64,000 nucleotides of DNA, taken from positions 12,982,051-13,046,050 of the forward strand of contig CM054135.1 of NCBI GenBank assembly GCA_028751875.1. The letters run 5' to 3'. Shown piece after piece: positions 1 to 64,000 of this stretch; positions within the stretch are counted from its first letter, which is position 1; every line of letters begins with the position of its first letter. Source of the DNA: Rapana venosa. Lineage: Eukaryota; Mollusca; Gastropoda; Neogastropoda; Muricidae. Under the pieces are notes generated by a model that worked only from the letters and a program-made list of their open reading frames with translations, had not been told where the DNA came from and searched no databases. A program made the translations under genes and the position numbers.

Positions 1-190
1 CACACCTCAGCACAACACAACACAACTGAAAACACATCGATACAACACTACACAACTGAAAACACTTCAACCCAACTGAAAACTGAACACACCTCAACCC
101 AACCCAACACAACTGAAAACTGAACACACATCGATACAACACAACACAACACAACTGAAAACTGAACACACTTCAACACAACCCCAACAC
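1..190. repeat. Minisatellite with cacaactgaaaactgaacac core
   Basis: Roughly three to four imperfect copies of a 45-60 bp unit built round the 20-mer cacaactgaaaactgaacac, followed by variable caacac/caaccc runs. It lies in the gene 1 intron after the chitin-binding exon and continues to the window edge. Confidence 0.8.
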
Positions 191-254
191 AGCTAAACCT
201 CAACTCGACACAACACGACGCCACACCAAACTTCATCCACACACACACGATCCA

Positions 255-340
255 CGCCAGCCCAGAAAGCCAGCCCAGAAAGCAGCCAGCCCAGAAAGCC
301 AGCCAGCCCAGAAAGCAGCCAGCCCAGAAAGCAGCCAGCC
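255..340. repeat. Minisatellite cagcccagaaagc next to splice donor
   Basis: About six copies of a 13-17 bp unit (agcccagaaagcagcc). It starts only about 10 bases past the donor of the chitin-binding exon, within the first 100 nt of the intron. Confidence 0.85.
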
Positions 341-352
341 CAGGAAACGGAC

Positions 353-547
353 CTTGCGGACAGTCCACGTAGGCAGCATCCACGCAGGCCACGGCCTCGG
401 AGCTCCAGAAGAGGCCGAAGGGGCAGGTCTTGAGCACCGGCTGGTACCCGCCGTTCCTCTCCGGGTAGCACACCACGTACTTGGTGCAGTCCCCGGGGTA
501 GTGGTTGTACCCCACCCCACCCTTCACCAGACACTCCTGGCAAAGAT
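353..547 (-). CDS. Gene 1 exon: chitin-binding type-2 (peritrophin-A) domain
   Basis: Phase 1-1 exon of 195 nt between acceptor ctgtcag and donor gtccgt. It encodes seven cysteines in a spacing typical of ChtBD2/CBM14, with the aromatic-rich stretches [17 protein letters not shown] and [15 protein letters not shown]. The domain binds chitin in peritrophins and in shell-matrix proteins. It follows VWA domain 2 directly (junction reads C-I-D-L-C). The intron that starts at its donor begins inside a short minisatellite, described separately. Confidence 0.88.
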
Positions 548-705
548 CTGACAGCCGAGGCCACCCGTGAGAGGATGGATTTAGAAGGAGAGAAAGTTGG
601 GTGGTGTGCTGCTTTTGTGGCGAGCGATTTAATTTTCTTGTTGATTACACGGTGTAAGAGGATGTGTACAAAGAGGATGACATGTGTACTCTAGCCACAC
701 ACACA

Positions 706-742
<37 letters not shown>

Positions 743-920
743 GCACGCACGCACACACACACACGCACGCACACACAAACGCACGCACACACACACAAAC
801 ACGCACGCACCCACACAAACACACACACGCACGCACGCACGAACGCACACACGCATGCGTTCGCGCACACACATTCCAGTACACAAACAGACACAGACAG
901 GCAGTGAGGCAGGGAGACAG

Positions 921-965
<45 letters not shown>

Positions 966-1799
966 GTCTATGTCAGTATATGTTTGTCTTTTTGACTGTC
1001 TCACTCTGCCTCTCTGTCTTTCTCTATCGCGCTCGCACACGCACACAAAAACACACGCACAAACACGCACACGCGCGCACATGCACGCACACCCACTTTC
1101 ATACAAAGAGTAACATTCACACAAAGACACAGATTGAGACAGGGGGAGAGAGATAGAGAAAGAAAAAGAAAAAGAGATAGAGACAGAGACAGAGAGGCAC
1201 GGACAGATATGAAATCAGTGGATTACAAAAAGCAGGGTGATCGTATGCCCACCTTGGCTTCAGTTTTGTCCCCCAGTTCACCCAATTATAAATGGGTACC
1301 TGCCCTCTTTAGGGTCAGGGAAGGTAAAGCAGCGAGGGAGAGGAGATGGGCGCCGCCCTCAATATGCTGGCCCTAGAGAAACTTAGTTCTCTGGCGTCTC
1401 GCTCCCCTACCGCCTATAGGTTATGGGACACCTTTACCTTACAAAAAGCAGAGACAGTTGATCTGTTCATAAGGGCTCCTCCTATGTATCATGCCCACTT
1501 TCTTGTTCTGGTCTTTGTACTTCATTAAAAACAAAACCCAGTTATGAAGAACCAACACAAAGCAGAACGGAGACAAAACCCAGAGAAAACAAATGAGCGA
1601 GCATCATCATCATTTCATTTCATTTTATTTTATTCTTTTATTTCGAGGATAATGGAATAAGCATCCATGTGCCTTTTTTTCATCCACTCCCCGTGTGTAT
1701 GCAGTTTTGTAAGTTTTGTCATCCGTTCCCACCGGCTCACAATGGCCTACTCTTTCGAAAAGCAGAACGGGTTTTAACGTGTGCACAAGATCTTCTGCT

Positions 1800-1853
<54 letters not shown>

Positions 1854-4402
1854 GCAACAACCACAACAACAACAACAACACCAACACCAACACCATCACC
1901 ACCAACAACAGATGCAACAGCAGCAATAGCAGCAGCAGAAATAGAAGCACAGCAGCAACAGCATCATCATCAGCAGCAACAACAATAACAAAAACAACAA
2001 AACAACAACAACAGCTTACCAGGAATACCGGGTGTTGTGCTAGGTGTGGTTGTAGTCATGGTAGTGGAGGTAGTGGCTGAAACATTGTTTTACAGAATTT
2101 TTGAACAATTTCATTAAAAAGTAGTTTTGAAAATTAAATTAAACTAAATTAATTACTACCTATACAGATAATCTCCCGTTAAGCCAAACCAAGCCTCACC
2201 TATACAGATAATCTCCCAGAAATCCAAACCAAACCTACCTACCTATACAGATAACCTTCTCTAAAGCCAAACCAAGCCCTACCTGTATATATAATCTCTC
2301 GTAAATCCCCCCCTCCAAAATGCCTTTCCTATACGGATAATCTCCCACAAAGCCAACAAAGCCTTACCTATATAGATAACCTCCCGTTCATCCAAACCAA
2401 GCCTACTTACCTACCTATAGAGATAATCTCCCATAAAACCAAACCAAGCCTACCTACCTATACAGATAATCTCTGGTAAAACCAAACCAAACCAAACCTT
2501 ACCTATACAGATAATCTCCCCTAAAACCAAGCCTACCTACCTACCTATACAGATAATCTCTGGCAAAACCAAACCAAACCTTACCTATACAGATAATCTC
2601 TCGCAAAGCCAAACCAAGCCTACCTACCTATACAGATAATCTCTGGCAAGGCCAAACAAAACCTTACCTACCTATACAGATAATCTCTGGCAAAACCAAA
2701 CCAAGCCTTACCTACCTATACAGATAATCTCTGGTAAAACCAAACCAAACCTTACCTATACAGATAATCTCTCGCAAAACCAAACAAAACCTTCCTTTAC
2801 AGATAATCTCTCACAAAACCAAACAAAACCTTTCCTATACAGATAATCTCTGGCAAAACCAAACCAAACCAAACCTTACCTATACAGACAATCTCTGGCA
2901 AAACCAAACCAAACCTTACCTATACAGATAATCTCTGGCAAAACCAAACAAAACCTTACCTATACAGATAATCTCTGGCAAAACCAAACCACACCTTACC
3001 TACCTATACAGATAATCTCTCGCAAACCAAACCAAACCTTACCTTACCTATACAGATAATCTCTGGCAAAACCAAACAAAACCTTACCTATACAGATAAT
3101 CTCTCGCAAAGCCAAACCAAGCCTACCTACCTATACAGATAATCTCTGGCAAGGCCAAACAAAACCTTACCTACCTATACAGATAATCTCTGGCAAAACC
3201 AAACCAAGCCTTACCTACCTATACAGATAATCTCTGGTAAAACCAAACCAAACCTTACCTATACAGATAATCTCTCGCAAAACCAAACAAAACCTTCCCT
3301 TTACAGATAATCTCTCACAAAACCAAACAAAACCTTTCCTATACAGATAATCTCTGGCAAAACCAAACCAAACCAAACCTTACCTATACAGACAATCTCT
3401 GGCAAAACCAAACCAAACCTTACCTATACAGATAATCTCTGGCAAAACCAAACAAAACCTTACCTATACAGATAATCTCTGGCAAAACCAAACCACACCT
3501 TACCTACCTATACAGATAATCTCTCGCAAACCAAACCAAACCTTACCTTACCTATACAGATAATCTCTGGCAAAACCAAACAAAACCTTACCTATACAGA
3601 TAATCTCTGGCAAAACCAAACCAAACCTTACCTATACAGATAATCTCTCGCAAAGCCAAACCTTACCTACCTATACAGATGATCTCTGGCAAAACCAAAC
3701 CTTACCTACCTATACAGATAATCTCTCGCAAAACCAAACCTTACCTACCTATACAGATAATCTCCCATAAAACCAAACCTTACCTACCTATACAGATAAT
3801 CTCTCGCAAAACCAAACCTTACCTATACAGATAATCTCCCATAAAACCAAACCTTACCTACCTATACAGATAATCTCTGGCAAAACCAAACCTTACCTAC
3901 CTATACAGATAATCTCTCGCAAAACCAAACCTTACCTACCTATACAGATAATCTCCCATAAAACCACACCTTACCTACCTATACAGATAATCTCTCGCAA
4001 AGCCTCGGCAATCTCGAAGAGGGCGGAGAAGTCGGTGACGTTGAAGAGCGTGTCACGTGAGGTGGCGATGGCGTCCAGCTCCATGGCCAGCTTGTGCGTC
4101 TTCACGCCCACCCCCACCACCACCAGCACCACCCCGTCCGCTTTGGTGCGGGTGGCCTCGTCGATGGTGTCCTGCACGTTGTTCGACTCCCCGTCCGTGA
4201 TCACAAGCCCTGAAGCAGAAATCATCATCGTCATCGTCGTTGTCGTCGTCGTCATCATCAGCGTCGTCATCGTCATCATTGTCATCGTCGTTGTCGTTGT
4301 CGCCGTCGTCATCATCATCATCACGATGATGACCATCGTCATCGTCCTCCTCCTCATCTCTCTCTGTGTCTCTTTCTGACTCTGTCTCTCCATCTCTCTC
4401 TC

Positions 4403-4435
<33 letters not shown>

Positions 4436-5273
4436 GCACGCATGCACACATACACATTTATATATATATATATATACTTCACACTTTGTACAGATGAAAA
4501 TTTGATTATACAAAATGAAGCCAGTCTCTTAGTCTGTCTGCCAGTCCGTCTACCTGTCTGTCCGTTTGTCAGTCAGTCAGTCAGTCAGCCAGTCTGTCTG
4601 TCAGTCTGTCTATCTGTCTGTATGCCAGTCTTAAGGTCTGTCAGTCCGGCAAGGTGTCTGTCTATCTGCCTGTCCGCCAGTCAGTCAGTCAGTCAGTCAG
4701 TCTGTCAGTGTGTCAGTCAGCCAGTCATTCAGTCAGCCAGCCAGTCAGTCAGCCAGTCAGTCTGTCAGCCAGTCTGTCAGTGTGTCGGTCTGTCAGTCAG
4801 TCAGTCAGTCAGCCAATCAGTCTGTCAGTGTGTCAGTCAATCAGTCAGCCAGTCAGTCTGTAAGTCAGTCAGCCAGTCAGTCTGTCAGTGTGTCAGTCAA
4901 TCAGTCAGCCAGTCAGTCAATCAATCAGCCAGCCAGCCAGCCAGCCAGTCAGCCAGTCAGTCAGTCAGTCAGTATCGTTCTCTACCCGCTGTGTTCCCCA
5001 TCCCTGCAGCTACCTATGTGGGGCACCCTGTCTCTGCCCTGCTGGCGGAACATGGCCCTGAGCTCCCTCAGCCCCAGGGCGGTGTTGGTGGTCCCTATGG
5101 GCGGCTGGTTGAGGGTGGAGGCCTTGGCCTTCAGGGCGTTCTTGCCCAGGAAAGGCTTGATGGGCACCGTGTCTCCGATGTTGGAGCTGTACACGATGAT
5201 GCCCGCGTGGATGGCTTCCTGGTCAATCTGCCCATGGTTCAATCACTGGAGTGTTAATGTAGTCAGTGGCTGC

Positions 5274-5353
<80 letters not shown>

Positions 5354-7681
5354 AGTGTGTGAGTGTGTCTGCAGTGTGTGTGTGTGTCTGCAGTAATGTC
5401 ATGTCATCCTGCTAGATACATTGCCCAAGTGTTTTAAACGTATTATGTGTTTCGTCCAGGTCAGTCAGAAAGTCGGTTATTTTATGTGCATGCTTTTATT
5501 TGTGTCAAAATGCGTTTTGGTTTTGGTTTTCCTCACAGTGCATTGTCACGTGCGGGAGGGGGATGAGGGTGGTTGGGAGGGGGGGGGTGTGAATTTGGTA
5601 TGGGGCTTTGCCTGACCTCCATATTGAGAATTTTTTTTTTACAAGCCTGTTTCACAAATCATAAAATAAAATATGAAAAAGTGCCATCTCAAAATTTGTT
5701 TTTAAAGTCAAAATGTAAAAGAAAAACCGCTAAGGATAAACAACACAAAAATACCAGCAAGAAAATTATACCTAATGACAAACAAAAACACAACAAAAAC
5801 ACAACAATTCAAAGGACGCAGAGTAAAAAAACAAACAAACAAAAACAAAACATACACTCACTGACAACCATTTCAGAAACATCTTTTTATGCCCTTGTAC
5901 TTGACAAACACAACCGTTTCCAAAAGACAAGGGCATCCCAAACAACCACTACTACAAAACACAAAGAAGACCACAGATTTTCTATCACAGCCGGATAGCA
6001 AGACTCCAGATTCCCACTTGTCACCACACACCATCAATGACAGGCCGCAACAAACAGCTTCATACCTCGACAGCACTGAGCCAGGTTTGCCTGTAATAGT
6101 AGTAGTATCAGCAGAGCGTTCCATCCCTGAGCCAGCCACTCACCTCCATGCTGTTGATGAGAGTGGTGACGAATAGTCTGCCCCTGGCCCAGTCCGCGTC
6201 GGAGATGCTGAATGAGCCGTCCAGCAGGAAGACCACGTCTCCGGGCCGGGGACAGGATATGGCTGTGCGTGCATACACAGACACACAGACAGACACACAG
6301 ACAGACAGACAGACAATGTGCTATTGCTGGTACCACAACGTCTCCAGGCCGGGGACAGGATATGGCTGTGCGTGCATACACAGACACACAGACACACAGA
6401 CAACGTGGTACTGCTGGTGTGTGTTGAAAGGTACAGGTGTCCCATAGCCTATGTGGTCCTAGGGGAGTAAGGCATCAGAGACCTCAACTTCTCTAGGGGC
6501 CAGCATATTGAGGGCGGCGCCCATCTCCTCTCCCACGCTGCTTTGCCTTCCATGACCCTAGAGAGGGCAGGTACCCATTTACAGTTGGGTGAACTGGGGA
6601 AATGTACTAAAAGCCAAGGCGTGCAAATGGTCACCTATTCAAGTGGTAACCACGCTCGATGCTTCTTAACCTTGGCTGGGGGAAAAGCAAGTGCTCTGAC
6701 CACTGAGCTTTCCCGCCCCAAGTGTGTGCATTAACAGATAGATAATAATAGTAGTTCCGGTGTTTACAGCCAACAAATTCTTCCTGGTTAAATGCTCCAA
6801 CAGCAGCTACCATTGTCTGTCATATGGGCAAAAATGCCTTGCTATGCCGGACAAGGCAGGCCCAGGGCATCCGACACAATACACAAGCATTAAAAGACGA
6901 CCGTTCTTTTGGGATGTTTGTACGAGCATCTGCTTGAATTTGTCCGATGTTATTATTCCGCCACTTGCGAAGGAAATGTGCCTAAGGGCACAGCTTTCTG
7001 AAATGTTTTATAATTTCTTTTGCATGTCACCTTGATGTAATGAATGCCTTTCTTGCCATCTGCGTTCCATTATCCTATTTGCTCATTACCTTTCAAACTG
7101 TTGTTTACATTTTGATTGCTACTTTTCTTGGATTTACATGTATTTTATTAGTTTTGAAAGTCTTCACGTGCAAAAAAGACATACTGGATCTCTTCAGTCT
7201 TTTTACATTTTCATACTTTTCAAAATATACTTTATTCATTTATTGTTTTAAATTTTCATACATGTTAATCCACTGCCTATTTCAAGGCAAATTTTGCACC
7301 CTCATGTTTGAATACAGCATATCACTATTATACTCTAAGACCTCAGAAGTGGCCCAGTCCAAATGAGCTCCGGTAAAATACAACTGTAGGGACTGGTGGG
7401 GTCACTATGACAGTCTGCAGACTTCGCCATCCAGACCGGACTAAAAATTAAGCATAGTCAGAAGAAGAAGAAGAAGAAGGAGAGGAGGAGGAGGAGAAGG
7501 AAGGAAGGAAGGAAGGAAGGAAGGAAGGAAGGAAGGAAGGAAGGAAGAAGAAGAAGAAACCCAGCATATTTTCTGAACCTAAATATGAAACCAAAAACAC
7601 TCGCACACTCACACACACACATACAGCCTCACACACACACACTCACTCACACACACACACACACACTCACACACACACACA

Positions 7682-7746
<65 letters not shown>

Positions 7747-8064
7747 ACACACACACACAAACACGCACACACAAGACAGACAGACAGATGGATTACGTTG
7801 TAGGTCAGGCGTTGTCATGGTTGTCGTAGTAGTGGTGGTGGTGGTGGTGGTTGTAGTGGTGGTTGGCTTCTTGGGAATCACTGGTCACAGAAAGCAGTCA
7901 CAACACAATGCAAAGCAGCGCAATAGAACGCAGTACACTGCAATCAGGAAAACGCTTGTACATAATTATACCGTCTTAATGTAAAGCAATACAATAGAAT
8001 TCGATACAATTCTGTTAAATTCACTGCAACAACTGTGTACAGTAAACAAATTTGCAGACGAGAA

Positions 8065-8137
<73 letters not shown>

Positions 8138-8662
8138 ACACACACACACACACCGACTCAGTGCAGACTCCACTCTCCCTAAAAGTCCTTCGGATGAGTC
8201 TATAAACCGAGGTCCCGTGTTCGAACGCACGCAGAACATCTTGCGCACACGTTAAAACCCGTTCCTCTTTTCGGAAGAGTAGGCCATTGTGTGCCGGTGG
8301 GAACGGGTGACAAAATATACAAAACTGCATACACACGGGGACTGGATGAAAAAGCACATGAGTGCTTATTCCATTATCTTCGAAATAAAAGAATAAATAA
8401 ACACATACACGCGCGCGCGCACACACACACACACACACACATACAGATACACATACATACAATCCCCCCCTCACACACACAAACACACACAAACAAAACA
8501 CGCACAACACACACACACACTATATCCCCCCCACCCACCACACACACACACTCACCCCCCCCCCCCCCCACACACACACACACACTACCACTCCCCACCC
8601 CCACACACACCACTACTCCCCCCACACTCCCTCCCACACATACCCCACTCCATCCCCCCCTC

Positions 8663-8724
<62 letters not shown>

Positions 8725-8928
8725 TCCCACCTTCACAGATGAGACTCCTCAGTTCCTCCACCACGCCCTGCAGCTCGGTGAAGTCTCGAACCGTGAACAG
8801 GCGGTTCTGCGACGGGTAGTAGTCCGACTTGGCCACCTCCTGAAGCTCGTCGATGAAGGTTTCGTTGCCCACCCCGAGGGCAATCATCGTGATGCCGTCC
8901 AGCTGTAGTCATAACGATAATAATAATG

Positions 8929-8962
<34 letters not shown>

Positions 8963-9114
8963 GAAGAAGAAGAAGAAGAAGAAGAAGAAATGGAATTTAT
9001 TTAGGGCTATATCTGGCAAAAAGAAAACAAAGCGCTTGCATTCAACATCTTCCTACACATACAACCAATAACAATAACAATTAACAGAGGTAACAAATTC
9101 AAATGTGCATACAC

Positions 9115-9183
<69 letters not shown>

Positions 9184-11125
9184 ATACACTTTGACAGGGT
9201 GATGGGATTTTGGCTGTTTTAGGCAGGGATAGATTTGAGGTGAAACAAGAGGGGAAACATCATCACAGTCATATTCCTCGACATACTCTTCATCATGTTC
9301 TTCATCATACTTATCATTACGGTTATCATCACATTCATCATCACATTCATCATCCCAATCACCATTACATTCATCATCACATTCACCGTCACATTTATCA
9401 TCACATTCTTCATTACATTTACCACCACAATTTTCATCATATTGATCATCCTTTTCGTCATCATATTCATCATCACATTCATCACCACATTCTTCATCAC
9501 ATCCACCATAATATTCATCATCACATTCACCATCAGTGTTGTCGCTGTAGTCATCAGCACCGGCATCATCAAAGTCATAATTATCGTCATCGTTTGTGGA
9601 TGTTCTATTCCAATGCTGCACTTAAGGTGTGTAATAATTTGCAATGAGAATAATGATGCTTGTTCTTGTCTGATGGCTTCTAAAGCTAAACCCAAATAAC
9701 TTGTGAAAGGGAAACAATATGGACCGCAGGGCATACATTTATCATTAATCAGACTATATATTTTTTCTATATTTTATTTTTACCTTTCCATTACAAAATG
9801 TCTAAATGCAGTGACTTTTGAAGGGATGATTTAAACTGATGTCCCTTGTCAAATGTGTTTCCCAAAAGAAATCCACATGTATAGTTGGAAGACATGGATG
9901 TCTTCCAGCTGCCAAATGTAAAGACCTTTCATTGCTGTTGAGCACACTATAAGCTTGTAGCTTGCTGTTGTTGCTCTGTTGTACGTGTGTATATCTAAGT
10001 ATATGTAAATTTTGTTTAAACCAGTCAGACTGTGTTATGCCAATATTATGCAAGACGTTTGAAATGCGATAAAACACGGTTTCAAAAAAAGGCTAACTAA
10101 AGAATAAAGGGTCGGGATAGCTCAGTGGTCGGAACACTCGCTTTCCCCAAGCCAGGTTAAGCAGCATCGAGCGTGGTTACCATCTGGATGTGTGACCGTT
10201 AGAGCGCCTTGGCTTCAGTACAGTTCCCCCAGTTCACCCAGCTGTAAATGGGTACCTGCCTCTTTAGGGTCAGGGAAGGTAAAGCAGCGAGGGAGAGGAG
10301 ATGGGCGCCACCCTCAATATACTGGCCCCTAGAGAAGTTGAGGTCTCTGATGCCTTACTACCCTACGAGCTTATAGGTTATGGGATACCTTTACCTTTCA
10401 TTAAAGTAAAAAGGTGGATGATGGTTCATGGATGATGTTTTTCAGTCTGGGTCGCCGTGGCTCACCTGTCTGGCGTAGACAGCCTCCTGGATGGTGGCGG
10501 TGGTGTTGTCCGACCTGCCGTCAGTGATCACCAAGGCGATTTTCTTGGCGTTGTCGCGTGCCTGGTTTTGCATCATCACGCGCATGCGCGCAATGGCGCG
10601 TGCCGTGTCTGTGCCTGTCCCAGGAAGAGAGGTGGGGTGAGATTTTGTGTTTTTCTTTTTCTTTTTAATTAGAAATGTTTTGTGAATGAAAGAAACCGTC
10701 GCGTAAGTCATTGTAGTATAATGAAGAACAGTTCCTTTTGATAATGAAGGTCCACTCTAATTGTCATAACTTTATGTTTGCTTGTAAAACAGAAAAAAGT
10801 GTCACATCATGTCAGGAGGTGAGCATGTCTGAGAATTGGAATATGTGCATGCACAAATATGTTCATGTGGGAGAGGGGTATACGCATGTGTGTGCACATC
10901 CTTATACATAATTCATGACTGAATGATATATGCAAATGCAAATACAATGCAAGTGTGTGTGCATTATTCTCTATGCTCAAAGGGTTACATTTCTTGGTTC
11001 TGGATTCTTGTGAGTGCGTGTAAGGGGGATAACTCGTTAAAAATAGTTTTAAGCCTTCTGTGAATGTTACGTTACATTAAGAAATGATTCACATGTTCAA
11101 TCACCCGTCATGATGCAGTGGTCAG

Positions 11126-11189
<64 letters not shown>

Positions 11190-11238
11190 CATACTAACAC
11201 ACACACACACTAACACACACGCACACACACACACATAC

Positions 11239-11281
<43 letters not shown>

Positions 11282-12529
11282 AAGGACAAGTAGCATCAAT
11301 TCCCATTAGAACTACATGAATTTTCTATGTGCGCATTAAAGCCAAAAAAGAAATTGAAACTGAAATTACCAAAAAAAAATAGAACGGAACAGGATAAGAA
11401 AATATATATACACAGAATCGATATTTATACCAGGGGTTTATGACGTACAATCATTTTCAATATGTTTTTTTAAATTTTAATTCAGAATGGCGTTTTGTTG
11501 AATTAAGACTAAGTCTTGAGAAACGTGCCCAGTCTTTAAAAAACACAATAACCAAGACATTGCTCTACTGAAAATAACATTAAATGTAATATTACCAGTA
11601 GTAATGACACTGATTTTGAACGCTGGAATGTGTTGTTATTTTGAATAATGTATGGTATGTAGGGATTTTTTTCGTGACCTTTCGTAAAAGCAACATTATA
11701 ACAACGAAATATAAAACCTCAGCCTGCTGTGTAAATAGAAATTATCTCAAAATTATCTCAATGTTTAAATTGACCTTATTCATAAGTACATGGAAACAAA
11801 AACGGTGATAATTTTTAACGAAAATGTAGAAAAGAGACGGCGGGAGAGAGAGGGGGGAGAAAGAAAGAATGACAGATGGAAAGAAAGAAAGAGAGAGAGA
11901 GAGGGGGTGATAGAGAGAGAGATACAGACAGACATACAGACATACGGACAGACAGACAGACAAACAAACAGACAGACAGACAGACAGAGACAGGGAAGGA
12001 AGGAGGGAGGGATGGTGAAAGACACACAGAAAGGGAGAAACAGACAGAAACACAGACAGAGAGCGAGAGAGAGAGAGAGATACACACAGGCAGACAGACA
12101 GTCAGACAGAGACAGGGAGACACAGAGAGAGACAGAGACAGACAGACAGACAGACAGACGCAGAGACAGACAGACAGACAGAGACAGACAGAGACACACA
12201 GTGAGACAGAGAGACAGACAGACAGAGACAGAGAGAGACAGACAGAGACAGATAGAGACAGGCCTAGAGAGGGCGTCGAACAGACTTTATGCCGTTAACT
12301 ATTCGATACATGTCTGTGTTAGTGTACATGTCTATAAATAATGAGTGAATAATGCAACTATTTATATGTAGCAAGCAGACATGCAGCACTAGCAGTGATG
12401 AATGACAGCAGTTTGAACATGTTTCTTCGTTATTCTATTAATCAATTTAGATATGAACATAGCCTATACATTGTAACAACTGTCAAGAAAACATGAAAAA
12501 CTTAATAAAGAACCACGCGCGCGCGAACA

Positions 12530-12560
<31 letters not shown>

Positions 12561-13728
12561 GCGCGCGCATGCACACACACACGCACATACGCACGAACCC
12601 ACACACATACACACGCACGTACACACACACACAACGCACGCACGCGCACACACACTTCATTTTTTCCCCTTACAGACTGCAAAGTAAATACTGTAATCAG
12701 TTTAAAAACCGAGGCAAAATTTAGTCATTGGGGTATACCATGTCCATCAATGTCAATTCCATATAATTTATGTTTCCAGGACTTTGACGATTTTTAAAAA
12801 CGATATATATATTATATATTCAGCTATTTTCATGTAAAACGGCTGTTGATTATAAAACACTGAGATCATTTTTAACCGACAACGTCATAATTATTTACCA
12901 TCTGAATTTTTTTTAAATGCATATCAGCATCCCTCTTTCTTTACATACACAATACAGTGAGCATGATATGAGGAAACAGTCACAAACGAATACATCATGA
13001 CTATGATATGTACATCATGACTATGATATATACATCATGACTGTGATATTATACATCATGACTATGATATGTACATCATGACTATGATATATACATCATG
13101 ACTATGATATATACATCATGACTATGATATATACATCATGACTATGATATATACATCATGACTATGATATATACATCATGACTATGATATATACATCATG
13201 ACTATGATATATACATCATGACTGTAATAAATTATATACATCATGGCTTATATATATTATGACTGTAATATAAACATCATGACTATGATATATATATTAT
13301 GACTGTAATATATACATCATGACTATGATATACACATTGTGACTATGCTATGGAAAAAGTGGCATGGTATGAACGAAACTAACCATGAGATACTTCAAGA
13401 TGAGAGAGGAAAGACATAATAGTATGAAAAAAGAAAAAAAGTCGACATTCTTAACAATGGTTTATCATCATGATCCAGCCAAACAAAAAACAAAAAAACA
13501 GCTTCCAAAAGTCATATCAGCTTCGAATGAAATCCCAACCCTGTTTCCCTTTGATTATACCATTGATGCTGTGCATGATTAACTTTCTTCTTTGCTCGTT
13601 TGCTTGTTTTTCACTTAAAAACCGACAACATTTTCCAGAAAAGCACACAAGGAAACCCCAACAGAGAAGTAGGAAGGAATGATGATAAAAGGTGCAGACA
13701 ATGCACCCCCCCCCCACACACACACAGA

Positions 13729-13767
<39 letters not shown>

Positions 13768-14959
13768 GCACACACACAGAACACACACGCTCGCGCGGGC
13801 AGGCGCACGTGCACACTAAAAGTTCTGAAGACAGATAAACTGCAGAGCGTAAAGTAAACTGAAGTGAAGAAGATGCAGACAGGCTATAACAGTGTGATAT
13901 GTAGGTGTAATATGTCGGTGTAACATGTCGGTGTAACAAGTCAGTGTAACATGTCAGTGTCACATATCAGTGTCACATGTCAGTGTTACATGTCTGTGTC
14001 ACATACAATAATAATAATAATGTATGGAATTTATATAGCGCTGAATCTTGTAAAGCAACAAATCAAAGCCCTCAGATGACTTTTAAAAAAAATTATGCGT
14101 GTGTATGCGGTTTTGTAAATTTTGTCATCTGTTCCCACCGGCACACAATGGCCTACTCTTTCGAACAGCGGAACAGGGTTTAACGTGTGCGCAAGATGTT
14201 CTGCATGCGTTCGCACACGGAGCCTCGGTTTATAGTCTCATCCGAAGGATATACATATCAGTGCCACATGTCAGTGTCACATATCAGTGCCACATGTCGG
14301 TGTAACATGTCTGTGTAACATGTTGGTGTAACATGTTGGAGTAACATGTCGGTGTATCATGTTGGTGTAACATGTCAGTGTCACATATCAGTGTCACATG
14401 TCGATGTAATATGTTGGTGTCACATGTTGGAGTAACATGTCGATGTAATATGCTGGTGTCACATGTTGGAGTAACATGTCGATGTAATATGTTGGTGTCA
14501 CATGTTGGTGTCACATGTTGGAGTAACATGTCGATGTAATATGCTGGTGTCACATGTTGGAGTAACATGTCGATGTAATATGCTGGTGTCACATGTTGGA
14601 GTAACATGTCGATGTAATATGCTGGTGTCACATGTTGGAGTAACATGTCGATGTAATATGCTGGTGTCACATGTTGGAGTAACATGTCGATGTAATATGC
14701 TGGTGTCACATGTTGGAGTAACATGTCGATGTAATATGCTGGTGTCACATGTTGGAGTAACATGTCGATGTAATATTCTGGTGTAATATGTCTGTGTAAC
14801 ATGCTGGTGTAACATGTCACATGTCGGTGTAACATGTCACGGTCACAGCTCACACACCCAGCCATGGAGGATCTTGTAAAGATCAAAAGAGATTGAAACA
14901 TGCTGAGGGTTCTAGTCAAGCTGGTTTTCAAACTATCCTCAATTGGTTACAAGTTCGTC

Positions 14960-15037
<78 letters not shown>

Positions 15038-15193
15038 TACACACGCACGCTCGCACGCACGCTCGCTCGCTCGCTCATCTGCTCACTTGCTCGATTTCAC
15101 TTTCACACGTACCCAAGACACATGTTCATACGTCTGAGATTACTATTTAGTGGATGGACGTTAAACTGAAGAACTCTCTCTCTCTCTCACTCA

Positions 15194-15240
<47 letters not shown>

Positions 15241-15244
15241 CCGC

Positions 15245-15283
<39 letters not shown>

Positions 15284-15539
15284 GTGTCTGTCTGTGTCTG
15301 TGCGCGCGCGCGCGTGCGAGAGAGAGATAGAAATAGAAACAGACAGAGACACGGAGTCAGAAAGAGGACACAGCAGAAAGTGGTCCAGCCTGCTTCACGA
15401 GCAAGGTCTACCGCCCTGCCATCAATCCATCTGCCTGCCTGCCTGACCTCCCAGAGTGACAGACACCACACCACTCTGTCAGCACACCTGAACTACTAGT
15501 AGCCATAGCCTACCTACATCATGCTCCTACATCCCCGAT

Positions 15540-15620
<81 letters not shown>

Positions 15621-15847
15621 CTTTGTCTAGAGAATAAATAATAGAGGTAGTGACTTTTTAGCACACAGTTCCTGCCCTTGTATGGGATCAATTTAAAAGA
15701 GAAGTGATATTTGTAAGCATATAGCTATGAGAAAAGAAATACTGTAAACTTTTTTTTCGCTATAACCAACATAACACTAACTTTTTCCATGAAAGAACTT
15801 TCTACCTTTGGAAGATAAATCAGATAATATGGTAACTTGTCCTTGAA

Positions 15848-15919
<72 letters not shown>

Positions 15920-16483
15920 AAAATTCTTCGTTTTGAGAATAATAGCAAGTGCCTTTTTGATACACAGTTCCTCCCCGTGTATGGGATTGAATAAAAATAA
16001 AAGACAGAAACAATAATAAGGCTATGATTAAGAAAACTGTACTCTTTTTTTTCACCATAACTAACAGAAGTCGTAACTTTTCCATAGAAAGAAATTCCTA
16101 CTTTGGAAGCTAAATCACTTGTCCTTTGGGGAGAGAGAGAGAGAAATAGAGAGGGAGAGAGAGAGAACTCGAACTCGAATATATATATATATAGAGAGAG
16201 AGAGGCAGGCTCAACTCAATAATACAATAAAGAACCAAAACCATACGTAAACAATGCATGAAATATACAGCAAAAATAATGCAACATGGAAGGATTCGTT
16301 ACAATAATAAACTGCTACGTATGTGCTTGAAAAACATGATGAAATGGACACAGACATGATAAACTTAGGTGCGCCCTACAGCGCCATGAAGTCATGCTAC
16401 ACAGTCATACAGTCATGTCTACAGGGCAGCAGCGCTACGTTAGAGTCGTGCAAGGTCTGCTACAAGAAGCGTGTTGGCGCAGC

Positions 16484-16515
<32 letters not shown>

Positions 16516-18672
16516 CGTGGCTATGGATGGCCTATGGTATGGACTGTGACGTACATGACAAAACCGACTCTTCATACTCGAAGTCCTCCGCTGTTAAACG
16601 GCCGCTGCACAGCTCCCGGCTGTCGGGTCCCACTGCCAGCACACACGCCCCATGGCTTCAACACCCGCAGCTTCCTCTCCAACCCTCAATGTTCATACCT
16701 CCCTTACGTGAAGCGCTGAAGCCTTGCAATACTACGCAGAGTACGCTTTCAACCTCGTCATGCTGATACCTTCATGTCTATATTCTGACCCAGCGTTGAG
16801 AAACAAGACGCAGGCCTACTTTTTACTGTATGTTTTGAGTAATGGATAAGTTCATGTAAAGAACGTACGATGTACATACATAGATATCATCGGAAAGCTG
16901 GTGAGGTGTCAGTGGCTCAGCCAAGACAAGACACGTGGCAAAAGTCAATACAAGAGCTGAGGAGGATACAGGCGGAGCGGACAGGACAGGACAGGACAGG
17001 ACAGGACATGACCAGCGTATGTACAGGAAAGGACAGGTCTGACTGAGTGTGCTGAACAGGTTAGTATGAAGCAGTACGGAAAACCCCAGACAGCATTAGT
17101 GGAACACAGCACACACCGAACGCTTTGTCGCTTCAACGTTAGGTTAAATGCTGATATAAACATGTTTAAAGTAGGTATTTTTCTGTATGAAACTGTGGAT
17201 TGGCATGCAGCTCTTCAAAATTTATCTTAATCATGAATGCACTGGCAACTTTTTAAAAGAAATTGTCAGATTAATGCAGGCTGCTTGTTGATTATGTCCA
17301 TGAAAGAACATTCTCAGCGTTCTTTTTTCAGGTAATACCCATATCAAGACATTCATTATCATCTGCTCACACTACACTGGGTATGACACAGACTTTCCTT
17401 TGCAGGAAACATGACATAGGTGCCTTGGAGATGAAGGTCTCCCCATCCCGCAAGATTTATCCCCTTGATCAAAGTTTATCAGTGATTTTAAACATCGGTG
17501 GACATCGTCCGTCCACTTACCATCTTCCGTGAATCTTTCAATCCCAAAGCCTTTGATATGAATTCCCTACAGTCGTGAACATGTGCTGGAAACAAACTGA
17601 GGTCACCATGAGACTAGCTAGAGCAAGATGGGCGACCGAATAAGAGAAAGGTTTCTGTTATTGCTTGGCAATCCATAGCAAGGAAGAAGATACAATGACG
17701 ATACTATGGAAATGCACTGGCGTTGAGACTACTCCAGGCCGATATTCTATGTCAAATATTCCAGCGTCATCTCTAGCTAAGGTTTATGATTATGCATTAC
17801 AGTGTCTTATAATACAGACCCTTTTCGGACTGACAGGGGGCAAAGCTGACTGTTAACTCTGCTTTTTCAACATAAACGTTAGAAAAAAACCCTTTGGGAT
17901 TCAAAGATATGTATGCAGAATATAAAAAACTAAATTAATGTCCTCAAGGATAACTGTCAGACTTCTCCCATCCACGATGCTAATTTTATATATTTTAGAA
18001 ATACACATATATATAACAATTTATCCATTTACCACCCACGCTCAATCACACCACCACGAAGCCACTCAAAAGGTGAAGAAAGAAGAAGAAAGGACAAGAG
18101 GAAGACCATGAAGCACAACAACAAGAAGAACACCAAGAGAGGAAGCCATCACCCCCCAGGACCCAGACAGACGGACGGACAGACAGACAGGACACGGCTC
18201 CGCCACCTACCCTGCCTGGTCTGCACCAGCGCGGGCAGCTGCGCCTTCAGCTGGACCCGCGTCTTGAAGGGCTGGAGGTCCACCACCTGGCCGATCTCCG
18301 TGCTGTAGACGATCATCCCCACGTTGATGGCGTGCTCCTCCACCGCCAGGGCGTCCACGAGGATGCCCACGAACTCCTTCTCCTGCTGCCACTCGCCAGG
18401 CTTGATGGAGGAGGAGGCGTCCAGCAGGAACACCACGTCCGCCGGCACGTCGCAGCGAACCATGGAGGCTGCTGCTGGCGCTGTTGATGGTGGTGGTGGT
18501 GGTGGTGTTGGTGTTGGTGGTGGTGTTGGTGGTGGTGTTGGTGGTGTTGGTGGTGGTGTTGGTGGTGGTGGTGGTGTGGTGGTGGTGTTGGTGGTGGTGG
18601 TGGTGTGGTGGTGTTGGTGTTGGGGGTGAGGGTGTTAGTGGATGTAGTACAGTGGGGTACGACACCCATGCA

Positions 18673-18736
<64 letters not shown>

Positions 18737-21134
18737 TACACACACACACACACACGCATACACACACACAACACACATACACACACACACATACACACAC
18801 ACACGCACGCACGCACGCACAGAGTGAGAGAGAGAAAGAGGGGGAGAACATGAATCAAACCCTCAACCCCCCACCCCTACTCACACCTCATCCTGCCCTC
18901 CCACTCATCCATTTTCCCACTCCGCGCTGCTACATACATATTAAGCCAATGACGTTACTGATAACCTAACAGCTGGGAAGAAAGTTGATGATCAATACTG
19001 GATGATGCCTTTAAAGGAGATTTTGTTGTCGTTCCTCTGCTAGAGCCCCCAGGTTCACCAATGGAGAGATTTTGCGTATCTATGCGACCGTCTTTGCCCA
19101 CCATGAAGGTAGCTGCATTCCGACTCAGGGGATGTATACTGGGTATGTTCTGTAACCCGCCTAGCACTGACATGAGTTACGGGGTCGTTAACGTGCATAT
19201 TTGATCTTCCTGCATGGGTACATCACCTTCACATATCCTATAGTCTTGTAGACCTTGGGATACCACTGAAGATTTTGCAACCAGCTTCCTCCATTCCTCG
19301 CGGTTCTCTGCTTTACGTAGTTGTATAACTATGCACGAAAGGACTTAAGCACTGGCAGGTCTGCACTTGTAGATAGTAAAAATCCCCGCCCTTAATTCAC
19401 CAGGTGGTTCAAACCCAAGACGTCGTGGACCCATGGGACTGAAGTCGAGCGGTCTTAACCACTCAGCTATATATATATTTTTAAAAATATTTTTATATTC
19501 TTTTATATCAAGGATAATGGAATAAGCACTTATGTGCTTTTTTACATCCAGTCCCCGTCTGTATGCGGATTTGTGAATTCTGTCATCTGTTCCCACCGGC
19601 ACACAATGGCCTACTCTTACGAAAAGCGGAACTGGATTTAACGTGTGCGCAAGATGTTCTGCGTGCGTTCGCACACGGGGCCTTGGTTTATAGTCTCATC
19701 CGAAGGACTTTGGGGAAGAGTGGAGTCTGCACTGATATTAACTCCAGGGGAAAATATCCCCTTGAACGGCAATCGAACCCGGGTCGTCAGGTTGCGAGTG
19801 CAATGCGAGCGCAATGTTCTGACCACTTTAGCATCCGTCAGAGACATTTTAAAGTGTAAGACAGAGGGATGTCACAGAAACACTGTCAGGTGATCTACAG
19901 GTAAAGCACCTGTCTAGAAAGCGAGAGATGCCAGATTCATCCCCGTTTAAGCCATACTTCTCCCCCATCCGCCACAATCTTGAGTGCTGGTCTTGATGCT
20001 AGTCTTTTGGATGAAACGATAAACCCATGTCCCATGTCCAATAGGGAAACAAATGCAGTTGAAAACAGGAAAATAAAAAAAATGGGTGGCACTGCTCTTG
20101 TGGCGACGTGCTTTTTCCCCCAGGGAGAGCAGCCCGAATTTCACGCAGAGAAATCTTCGTGACTTAAAAGTGGTATAAAATATAATAAAGACTTGCATAC
20201 CGTGCATGTAAAAGAATTCATGACAACAATACAGGTCCCTGGCAAAATAATGTAGAAATGAAAAGGGTCACTCTGATAGGAAAACAAATACAAATGCAGA
20301 CAGAATAATCAGACAGAAAACAAAGGGTGGCGCTGTTCTTGTGGCGACACACCCTCTCCAAGGGAGAGTAACCCGAATTTCGTGCAGAGAAATCTTCCGC
20401 GGCTGAAAAGTAGTAGGCAATGCAATGCAATGCTACACAATGCAATGCAATATAATGCAATGCAATACAATGCAATGCAATACAATGCAATGAATTGCAA
20501 TACAATACAATACAATACAATACAATGCAATGCAATACAAAGATGCTTTACCTCTAGCTCTGCTTCTGTTACATTCAATGTTTCATTTGTATGCTGTTTT
20601 TATCTGTGACTAGAGTTACAGAGAACTTACATAATTATTATGCCATACATGTCGATCACCATTCACTGGGCCACTGGCTGCAAATCTGCCAAAATCTATG
20701 AATCCCCCCATCCGCCCACCCCTCCAAAAAAACAATTCTATGGTAATTGTGTGTTGATGATGGTGGAAATAAATGTTGTAGCAGCAGCAGCACCACCACC
20801 ACCATCACCACCACCACCAGTAGAACTGCTGTAAAAACAATTCTGCTATTAGAGTGTAATAAGCTGTAGAACTGTTTATTACACTCTAATAGCAGAATTG
20901 CTTTTTTAGGATTGAATAAACACATGCTTTAAAAAAAAAAAGCAGAATGTTTAACCAAATCGATGTTCGAACACTCAATCTGCGCGCGCACACGCGTGCG
21001 TGCGTGCGTGTGTGTGTGTATGTGCGTGCGCGCGCGCGCGCGTGTGTATGTGTGTGTGCGTGCGTGCGTGCGTGCGTGCGTGCGTGTGTGTGTGTGTATG
21101 TGTGTGTGTGTGTGGGTGTGTGTGTGCGTGGTTT

Positions 21135-21165
<31 letters not shown>

Positions 21166-21204
21166 TGTGTGTGTGTGGTGTGTGTGTGTGTGTTGTGTGT
21201 GCGT

Positions 21205-21264
<60 letters not shown>

Positions 21265-21455
21265 TGCGTGCGTGTGTGTGTGTATGTGCGTGCGTGTGTG
21301 TGTGTGCGCGTGCGTGTGCGAGTATGTGTGTGTGTGTGCGCGCGCGCGTGCGTGTGTGTGTATGTATGTATGTGTGTGTGTTTACCTTGTCCCTCACTGC
21401 CCCGAATGATCGCCAGAGTCCAGAGCAGGGTCAGCCACAGGGATCGGGATTCCAT
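353..21455 (-). CDS. Pif/BMSP-like secreted VWA-VWA-chitin-binding protein, multi-exon, 3' part beyond window
   Basis: Eight coding exons on the minus strand join in phase (lengths 70, 258, 149, 172, 119, 214, 231, 195 nt) into an uninterrupted 469-residue N-terminal part. Order: signal peptide (about residues 1-21), VWA domain 1 (about 30-215), VWA domain 2 (about 220-403), cysteine-rich chitin-binding type-2 domain (about 405-469). Both VWA domains keep the metal-ion-dependent adhesion site: DASSS at 40-44, T111 and D141 in the first; DGSFS at 231-235, T302 or T303 and D333 in the second. The last exon ends in phase 1, so coding continues left of position 1. This architecture is known from molluscan shell-matrix proteins Pif and BMSP, which bind chitin and help organise calcium carbonate. 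The function here is inferred from architecture only. Alternatives are another VWA/peritrophin extracellular-matrix protein. Family assignment is good for the domains and moderate for the Pif/BMSP name. Confidence 0.85.
690..1095. repeat. Compound CA/CGCA microsatellite
   Basis: Long runs of alternating CA interrupted by CGCA and ACAA blocks (690-870, 923-963, 1035-1092). Open frames across it are composition artefacts. Confidence 0.9.
1215..1446 (+). mobile_element. SINE family A, 5'-truncated copy
   Basis: It matches the 3' two thirds of the tRNA/5S-like SINE: ccttggcttcag, aatgggtacctgccctcttt, gggaaggtaaagcagcgagg, and ggttatgggacacctttacc at the end. The tRNA-like and 5S-like head is missing. 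Confidence 0.8.
1622..1795 (-). mobile_element. SINE family B fragment
   Basis: It shares ggataatggaataagca, tgtgtatgcagttttgtaa and cacaatggcctactctttcg with seven other copies in the window. The A-rich ATAA tail of the sense strand places its 3' end at about 1622. Confidence 0.8.
1797..2010. repeat. CAT / CAG / CAA triplet array
   Basis: Successive blocks of cat, cag, caa and cac triplets, apparently grown from the head end of the adjacent SINE B fragment. Poly-His/Gln frames here are not coding. Confidence 0.85.
2155..3978. repeat. About 45-copy minisatellite built from a gene 1 exon end and its splice donor
   Basis: Tandem 33-48 bp units with core acctatacagataatctc followed by (t/c)(g/c)gcaaaaccaaacc. 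On the minus strand each unit reads gagattatctgtatag then gtaagg, which is the last bases of the VWA2 exon (3979-4209) followed by its 5' splice site. The first 26 bases of the exon end (3979-4004) occur unchanged in some units, for example near 3630. Units furthest from the exon (2155-2400) are the most diverged. A 504 bp higher-order duplication lies within the array. Confidence 0.92.
3979..4209 (-). CDS. Gene 1 exon: VWA domain 2, C-terminal part
   Basis: 231-nt exon, phase 1-1. It starts after acceptor gcttcag with [11 protein letters not shown], which supplies the MIDAS aspartate (D333), and ends ALREIICI before donor gtaggtaag. The chosen donor keeps the phase needed by the ChtBD2 exon; a second GT four bases further on (gtaagg) would shift the frame. 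Read-through past the donor meets TAA within three codons. The last 26 nt of this exon are the core of the neighbouring 1.8 kb tandem array. The upstream intron ends in a long GAT/GAC repeat just before the acceptor. Confidence 0.9.
4213..4490. repeat. GAT/GAC array and CA/TA microsatellites
   Basis: On the minus strand a 150 bp run of gat/gac triplets ends about 10 bases before the acceptor of the exon at 4209. CA (4400-4450) and TA (4458-4475) repeats follow. Confidence 0.85.
4520..4978. repeat. CAGT/CAGC tetranucleotide array
   Basis: 450 bp of cagt, cagc and ctgt tetranucleotides filling most of the intron between the 5014 and 4209 exons. The Ser/Gln/Val-rich frame it opens on the plus strand is an artefact. 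Confidence 0.9.
5014..5227 (-). CDS. Gene 1 exon: VWA domain 2, middle part
   Basis: 214-nt exon, phase 0 to 1, between acceptor catgggcag and donor gtagct. It encodes [19 protein letters not shown] through the MIDAS threonine motif GTTNTA to GRDRVPHIG. It reads directly from the previous exon ending INSME and into GLVITDG of the next. The downstream 0.8 kb intron is almost entirely simple repeats. Confidence 0.9.
5277..5400. repeat. GT microsatellite in gene 1 intron
   Basis: About 50 GT units with rare GC and GA interruptions, beginning some 50 bp upstream of the acceptor at 5228. Confidence 0.9.
5401..6143. other. Gene 1 intron, AT-rich, no feature seen
   Basis: Mostly AT-rich single-copy-looking sequence, with A-rich runs at about 5690-5880 on the plus strand. 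I see no exon, RNA gene or repeat family here. Confidence 0.5.
6144..6262 (-). CDS. Gene 1 exon: VWA domain 2, N-terminal part
   Basis: 119-nt exon, phase 1 to 0, from acceptor gcacgcacag to donor gtgagt. It encodes [20 protein letters not shown], containing the MIDAS DxSxS motif of the second VWA domain. The acceptor plus the first 25 or so coding bases are duplicated 103 bp upstream (in the direction of transcription), described separately. Confidence 0.88.
6235..6400. repeat. Direct duplication of VWA2 acceptor and exon start
   Basis: Two 60 bp copies (6235-6297 and 6338-6400, offset 103 bp) share acgtctcc, gccggggacaggatatggc, tgtgcgtgcatacacagac. The left copy is the real exon start and acceptor; the right copy is intronic. 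Both end in CAGA/CACA repeats. Confidence 0.9.
6437..6722 (-). mobile_element. SINE family A, near full-length copy
   Basis: Minus-oriented copy: reading the minus strand it has ggaaagctcagtggtcagag, the 5S-like segment (gcatcgagcgtggttaccac), and the shared body ending cataggctatggg. It lies in the intron between VWA1 and VWA2 exons. Confidence 0.85.
6723..8159. other. Gene 1 intron with microsatellites
   Basis: AT-rich sequence to about 7440 with no recognised element, then GAA/GGAA (7456-7560), CA (7600-7775), GGT/GTG (7820-7862) and CA (8066-8155) repeats. A hydrophobic plus-strand frame at 7040-7366 looks like AT-rich composition, not a gene. Confidence 0.6.
8160..8402 (+). mobile_element. 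SINE family B copy
   Basis: Sense on the plus strand: ccttcggatgagtctataaa, a B-box-like gtgttcgaacgc, gtaggccattgtgtgccggt, and the tail gaaataaaagaataaataaa. The tRNA-like head is absent, replaced on the left by a CA array. Confidence 0.85.
8403..8729. repeat. CA / poly-C compound repeat at splice donor
   Basis: CA runs, short C homopolymers and a 55 bp CA run (8667-8721) end nine bases from the exon at 8731. On the sense strand the intron begins gtgggatc followed by (TG)n. Confidence 0.88.
8731..8902 (-). CDS. Gene 1 exon: VWA domain 1, C-terminal part
   Basis: 172-nt exon, phase 0 to 1, from acceptor gactacag to donor gtggga. It encodes [20 protein letters not shown] and ends ELRSLICE, the usual end of a VWA fold. 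The donor is followed within a few bases by a long GT/TG microsatellite. Confidence 0.9.
8907..9180. repeat. AAT, AAG and CA repeats with a short interspersed fragment
   Basis: (AAT)n then (AAG)n at 8912-8990, then a fragment beginning tggaatttatttagggct that resembles those at 14030 and 48940, then a CA array (9118-9177). All lie in the gene 1 intron. Confidence 0.75.
9240..9580. repeat. Imperfect ATC-rich (catcatcacatt) array
   Basis: About 25 degenerate copies of 12 bp catcatcacatt. On the minus strand it opens a long Asp/Glu/Cys-rich frame (DDEC-type repeats). See the finding on possible exonisation; by default it is a repeat. Confidence 0.8.
10109..10398 (+). mobile_element. SINE family A, full-length copy
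   Basis: It starts gtcgggatagctcagtggtc (tRNA A-box-like), then gttaagcagcatcgagcgtg and atctggatgtgtgaccg (5S rRNA-like), then the common body, ending ggttatgggatacctttacc. It lies about 60 bp from the gene 1 exon at 10466. Confidence 0.88.
10466..10614 (-). CDS. Gene 1 exon: VWA domain 1, middle part
   Basis: 149-nt exon, phase 1 to 0, from acceptor ctgggacag to donor gtgagc. It encodes [11 protein letters not shown] (MIDAS threonine) and [15 protein letters not shown] (MIDAS aspartate), ending EAVYARQ. Joins in frame to exons on both sides. Confidence 0.9.
11836..12262. repeat. GACA / GA compound array
   Basis: Over 400 bp of gaca, gaga and gagaca blocks (plus strand), open in several frames on both strands purely by composition. 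Confidence 0.9.
12515..12655. repeat. CA/CG purine-pyrimidine alternating repeat
   Basis: Alternating CA and CG dinucleotides, including a 28 bp CG run (12545-12570), a sequence type prone to Z-DNA. Confidence 0.85.
12985..13345. repeat. 20 bp minisatellite tacatcatgactatgatata
   Basis: About 17 copies of the 20 bp unit, very regular at 13065-13220 and degenerating on both sides. Confidence 0.92.
13690..13800. repeat. CA/CG microsatellite
   Basis: C-run followed by CA and CGCG blocks in the gene 1 intron. Confidence 0.85.
13900..14840. repeat. 13 bp / 39 bp hierarchical minisatellite
   Basis: The basic unit is about 13 bp (gtgtaacatgtcg and variants). At 14415-14775 three diverged 13-mers form a 39 bp unit repeated about eight times. 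A SINE B fragment (about 14020-14250) interrupts it. Because 39 is a multiple of three, long His/Thr-rich frames stay open but are not genes. Confidence 0.9.
14020..14252 (-). mobile_element. SINE family B fragment inside minisatellite
   Basis: It shares tttgtcatctgttcccaccg, cacaatggcctactctttcg and gtgtgcgcaagatgttctgc with other copies, preceded by atggaatttatatagcgctg. The minisatellite resumes on both sides, so insertion came after array birth. Confidence 0.8.
14958..15285. repeat. TC, CA and GT microsatellites
   Basis: (TC)n 14958-15035, CGCT/CACG run to 15075, CA 15196-15239, then GT 15248-15283, forming a CA/GT inverted pair able to fold on itself. Confidence 0.88.
15540..16145. repeat. 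Tandem duplication of a GA-flanked 300 bp block
   Basis: Two diverged copies (about 15540-15850 and 15850-16135) share the order (GA)n, attctttgt/attcttcgt, agaataa, cacacagttcct, gtatgggat, agctatga/ggctatga, taacttttccat, cctttggaag/ctttggaag, cttgtcctt, (GA)n. Confidence 0.85.
18211..18468 (-). CDS. Gene 1 exon: VWA domain 1, N-terminal part
   Basis: 258-nt exon, phase 1-1, from acceptor cagcagcag to donor gtaggt. It encodes [20 protein letters not shown] and then [20 protein letters not shown], standard first half of a VWA domain. The sequence is strikingly GC-rich against its AT-rich surroundings. The acceptor lies beside a TGG/CCA triplet array with no clear pyrimidine tract of its own. 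Confidence 0.9.
18478..18640. repeat. TGG/TGT triplet array at splice acceptor
   Basis: On the sense strand it is an (ACC/ACA)n tract ending about 20 nt before the acceptor of the first VWA exon. Confidence 0.9.
18673..18832. repeat. CA microsatellite
   Basis: CA array with ATAC and GCAC interruptions. Confidence 0.9.
19030..19210 (+). mobile_element. Interspersed repeat family C copy
   Basis: It shares ctagagcccccaggttcacc, accatgaaggtagctgcatt and ccgact with copies at 28.7, 43.0, 51.3 and 60.6 kb. Longest copy, extending through cgcctagcactgacatgag. Probably a short non-autonomous element. Confidence 0.7.
19215..19325 (-). mobile_element. Short LINE 3'-end fragment
   Basis: Plus-strand tatagtcttgtagaccttgg, gcaaccagcttcctccattc and ctctgctttacg parallel the 3' end of the LINE at 52.0 kb. 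It looks like a heavily 5'-truncated copy. Confidence 0.55.
19490..19855 (-). mobile_element. SINE family B, full-length copy with tRNA-like head
   Basis: On the minus strand it starts with an A-box-like tgctaaagtggtcaga and a B-box-like gggttcgattgcc, then the body common to all family B copies, ending in ataaaagaatataaa. This copy shows the family is tRNA-derived. Confidence 0.82.
19975..20190 (+). mobile_element. Interspersed repeat family D copy
   Basis: It shares gaaacaaatgcagttgaaaa, tggcactgctcttgtggcga, gagagcagcccgaatttcac and gcagagaaatcttc with the copy directly downstream and with the one at 27.4 kb. It ends in taaaatataataaa. Confidence 0.75.
20255..20540 (+). mobile_element. 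Interspersed repeat family D copy with CAATA tail
   Basis: Same body as the copy just upstream (gctgttcttgtggcgacaca, gagagtaacccgaatttcgt), ending in a 130 bp tail of gcaatacaatgcaat pentamers. Confidence 0.78.
20838..20900. other. Perfect 24 bp inverted repeat (hairpin) with 15-nt loop
   Basis: Arms 20838-20861 and 20877-20900 are perfect reverse complements (start caattctgctattagag on the left; end ctctaatagcagaattg on the right). Size is like a miRNA precursor or a tiny palindromic MITE. It lies in gene 1 between exons 2 and 3. Confidence 0.9.
20985..21380. repeat. GT/GC array at gene 1 donor
   Basis: 400 bp of GT with GCGT and GTAT blocks. On the sense strand it starts four bases into the intron (gtaaacacaca), directly after the signal-peptide exon. 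Confidence 0.92.
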
Positions 21456-21467
21456 CTCTGTCTTCAC
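21386..21467 (-). CDS. Gene 1 exon 2: start codon and signal peptide
   Basis: The ATG at 21455 (minus) opens [20 protein letters not shown], a charged N terminus followed by a hydrophobic core, read here as a signal peptide with likely cleavage near SEG/QA. The exon ends with donor gtaaac in phase 1, matching the VWA exon at 18468. An acceptor (cacccctag) at 21468 precedes 12 nt of 5' UTR, so an upstream non-coding exon is expected. A GTG-started extension to 21467 is not needed. Confidence 0.8.
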
Positions 21468-21549
21468 CTAGGGGTGCTGGCAGCAGGAGCAGCAGCACAG
21501 ATAAAATTGGAGTGAAAATAGCATTAATTAATGGTCACTTACAGCCCAT

Positions 21550-21833
21550 GGGGACGGGATAGCTCAGTGGGCAGAGGACTCGCTTTCCCCCAGCCAAGGT
21601 TAAGCAGCATTGAGCGTGGTTACCAAGTGGATGGGTGACCGTTTGCGCGCCTTGTATAGTCCCCCAGTTCACCCAGCTGTAAATGGGTACCTGCCCTTTT
21701 TAGGGTCAGGGAAGGTAAAGCAGCGAGGAAGAAGAGATGGGCGCCGCCCTCAATATGCTGGCCCCTAGAGAAGTTGAGGTCTCTGATGCCTCGCCCCCCT
21801 ATGACCACATAGGTTATGGAACACCTTTACCTT
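21550..21833 (+). mobile_element. SINE family A, full-length copy
   Basis: Starts ggggacgggatagctcagtg, then gttaagcagcattgagcgtg and tggatgggtgaccg (5S-like), then the shared body to acctttacctttaca. It lies in the first intron of gene 1, 90 bp upstream of the signal-peptide exon. Confidence 0.88.
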
Positions 21834-22398
21834 TACAGCCCATGGCACTTTTCCTATGGCTCAAGGAGCAGGACACATGATAGCTGTATAATGATTGTCA
21901 TGAAAAACACGTTGATATGTTTTCCTTCTACTTTATGACCCGCTCACTTCAGTACGCAAGTCTACCCCCTCCTCCCCCCGATAAAATAAAATAGACATAA
22001 AAAACAAAAGAAACAAAAAGAAGAAAACAGAAACAAAACAAAAACAACAACAAAACAAGAAGAACAATAACAAATAACAAATAAAAGTAAAACAAAAAGC
22101 AGAACACAAAGAGAAGAAAATCGTATTACAAATAATAACTCCCGTCATTATTGCAACAGTTTGATAGATAAATATAGGCTAGTACTTCTACAAGAATATA
22201 CCTACATAAAAAACAAGCCATCAAATAATCATATACTGAAACGAACAAAAACCACACGAAACAAAATACACAGAAAAAGAAGTCTTTAGGAAACACTCAA
22301 TAACTTCTACTGTACAGCCCCAGAGTATGAACTTTCATATTTTGGCGAAGCCAGACTGGGTTAAAAATGTGTTCCTCTTATACTGCTTTTCACACACA

Positions 22399-22447
<49 letters not shown>

Positions 22448-22662
22448 GACTGCAGCGTTAGTCGTTGGGTCCGAATAATGTGCTTTAAAAAAAAAAAAGC
22501 ATTCATTATGGACGAGCAATGCATCAACACTTTTATTTGGGCTTCATGGAGTTAATATCAATACATCATGACAGACTCTATATCAGTTATTAATCCTCCT
22601 GAAAAGCCACATGGTGTGGTGGATGTCTGTCGACTCGTTATAGGCTACTCGACCCTCTCATA

Positions 22663-22701
<39 letters not shown>

Positions 22702-23238
22702 TACTACTACTACTACTACTACTAATGTTGCTTGAAAAATTACCATCCTTGGTGATTATCTAAACTTATCTAATTATGATTTTTGTACAGGTACTCACAA
22801 ATACCCAATTTTGATATAAAAACTGTTTTAAAAAATATTGATAATTCATTCAAAATTGTTTAAATGGTCAGATCTTTTTCTTTTTTTTTTTAACCAGAAA
22901 TTCATCTAAATAAAGAGTCTATCTGATTAGGAGTGCTTTCACAGGTATTCACAAACCCTCACTTTCGCTATAAAAACTGTTATAAAAATATTGATAAATC
23001 ATTCAAAATTGCTTAAATTTTCAGCTCCTGTTTACATGAAATTCATCTATAAATCTAAATAAAACCGACGTCAAAACACGGTACTAGCACATCGTAACAA
23101 GACAGATATCCATTTTAATGAGGGCATATAAATAATCAGTTAAAACCTTCCGTTCTAAACACATTAAAGATCCAGCAATCGAAACAAACACTCCATACTA
23201 AATTCACAAAATAAGAACAAACCGGTTAATGAGCTTAC
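21834..23238. other. First intron of gene 1 (inferred), AT-rich
   Basis: A-rich DNA with a CA array (22391-22444), a (TAC)n array (22662-22726) and a diverged tandem pair at 22779-23040. No coding sequence recognised. Confidence 0.55.
22779..23040. repeat. Diverged tandem pair in gene 1 first intron
   Basis: Two copies offset by about 170 bp share acaggtactcacaaa/acaggtattcacaaa, tataaaaactgtt, aaatattgata and attcaaaattg, then tcagatc/tcagctc and a following aaattcatct block. Confidence 0.75.
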
Positions 23239-23420
23239 CTCTTCAGACCCAGAGACGAAAAACGTGTTTTCGAAGCAGACGATTGCCTTTTTGACTCGAG
23301 AGAAAAATGCGATCGCGAGATCGCGAGAAATCCCGCGAGGCAGTGAAACCAGTTTGAACAACGGGTTTGCTGCATAATCAATCACACAGCCGACCTATGA
23401 AATCCCGCGGAGCAAACCGT
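23239..23420 (-). promoter_or_regulatory. Likely promoter and 5' UTR exon of gene 1
   Basis: An isolated CpG-rich stretch in AT-rich DNA, ending at a consensus donor AAGAG/gtaagc (23239/23238) that could splice to the acceptor at 21468. On the minus strand it contains clustered TCGCGA hexamers (gatctcgcgatcgc and ttctcgcgatctcg), close to the TCTCGCGAGA promoter element known in animals. The start site itself cannot be read. It could belong to a different transcript. Confidence 0.5.
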
Positions 23421-23606
23421 GGGATATAGCCATCAGTGAAATCTAGGATGTTTGAAGTAAGTTTTCTCTGTCATGTTGGCTATGTCCTGTACTTTGTAAT
23501 ATTCATTAATGTGTTGATTAATAACCAAGATCTCTTCATATTCACAACAGTATTGGAATTGCCGATTCAGATCACAAACCTCATAAATGCAAGTTAACTT
23601 ATGCAC

Positions 23607-23637
<31 letters not shown>

Positions 23638-25535
23638 CCTATGATGGGGGGGGGGGGGGGATCCAAAGGGGAATGAAAGCAAAATAAAAGGCTAACCAGC
23701 CTTAAAGACATGAAAAATAGGGCGATGCATGTGATTCTCATAATATAATGTCAAAAAAAATCGTCATATGAAGTTGTGTCCCCAAAATTGTATTCAGGGG
23801 GGGAAAAAACTACAGCAAAAGGCAGTCTTTGGTAAGAAAGGACGCATAAACAGTGACTGAAACGGAAGTTTTCCCCCCTGATTCAGTTAGCGCTTTTGGT
23901 AAATCTTGTTTTTAAGGATTTATGTCGCATACAATGGGAGACATGACTGATTAGTCTCAAATAACAGGCTGAATAATGCAATTATTCTTCTTTCTTCTTT
24001 TATTTTTTTGCGAAGAAATCTCTGAATATTTGCAAAGCCGACTCCATAATGTTAGATCCAAGAGAGTGCATACTTCTTTAACCGATGGAGAAACATGTCA
24101 TTTTTTTAATTATTGACTTTTCAGAACTGTGTGCACCTCTTAATTTTCCTGCTTTATTTTCTAAGGCTATTCATTGCCGTAGAAACCACAATGGGAGGCC
24201 ACCTAACAAAAGCTGACAGAAGAACATTTAGTGGCTAGACAGTGTGTGTGTGTGAGATGATTGTCCTCAATACTAAACCAGGCCTTGTTTCAGTTTTCAA
24301 AGACGTTAACGCATTTAAAACAGATGTAGAATCAACAAAGAACACTACATTGGACAGAATTAAAGGGAAGTTGGTTAAAGTAACGGTTAAATGCTAGAAT
24401 GACAGCAACAGGTTCAGCTGTGAAGACAGATAAATGCTGGGGGTTTAAACACTTTTTGTGTAGGGTTTTACTAACAGAATACGATTTTATTAAAAAATTT
24501 TAAGGGCAGGAATTGTTAGAGCTACGCCACCATTTTTATTATCAAGAACTGATCCTTCACAAAAAAGATGAATCTATTTCTTATACCTTTCATCAATATC
24601 GGCTTTAGTCGGAGTAGCCATCATATTGATATTATTTTGTGTCCCTTTTCCCCTAGTATATTCAGTATCGAATGCGACTGTTCACATTTCACCTTTTATT
24701 TTTAAATAGGTGTGCACAACGGTTTTGAAGGTAGTTCATTAGTACTGATGCCAGACTGTCTGATCAGTGCCGAAGTGCAGGTTGCAACAGCCACTTGGGA
24801 TCAAATTGAATTTGCTCGTTTTGGAAAACTGGTGTCACATCTGGGTTTAAGCTCTCCCTCCTACAAGAGTCTCTGATGCCGTTGTTTCCAAAACCAACTT
24901 TGCAGTGGCCAATTCTCGGTAGTTATCAAGGGGAAGTTTACCGGCTGCTCTTGAAATTGTATTACAGTCCCAGCGGAATTACTCCGATGTAGGGACTGTG
25001 GTGGCAAGTCATTCCACTTGAGCGCTGAGGGCCACCCCTAAAATAGTACCACAATTCTGAAGCAGCTGTGCCAGGCCAGCACGAGAGTGCTGCACGAGCC
25101 TGAGGTCTAGACCAGCTGCTGTGCAAGTTCCCCAGTTTAAATGCGTGTACTGGCTTACCTAAAGCGAGTGTTATGCCTGTGCAATCAACGCTGTATTTTC
25201 TTCAACAGATATTCCGGTGCACTAAAGAACACTTTTTGAGCGTATGAGAGTAGTGGCCTTATAAGAGCTATCAAAAAGTGAACAAGGGTTTTGGGATTAG
25301 GGTAGTCTACTTACCATCTTTTATCAATTTTCTTCCAAAATAACACAGAAAAAAAATCAAATAGAAGGTCGGGGAAGACTGCGAGTATAAAAAGAGTATT
25401 TCCAAACTTTAACGGGACAATCCGTCAAGTTTCACAGGATTCGCACACTCACTGAGAGAATGGGAATAGTTTGTCTTGCGATTTCGAGATTGAGAACGAC
25501 GCAATTCAAGTTGAACGCATACATTTCTTACAAAA
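23421..25535. other. Intergenic, no gene seen
   Basis: A GT run (23609-23636) and G run (23646-23660), then AT-rich apparently single-copy sequence. I see no exon, RNA gene or recognised element; it may hold distal promoter sequence for gene 1. Confidence 0.5.
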
Positions 25536-25539
25536 GAGT

Positions 25540-25668
25540 AGAGTAGGCCATTGTGTGCCGGTGGAAACGGATGACAACATTTACAAAACTGCATACACCC
25601 TGGGACTGGATGAAAAAGCACATGAGTGCTTATTCCGTTATCCTAGAAATAAAAGAATAAATTAAAAA
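25540..25668 (+). mobile_element. SINE family B, 3' fragment
   Basis: gagtaggccattgtgtgccg, tacaaaactgcatacaccct and the tail ataaaagaataaattaaa. Confidence 0.82.
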
Positions 25669-26329
25669 AACAACAACATCAAAATACGATACGCAGCTTT
25701 CCACACGCTGTTTTCAGACAGAGAGGGGGGAAGGTCTACCGAGCCTATAACCAGTTTAGGACTATAAGCACTTAACGACACCACACCTATTTCGGTCCTA
25801 AGTTCTGACACAGGCATCAGGCCTAACAGGCTTTTTGCCTTTACCGTGCAGTTAGTTAACTGACTGTGCTGCTTGCACCAGAGGACTGCAGTATCAAGCC
25901 ACTGTTGACAGTGAGGAGATGTGACACGGCGCTGTGTTCTTTGCCAAGCTTTAGAGATCACTGCGCCAGTTCCCCTGTGTGTCCAGATGGACACTGATGA
26001 ACGAGTACCTACTTTTCCTGCACTCTCATGCACACTGTCTGTTGATCATCCTTTCCTCCTTCTGTTTCTCCTTTTTGCCTTCACTAATGGGTGAGATGCG
26101 TAGTAGTGCCTGGTCTTCTCCTGGGCTTGTCACTGGCTGCAAGAGGTCTGCCTGCTGGCCTCAGCTGACACATCACGACATAAGCAGAGCAGCTCAGTAC
26201 TGTTTGTGTGTGTATAGGACGTAGGCTGTGCTGGTATGTTTGTGTTTCTGTAACCCCTCGTTACCTTGACATCAGATACGGAACCTTTGGCGTTCATACT
26301 TCATCATATGTACGTTTATATACACGCAA

Positions 26330-26550
26330 ATGATTCAGGCACTGGCAAGTCTGCATCTTAAACTGACGCACACGTTAAGTCCTGTTCCGCTTTTCGTAAG
26401 AGTAGGCCTTTGTGTGCCGGTGGGAACAGATGACAGAATTTACAAAACCGCATACACACGGGAACTAGATGCAAAAAAGTACATTAAGGGCTGATTCCAT
26501 TATCCTTGAAATACAAGAATAAACAAATAAAAATAAATAAATAAATAAAA
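26330..26550 (+). mobile_element. SINE family B, 3' fragment with ATAA tail
   Basis: gttccgcttttcgtaagag, ggcctttgtgtgccggtggg, and a long tail of aataaataaataaa. Confidence 0.82.
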
Positions 26551-26801
26551 CGAGGGAGATCGTAAGAATTTCCACCTTTGATTCCCCAGACGTCGCTGCC
26601 AAGATTCGAACCCCCGACTTAATGGACCTACGAGATTGAAGTCAAACGGTTTTAACCACTCGTTCGTAACGGTCGTCTTTCTTCTATTTAAACTTCCCTT
26701 TGTGGTTTTTTTTAGGGAATCATCAGAACATTGCACTGAAGAGTCACTCACCAGGTTCCTCTTCTATGTCAGTTACAATATGCCAAAGTTTTGGTCTCTG
26801 C

Positions 26802-26805
<4 letters not shown>

Positions 26806-26886
<81 letters not shown>

Positions 26887-26940
26887 TGTTGTGTGTGTGT
26901 GCGCGCGTGCGTGTGTGTGCCTTCGCATGCGCGCATGTGT
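26806..26940. repeat. GA then GT/GC microsatellites
   Basis: About 39 GA units followed by GTGC repeats. Confidence 0.9.
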
Positions 26941-27394
26941 ATGAATGTATTTACTCCTTACATAAACACAATTATGTTGTGGTAGTTTCCTTTAAGGTAC
27001 TATATGTTGCACATAATATCAATCTATCGACTCATCCCAAAGACTTCCCCTGTGGGGATGCCGGGGGTCTGTCGGTACAAATAGCATCCCCACCTTAGTA
27101 ATCCCCTCTTTTCTATCCCTTTCTTTGTTTCTGCCTTGTTCCTTTTCTTTCTGTCACTTCCTTCTTGTCTATTTTCAACCTTCTTGGTCTATTCTCCTGC
27201 CTTTTTTTCAGAAAGACTTAATAGATCAGAAAACAGTTCTTCCTCACGCCAGAGACGGATGCGCTGGGCCTGACTTGTCAGGTGCTTAACGGCAGCGCAA
27301 CACATTTTCATTCATTTTATGACAGACAACAACAGTTGAAGAAGATCCCAAAGGCTAGTACCACTATCACCTCTTAGGTCTAATGAATGGGGAA

Positions 27395-28622
27395 AATGCT
27401 AGCTTGAGACAAGAAATTGAGCCCAAGACTATGAGTGGTGATCTGGGTGCTAGCCTTTCGAATAAAACAATAACTCGAGATCCCGAGTGCAACTTGCATT
27501 TAGCACAGGTGAAAGAACCCACGGCAACAAGATAGTTGTCCCAGGCCAAAACCTGCAGATAAAAATCCATTCTGAAAAGGAAACAAATACACACGCAGAC
27601 AGAGCCCCCACCCTGCTACCAACAACATCAGAAGCGAGGGGTGCTGCTCTTATGGCCAGGCATTCTACCCGGGAAAGAAGCTTGAATTTCACACACAGAT
27701 ATCTGCTGTGATTGAACAATACAACACAATGTAATAAAATACAATACAATGCAATGTAATGCACTGCAATGCAATACAGTAGACACAATACAATATAAGG
27801 CAATTTATACAACACAATGCAATGTAATACAAGGCAAGGCAAGCCATTATAAAACAATACAGTACAACACAATACAACAGGATGCAATACAATACAAGAT
27901 AGCACAGTACAATGTAATGCAATAAATAACAAGATAGCACAATGCAATGCAATACAACGCAATACAAGCTAGCACAGTACAATGCAATACAATACAAGAT
28001 AGCACAGTATAATGCAATGCAATACAAGATAGCACAGTACAATGCAATGCAATACAAGATAGCACAGTACAATGCAATGCAATACAATACAAGATAGCAC
28101 AGTACAATGCATTGCAATACAATACAAGATAGCACAGTATAATACAATGCAATACAATACAAGATAGCACAGTACAATACAATGCAATACAATACAATAC
28201 AAGATAGCACAGTACAATACAATGCAATACAAGATAACACAGTACAATGCAATACAATACAAGATAGCACAGTACAATTAAATGCAATGCAATACAAGAT
28301 AGCACAAAACAATGCAATGCAATGCAATACAAGATAGCACAGTACAATGCAATGCAATACAATACAAGATAGCACAGTACAATACAATACAAGATAGCAC
28401 AGTACAATACAATACAATGCAATACAAGAGAGCATAGTACAATGCAATACAAGATAGCACAGTGCAATACAATGCAATACAAGATAGCACAGTGCAATAC
28501 AAGATAGCACAGTGCAATACAATGCAATACAAGATAGCACAGTACAATACAATGCAATACAAGATAGCACAGTACAATTCAATGCAATACAATACAAGAT
28601 AGCACAGAACAATGCAATACAT
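27395..28622 (+). mobile_element. Family D element with 0.9 kb expanded tail
   Basis: Body 27395-27712 (gaaacaaatacacacgcaga, ggtgctgctcttatggcc, gcttgaatttcacacaca, gatatctgctg) is followed by about 30 copies of a 25-50 bp unit acaagatagcacagtacaat plus variable gcaatacaat pentamers (27713-28622). The tail resembles that of the copy at 20.4 kb but has acquired an extra agatagcacag segment and expanded. Long minus-strand frames of Leu/Tyr/Cys/Ile repeats are artefacts. Confidence 0.8.
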
Positions 28623-28684
28623 TACTTTTTCCTGTGGAGTGACGTATGTGTATTCATTGTATTTATTTATTTATCTATTTATTT

Positions 28685-28800
28685 TCGTTCCTTGGCTAGA
28701 GCTCCGAGGTTCGCGAATTGTGTGATTTTGCGGATGGGACCGTTTTTTGCCCACCATGAAGGTAGCCACATTCCGATTTCGGGAATAGGATTATAAAATG
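28685..28800 (+). mobile_element. Interspersed repeat family C copy
   Basis: gttccttggctagagctccg, accatgaaggtagccacatt and ccgatttcggg. Confidence 0.7.
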
Positions 28801-28869
28801 CAACTTTTAGACAATTGTTGTTCACTGTGTGTCTTTGAAGGGGGGATGGGGGAAGAAAGAAAGGAGATA

Positions 28870-28936
28870 TATGTATGTATGTATGTATGCATCTCTCCCT
28901 CCCTGCAATATATAATATATATTATAATATATATAT

Positions 28937-29000
<64 letters not shown>

Positions 29001-29030
29001 CGTGTGTGCGCGCGCGCGCGCGCGCGCGAG
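28870..29030. repeat. GTAT, TA, TG and CG microsatellites
   Basis: Consecutive runs: gtat, a 60 bp TA-rich palindromic stretch, TG, then CGCG. Confidence 0.9.
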
Positions 29031-29354
29031 GCAGGGATTCTAAAGAATGCGACACTTTTTTCCTTCAAGAAAATAGAAACATTCATGGATTCCTTTACAT
29101 TTAAATAAAACTAATCTACTGTCACCCTTAAAAAAAACTGTTTAAAAAAGGGGAAAGCGAAAAAAGACGACCCACATAGACAGCATTCTTTTCGTTAACA
29201 AAAGGGGGAAGGGTTGTAGGCTATTTTAGGAGGTGTCGTGAGGGGAAAGTGTCGTCTGCTAAGCTGGGCTGACTCTTGCCTGTTGCCTGTCAGCGTCAAA
29301 GAAACTTCGGGACATCAAGCGATGTTGTGTGTGTGTTTGACATGGACTTGAACA

Positions 29355-29545
29355 TCTTGTTTCTCCTCTCTGTCTGTCTGTCTCTGTCTCTCTCCACAGA
29401 GATTAAGCAGTCCTGTATTAGTCACGTCTTTCGACGTGACCAGATTGACTGTCTGTCTGTCTGTTTGTTTGTCTTTCTGTCTCTCCACAGAGATTAACCA
29501 GTTCTGTTTTAGTCATGTCTTCGGAGTGACTGGATTTGCACGCGC
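29355..29545. repeat. Tandem pair containing an acceptor-like sequence
   Basis: Two 100 bp copies share ctgtctgtctgt, tctctccacagagattaa, ccagttctgt/gcagtcctgt and ttagtcatgtctt/ttagtcacgtctt. Each has a pyrimidine tract followed by cacag on the plus strand, but no coding frame follows. Confidence 0.75.
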
Positions 29546-29549
29546 GCGC

Positions 29550-29710
29550 GCGCGCGCGCGTGTGTGTGTGTGCGCGTGCGTGTACGTGTGTGCACATTTC
29601 CGTAAAACTGTAGGTGTACATGCACATTCTACAGAACAGTAATAGTTAACAGCAGATTATAATAATAATAATAATAATAATTATTATTATTATAATAATA
29701 ATAATGTATG
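29550..29710. repeat. CG/GT run and AAT palindrome
   Basis: CGCG then GT (29538-29590), then (AAT)n joined to (ATT)n (29660-29705), a self-complementary block. Confidence 0.85.
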
Positions 29711-31183
29711 AGGTAATTCTTATCACAATGTTGGTTCTAGATGCAGATTTTCTACTTTCGTTTGAGAATACTATTCATAATAAAGGGCATGCACACGTTA
29801 TCTGCGTTTGCAGGAGTGTCATTTGTGCGTAGGATGTGGGGGTGTAAGCCACGAGAGGAAAGACAGTTAGAGATGGAAAGGTACGCCTAAGTCCTGTCAG
29901 ACTCACTGACTTCTACTGAAGGGTGGGGCAGAAATGACAGCCCAGGAGAAAGCAGCGATTGAAAGGAAAGAGCTCTGGAAGGGGAGGGGAAGACGTCAAA
30001 GACCAAACATGAAGGAATGTAGTGTTTGAAGATCAGTGATGGGTGTGTATTCTGCAGGCAGGGGACATGCTCCTGACCTAACTACGAAGGCACGGCCAGG
30101 TGATTCTTTTCATCACTTCTGTTTCAGCCTCCATTCCCTTCACCGCCACACATTGTTCCAGCCATACAGCAATGCCTCAGTCCCGGTTCGTCTAAAGGCC
30201 GTTGGCTGTGCCTCATGGTAACTCTCACACTATGACGTCATTGTCAGCTATACCACGCCGATCACCCGACTAGTTTTATTTAGATCTATTTGAGACCAAA
30301 TGGGAGTCCAACCTAGAGAATACGAAAGATTGTTGTCAGTAACAAAGCTACACTGCGAAACTATGGGCATGGCAGAAGCAGCCCGAGTTTGGGGAAGTGT
30401 CTTGATGGAAAAGCATTCCTCTAGTAAAGGAACAACATGCATCCAGTGATTTTTCCAAGTGTTTGAAAATATTGTCCTGTAGCTGGTTTTGTAAAGATTA
30501 AATATTATCAAGTCACTACGTGACACCTTTTCAAGCAAATTCAAAAACAATCATCACTGACGTCCCAAAAGACTTTACCCATCACTTTATGGATGCAGAT
30601 GACTTTGGAATATTGTCAGCTCAGTCGAGTGTTTTTCCAGTTATAACAAATTTGGCCTCTCACATCTTAAAGGCGTTTATGTTTTAGGTCCTTTCTTTCA
30701 GAGTGGTGTGAACACCTCCACAAGATAGGCACAGAAGCTGCATGATGGGCAGTTATTGTCCTGCCTGCCTTGGACCATGGCAGGGTCACTTTGGCAGTAG
30801 GCCTAGTTGTCTTCCACAGAGGTCAACATCTTCAAAGCTTCCTCCCCCTCCCCCCCCCCCCTCAACTCAGTTGACCACTTCTAAGTTCTTAAAGGTTGAG
30901 AACGCAGGAGCATGATTATTGTTAAGTCTTCACTTTGTCCTCATGTACGTCTCTTTTATTTCAGCCTTTTCCCTTGAAGAACTTATGATAGCATGATCTT
31001 GAAATTTTTCTATTTTTTCAATTACCGTGTGTATGAACTTGTAGGTGCAATAGCCTCAAAGCTATGGTCACATCTTCTAAAACTTGTATATCATCATCAT
31101 CATCTAAAAGGTATGAACATGTATATGTCAAGTTTTGTCTGAGGGCTGCAAAGATATTGAACAGTCCTCGGGTATGATTATAT

Positions 31184-31255
<72 letters not shown>

Positions 31256-34200
31256 CACCACGCACTCAAAAAAAATCTCATCAGAAATGAGAGAGAGAGA
31301 GAGCGCACACACACACACACTTTTCTCTCATAAGGAAAAAAAATCAACAACAGACATATATTTCCTTCTTTGTATTTATTAGAAATGAATACTATAAAAG
31401 TTAAAAGAAAGTTAAAATGTCTACTAAAAAAACCAACTGTTGTATAAACGCAAGAATATATTCAGCAATAAACTTTTCAATATTCATCACTACTTACTCC
31501 TACCATATGGGAGCATTTGTACAGTGTGTGTGTAGGTATGTGTGGGGTGTGTGAGAGAGAGAGAGGGCAAGACAGGGTGGAGGTGGGGATCTCAAGGCAA
31601 GTACAAAACAAAACAATCTGACTGTATGTAGACAGTAATCCGTTATCATCTTGTGTGCATGCATTCCCCACTTTCATGTCTTGATCACCCTTCAAAATTC
31701 TGACAAGAGTTCCTTGAAGCTGCTTCAGGTAAAGTTTATCAGTTGCTTTTTTAAACCAACCACTTCATCAACTTGTCCAATAATCCTGTTACCAACAAAT
31801 ATAAACTACGTTTATTTTTTTGTTTTTTGTGTGTTCACCAGAACCAAAGTAAAAGTGTCTCTCTGGAAGTTTTACGACAAAACCAAACCACAGGGTGTTA
31901 ATGTGAAGCTACAGGAAATAAATAAATAAATAAATAATGCTTGTAATGCCAATACCACAATGGAGTGAGTGTGTTGGATAAAAACCTTGAATTAAACAAG
32001 ATAAGAGGAATGACGGGATAAAACCAAGACCAATGCACAACATGCAAGCAGTGGTCAACAGCCACAAGGGCTGGCCACACCAGCAGCAACAAGGGTTGCC
32101 ATCACGGGCACACCGAAACAAGTTTCCTGCCCCTATCAGAATGCACAAACACCGTTAGGCAGGTGAGGTACAAAACCTGTAACCATGTCTTTTAACACTC
32201 GACTTCAGCAAGTCTACACACATAAACTGGTAAACTCGGGTAAATGCACTGTCAGCGATTAGTTCAAGAATCCGGTGTAGGAGATTCAAACTGTTGAGTA
32301 TAAAAAAAGGGAAAAATGAGATTCTGCCTCATTGAGAAACTAGAAGAACAAAAAATAAATAAGATAAATAAAAGACACATCCAAACGATAAAGCAGAATA
32401 ATCATAATAACAAACACTGCTCAGCCAAACATAAAGTTCAGATGGTAAAAAACAATATAAAATCTTCTACAAAGTACCATACTCTACCATTCTGCACCTG
32501 ATGTTGCTCCAATAAAAACATTTTTAAAGGCAACAACAGCATTCTGTGTGGGACTGCAGATTCCTAGTATTCTCTTGGATGTGCCACAGTGGGTAAAACA
32601 TGTTTGGAATATAATCAGCACGTTAGTGTTGGCTCTCAATGGAAAACAACTCATTTCTTACTTTTATAAGTAGCACTACTTGAAGTGATGTACGAGTATG
32701 ATTTCCATGCTACAATGGAAGATATGACACAAACATCCATCTCCCAAACAAACATACCAACAGGCTGAGAGTGAAAGGAAAGGTATCGTTGTCAAAGTGG
32801 AATATCACATGACGAGAGACATGTAAATGGTTCAATACCTTCTGTAAACATCAAAAATGGATAGATCTGTAAAATCTCATATTGGATCAACCACATGCAA
32901 TCTCAAGGCTATCTCACTACACATAATATCACATACAACTAGTTGGTTCTACGCTCCCACAAGTTTATCAAAAATATTATGTCCAAATATACAAGTAAAC
33001 ATCAAGATCTGTAAGTTCAGAGAAGTAGTAAAGCAACAGACGACAGAACAGAAATGCAAATCTATGAAAAATCAAAATGTTGAGATCTTTTCCCCCCAAC
33101 TGCATTATTTCCAGCAACACCACTCGTAATGCCAACACGGGCGGGAAACAAAACTTAAAACACACAAAAACAAATGCACCAAAACTTGACCACGCAAACA
33201 AATGCCGCTATAAACAGACAGACAAACAGACTGGAAGGCAATAGAGCTCATATCACCAACAACGGAAAAAAGTTGAATTTAAGACAGTTTGGTAAAACAA
33301 CTTGAATCTTGTCACTGAGACGTCTGACACCAAATAAGAAAACAGAAAGCAAGGCCCACAAAAAATGACAACTAGTATCACTACAAAACACTTGGCAGAT
33401 ATTTCTTCACACAGATGGAGGTACTATCCTTTGGAATCCCACTCAAAATCCTCGCTGGCAGAGTTACCCATATACACATGTCCATATAAATATTCAAAGA
33501 AATGTACCAACAACAGCAAAATCTCTAATAAAAAGAATGGTGATACTGTTCAATAGCTTTTTTTCATTCCATAGCTTTCACAATCAGAACTTCCTTTAAA
33601 ACAAGGAAAGGATAAACCTGCACAGGGGACTGATGAAAGGCAGGGATATGTCACAGGAATATCACACCCAATAAAACAGGAAATACGAGCATCGTCTATC
33701 TCTTTACAATAACACTGTACAGGAAGGAAGGAATGGAAAAGGGTTGAACAGGACATACACAGCACACAACACATAGAAAGACGGCAGAGCTAACCCCAAC
33801 AACAACCATCACACCACAAAGACAGTTACAACAGTGACCCCATAACAACCACCATACCACAAAGACATCCACAACAGTGACCCCAATAACAACTGTTACA
33901 TCACAAAGACAGAGTAACCCCCCAATACCTATCATACCACACAGAAATATCTACAACAGTGACCCCAATAACAACTATCAAGTGAAGACAGAGTTACCCC
34001 AATAACAATTACCATACCAAACAGCTATCTACAACAGTGAACCCATTAACAACTACCACACCACCCAGACCTCTCTACAACAACTACCACACCACCACCC
34101 AGACCTCTCTACAACAACTACCACACCACCCAGACCTCTCTACAACAACTACCACACCACCACCCAGACCTCTCTACAACAACTACCACACCACCACCCA

Positions 34201-36317
34201 GACCTCTCTACAACAACTACCACACCACCACCAGACCTTCTACAACAAACCACACCACACCCAACCTTCTACACAACACCACACCACCCGACCTCCTAAA
34301 CAACTACCTACACCACCACCCAGACTCATCTACAACAACTACCACACCACCACCAAAACCTCTCTTACAACAACAACCAACCACACAGACAATCATAACA
34401 GTGAACCCAATAACAATATACACCACCATTACCCCAATAACAACTATCTCACCACAAGGACATATCTACAACAGTCATGCTTCTAACCACCATTTAACCA
34501 TAAAGCCATATTTGACAATTCCAACGAAAAAAGCACAGGCAAAGCAAAAGGCTTGAGATACAATTCAGGGCACACAAAGCAGCAGAGGTACAACACTGGT
34601 TACTGCTCTCCCTCTGCTTCACACAGATTTCCCTGGAGGCGGCTATCAGCAATCTACTTAATACTGGCTTGAAAATGGGTGTCTGTTATGGGAGTAGACA
34701 TTTTCCATTCACAACGTTAACCACACTGTTATCTTCTAAGCTATTGACTTCCATCATACTGCAGTTCTATAGTAACAGTTTTAGGCAATTTCTACTACAA
34801 AAAGACCGGTGTTTTAGAGCAGCCAGCAACTAGCAACAACAAAAGAACTTCTGGTCCCATTTTTGAAAGATCTACCTACGAGCCCCTCCATGTTACACTT
34901 CAGCAAACTCCCAGTGGGAATTCTCAAGTAACAGTGAAGAATACATACACGTGTGCACAAAATGCATGTGTGAACAAACACATGCACACACACACACACT
35001 CCATATCTCTAGCTTCACCAAATATATCTCATGTTCAAAGCTAAATAACTACACTGCTTAAAATTCCACAGACCACGGGATTATTCGTAACGATAATGTG
35101 ATGGGGATGAGTATTGACTAAATACGAAGCACAGCAATGAACAAGTTCACACAGATCATGCAAAACATGTCCATTTTCTCAATGCTGTTCAAAACTGGTC
35201 ATGCACAACTGATGATAAACTCTTCTCTTTAAAAAAAAAAAAAAGGCTTCAATCCATCCGGCATCAACTTTTAACATACTTACAAATTTTTTTTCATTCT
35301 TTGTCCTCCTTTCACCCTTTCGAAGGCAATTTGCCATCAGAAAAATTTACAAAAGAAATGTGGATACTGACAAAGAATTATAGATTGTAAGGCACAGTCC
35401 ATACACGTTACAAGAAACAAGAGGGACAAGTCACGTTCACTGTGAAGTGAGGTGGAAAAGGCACTTCATTGCTTTTGGGACATGCCAGTTTCTGTGAGAG
35501 AGAGGGAGTGAGTGAAATGGGGGGGAGAGAGACTGACACAGTATTAAAGATGAAAATGACTGATTCTGCTCTCAGTTCTTTTTCTCTTGTTCTTACTTAT
35601 CATTATTTGTTTCTTGACTTTATTTTTTTAGATATCAAATCAAGTTATTCTTTGTTTGTTGCTGATTTTAAAAAGCCTAAAATTTAAATGAATCTCTTCA
35701 TACTTTGAATTAAAAACGAATTTCTTCACTTTCACAAACACTTCTTAAAGAAGTATTAGCTAACCATCACATATTGATTACCCCCCCCCCCTCCAAACTT
35801 TTAAAAATAACTTTTTTTGTGTTTAAATGACACACACATATCCCTATATAAGCACATGTACATAAATCATGCATTCACAGAGAATAAACAAAACAAAAAA
35901 ACATAAAAGCCCACAGCTTTAACAACAGATCACTAACACACAATACAGCAAGTCACACAACAACTTATAGTAGAAGAGATGAGAGTAACATCCCCCCACC
36001 AAAACATTGTGCATTCAGGTACAAACACAGTAAGAGAAAACCTGTACATGCTCTGCAAGAGTTGTGCTTTGGAAGGACAAGGACAGTTGAGAGGACGAAG
36101 GCAGCACCATCCACAGTACATCGTCACACTTGGTAGATGTGAAACAACAGATACGCCCCTCAGAAATAAAACACAAACAGGTTTTACAGCCTCCAACAAT
36201 CACCTTCACAATCACTGCATTATGCGCTTCGACATCTATGTTTTTCAAACAGAAACATTTTCACCTCGTTTAGTTTTGTTTCATGTTGTTGATGGGCTCA
36301 CCAACCATTAAGGCCAC
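29711..36317. other. Intergenic, mostly unassigned
   Basis: AT-rich sequence with a GA array (31187-31252), a GA/CA patch (31289-31320) and ACC-rich minisatellites at 33.8-34.5 kb. A ttt/aaa bias suggests much could be transcribed UTR or plain spacer. No open frame here shows a recognisable domain. Confidence 0.45.
33788..34470. repeat. Nested ACC-rich minisatellites
   Basis: Outer units of about 50-60 bp with acaacagtgaccccaataac and accacaaagacat flank an inner array of about eight 30-39 bp units (cacccagacctctctacaac, aactaccacaccac) at 34050-34340. Copies decay at the right side of the inner array. Confidence 0.85.
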
Positions 36318-36560
36318 ATCAGAGCTGTCACCTCGGATGAGACTATAAACTGAGGCCCCGTGTGCGAACGCATGCAGCACATCTTGCGCACATGTTAAAT
36401 CCTGTTCCGCTTCTCGAAAGTGTAGGCCATTGTGTGCCGGTGTGAACAGATGACAAAATTTACAAAACTGCATACACATGGGGACTGGATGTAAAAAAGC
36501 ACATGAGTGCTTATTCCATTATCCTCGATATAAAAGAATAAATAAATAAATAAATTTCGA
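36318..36560 (+). mobile_element. SINE family B copy
   Basis: ggatgagactataaactgag, gtgtgcgaacgcatgcagca, gtaggccattgtgtgccggt, tail taaaagaataaataaataaa. Confidence 0.85.
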
Positions 36561-37018
36561 TAGCCCACATCAATATTCACTTAAAAATCCACTCCTAATC
36601 TCCTTAAATATCAAGCAACATCTACCTGAAAAAAGAAACCACACTACAGGACACAGTACCTTGATTATCTGATGCCTTTAGGCGAATAAAACCAGGCTGT
36701 GCTAAGGACGCCAGCCACTCCATTCAAATTCATCATGCCCAGATGACGAAAAAGCATAGGAAAACAATAACAAACATTTCAAACTAACCAACCTAAAAAC
36801 AACAACCACCACCAAACCCCAAACCAAAACCATATGAAATGCCTCACTGGCAAATCACATGCAGAATGGACATCCTGTGCCCATAACAGAATCTACAACA
36901 TCACTACCTGGACACCAGAGCAAAACGTTACAGGCAAACTGTCATATAACATGTTCAGAGAAAACTGTAGTTCAATGCTTTAAAAAACAAACAAACAAAT
37001 GGACTGGGAATACAGAAC

Positions 37019-37019
<1 letters not shown>

Positions 37020-37089
<70 letters not shown>

Positions 37090-37294
37090 CTAGAAGACAG
37101 AGACAAAGGGCGCGACAGAAAAGGATATTTTTAGCATAGAATTTGTAAAAGGTGAGAATGCTGCTTAAAGTGAAAGATCAGGGGACCAAGAGACATCAGA
37201 CACATCACAAGGACTATTAGAAGACATCAGCTGGAATTCTAAACATATTGTGTCACAAACATGGTTATCACAGTACCACCAAGAACACAGAAGA

Positions 37295-37369
<75 letters not shown>

Positions 37370-37370
37370 A
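37020..37370. repeat. Two GA microsatellites
   Basis: GA arrays at 37022-37085 and 37293-37366 in intergenic DNA. Confidence 0.9.
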
Positions 37371-37554
37371 AAAAGAGTGAAAGAGAGACACAAAGTGAAT
37401 ACCAATCCCATGAGTGATTTAATCTCTAGCGTCATACAAGATATGTATCAATCTGGTTAAGTTTCCTGTTTAACCCCAATTTTTTTTAAAACCAAAAGCA
37501 ACCTGAAAATCCATTTCATCAGTGAGATCTTTGTTTTGAAATGAGTGAGGTGTT

Positions 37555-37625
37555 TTTCACCTTCACCTATCCCATAGTTCCATGGGCCGTGGGGACACCA
37601 TTACAGATTTTGCCATGAGGTGTGC
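37555..37625 (-). mobile_element. Possible short LINE 3'-end fragment
   Basis: cctatcccatagttccatgg, ccgtggggacaccat and agattttgcc parallel the 3' end of the LINE at 52.0 kb. Weak match by eye. Confidence 0.35.
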
Positions 37626-38679
37626 ACTGCTTTCAAACGAGACAGAAAAATGAAATCACAACTTCTTTCAAAATGCAGAATGTAGTTGGTTCACAATCAA
37701 TGGAGGTGTCCTTTGAAGCCTGAACAGGGGCTCTGCTGGTATTCATGAAGCAGGCACAGCACCACAGGGAAGGGAAGGCAGCTGAGACACAAGCAAGCAT
37801 CACTTTTCTAATAGTAGTAGTAGTATAGCTCATTCAGTCCTCAGATCTGCTTTCTTTTAGGTAGTGCTTCCTCGTTTCTTGGTGTGCTTGTGTGTCTGTG
37901 TGTGTGTGTGTTTTGTGTGCGTGCGTGTGTGCATATGCATGTTTCTGAGTGTGCGTGTGCACGGACACACTGAGCATACATGTAAAATAAGTGAATCATA
38001 CAACAAAATACGAATCTGATATGAATGCTGACATACATAACAGATAAATCCACTGTAACAACAAATCTCTGCAACACAATGCATTACCAAAACTCAACAG
38101 ACAATTCATTAAACAAGAAATACCGCACAGAAAACGAGCACACATTCTGAATGGTAAGTATTCTGGCTGTAGAGCAGGCAGATAAAACCCCCACATAAAG
38201 TTGTGCCACATAGATATGTGCCAGCATTTCCTGATTTTGATCAATCTCATGGTGGTTTTTCTGGCCATAAATAGCAGGTCAAGTTCTGATTCCGGCTTCT
38301 TTGATAAATGAGATCAGCTGAAAACAATATTGCAAAAAAAATGTTATGTATTGCTATTATTTGTTCAAAAAAGCTTTAATTTAACTTTCAAAACAGTGGT
38401 GAGAAATCATTCTAATATTACCCTCCAAAAAGCCCCCCCATCAAAAACAAACCAACAAAACATTGCACAAAATATTTCATTGCGCTGTGCTCTCTTCATT
38501 TGTTCAGGTTGATGCAGCTCTGCACTCCACTCCTTCCAGCTATACATGATTGCACCAACACACACACATGCATGCACGAGAATATATGCAATCAGAAAAA
38601 GTTTCAAACATAACATTCCCCAACCAAAATGTTCAAACTCTGCACACTCAAATACAAAAACAAGCATGTCACTGATCCT

Positions 38680-39050
38680 ACAAAGAAGCAAGGCAGGCAG
38701 AAACAAGAAGAAAACAAGACATTCAGAACTGTCACAAATCCGGCAGAAACAAGAAGAAAACAGACATTCAGAACAGTTAGAAATCCAGCAGAAATCAGAA
38801 GAAAACAAGACATTCAGAACTGTCACAAATCCGGCAGAAATCAGAAGAAGACATTCAGAACTGTCACAAATCAGGCAGAAATCAGAAGAAGACATTCAAA
38901 ACTGTTAGAAATCTGGCAGAAATCAGAAGAAAACAAGACATTCAGAACTGTCACAAATCTGGCAGAAATCAGAAGAAAACAAGACATTAAAAACTGTTAG
39001 AAATCCGGCAGAAGTCAGAAGAAAACAGACATTCAAAAGTGTCACATATC
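38680..39050. repeat. About 46 bp minisatellite
   Basis: Roughly eight copies of agacattcagaactgtcaca, aatccggcagaaatcagaag, aaaaca. Open frames through it are repeats. Confidence 0.9.
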
Positions 39051-39799
39051 CAGGAAGCACTGGGGTATTGCAGAGCTAGTGAACAGATAGTTAACTCCAA
39101 CCTTTCTGTGCAGTCTCTCTTTTTCCATGCTCTTTAGTGATGCTGTCGAGTTTTCCAAGCTCTTTAAGTAGATGACAGAAAAGTATCAAAGGACTGATTT
39201 GTACAGAGTGGAGTTAAAAGATAGGATGCAACTGACTGATGTTTATGAGGATAAACTAGTTGTGATTTATACCAGAACTGTGCCTATATACATGTACAAA
39301 TCCTGTTTTGAGTGTGTGATGTATATTACACCGACTACAGCGAAAACTGATTACCATTCACCAATATACTGTTTTGATAAGACAATCCAAGGATGGTTGC
39401 ATGTGGCTCATACAATCTGCATGCCGCAGCCAAATAATGAAGTGCCCATACATTCTGTACAATGTACATCATGACAGTGTTCCATGCTGAGCAAATTCTT
39501 TCTATGATGATAACATCAGATACCACACAGACAGACAGGAGGAAGGACTGATCCAGAATGATAAAGGTGTTAATCCATCATTTTCAAGTTCAGAGCCCAC
39601 ACACAAAAAACACATCACACATCATGAGAACACACAGAGATCAGGTTGGTACAGAAACCAACACGTCCCTCCATTCTGATGAACAACAAACAACAGTGGC
39701 AAACTAAAACGGTAAAACTGTTCTGTTAACAAATCACTTTGACACACACACACAAACAGTGTCATTGCAGGAAAACTGAACAAAAGATTCAGCAGTTAG

Positions 39800-39805
39800 T
39801 TTATT
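39800..39805 (-). promoter_or_regulatory. Candidate polyadenylation signal of GPD2 (canonical end)
   Basis: AATAAA on the minus strand, about 390 nt after the stop of the 40196 exon. First such hexamer noticed downstream. Confidence 0.4.
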
Positions 39806-40195
39806 TCACTGGCAGGAAGTATATAAAATAAAATAATGACTGTACATAAACAGAGTGTTTTGATCACACTGTCCCCAGGATGGTTGGTTTGTTGTTGCTA
39901 AAACAATCTAACGACAGGGCCCAAGGGTGGCTGTGGCTAAAATCATCTCTACACCACCACTGCATTCCTACAGTGCCCGTTCATGACCTCAACTGAAAGC
40001 AGAAGCACAACAAGATGGGTCCTGCCTTCACCCTCGATCAACAAGAGCAGCTCTACATCCACGACACAACGTGACGAACAATGCTTTCAACAATGTTTCA
40101 GGATCCTATACCAAAGTTACAGTGCAAAGAGCACTGGAGGGGTGAGTATCTGCACAGAAGAAAGCGTGAGGCGGGTGGGTGGCTATGGCCTGTGG

Positions 40196-40324
40196 TCACA
40201 CGCCACCACCGCTGCGTTCCACGGGGATGGCCTGGGTGGAGGCGCCCTCTCTCTCGGCACTCAGCTGGGCAGCCATGGCAAACCTGGAGTTGCTGACCGT
40301 GCCTTCCTTCAGCGCCCGCATCAA
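40196..40324 (-). CDS. GPD2: GPD2 canonical terminal exon
   Basis: Phase 0 after acceptor gtggacag. It encodes [20 protein letters not shown] and ends [11 protein letters not shown] then TGA. This matches the conserved C-terminal tail of the family (helix after the second EF-hand and a final basic-Ser-Gly-Gly motif), so it is the ancestral last exon. Confidence 0.9.
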   Translation of the reverse strand: MMRALKEGTVSNSRFAMAAQLSAEREGASTQAIPVERSGGGV

Positions 40325-43300
40325 CTGTCCACAAAACACCAACAACACCACTTCACTTCACTTCACTTCACTTCACTTCAGTTCCTTCACACTGGTATCA
40401 CCAGTCTTCATGTTTGTGCAGTCTTTTATCAAAACCAAAACCAAAATAAAGGAAAAAAAGGGTTTCTGGAAATCAAACACACAAAAAAAGATTTCTGCTT
40501 GTGCTTTTATAATTTCACGTCCTTAAAATTCTAAGCGGAGAGACACAAAATGTTATGTTTATTGTCTAATCTTCTTTGTAGCTGCAACTGGTTGAAGTAC
40601 TGATTTTCTAGTTTACTTCATTGCCAATTCCTTGTTGACAAATCTGCATGCCATATTGAGGGGAGAGGGGCAGATATAATTATCCTTATTTTTTACTTTG
40701 TTACTATAACACTTTAGGGGACGGGATAGCTCAGTGGTCGGAGCACTCGCTTTCCCCCAGCCAAGTTAAGCAGCGTCGAGCGTGGTTACCTGTTGGATGG
40801 GTGACCGTTTGCCCGCCTTGGCTTCAGTACAGTTCCCCCAGTTCACCCAGCTGTAAATGGGTACCTGCCCTCTTTAGGGTCAGGGAAGGTAAAGCAGCGA
40901 GGGAGAGGAGATGGGCGCCGCCCTCAATATGCTGGCCTAGAGAAGTGAGGTCTCTGACGCCTCGCTCCCCTACGACCTTATAGGTTATGGGACTCCTTTA
41001 CTTTTTTTTTTTTTTTTTTTTTACTGTAACAAACCCAAATAGCTGATGAGCAATTGGAAAAAAAACCTTGTTCAAACTTCCTTCCCTCATTTTACAAAAT
41101 ATGTGTTACAAAGGCTCAATAAATCTACAGCCAAAATGACATAATAGCTAACCTGTACATAAAAAATAATATATAACAATTAATCTGAGCACAGAACAAA
41201 AAACTCATCATGGAGGCAGTACACAAGCAGCCTTCCATAAATAAAAGTCTACATGGTCATTAAGACAGGGAAGCTTTATGGTCAACAGAAAATATTTGTT
41301 AACTACTATTTCATAACTTTGGATTTGGGAGATTTTAACCTAAGTTTTACTAAATGTCAGTATCCGGATAACAAGCTTAATTAAGAAACGAGACAATCCA
41401 ACAGAAAATAACACATTCTGAACAGCAAACTTTTCATCTCACAGAAAATGAAATGGAATATTTGTCAAAACATCCAATGAAATGGCAGCAAGAAAAAGAG
41501 AAATAACTGTAAACACCATGCAGTCATGGAACACACCATGGTGATGATACTTTCCGTGACACAGCAGAGAAAGGCACAGCACCACTGCAGGGCAGTCCAC
41601 TCCAGTACATAAGCACCAGCCACTCACTGCTAGCTGACAGTGATAGTCACAATCTCCCACACTTCACTAAGCACATACCACATAAGAATCCTGAACAGTG
41701 TAAGACTGTGTTCACATGATTCTGTGAGGACTTTCTTTTTTTTTAAACAGGCATAAACATACATTAACATTACCTAGAAACTCCTTTGGAAACCATGTCA
41801 GCAGTTTACTACTGAACAAACTGGATACAGAAATAACAGGGAATTTCTGCTTTTGTTTATCTTAGATTGTTAATTAATGTTAGTCTACTTCTTTGTTTCC
41901 TGACGATTTTTATTTTGGGAAGGGGGGGTGGGGGGTAGGGGAGGGTGTTGCTTTTGAGGAAATAAGGATTGGTTGAAGCAGCTGCTATCCCCAGATATCA
42001 GCTGTGGTAGCTGCCACCCCAGGGAGAGGGTATATCTTCATTAGTCTGTTTCTGCGATCGAATAATTATAGACATCAGTAGCAGAGCTAATAGGTGGTGT
42101 TCTGTGAACGCTAGCTCGGAGCAGACACCATCAAACACCAACTGAAGTGACACGAGAGCAGTGCAGGGCCTTTCCAGGTGGTGGCCCTGGCTCCCTGTGG
42201 CCTATCATTGATACGCTCCCTGTGGACTTCTGACCCTCAGGATGGGACATGACAAGCTGTAGGAAAAAAGAGGGAGAAGAAGGAGAGGTAAGGAGAGGGT
42301 ATGACTCACAGTTGGATACCCAGTCAGAAGCAGATAGTGACATGTCACAGCGTACTGTTATTACACAATGAGAAAAACTCTGGTTTAAAGAAAACCAAGA
42401 GAAAAATATGGGAAGACTAAAGCTGCTCAGTAAAAAAAACCCTACTGAACAAACATCATGCAGAGAACAGTAAAACACCAACCATACAATAATTTTTCCA
42501 AAAATACAGAATGGCATGAAACCAAGCAGAAACTGAAACACATCTGAGCTGAACAACAGCAACCCGAATGACCAAACTGCGTTTCTCACATTCTACACGC
42601 ATCCTGGCCGTTTTCAGGCAGCAGCACAAAAGTGCCCCCTTTTCAAGCCAGTTGCCGGTTCCATCTGACTGCCCCCTCCCTTCATCACTTTGGCATCCAT
42701 CACACACACATGCACCAGGCTTTACTGAGCAGTTCCATGGACACTGGTCTTTTCTTCGTCCACCTGAATGACCCGGCTGGTGAGGATCTTGGCCACCCTT
42801 TTGTAATCTATGTCCTTTTCCTGCGGGTCTTGGGCGATGGTTCGCAGAGCGCTCAGGATCTACAGGGTGCAGACAAGACAAGACAAGACAAGACGAGGAC
42901 AGCAGCATGTCATCACCATCAGTCCACTGTTGAACTGCTCATTCTTTTTCTGTTTTTTGTTTTGGTTGGTTGTTTGTTTTGTTCCTTGGCTAGAGGTCCC
43001 AGGTTCACCAATGGTGAGACTTCCCCTATGCCACCGTTTTTGTCCATCATGAAGGAAGCTGCATTCCGACTTCGGAGAAACTCTTCATTCAGTTTGAAAT
43101 GTCTAGCAACAGTGTCTGCTTTGAGCATGCTGGTACACTGCTACTGCCTGAGAAAATAAAGATCAAGACAACAACAAAACACCCCCCCCCCAACCTTCCA
43201 TAGACATCCGCTTTCAAATCATTCTGTCATGTTTTCTGGTGGTCTCTGCTTTCATCAAGGTTAAAACCATCCTTGATTGTTCCTAGCCAGAGTAGCTCAT

Positions 43301-45381
43301 CTGTTTAGACACACTTAACATCCTACTTCTTCTTCTTCTTCCTTTTTTGTGTCATGTTTCTCCCAGGGGAGGTTTGACATTGATGAGCCTTCTCCATCTC
43401 TCTCTGTTTTGAGCTTCCTCCTTATTTGTGCCCTTTCTCTAAGATCATCTGCAATACAGGCAGCCCAGGTCTTGCTAGGTCTTCCCTTTGGTCTCTTTCC
43501 ATCCACTATGAAGTTCATTGCTCTTTTTATGATGTGGTGGTCTGCTTTCCGTTGAACGTGCCCAAACCAGCGCAGTCTATTGGTACTAGCTACAGACTTC
43601 AGATCATCAACTTTGCACATTCTCCATAGTTCTTCATTTGTGATCCTGTCTTCCCATTTGATCTTTGTCATGTAGCGTAGCATTCGGTTTTCACAGCTCT
43701 TCAACAAACGTTTGACGGTTTTACTTAACATCCTGCGCTGTTTGCAAAGCTTTAGACATGTTCAATGCCAAGCTACAAACTACCTACTGAGTTTGGAGGA
43801 GGGAGGGAGAGACAGAGGGAGAGTGAGAGAGAGAGAGAGGGAGACAGAGAGAGACAGAGACAGAGAGAGAGAAACAACAGTGAATGAGGACTCACCTGCA
43901 GAAACTCGCCCAAGTCCACCTGAGCATTACGATTGAGGTCCACTTCATTTAAAATGTCATGCAGCTGATTCTCCGACACCTTCTCTCCAATTTTCTGTTC
44001 ACACACACACATACACATTTAACATGAAATAGCTTTCCCCTTCAGGCCAAAACATCCTTTGTGTGAACAAATGTACACATGACACCATCGTACCTGTAAA
44101 TACATATACCTAAGCATGCATAGAAGAAAATCTCATAGTGTCTATGCCAAGAGAAATCAAGCCATGAAAAATTGTGAGACAACATATTTTTCTTTCTGTA
44201 TGCAAATCTTCTGCACATGGAATGATTCAACCAGAAAAATATTTGGTAAAAAAACCCCTGTAAAATGCTAGATTTTAACACCCCCCCCCCCTCCTCCGCC
44301 AACCCATAATAAATCAACAAAAAAAACCCTTTTCTGTCATGTTCCTTCAATTCATGCAAGTGCATGTTTTATGTTTGCATCACAATCAGAACAGTCTTTA
44401 GGAAAAGCAGGATTCTCTGGAATCATCAGCAAGAACTGTACCCATCTCTTTGTTAGTGCCTTTCTGTCCCTGTCTTTAAGCTGCGGGCAGTTACCCCTAG
44501 ACTACAGACAGGGTGACTGGGGGAACTACATCCAAACGAAGGCCACAGGACCTGTCCACCACCACTGTGTTGTCCTCATGAACAAACACACAACAGCAAC
44601 CAAACAATGACCCTTTCTTTGTTTTCCTCCTCGCCACCCATGACTGCACACTTCCTCCTCTGCCACTGACCTTAAAGTAACTCCTGAGGTCGTTGATGGT
44701 GACGAAGCCTTTGTCCTGGAAGTCCAGGGCCTTGAAGCGCTTGACGTACTGGTTGATCTCATCTTTCGTGAAGTTCAGGTGGGCTTCCGTCGTCTGCTTG
44801 ATATCCAGGCCCATCTCCCGTCTCAGGAACAAGTCAGCGTGCTCCATTTCTTCCTGGAAGTCCAGTGTCACAGCCGTTAACACCATAAAAATACATACCA
44901 GCCTTTCAAAGGGATATCCTTGTATCACGTATATCCAGATATATGATATCAACTATGGACTTGCATCAGCTCTCGCAGGATCCTGGCACTCACACATACA
45001 ACAGCATCAATAACAACTACAGCAGCAGTAGCAATGATGGTAATAATACTACTAATGATGATGATAACAATGATAATAACAGCAATAAAAATTATAACAA
45101 CTCCAGTGACGAATATGCATTTTTATTACTTTGCTCACCATAATTCATTAGCTTGGGAAATATCAGACAACATTTCTTCCACTGATCTATTGGGGGCAAT
45201 GAGGTTACTCCTGACAATTCACCAGCACTTCTGTCCTGCCTGTTTGTTTCGTATTAATCAAAGGCAAAATTTGTTTTTAATTAATCAAAGGCAAAACAAC
45301 ACCTTTTAAATGGTTACAATATCAAGCTCCTATGCAAACTTTATGAAGATGCATAGCAAAACTGAGGGGGAAGAGAGACAC

Positions 45382-45436
<55 letters not shown>

Positions 45437-48400
45437 AGGAAGCACATGGTAAACTAATGTTGCGACACTGTCCAACGTTCGGACCTTTTTCCTCTTTTCG
45501 TCCCAGCCCAGTTCTTGTCCCATGATGTCCACAATGCGGGGCAAAGGGGGTTTCCCCCGCAGCGTACACGTTTTATAAAAACCCGGGGAGTGCGGGGAGC
45601 CGCACGTCAATGGCTCACAGGGGGTATTCCCGCATGCTACTTTTACCGAACAATTTAACAACATATCTTGACAAAGGCTTTAATTAAAAAAATGGTAAGT
45701 ATTACTATAACCCGCACACACACATAAGCAAACAGATGAATACTTAACAGACAAGTAACACGGAAGATGTCTACATTTCTTTAAAAACCACATTCATGTT
45801 TGGGAAGATTTCTTAAACGCGATTCTCAAACAGCTTGAAACAAGACGACTCATTTTCTCTGAAAATCTACCCCTAAGATAAGGAAATCCTTCAGTAGCAC
45901 CATCCTTTTTTGATAAAAAAAAAAACCCCAAAACCCCCACATTTCTTTTTTTCTCTATTATCAATTCTCTTGAGTTCAGAAAATCTGCAAAGACATAGCA
46001 CGAATAAAATTACAAAATGTGACATTTCCTTTAAAGATGAAATAAATTAAGGAGTTGGAGACTTACAAAAGCAGTAAGCAAAGACCACAAAAGGTTTTCT
46101 ACTGTCTTAAGTACAAAAAAGTCTAACTTCTTGGTACTTTTTGTTTTCTTTTTTTGTTTTAAAGATTTCTGATATCCTTAATTTCTTTAAGCTAGCAACA
46201 ACAAAAAATCATGATTTTTCATAAGAGCAATACTGAAATCTGACCCAAACAGGCTTGCAGATGAAATACTTGTGTGAATGAGTAACAGTGATTCTTTACA
46301 GATTTTGACGATAGTACACAACAAATTACGAAGTAAAGTCAATCAAAAACACAAATATATCATTTTAAAAAAACCCAAAACAAAAGGTCTGGAAGATTCC
46401 CAAATCAAGCTACAAAGTTTTTTTTTTAAAAAGGGGGGGGAGCAAAAAAGTAATGACAAAAAAACAAAAAACCATTCATGCCCATTGTTTTCCCACAATC
46501 ATATCCAAAACTTTTTTACTGTTGAGGCATGTACTTTAATTGAGAGTCAACACACAGCACAAACCACGCACTTCACCATCAGTTTTAATTTAAAAAAAAG
46601 AACCAAAAAAAAAGGTGCCGCACTCGCGCACACACACACTTCAACAATAAATATTTGTTTAAAAAAAAAAATCCAGAATAAGAAAAATCCAGAGCAATAA
46701 TTATGGCACAAAACAAAACGATTCAAAGGATCCTGCCGCACCCTACCCGCCTTCAAAGTAGGCACTCACATGCACCCCCTTGCCCCCGGACCCCCCAGCG
46801 CTTGCCCCCTCAGGTTGCACCTTGGCCCCCTTTTAAGGCCTTGTCTCCAAGTGCCGCCAGGGGGCGGGGAACCGGGGGCACAAAGGGCGACCGACCTTCA
46901 GCTGCTACTTCTGCCAACACTTTGCCAAAGATGACTATTACTCCATGGGAAAAAATGGGAACTCAGTAGTTCAAGCCCCTTGCTCTTCCCCGGCTGGGTT
47001 AAAACCCTTTTAGTCCCCCCATCCGGCCCCACCGACAGTAACGGGGGCTGCTGCTAGATTCCAATACGACCGCAGCCGACAGTTGGTGCTGCCCACGTGG
47101 GCAGTACTTTTCCATCACACACAGACCTCGTGGTTTTCACAGTGTGTGTCTGAAAATTGGTGGGGCGATGCAGGGAGGGTGTCAGACGGTGCCAGTGATA
47201 AATTTAGACCACTAACATGCGTGTGGTGGGGAGGGAAGGAAGAAATAACAGCCTGCGACCGGAACGCTTTTAAATGGTGCAGCGTGTTGAAAAAAAAATC
47301 GCGTTTTCTTCAGTAGCACACGATTCATCTGATTAGCGAGACGATAAATTGAATGTTATTGTCTTGGAAGTAGAAACATTTGAACGAGAATTGTTAAGTG
47401 AGTCCGATATTAAACACTTACGAGGAAGAGGAGGAAGGAAATGCTGCAGTTAGGGAGAAGAGTGAGCCTGAAAATAATGTGCTACAGGGCACATTCCTGA
47501 CCTGTGCTACACACACGACTGTGGAGAAATTTGACCTCCTGGCCAGTCCGCGGCATAGACGCCTGAAAACGATGCCTTTTGACTGTTTTCTCATTATTAC
47601 CACATTTTGCTTTGAAACTGCAATGGCAGAAACGAACAGATATGCCGATAATGAAAATAGCAAGAAGGAAAATAAAATAGGTCTCCCGTCTGCCAAGGTT
47701 CGACAGGTGAGAGCAATGGGTACACCCCCCCACCCCACACACATCCATAATTTGTGCTTTTTGTGATGTGATGTGACTCTGTGCCACCACTACGACTACT
47801 TTAGAGACTACCAACAATAAAATTTTGTAGGGTTACAGAAGTTCTGTGTTGTTTCGAATTTGTCACACCTGTGCTGTGACACTGGTGACAGTGTGACAGT
47901 CATGTACAATAATACACTTCTGTACACTTAACAAACATGTGGTAGCACACACAGATATGAAGTACAGTATAAAGGTCACATGTTGATTGAATATGACTTG
48001 TTTTCAAAAGAAAAAATAGTTAAACAAAACTTCTGTCTCCTCAAGAAATACCATAAAACAACAGGTGCTATGGGGACATTGTGTGACACATCCTTGAAGT
48101 ACTATTGCACATAACCATTGGTAAACACATCAGCTGGGTATCACTTCCTTATTCGACACTAACATGCTTGAACTATTGTCAAATCCATGCAGGACTTGCT
48201 GTTTTATCATATATACCATATTTTTACCTGTGATTGGTGACATCCAGCTGCAAAACACCATGGCAAAAATGATCGTTTTTTAGCTCGTATTTTGTGTTTT
48301 TATGCATGACTGCTTGGGAAGTTCTTGTTCAAAATGGCTGACACTTCTTGTTGAAGGCATCAATAACTTTACACAGCTGTAAAAGTGGCAAATAAAACTC

Positions 48401-49328
48401 TAGATTTACCTAACAGTGATGAAAACGATCGCGTATGATTCAGGAGATTATGTATTTAAAAAACAATGAATGAGATTTGGCCTAGGCTTATGTTTGACGT
48501 TATTGAGATGGGGGGTACTCAGAATGACAGTGGTGATGAAGAAATCGTATTTTTGGTCGATTTTTTACATTTTAAATATACTTTCGCAGTGAAATATCCT
48601 GCTAACTAATTTGAGCTTGCCTCGAAGTAATCTACGATATATATACTGTCATTGGGTAGACTATCAGGAATATTTATGTAGTAGTTTCTGAGTAAGAGGG
48701 AAATGAACATAGCAAGTGGTACATAAGAATTTTATTCCCCGGCATATAGGGTGCACTTGCACTGGGCAGTTAAGAGGTAAAAACCTTTACAGAAAACCTT
48801 ATTTTTGTTTACATTTAAAAAAACAACAAAAAAACCAGGCAGGAGGGGGCTGTGATGCAGCTAAAGCTACTTACAAGAGACATCAATCAGCGTGAAGCTG
48901 TCAGATTTAACAAACAGCAACAACAACAATAATAAATAGAATTTATATAGCGCTATCTCTTGCAAAGACAAAACAAATCACTTGCGTACAACCTATTCTT
49001 ACACATTCATGCAACCAATAACAACTAAAAGCTTAGATTAAACAAATTCAAATGGACACAGTCATTATTACATCTTTTCTCAGCTCAGCTTTTATACCAT
49101 TCTAACCCCACAAACCAAACCAGCCCCCCCCCGCTGCTGGTGCCCACCTGGTTCTCCACGCCAAAGTCCTGCACCAGGCGGATGAAGAGTGTGGGGGACC
49201 AGCCGTGCGCGCCGTCCAGCATCAGGCCCTCCGTGCAGCACTTCTTGGCCGTGTGCAAGTCACACTCGCTGATGGCCCGGTCCACCGTTTCCTGCGCCAT
49301 GCTGCGATACGTCGTCCACTTGCCCCCT

Positions 49329-49394
<66 letters not shown>

Positions 49395-52300
49395 GTCATT
49401 CACTGTCCTGGCTCCCAGTCACAATAAAGCACATCATCATCATCATCATTACTGACCACAGAGACCCTGATTAATTTGATACACATTTTCCAAAAGAAAT
49501 GTGCGCAATTCATTTTATACATAAACGTTAGTTTGAAAAGAAAAAAACAACAACAGAAGAAATATGAGGCTATCTGAAAATGGCTGCTTCAATGTTGTGA
49601 AACGGTAACATTCATTAACACCAAGATCAAGGTATGGAGAGTAAAATAAAAAAAGGACTGGATAAGGAAAGAAATATGAAATACAAAATTTTATACTTAC
49701 AGAGGGTAGTAGATTGAGTACAATGCTTTTTTCATCCAGTTTTCAAACAAAAATAAAAAGGAGGAATGGGGAGTGGGGGGGGGAGAACATTTTAACTTCT
49801 CATTCTCAAGTCTTGATCCACAAAACGAACACTTGCTGTGTGCGCTAACTCACCTGCAATAGTGATGAGTTTGTTGTCGGCGACCTCGATGATGTGGTTT
49901 CTGGCTATGGACTGCGTGTCTGCCTTGTTGGGGTCAGACACCAGGGGACGGATGCCACTCCAGGCAGACAAAACATCCCCACGCCGCACTGAAAATACCA
50001 CAGCAATGAGTCGTCTGACTCTTGAAAATACCACAGCAATGACTCGTCTGACTCTTGAAAATACCACAGCATCTCTTCACAAAAGTAAAACAACAGCAAC
50101 AGTTCTGTTCCAAATGCTGCTACCTACTGTTAGTGGCTGTTTAGAGACATGCTGTTGATAATGTTCATTCCCATTACCCAGCAAAATGTGGCACATAAGG
50201 GCAGCACTCAGAGACAGCTACACAAATGACAAAGGTCTTCACTGCACAGAAATGTTCCACTTCTGGCTGGCAAAAGAAAACAATGCGTGAGCAACACATC
50301 TCTCACCAGCTTCCTGGCTTCTTGCCTAAAAGGCAAATGCGCTTGGTAAATTTTCTCCCAAAAAATTAGAACCAGCACATGAAGATCTTGTTGAAAGCTA
50401 ACTCGTATTCACAGTTGGAAAAAAAAATCCTCAACATCTTACCCAGGGTGTGTTTGCAACAGGACTCAACAATGAACTTCACACACACACACACACATAC
50501 CAGTTCAGAAATCTGACCTCTAAAAAGCTATGTCTATCATGGTCAGCTGCTAGTGTTACTCCCTGTACATGACCAAAAATAACAGTTTTTCTAGGACACA
50601 GACACATCATTCAGGGCTACCACATGCATTCTTTGTTATGGACATGAGCTAAAAAAAATAACTACTGACATGCATTATGTTAATATAACTGCAAAGGAAA
50701 AGAAATCTATCACCCTTTACAAATTATTACAGTGCCTCAATAAAGATGTAATGCTACCAATATATATATTTTCTTAAACGTATCATACTGCACATTTATT
50801 AAACATTTTTTTAACACAAAAAAAGCAGAAGCAACAACAAAAAAATTGAGATAGCAAAAATACTTTCACTGACCTTCGACGTCTGGGCTAAGATAGTTTC
50901 TGATTTCCTTCAGGATAAACTGAATCTCATCTTCACTGGGCTGGGGGTAGTCTGACACTTCACACGGGCTGTCTGTTGTGCCTGCCAAACAACATCAACT
51001 GCTCTGTCAGTTATGATGTAACACACACAGCAGAGTGGAAAACACACTGACAAAAGTATGTGGAGGTAGGTTTGAAAATGTAGTGAATTGAATGAAACTC
51101 CCATGACTTTTTTTTCCTTCCCAATTTGTCAGAATTTGTTATATGAATTCTTGTGACAAGTGACACACTCAAATTTGCACATGCGTGCGAGACAGCAAGC
51201 ATGAGCACATTGTGTGTGTAGGGGGTGTCTGTGTGTGCATGTGTGTATGTGAGTGTGTGTGTGTGCGTGTGTGCGCACGGTGCATGTGTGTGTGTGTGTG
51301 TTCCTTGGTTACACCTCTGAGGTTCACAATGGTGAGATTTTACGTATGTGACTGGTTTTTCCCCACCAATGAGGTAGCCGCATTCTGCCTCGGAGATATT
51401 AATTTCTAGATATCTGTCGTAATTCAGGAAACTGTTTTGACCATCTATAAATTGTTGACATCAATCTTGATTGCATTATACTCATGAAAATATAGTAAGA
51501 TGTAAACAACATTTGAAAATGATAATAAAAGTGTGTTTTGAATACATAAATGACACACAGAAAAGAAAATAACATTGAAACAACGGCATAAGACATAAAT
51601 AGATACATATGCAGGTGACAAGCCACACACACAGCTACAAACCTGCCACCGTGACTTTTTGCCATGGCAAGAAGAATATGACCCGCCCATCGCTGGTTGA
51701 GGGATCAAGTAAACCCATGTTTTCAGGACTGTAACACACATCGTGTACTCTGTCAGCGATGCCATTTGTTCTATGATCAATATCAAAGGACATTTTAAAT
51801 ATTACATGATTTCTTTTTTCAATCTAGCCACTACTGTTTATCTCAAATGGGTGACTGACTTTAAGCACAGCTATAATTTTCAGATCGATACTGCACATGT
51901 TCCAGATCTAAGACCTGATCAACCAAATGTATACACATTTTCTGAGGAAATATAGGTGTTGTTGGTTTTCTTTTTTTGGGGGGGAGGTGGTTTTTTTGGT
52001 TTAAAAAACAACAACTTTTACTTTAAGAAGAAACTATTTTCAGTCTGCTATCTATCTATTCTATCTGTCCCGTAGTCTGACGACCGTGGGGGCACCTTCA
52101 AAGACTCAGCAACCAGTTCCCTCCATTCTTCTCTCTGTTCTGCCTTTCTCAGGGTTTTGTTGAGTTCTAGGCCTGTCCATTCACTGATGTTATCCTCCCA
52201 GCTCTTCCTTGGTCTGCCTCTTCTTCTTCCTCCTTGGACAGTGCCTTGCAAAACTGTCTTTGAAATTTCCCTTTGGGGATCTTGTGACATGCCCATACCA

Positions 52301-55300
52301 CTTAAGTTTTAAACCGCTTTTCACAAATCGTTAGAAGGTTCTCATAGGGCCAATGGTTTCTGGATTCTGTTATGCACGCTTTCGTTGCTTATGGGGGTCT
52401 TTGTAGGAAAATGCCAAGGATCTCCGAAAGCATCTCATCTCCACTGCCAGTACTCTTCTCCCCAAAATCTGCAGTCAGGGTCCATGATTCACAGCATACA
52501 GAAATATAGATATGACAAGGAGCGCATTAGTCTGATCTTGGAGATAAGTGATATTCTTATCTCTCCAATGGTGTTTAGTTTTGACAAAGCTGTTATTGTC
52601 TGTGCAGTCCTGCATACTACTTCTGGCTTGGATCCGGGTGGGATACAATGGCTCCCGGGTACTTGAAGCTTTAAAACTTTTTCCAGCTTCGGGTCATTAA
52701 CCCTGATATCAGTGCTAATCCCCGTTGGTGTTATTAGTCATCATTTGGTCTTCTCTGCACTGATTTCCATCCGTATGTTTTGGAGGCCTTATCCAAGTGT
52801 TCTGTTAGGCTGGCAAGCTCTTTTTCTGATCCTGCTATTCCATCAATGCCCATCTGCGAAGCGGAGGTTTGTGATCGTTCTGCCACCAATGCTGACTGAC
52901 CTTCATGATGTTCCAGTGCATCAGCCATGATTCCCCTCAAGGAAGTTTGTGAAAAGGTGGGTGAGAGTAGACAAGCCCTGCCTACTCCAACTTTTTGTTC
53001 GAAACCATTCTCCAATGTTTTGTTGTAGTACACTGCACTGGGGGCCTCGCTGTACAGCTGTTTGATGACTCTGATCAGGTTTGCATTGATGCTGTACAAG
53101 TTCATGGTTGCCCACAAAGCTGCATGCCACACCCTGTCAAATGCCTTCTTAAAATCGATAAATACGTGGTATGGGTCTTGTTGATGTTGAAGGTACCGCT
53201 ACATAGTATTCTGAGGTTGAATATCTGTTCTGTTTGTGCTGCGTCCTGCTCTGAAACCTGCTTGTTCCTCAGAAATTTGATGGTCTCTGCTTTGGCTTCA
53301 GTCTTTCAATATTATCTGCAGCAGACCTTGCTTGGGTGACATATGGGGCTGATTGTGCGGTAATTAGGCATTTTTTGTAGATTTCCTTTCTTGGGGAGGG
53401 TGATGATGAGCGACTGCGTCCATGGTTTTGGCCATTTTCCTGTCTGCCAATCTTGTTGCAGATTCTTAGTAGGCGCTAAATCATGGCTTCCCCTCCACTT
53501 GGACCACTCAGCGGGAATGTTGTCAGCCCCTGCTGACTTTCCCCTTTTTCAGCGATCTGACTGCTGTTTCCACTTCTTCTGGGAGGATGGGGTGACTGTC
53601 TGTGTCTTTGCTTTCGGGTACATTAAGGACTTCTGGATCTCCTGGGGTTCAATAGTTAACAGGCGGAGCAGTATTCTGTCCATCTGTTCAGAATATCCTG
53701 GTCGTCAGTGAGACACTTCCCTTTTTTGTCTTGGATTGTTAAACCTTTTCTCTGTTTCGTGCTAGTCAGGTCTTTCACCAGCTGATATGTTTTCTTGCTA
53801 TTGCTTTTCTTGATATTCTCTTCAATGTCTTGGCACTGTTCACCGATCCATTTCTCTTTTGCCTCCGTCATGGACTTCCTGATTCTTTTGTTGACTGCCC
53901 TATATTGTTCTGCTCTTTCTTTGTTTCATTTTTCTTTTTTTTTCAACTCTCTACGCTTTCGCATAGTTGAGGATGTTAGGTGGACCCATGGTTTTTTTAC
54001 TGGGCGGCGTTTGCCAAGAACTCGTTTGCTGTTTCAGTCACTGCTGTATTGAAACTATTTGTCAGTGTATCATTCTGAGTCTATCACAGTGAGTGCTGCA
54101 AACTTTCCACATCCTTGCTTGAAAAATTTCTAATACCTCTGGGTCCTTCAGCTTCTCGAGGTCAAATTTGATCCTGATGTTGTTCCGCTTGTGGATTTTC
54201 TTTAGACGTAGTCGAAAGTCATCATCACAAGATCATGAATCACTCCCTATTGTCTGCTCCTGAAAACTTCGTGCTGATGCATGTTAACGCTAGAACTGAA
54301 ACCGCTTTTCACCAGATGTAATCTATTTGGTTGTGTGTTTCTCCATTTTGGGGGATGCCATGTCCATTTTCTGGATTTCTTTTGTGGGCCCAAATGTATT
54401 CACTAGCTGGAGTGGTTGTTACTGGCAAACTCCAGGTCTCAAGCCTCTTTCATTTGATTGGTTATTACAATGTGGGCCCCCAAACGCCCTCCCAGTCTTT
54501 CCATGCATCTTCTCCTACCTTGCGTTCCAGTCGCCTTGCACAAAAGAGGATGTCTTTCTTGGTGTTTGATTCAGAACCTCTTGTAGCTGTCATAAAATTC
54601 TTCTACGGGTTCATCCCGTGCAGTCTGATGTAGGGGCGTATGCCTGTACTACAGTTATGTTAAAGGGGTTCTCTCAGGCGGATGGTAATAATCTGCTGGA
54701 CACAGGCTGACAGCTCAAGACGGTGTTCACGGTGTCTTTGTGAACAGAAAACCCCACGCCGTGTTCATGTTTATCCTGTTTTTCCACGTAGTATAATTTG
54801 TGGTCTTCCTGTGTTGGGTTTTTCCCATGTTTTTCCACCTGACTTCGCAGAGCCCAAGGATGTGCCAATGATATCTGGACATCTCATGTGTCAGTTCTTC
54901 CACTTTGCCCGCATCTCTTAGTGTTTTGTACATTCCATGTGCCAATGATGGTGTTGTGTCTGGCACGAATTTTGCTGCGTTTTACATCAGTAGCATACTT
55001 TCGACATCTGTCCTAAGCAACAAAGGCGCGTCCTTGTAACCCGGCGACGACCCCCGTAAGAGATTCTGGCTTCTTTGTCATGGGTGTAAAAAAAACTTGG
55101 CAATCAACCTGCGGAGCCCATCCCTTTTCCAGGTCGGATTTTTGGTTGGGTTTTCTCCCCACATGGCAGGGGAACTGGGTTACATGGTTCCAGTACAGAG
55201 GAGTCTCTGACCTGACCTGCAAAACAAAAAAACAGGAAATCATCGATAAAGCAGCTCATAATAAACTAATAAACTTTAAACCCTCCAAGAACAAAACTAC

Positions 55301-58119
55301 AGCAGATTATTGACCACACATCCCCCTTCTCCCCAAAACAAAACAAAACAAAAACCAAAAAACCCCAACAAGCAACCAAATATCAACAATCCACAAGACA
55401 GACAGAACAAGTGAAGAAAACCATGTGAAGGAAAGATTCCTTCAGAACTGCACAGGCCAGTTCTTCCTGACACGACACAGTGTGTTTTTATCTTCTTCTT
55501 GTTCTTGTTCTTGTCCTTGTTGTCTCACCTGTAGTAGTCAGGCAGCACCACGTGCACCCCGGAGCTGGGCTGCAATCTTCTTGTCTTCTCGTTGCCAGGT
55601 GCGATCGTCAGTGTTCCAGTGCTTTATCACAACACTTGGGCCCTTTATGTCCCACCCTACCGGTCATCCGCCCGGACCCGTCCCCACACACCTTCTCTTT
55701 CCCCTTTCTCAGTAGTTTCAGCAGCTCGATCAACTTCTGTGAGTTGGCCACGGAGCTCCGTACGCACGCCGTCACTGCCAGAGCCACGTTCAGCGAGCAT
55801 CATCTTGCTGACCTGCAGTCAGACAGACACAACGACCGGGAATGTAAAACATAGCCTGCAAGAAAAACTCAGCATTCACCTGCAGTAAAAAAAAGACACA
55901 ACAAAAGAAAATGTAAAACATAGCGTACAAGAAAAACTCAGTCTACACCTGCAGTCAAACAGACACAACAAAAGAAAATATAAAACATAGCGTGCAAGAA
56001 AAACTTACTGTACAGCAACACGAGAACAAATTCTATAACGTTTTTATAACTCCTGACATAACTATATTCCTGTGTTTAAGCTATTCACCAGCAAACATTC
56101 CATGCGTAACAAAGGGGACACAATTTACTGGTATAAATTTACTGCCAGTCATGCACATGCACCAACATGGTACCTTGGGGACAGAGAGGACAGATCTCCA
56201 TGAATCACATTTCACTATATCTTCTCAAGTGGGATGCTTCAGGTTTAAAGACAAAGCCACAGATGAAGCACTGAAGGTTTTTCACTGACTTTACCCTTTA
56301 CATTCAACAACTACAATTCTCTATACCCACAAGATTTTCTAGGCTAAATACAGAGACAGTAACTTCTAAACATTCTTCATGTACTTTAATTCTACATACT
56401 AAATGACAGCAGTCAACATGAACATCATCAAAACAGTGTACACATTTACTGATAGATCCAAACAATTTTAGAGTAACTATAAATAACAAATAATGTAAGT
56501 GGTTCTGCAATGGAGTGCTCTTCCTTCCTTCTGTGCTGAAATGTAAAGGTAGGAAATTATTGGGCTGAGTAATATGCAAAGTTTCTTCCCTTGGTCTCAT
56601 TGCTTCCTTGTGTGTTTGTGCATTTTTTACTACACTTTTCGTTTACTTCAGTTTGGTAGTGTTGTATATATATTTTTCTCCAATTTTTGTGTTACGGTAT
56701 TTGTATATAAAGCAGTTTTGTTTATATGCATATCACGTGTCTGTATAGGCATCACATGCTAACTGATCATGGGGTGGGGCTCAAAATAAGCTGTGGTTTG
56801 ATGCCTTTCCCCTTTTTGAATAACTCATGTTTAAACCATGGTGACGAATTGGAAGACCAAACAAAGGCTGCCAGCTTACCATCATAGTAGACCAGAGCCC
56901 CCACAAGTTTGTCCTTCTTCAGCATGGGGAAGAGTTCCAGGGCTTTACTTTTGGACAGAAAATAGGATGGTTTGAGGACCTGGCGCCCGGACACAACATC
57001 GTACAGCTTGATTCCAGCCCAGTAGTAAGGGATCTGCCACCATCTGCAACATCAGCTGCTGAAATCACAATGGGGTTGTGTGGAAATAATGAACAGCCAC
57101 TGAATGAAAAGACTGTGCAAGAACACTCCCTTTCCAAACAGTCTAGAGATGCAGGCACCGTTATAGGCAAGTGTGTGTACAGAATAAGAGAAGTCAACAT
57201 CATTAGTTCTGGAATAGAAACCTAAAAGATCAGAATAATCACTCATAAAGATAAAAAGGTTAGTTTTCTGATACTGCTAAATGTCAGCTTGCATAAAGAG
57301 CAGTAACCATAAAAACGCTGGTTTTCTAGTACCATTGTAGGTCAGTGTATATACAGAGTAAGAGAAGTCAACATAATAACTTCTGAAAACAGAAACCTCA
57401 AAGATTTGAGTAATCATAAAAGGACTGGTTTTCTGGTACTCCTGGAGGTCAGTGTGTATACAGTGTAAGTGGAGTCAACATCACTAGTTCTGAAAACAGA
57501 AACCTGACTGATAAACAAAACAACAACACCCCACCCTGACTAATAAAGAAATCACAGGTTCTGCAAGTCAAGGTCTCAGTTGTTTTATGGTTAGGACAAA
57601 AAATAGCCCAGTGAACCCCCCACACTGACTACTCACTTGTAGACAGGGAGCATGATGGGGAAGGGGGAGGCAAGATGAGGTGCAATGTTCAGCAGGTTGG
57701 CTCTCTCCGTCAGGGCTTCCTTCACCATGCGGTACTGCAGAAAGACACCATGGAACACCGAATGAGCCACAGGGACTGGCTAAAGCAGGAGCAGTGAAAC
57801 ATACAATGGGTTATCTAAAACACAGCTAGCTGGTCCAGATTAAAGCTCCTGCGGACACCTTGAAAGTCTGAAACGATCACATGGCAAGTTTTACTCATGC
57901 ATACTTTCTGTTTGGTTTCACATAATTATACCACTGGATGATGGATGAGAGCTGGTCAGGCTGCAAGCTTTAAAAAAAGGCAAAGGATTTTAAAGACGTG
58001 AGATTACAGATAAAGAGTGTCACATAACTCATGGCATGGAGAGAAAGGGGGGAACCCTAACAACACCTAAACTTATTCTACTTAAGAGAGACAGCAGGAG
58101 GGAGACAGGGACACAGACA

Positions 58120-58155
<36 letters not shown>

Positions 58156-59385
58156 AGAGAAAGAGAGAGAGAGGAGAGATCAGAAAACAGAAAAAAAAAG
58201 GATGGTGCCATAATTTGATGACTCGGAGTCTTTTAAGACAACAGACAAAATTTTCATATGCTCACAAACAGAAAATATTTCTGACAAAACATGGCAACCT
58301 GCGCTGACAGACCAAGAGTCAGTTGATTCGTTTTTTGGTATTTTTTACTATCCCTATGGTATCAAACTTCCACAAACATTCAATTAGTCAACAAGTTTTT
58401 TTTGTTTTTTTTTCAAAAGATAGTAAACAAGTTTTAAAATCCCATCATCAGTAAATGAGCCAAATACATCCAACAGCTGATAAAGATGGCAGAGGGGTAT
58501 CAGGAAATGCAACTGACCTGATCCATGTCCATGTTGAAGATAGCTTTCTGCAGGTATCGCACACCGCCATGGATAAGCTTGGTGCTGCGACTGCTGGTCC
58601 CTGATGAAAAGTCAAACTTCTCCACCAGACTTGTTTTCAGGCCTGACCAACAAAAACCAGGCAGCAGTTCATCAGCAATGCTTTAGGGCCTCCAGTCAAC
58701 TGACAACTCTGTCTGTCTGTCTGTGTCCTAGCTGGTCATCTGCTATTTCTACTCACTTCAGGAATAATAATATTTCACAGAACACAACAGGTGGGAAATA
58801 AAAACTTTTGGTCTAGTCATTATCCAACAGCTGGTAACAAAGATTCAAAGTTATAGTGTTAACCATGATCAGGCGCTATTAAACATGTGTTAGAAAGTGA
58901 CAGTTATTTTTAAGCAAAACAAAATCACAGAGTAATCTATTTATGCAGAAGAAAATGCCTTCTTCAGTTTCCTCTTGTTCTAAAGGACATTCTACCCATG
59001 TTGTCAGTTAACAACAAAAACAGGACAGCTTTCTGTGAGCCAACATCAGCTACAGTCCAGTTCTTTGGTATGATTATCCTTTTCTTGACTCTTTCAAAAC
59101 ACAAGACTTTTACTTCAGTACTCATAGGACCGGAGGCCTAACAATGAGGTGACCCTGCCTCTTCCACCCACAACCACCAGCACAGCGCAGCACAGCTCAG
59201 CGCGGCAGCGTGACTCACCTCTCGTGACGGCGTCCAGGGCCACGCCAGCTCCAGTTGCCCCACCTCCCGATGACCAGGATGTCAAACTGTTCCTCCTGCA
59301 GGGATTTCTGGATCTCCTGTCGTGTCGGCAGAGGGTTGTGCATCTGCTTCTCCTGATCTTCAAAGGCCATCACATTGGTCCTTGT
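40196..59385 (-). CDS. GPD2: Mitochondrial FAD-dependent glycerol-3-phosphate dehydrogenase, multi-exon, N-terminal exon(s) missing
   Basis: Oxidises glycerol-3-phosphate to dihydroxyacetone phosphate at the outer face of the inner mitochondrial membrane, passing electrons through FAD to ubiquinone (glycerophosphate shuttle). Fourteen exons on the minus strand follow the GPD2 sequence order: dinucleotide-binding motif, [85 protein letters not shown], the GTTDSP block, [59 protein letters not shown], and two C-terminal EF-hands. Canonical stop at 40196. The first visible exon opens in phase 0 at [11 protein letters not shown]; the mitochondrial leader must come from exon(s) to the right, not found. 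Exons at 59219, 55529, 46770 and 45485 carry indel-like breaks. Two further candidate last exons exist. Confidence 0.93.
40350..40385. repeat. cacttcacttc pentamer repeat
   Basis: About six copies of acttc about 25 bases upstream (sense) of the canonical terminal exon acceptor. Confidence 0.85.
40716..41025 (+). mobile_element. SINE family A, full-length copy
   Basis: Starts ggggacgggatagctcagtg, then gttaagcagcgtcgagcgtg and ttggatgggtgaccg (5S-like), shared body, then a 25-base T run. It lies in the intron before the canonical last GPD2 exon. Confidence 0.9.
41026..42130. other. GPD2 intron or alternative 3' UTR
   Basis: AT-rich, with AATAAA on the minus strand at 41914-41909. No other feature seen. 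Confidence 0.5.
42131..42256 (-). CDS. GPD2: GPD2 candidate alternative terminal exon
   Basis: It follows an excellent acceptor: an over 25-nt pyrimidine tract then cctacag. Phase 0, 41 codons [20 protein letters not shown] to SRVTSVGV and TGA at 42131. AATAAA on the minus strand at 41914-41909 could end the transcript. It could splice to EFLQ or to a donor within the exon at 42722-42859. The peptide does not match the known tail. Confidence 0.45.
   Translation of the reverse strand, partial: LVMSHPEGQKSTGSVSMIGHREPGPPPGKALHCSRVTSVGV
42722..42859 (-). CDS. GPD2: GPD2 candidate alternative terminal or internal exon
   Basis: Phase 0 after acceptor ccctgtag. It encodes [20 protein letters not shown] then [16 protein letters not shown] and stops at 42722. 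The first residues (ILSAL) resemble the LMRAL/LMSAI helix that normally follows EFLQ, suggesting a duplicated, diverged tail exon. A possible donor (ATTCAG/gtggac) would join it in phase to the exon at 42256. The pyrimidine tract is a (TCTTG)n pentamer repeat. Confidence 0.55.
   Translation of the reverse strand: MLSALRTIAQDPQEKDIDYKRVAKILTSRVIQVDEEKTSVHGTAQ
42975..43085 (+). mobile_element. Interspersed repeat family C copy
   Basis: gttccttggctagaggtccc, aggttcaccaatggtgagac, catcatgaaggaagctgcat, tccgacttcgg. Confidence 0.72.
43325..43735 (-). pseudogene. LINE reverse-transcriptase C-terminal remnant
   Basis: The minus strand reads [60 protein letters not shown]. The WFGHVQR and [10 protein letters not shown] motifs are typical of the last part of non-LTR retrotransposon ORF2. 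No start, endonuclease or RT core is present. It differs from the 52 kb LINE in sequence. Confidence 0.8.
43800..43875. repeat. GA/GACA run near GPD2 donor
   Basis: GA and GACA blocks starting about 20 nt into the intron after the second EF-hand exon (sense). Confidence 0.85.
43896..43994 (-). CDS. GPD2: GPD2 exon: second EF-hand
   Basis: 99-nt phase 0-0 exon from acceptor gaacag to donor gtgagt. It encodes [20 protein letters not shown] then [13 protein letters not shown]. The loop [12 protein letters not shown] has acidic or amide ligands at 1, 3, 5, 9 and 12, consistent with calcium binding; position 6 is Ala instead of Gly. In this family calcium raises activity. Confidence 0.92.
44671..44853 (-). 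CDS. GPD2: GPD2 exon: linker and first EF-hand
   Basis: 183-nt phase 0-0 exon, acceptor cttccag, donor gtcagt. It encodes [17 protein letters not shown], then [17 protein letters not shown] and [17 protein letters not shown], the atypical first EF-hand seen across the family. Confidence 0.92.
45384..45436. repeat. GA microsatellite near GPD2 donor
   Basis: About 26 GA units beginning 48 nt past the donor of the 45485 exon (sense). Confidence 0.9.
45485..45650 (-). CDS. GPD2: GPD2 exon with corrupted 5' half
   Basis: The last 60 nt are clean ([19 protein letters not shown], donor gtccga). Upstream, islands match the family on the minus strand but in shifting frames: catgcgggaatac, gccattgacgtg (AIDV), aacgtgtacgctgcg (NVYAA), separated by extra or missing G/C/A/T and a stop. 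The acceptor is not clear; the start given is approximate. Confidence 0.7.
45651..46769. other. GPD2 intron, A/T homopolymer-rich
   Basis: Many A or T runs of 6-10. No element recognised. A short GPD2 segment expected before the 45485 exon (family EFPYIEAEV region) was not found cleanly here. Confidence 0.45.
46770..46872 (-). CDS. GPD2: GPD2 exon, corrupted
   Basis: Identified by order and by islands on the minus strand: ggagacaaggcctt (GDKAF), ggcaagcgctgg (GKRW), and a clean donor CAT/gtgagt. Between them G and C runs of 4 to 6 replace expected codons, so no frame is open. The acceptor reads ccccgg instead of cccag. The next 200 bases to the right share the abnormal G/C-run texture. Confidence 0.65.
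47572..47766 (+). CDS. Small plus-strand ORF with signal-like N terminus, nested in GPD2 intron
   Basis: ATG at 47572 opens [20 protein letters not shown] (hydrophobic start) then an Asn/Lys/Glu-rich stretch ending KVRQ; the uninterrupted frame stops at 47766, 64 codons. A donor-like CAG/gtgag lies at 47706/47707 and AATAAA at 47816. The same frame is open upstream to 47398 without an ATG. No family recognised. It may be a first exon, a complete short gene, or chance. Confidence 0.25.
   Translation: MPFDCFLIITTFCFETAMAETNRYADNENSKKENKIGLPSAKVRQVRAMGTPPHPTHIHNLCFL
48930..49075 (+). mobile_element. Short interspersed fragment (tatagcgct type)
   Basis: tagaatttatatagcgctat, ctcttgcaaagacaaaacaa and atcacttgcgtacaac resemble 8990-9080 (tggaatttatttagggctat...caaagcgcttgcattcaac). 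Confidence 0.5.
49148..49326 (-). CDS. GPD2: GPD2 exon: [10 protein letters not shown] block
   Basis: 179-nt exon, phase 1 to 0, acceptor tgtgtcag, donor gtgggc. It encodes [18 protein letters not shown], then [20 protein letters not shown] and VENQ. The pyrimidine tract is a 60 bp TG microsatellite. Confidence 0.92.
49327..49386. repeat. TG microsatellite serving as pyrimidine tract
   Basis: CA on plus (TG on sense) directly abutting the tcag acceptor of the GPD2 exon at 49326. Confidence 0.92.
49854..49988 (-). CDS. GPD2: GPD2 exon: [15 protein letters not shown] block
   Basis: 135-nt exon, phase 1-1, acceptor tattttcag, donor gtgagt. It encodes [20 protein letters not shown], then [14 protein letters not shown] and KLITIAG, a highly conserved FAD-side region. 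A 33 bp tandem repeat abuts the acceptor. Confidence 0.93.
49989..50073. repeat. 33 bp tandem repeat at GPD2 acceptor
   Basis: 2.5 copies of tgaaaataccacagcaatga followed by gtcgtctgactct (49990-50022, 50023-50055, partial to 50073). The unit contains the sense-strand pyrimidine tract tggtattttca of the acceptor at 49989. Confidence 0.93.
50874..50981 (-). CDS. GPD2: GPD2 exon: GTTDSP block
   Basis: 108-nt exon, phase 1-1, acceptor tttggcag, donor gtcagt. It encodes [20 protein letters not shown] and [16 protein letters not shown]. Confidence 0.93.
51297..51408 (+). mobile_element. Interspersed repeat family C copy
   Basis: gttccttggttacacctctg, aggttcacaatggtgagatt, ccaatgaggtagccgcattc. 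A GT array (51213-51300) precedes it. Confidence 0.7.
51643..51728 (-). CDS. GPD2: GPD2 exon: [18 protein letters not shown] block
   Basis: 86-nt exon, phase 2 to 1, acceptor tgttacag, donor gtttgt. It encodes [20 protein letters not shown] and PWQKVTVAG. It is separated from the preceding exon by a 3.8 kb intron containing the LINE. Confidence 0.92.
52030..55243 (-). mobile_element. Degenerate LINE (non-LTR retrotransposon) in GPD2 intron
   Basis: Minus-strand fragments in order: 5' segment (about 55013-55222), endonuclease-like block (54674-54966: [36 protein letters not shown]), pre-RT linker (53656-53871: [20 protein letters not shown]), RT block (52734-53132: [20 protein letters not shown]), C-terminal region (52048-52296: [19 protein letters not shown]) and a tail of gatagaatagatag. 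All frames are interrupted. Endonuclease and terminal motifs resemble RTE/jockey-type LINEs often mis-annotated as craniofacial development protein 2. Non-functional. Confidence 0.85.
55529..55812 (-). CDS. GPD2: GPD2 exon with several frame breaks
   Basis: Acceptor tgactgcag and donor ACAG/gtgaga are good. Minus-strand islands match the family in different frames: caagatgatgctcgc (DDAR), aacgtggctctggcagtgac (NVALAVT), gtggccaac (VAN), agctccggggtgcacgtggt (SSGVHVV). At least four single-base gains or losses separate them, so no frame spans the exon. See finding on consensus error. Confidence 0.72.
55811..56013. repeat. 67-69 bp tandem repeat carrying a GPD2 splice acceptor
   Basis: Three copies begin acctgcagt at 55811, 55878 and 55947 and share gacacaac, gaaaatgtaaaacatagcgt, caagaaaaact. 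On the sense strand each has actgcag/gt; the left one is the real acceptor. Confidence 0.93.
56880..57043 (-). CDS. GPD2: GPD2 exon: [15 protein letters not shown] block
   Basis: 164-nt exon, phase 2 to 1, acceptor gttgcag, donor gtaagc. It encodes [20 protein letters not shown], then [20 protein letters not shown] and [11 protein letters not shown]. Confidence 0.93.
57140..57530. repeat. Three-copy intronic minisatellite (100-180 bp)
   Basis: Copies share agaagtcaacatcattagtt, gaaaacagaaacct, ggttttctggtac and aggtcagtgtgtatacag, at about 57188, 57370 and 57472. Confidence 0.8.
57637..57734 (-). CDS. GPD2: GPD2 exon: YRMVKEAL block
   Basis: 98-nt exon, phase 0 to 2, acceptor ttctgcag, donor gtgagt. 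It encodes [20 protein letters not shown] and [13 protein letters not shown]. Confidence 0.93.
58113..58180. repeat. GA microsatellite
   Basis: GA run with AAGA and GGAGA interruptions in a GPD2 intron. Confidence 0.88.
58518..58642 (-). CDS. GPD2: GPD2 exon: [20 protein letters not shown] block
   Basis: 125-nt exon, phase 1 to 0, acceptor ttggtcag, donor gtcagt. It encodes [20 protein letters not shown] and [20 protein letters not shown]. Confidence 0.93.
59219..59385 (-). CDS. GPD2: GPD2 exon: dinucleotide-binding motif, one-base frameshift
   Basis: Acceptor cattttcag, donor gtgagt. It encodes [20 protein letters not shown], then [10 protein letters not shown] in one frame and [16 protein letters not shown] in the next. 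The switch lies in a CCC/GGG run at 59266-59268 where one extra base sits, inside the FAD Rossmann motif. Removing it from consideration, the exon is otherwise a normal family member with phase 1 exit. Confidence 0.88.
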
Positions 59386-60587
59386 CTGAAAATGACAGGT
59401 TTTAAATACAACTGAAATCAATCAAACATGTATAGAAGACTGAACAAGTATATAGATGCCTACCCTCTAAAAAAATCTACACCCCCCCCCCCCCACCCCC
59501 CCAACCCACAAAAAACTCCACCCAAAAAGCCCCAACTATAATACAGATAAAAGGACCTGTAATAGATCTGTCAAGCAAAATTCAGAAAGCAATGGATAAC
59601 AAAAAAACAAAAACAACAACCAAGTAAGGGATACACGTTAGTTTGTGGTCTTCCTCTGTCAATTAATTAGCCCAGAGATCAATCAACCTTCTGTGTAATA
59701 AATTCAGTGAGTAGCTCTTGAGACAGAGACCTCTAAAGTACAACAGACACACTCACCTGTTGACAGTCAGTCATTCAAGATTCACAACTGTTCATATATG
59801 CAGTGCCCATACATACAATATACACAGTTATCCAAACATACACTATTTAGTGAGCACTCTTGTTCCTCTGCTGACTTAAAAGGATACTTGTATGTTATTA
59901 CAACAACTACAAGCTTAAACACATGATACATAGCTGCTGAAAGATGTAATCACAAATTTAACATGACTAAGATTTCATTACTGATCAACATGTTTTGTAA
60001 TAAACTTATATTTAACCATTGCGAAGCCAGCAATAAGCAATTCAGAAGTCCTTAATGGGTCTGTTTAATATATATCGGTGAAGGATGAGTTTGACTTAAC
60101 CCTTTAAGAGTCATGGAATTTTGCCAGTTTCACACAGACAGAAAAATATACACAGAGAGACAGACAGAAAAACAACTAGAATATGACTCATATGAATTAT
60201 ATGAAGACTCCTGGGACAAGTCCAGACTATTAGATATAACATACACATAAATTTTTCTCTTCAATAAAAAACAAATGCAATCCAACCCCCCCCCCCCCCC
60301 CAAAAAAAAAAAAACCCCAAAAAACCCCCAACAATGTCTTTTTGACATTCAGTACATTATACGTTATTCTAGAAATAACAAAAATTGATTTAGAGATGAC
60401 TCTTCAAAAAGACACCCTGTGCCTGGTCTCATACACATACAAAACTGTCTTTTCTTTAATGATAAACTTAGGCAAAAGACACAGATTGCTCCAAAACAGA
60501 TCTGGTCTGATTCCAGACCTCCAGCTCTACAGCCAGAATTAAAGGACGACAAATGTGCTGAAACAAGCAGGGTTTTCCCCCTTGTTC

Positions 60588-60698
60588 TTCAGCCAGAGCT
60601 CCACAGTCCAAAGTTCACCAATGGTGAGATTTTGTGTAGGCGACTGTTTTTCCCACCATAAAGGTAGCCGCAATCCGACTTCAGGGAGAAGCACACAT
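60588..60698 (+). mobile_element. Interspersed repeat family C copy
   Basis: agttcaccaatggtgagatt, cccaccataaaggtagccgc, aatccgacttcaggg. Confidence 0.72.
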
Positions 60699-62694
60699 TT
60701 AAAGAAGCCTTGTCCAGCAGCTTCTCCACACTTTATTTATCCAAAACAAAAAACAAAAGTGACAAATTAAAATATAACAACAACAAAAAGACATTTGAAT
60801 GAAATGAAACTGAAAAAGTAACCAGAAAAATTTTTGGAAAAAAAATCTCTGACATAGGAATTTCACTGTCTGAAAGTCATACAACAAATGAACAGTAAAA
60901 AAAGAATCATGCTGAAACAGAAGTTTTTCAAAACAAAAAACATCAGGCAGCAGTCATGCAAGTCATCACAATTCCTCAAGATAATTTTACTAGCCCCCAC
61001 CCCTCCCCTTTCCTTTTGCTATTGCTGTCTAATTTTCAATACACTGCCACTCAAACAGCAATACTCATGCTGCTGATCTAACCACACACAGTCACATCTG
61101 AGCGTTTTGTCGCAGACTCAGTCTTCAGTCAACTGGGAAGTTCAACTATTAATATTGGGGTGCCATGAGGCCCCCAGCAAGAGGGATCACAGCTGCTAAG
61201 TCACATCACCTAGATGGTGAACAACGACGCTTCTTTTCATGCAACACTTACTAGATCCCCTACTGACAGCAGTTATGACTTGGTCACAGAGCTACACTGA
61301 CTGAGAAATCTGTAACTAGTGATAACCTTCTCCACTTCCCTCCACAACAGCTTCCCGTGGGTCTATACACCTCTGATGACCCTGGCATCACATCACCTCA
61401 ACCATTAATGTGAAAGAAAAAGCGTTTCAACAAATAAAATACCATTTGATTTACTGAAATGGAAAAAAAAAATCAAAGTATCATTTGTTATGTCTAAATT
61501 ATATAGTTTTGACAATAACTGTGATGGCATTATAGTGATCCAAATTAAGTTTGAGACTACCTGACAAGAGCTGTACTCCATACCTCCTTCCATGACATAC
61601 CCTGGCTTTAATCAGGCCCATATATATACTATAATATATCTATCTGAAGTGGTGGTCAGGTAATAGGTAATTACTAAATTTGAGTTAAGTAAATGCATTC
61701 ATTTCATTTACAACCGTGAAGTCTCAGTCTTTCTATTATTAGTATTAACCTGACACTACCATGTTCAACTTTATGTCAACTCTGTTCCACAGTCTCCCTT
61801 TAATCTGTTCATGAATACAATTTGAGATGACTTTCCTCAGCTTCCACAACATGAAACTTGAAAAACGAGCACAGCATGCATTATGGATCAAGTCACATAT
61901 CACTTATCAGCCATACCTTACGAGGAGAGGAGCCCAGCGTTGTAACTTTAGAGAACAATTTTTTGCTACAGTCATCGCAAGTGGGCTGCTGAACAACAGA
62001 CAATAACCCAGAAGTCTGATTCACAAAGTGAGCTGACAAATTGTTTAGTCATCAATCATCTTGTCATGCTCAGACTTGATTGACAATTTGTTGAGAATAC
62101 AGCAACTTCAACACAATCTTTACTATGCTGACAACTGACTGCATGTTTCATTATTCAGGTTATATATATAAACACACTGAATTAGTAAGAGATCCATTTA
62201 AAGTTTCTTGTCTTTGTATTTTTTATTACTCATGGATAAAAAAAGAAAAAAAGAAGAAAAAAAAGAGAATGAAGAAAAAGACCCACTGCATGTGTTGACA
62301 AACATACACCCCCCCCCCCCCCCCCCCCCCCCCCCCCACACACACACCCACGAGCAGAGTAGAGTAGAGCACTGCATTTAAGCAGTCACATACACTTTTT
62401 GTCAATGCTGGTTGCCAAAGCTTAGCTAGTCTTTAACCCCCAAGGCGTCCCCCCCCCCCCCCCCCCCCATCCCTTTATCTTCTAGTGCTAGGGTAGAAAG
62501 ACCTCACAATATTCAACGACAAGCCAAGCATACCTTTGTGACTGTCCCTTTCGTGTTTTTTTTTCCAGGTCAGTGACTTCTTTCTCACTGACTGCATCAG
62601 TAAATATTCCGACACTAACACACGGAGAACAAAATAAAACCAGTCTAAAATAGGATCTCCTTCTTCCATTGGCTGGCATCACTATTATGAAATA

Positions 62695-62732
62695 TATATA
62701 TATTTAGAGAGAGAGAGAGAGGAGAGAGAGAG

Positions 62733-62809
<77 letters not shown>

Positions 62810-63025
62810 CAATCATTTTAATTTATTTTATTCTTTTATATTGAGGATGATGGAATAAGCACTTATGTGTGCTTTTTAATCAACTATCTAGAGGCCTATT
62901 GACATTGAAGGTTTCAATGGAATATTAATTTTCCACAGTGCATGTGTGTATGTGTGAGAGAGAGAGAGAGAGTGTGAGTGTGTGAGAGAGAGTTTGTGTG
63001 TGTGTGAGCGCGCGCGTGCATGCAT
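62695..63025. repeat. TA, GA and GT arrays with SINE B tail fragment
   Basis: GA array 62707-62812, a SINE B 3' fragment 62815-62880 (attgaggatgatggaataag, minus-oriented), then GA/GT 62944-63025. Confidence 0.82.
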
Positions 63026-64000
63026 GTGTGCATGCATGTGTGTGCATAAGTGTGCACCTATGCACCCATGTGTACATAATATACCATTCGACTTCCATAC
63101 TACAGGTCCTGAGATCACAGGTTCAACACAAGGTGGCACTTGGTGCATGAAGGCAGCGAATGTTTCCAATCCTCAAGGTCAACTTCATTCACACCCTGGC
63201 ACTACACTGCGCTGCCTTAATCCCTTTTGGTGGCCAGTGTTTACAGCCATGTGGATAAAGTGACGGACTTGTGATCCTGATCCTCACAGTCCTCAAGTCA
63301 AAGGTCATGCCTTCAAATCCTGGCAGTACATGACGGACTCTGACTGGCAATTATATATATACAATTTCTCCGAGTCAGTCTATGACTATTTTCAGACTTC
63401 CTTGTCTGTGCAATGCATGCAGAAGACCAAGTATACATGTACTCAAAAGTTTAATAAGCGCAACAGCGTTACGTCATTGGTGAAATATCGGCTATGGGAA
63501 TGTTCAAGACTCAGCAGGTGAAGCTTATAATATATGGGATATTTCACTTGTTGTGACACACATGGCGACAAAGAAAATGAAAAGAGATACTGAAAATGTA
63601 CACATCACAGGACACATAATTTATGTCAAGGTTTGGGGGTTATGAAAGCAAGCAGGTACCTTTATATAACTGGTGGGAAACAAATGTCAAGAGAGAGAGG
63701 AAAAATGCAGAATATCATATACAAGAAAGTCTGATATTGGATCTTGTCAAAACTTCTCTTATATTATACACTGAAGCCAGTGAAGGCAAAAAATAAGCCA
63801 CTTAATAAAACTAGCATAAAAAGACAACACAACAACAAAAAACCCAACATGTAATGGTACAGAACAGGGTCAATTCTTTTTGTAAAATACTAACAACTGT
63901 TTGGAAGTCCTCCAAGTAGACTTGTGCTCCGACTACTGAAACACTATGCACACTGCTCCAGTGCTTGGAGTTAAGCCCAGTGTGGCAATATATGCATCTC

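Follow-up and report, generated by a model that had tools for sequence, protein, structure and literature searches.

How is one correct 5' splice site picked among dozens of look-alikes? This question is raised by a minus-strand gene of the gastropod Rapana venosa, one intron of which consists largely of repeated copies of the end of the preceding exon, together with the intron bases that follow it. To our knowledge, the choice of a 5' splice site among near-equals has mostly been studied with few competing sites. The present locus amounts to a good natural test of such choice: it offers 45 tandem exon-end copies, a working protein being predicted from just one of them, and the genome contains two more genes for comparison. 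The locus further illustrates how the growth of a repeat can remodel a gene where an intron is most sensitive. The gene lies in a stretch of 64,000 nt (C2:12982051-13046050, hereafter the window) from a genome assembly of 2.28 Gb in 2,004 contigs.

The host gene and the end of its VWA2 domain

The gene is made up of nine minus-strand exons, the phases of which are consistent throughout: a signal-peptide exon (21386-21455; the signal peptide was judged by eye), three exons of a first VWA domain, VWA1 (18211-18480, 10466-10614 and 8731-8902), three exons of a second, VWA2 (6144-6262, 5014-5227 and 3979-4209), a 57-nt exon next after VWA2 that encodes a Thr-rich linker matched by a linker in Pomacea (2020-2076), and an exon encoding a chitin-binding CBM_14 domain (353-547; Pfam PF01607, E 3.6e-6). 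Apart from CBM_14, the Pfam search of the gene product returned the two VWA domains (E 3.9e-60), and the top homologue among 22 is the Pomacea canaliculata "cartilage matrix protein-like isoform X2" (61% identity over 95%). VWA domains combined with a chitin-binding domain are also found in the Pif/BMSP shell matrix proteins (PMC11291548), and the host gene has the corresponding features (signal peptide by eye, VWA domains and CBM_14). The same paper describes a BMSP from a gastropod in which two VWA domains stand in tandem, and the host gene, with its two predicted tandem VWA domains, resembles it; this is a resemblance in domain content and bears on the host gene rather than on the array.

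Genome searches returned 62 matches, among which those beyond this gene are 20-44% identical, and none of them represents a close paralogue suitable for a comparison of the intron. Two clusters of VWA domains, at C1:59.65-59.76 Mb and C2:52.17-52.21 Mb, account for 36 matches with 31-35% identity to VWA2, mostly whole domains in a single open frame. To the left of the window, minus-strand frames (L009, L010) have a laminin-G-like look, with W-T-V-x-L-P-D-G repeats discerned by eye, and a minus-strand open frame at 52734-53198 of the window resembles, also by eye, a partial reverse transcriptase of a non-LTR retrotransposon.

The third VWA2 exon (3979-4209, minus strand) has phase 1 on both sides, AG/GT borders, a Pomacea homologue and Pfam support, and its end and donor read ATCTGTATAG/GTAGGTAAGG, the slash here and below marking a donor border. 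The first intron bases, GTAGGT, form the true donor; GTAAGG, a further donor that overlaps it, lies 4 nt downstream (3969-3978, minus strand). The third VWA1 exon (8731-8902, minus strand) serves as an internal control: it ends in ATCTGTGAAG/GTGGGA with the same codon and phase, and carries no array. The codons are ATC TGT ATA G/GT at the end of VWA2 and ATC TGT GAA G/GT at the end of VWA1, and the corresponding peptides are LREIIC in VWA2, LRSLIC in VWA1 and LRDQIC in Pomacea, the homologue of which is continuous over the VWA2 junction (LRDQICEVIVS...LCRECLE, with the protein stretch LRDQICEVIVSTIPPPTVSTTPSIPALCRECLE aligned there). A first-pass annotation of the window had placed the end of the VWA2 exon at 3979, and the phases, the sister domain VWA1 and the Pomacea homologue all agree with this placement. 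In that annotation the units were read as the exon end followed by GTAAGG; the real junction is ATAG/GTAG/GTAAGG, so that the frame-keeping donor lies 4 nt ahead of this hexamer. At the level of sequence, the exon end is fixed independently by the nine-exon phases, the VWA1 codon and the Pomacea homologue, so that the array was copied from the exon and not the reverse.

A minisatellite made of an exon end and an intron start

Tandem Repeats Finder (TRF) delimits the array at 2157-4001, with a period of 40, 44.7 copies and 82% matches. By parsing, 45 exon-end copies are obtained (a regular-expression count of 46 included one split copy), namely the real exon end, which is copy 1 and comprises the last 26 nt of the exon (3979-4004), and 44 intronic copies (2160-3978), all on the minus strand. 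These numbers agree with the first-pass description of a minisatellite of about 45 units derived from the VWA2 exon end. The array occupies 1,819 of the 1,902 nt of the intron, the remainder being an AT-rich segment of 83 nt (2077-2159, minus strand) with the acceptor TTTCAG. The units are 35-47 nt long, mostly 39, 40 or 44-45 nt, and comprise up to 26 nt derived from the exon and 9-21 nt derived from the intron; tandem units in the range of about 10-100 bp, many copies and variant units are what defines a minisatellite. Each unit thus carries the exon end and the start of the intron, and the direction of copying is from exon to intron. The proposal that the junction itself had been copied into the array therefore stands, with the source exon fixed by phase, by VWA1 and by Pomacea.

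The repeat is specific to this junction. The last 20 nt of the VWA2 exon have 43 matches in the downstream intron at up to 4 mismatches, and under the same settings the remaining 8 exon ends of the gene have 0 matches in their own introns. A 17-nt core searched with up to 3 mismatches throughout the window has 45 minus-strand matches, all inside the array, and 0 on the plus strand. The exact 22-mer core has 14 matches in the 2.28-Gb genome, every one of them in this array, so that, at the level of the exact 22-mer, the core is not the dispersed satellite that the first-pass annotation had named as a refuting outcome.

Copies 10, 23 and 35 are identical to the exon over 26 nt. The mean number of differences from the exon, out of 26 nt, is 2.1 in copies 2-23, 2.0 in copies 24-36 and 4.4 in copies 37-45; thus, the copies most distant from the exon are the most diverged from it. 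The Spearman correlation of differences along the array is 0.36 over the 44 copies and 0.43 over a non-redundant set of 32, from which copies 24-35 were removed, the p values of about 0.015 being indicative only because the copies are not independent. The removed copies constitute the second block of an internal 12-unit duplication (503/504 bp; left 2542-3104, right ~3045-3608, minus strand), the two copies of which differ by one substitution and one indel over ~563 bp. Variability across 2160-3978 is far lower in the 16-nt core GAGATTATCTGTATAG, which derives from the exon, than in the 4 nt preceding it; the units were cut at the end of the core, which aids alignment of the core and does not account for the contrast with the adjacent 4 nt. 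The sense strand of the array is rich in G (583 G vs 124 C) and contains 33 two-tetrad G-quadruplex-like motifs, vs 0 on the opposite strand, a composition that could favour instability of the array.

Donor-like sites and the case for tolerated decoys

Most copies still hold a donor that matches U1. GTAAGG directly follows the copy in 17 of the 44 intronic copies and stands behind an extra GTAG in another 13, that is, in 30 of 44 altogether, which falls short of the "nearly every unit" of the first-pass annotation. When the units are scored one by one, as had been suggested there, a donor-like site with a score above 3 is present in 38 of the 44 intronic copies. Candidate donors, defined by a score above 3 and a distance of at most 12 nt from the copy end, number 65 and fall into 39 of the 45 copies, the score being built from nucleotide frequencies. 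This score ranks the true donor (4.64) below the common decoy GTAAGG, including the one at the +4 site (6.17). Pairing to U1 yields the opposite order, with -11.8 kcal/mol for the true donor TAG/GTAGGT and -9.9 kcal/mol for the common decoy TAG/GTAAGG, the nine donors of the gene spanning -4.5 to -11.9 kcal/mol. Sites at or below -9.9 kcal/mol number 58 in the 1.83 kb of the array, the true donor included, vs 14 in the remaining 62.2 kb of the same strand. The claim that the intron carries many tandem donors is accordingly upheld in the form of dozens of putative, donor-like sites.

When each of the 65 sites is joined to the next two exons, the frame remains open only from the first. In the test frame, 90 codons precede the stop reached from the +4 site, and 79 precede the single TAA shared by the other 63 sites. 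Reading past the true donor yields GGT AGG TAA, the stop within three codons that had been anticipated. The predicted decoy-spliced products lack the CBM_14 exon (353-547). Coding or exonised repeats were also considered and ruled out, given the stops reached from all non-first sites and the absence of coding constraint: the distinct changes in the copies comprise 5 synonymous and 18 nonsynonymous ones, compared with 17 and 55 possible. Nor are the donor GTs preferentially kept. Of the 32 non-redundant intronic copies, 3 have lost the GT that follows the copy, and the 16 dinucleotides ahead of it show 0 to 4 losses each, 14 of the 16 being lost less often than the GT.

Genome-wide, perfect CAGGTAAGT triplets are rarer than their reversed control (231 vs 801 matches), but for the less strict AGGTAAG triplets the motif exceeds its control (12,830 vs 7,170), so that there is no consistent enrichment of tandem donors; these counts include overlapping matches and are dominated by a few large arrays.

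The array probably arose as a side effect of a growing repeat. The reading that we favour, with a probability of roughly 0.6, is that a tandem duplication crossing the junction was amplified into a minisatellite, the copies of which are tolerated decoys without a selected role. A duplication spanning the exon/intron border would have been amplified by slippage or unequal exchange, and the spliceosome would normally take the 5'-most donor, since, by exon definition, it is this donor that completes the real exon. The remaining copies would be tolerated and mostly silent; if one of them were occasionally used, the message would end at GGT-AGG-TAA shortly behind VWA2 and would probably be discarded. 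The length of the array would then determine that of the intron and, at most, the quantity of mis-spliced RNA. This passive origin is favoured by the consistent phases of the nine-exon model, the matching end of VWA1, the Pomacea homologue, the single open frame among the 65 sites, the distal divergence, the lack of coding constraint, the failure to keep the GT, the abundance of minisatellites, the parallel in AP5Z1 and the duplication of an acceptor in the host gene, the last three of which are described below. Two points speak against it: the low variability of the 16-nt core is not obviously explained by simple drift, and the frequency score, in contrast to U1 pairing, puts the decoy GTAAGG above the true donor. 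If the decoys are truly stronger, they could be tolerated only where the first site is actively preferred.

An unlikely alternative holds that the array regulates output, the donors competing for U1 and the copy number setting the ratio of the full-length protein to a secreted protein of VWA1 and VWA2 that lacks the chitin-binding region. It draws on the donor-like sites in 38 of the 44 intronic copies, on the 58 strongly pairing sites and on the single TAA shared by 63 of the 64 non-first sites, the +4 site stopping shortly after; it is at odds with the loss of the donor GT in 3 of 32 copies, more than for 14 of the 16 nearby dinucleotides. Messages with such premature stops are, moreover, generally expected to be degraded. 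The first-pass annotation had proposed that array length sets a truncated fraction: a truncated product is indeed predicted from every non-first site, but the tuning by length is unsupported, as are the buffering and weakening of splicing that it had also envisaged, given the GT losses and the contradictory triplet counts. It is quite unlikely that the copy number is partly an artefact of assembly; the 12-unit block, the two copies of which are separated over ~563 bp by a single substitution and a single indel, would fit such an error, but the distal copies have diverged from one another and therefore cannot stem from one block. Decidedly unlikely is a role of the donors without splicing, in which they hold U1 on the intron and thereby block premature 3' ends or keep unspliced RNA nuclear: the density of U1-pairing sites in the array is high, and a 5' splice-site motif kept in RNA inhibits export, according to PMC4380460, but the intron is short, with 1,819 of its 1,902 nt belonging to the array itself. 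Finally, an invasion of the exon by an unrelated intronic satellite, of which the exon end would be a piece, appears very improbable and largely refuted, as the 26-nt identity of the exon end to copies 10, 23 and 35 is outweighed by the conserved VWA end that it encodes (LREIIC, next to LRDQIC in Pomacea and LRSLIC in VWA1) and by the absence of the exact 22-mer core elsewhere in the genome. In sum, since proteins bound to the exon can direct the choice between competing donors, as DOK7 shows, and retained donor motifs inhibit export, the array may have a functional role, which is so far unsupported.

Other exon-end copies in the same genome and the closest known systems

Nine other arrays were examined, namely one in L042, two in L043, one in L044 and one each in L076-L080; L042-L044 are three of at least about seven AGGTAAG-triplet stretches and L076-L080 are five of at least 19 perfect-triplet arrays. 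Two of the nine begin as exon-end copies, in AP5Z1 and in a C-type-lectin-like gene; no exon was seen by eye at the start of five of the nine, and in L077 and L080 the sequence examined stops short of the array edge. The AP5Z1 array (L044:4556-5216, minus strand, in C1:9221000-9230900) starts at the exon end TGCTACACCTTGCAG/GTAATACTG, on the strand opposite the scanned motif, and consists of the end of exon 3 with its donor and 12 extra copies in the next intron; the resulting 13 exon-end copies stand at the start of this 636-nt intron and share an exon part of ~15 nt. Four exons of this gene join in phase and encode 140 aa, for which Pfam returns AP5Z1 (PF25153, E 2.3e-8). Among the 12 intronic copies, 8 have GTCAT, a weaker donor, replacing GTAAT, and 4 keep GTAATA. 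In the C-type-lectin-like gene (L076, C8:28691950-28692350, minus strand), read by eye, the exon end GTCCACACTCCTCTGGACATGTCCTACCTGGCAG/GTAAGG is followed by units of ~30 bp ending in CCACAG/GTAAGT, and at least one unit retains ~34 nt of exon, GTCCACATTCCTCTGGACATGGCCCACCTTTGCAG/GTAAGT. The encoded piece is C-type-lectin-like by its best PDB hits (E-values 0.0008 and 0.0011); of the 53 sequences found at E up to 1 most, not all, have a C-type-lectin fold by name, and a Pfam search with the piece gave no match.

In the host gene itself, a single tandem duplication (6144-6402, minus strand) comprises the acceptor of exon 6144-6262, the first of VWA2, together with ~33 nt of exon; the duplicate spans 68 nt at 94% identity and forms a decoy 3' splice site ~98 nt upstream.

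Seven stretches, three of them chosen for holding arrays, together have 119,280 non-N bases, of which 26 minisatellite arrays make up 10.0%; the window alone contains 13 arrays (8.7% of its bases), that of the VWA2 intron included. Minisatellites being this common in these stretches, it is unsurprising that junctions are swept into arrays here, and the capture of exon ends may recur in this minisatellite-rich genome. A bolder conjecture, which we consider unlikely, is that such capture is recurrent here and leaves tens of tandem donors, that array length shifts the correctly spliced share, and that splice fidelity is in consequence a fast-evolving, length-polymorphic trait.

Among the papers listed in the literature searches, none was recognised as describing a junction-derived donor array. 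In 1995, Turri, Cuin and Porter reportedly described a minisatellite that gives multiple splice donors in the human gene IFI6/G1P3 (6-16). The snail units, mostly 39-45 bp and with as much as 26 nt taken from the exon, differ from the 12-bp IFI6 unit, the length of which keeps the isoforms in frame; only 1 of the 65 snail sites is open. In IFI6, two downstream repeat units act as donors, giving rise to three mRNA species, according to PMC4526556; the IFI6 minisatellite is a close precedent of the snail array, which likewise adjoins an exon end, includes its donor and has units carrying donor-consensus sites, but the IFI6 units are used as donors in mRNA and the snail donors are predicted from sequence. 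Intron 4 of DOK7 has two adjacent donors 11 nt apart, one of which leads to a truncated protein, the choice depending on SRSF1 and on U1 binding, according to PMC5585400; the presence of adjacent donors is common to both cases, the first two snail donors being 4 nt apart, but DOK7 has two sites and the snail array 65 candidate sites in tandem. In a potato RdRp gene, an intron is reported to have been gained by tandem duplication (PMC4974935). There, as in the snail, tandem duplication provides new copies of splice sites, with the difference that a new intron arose in potato, whereas the duplicated border of the snail gene fills an existing intron.
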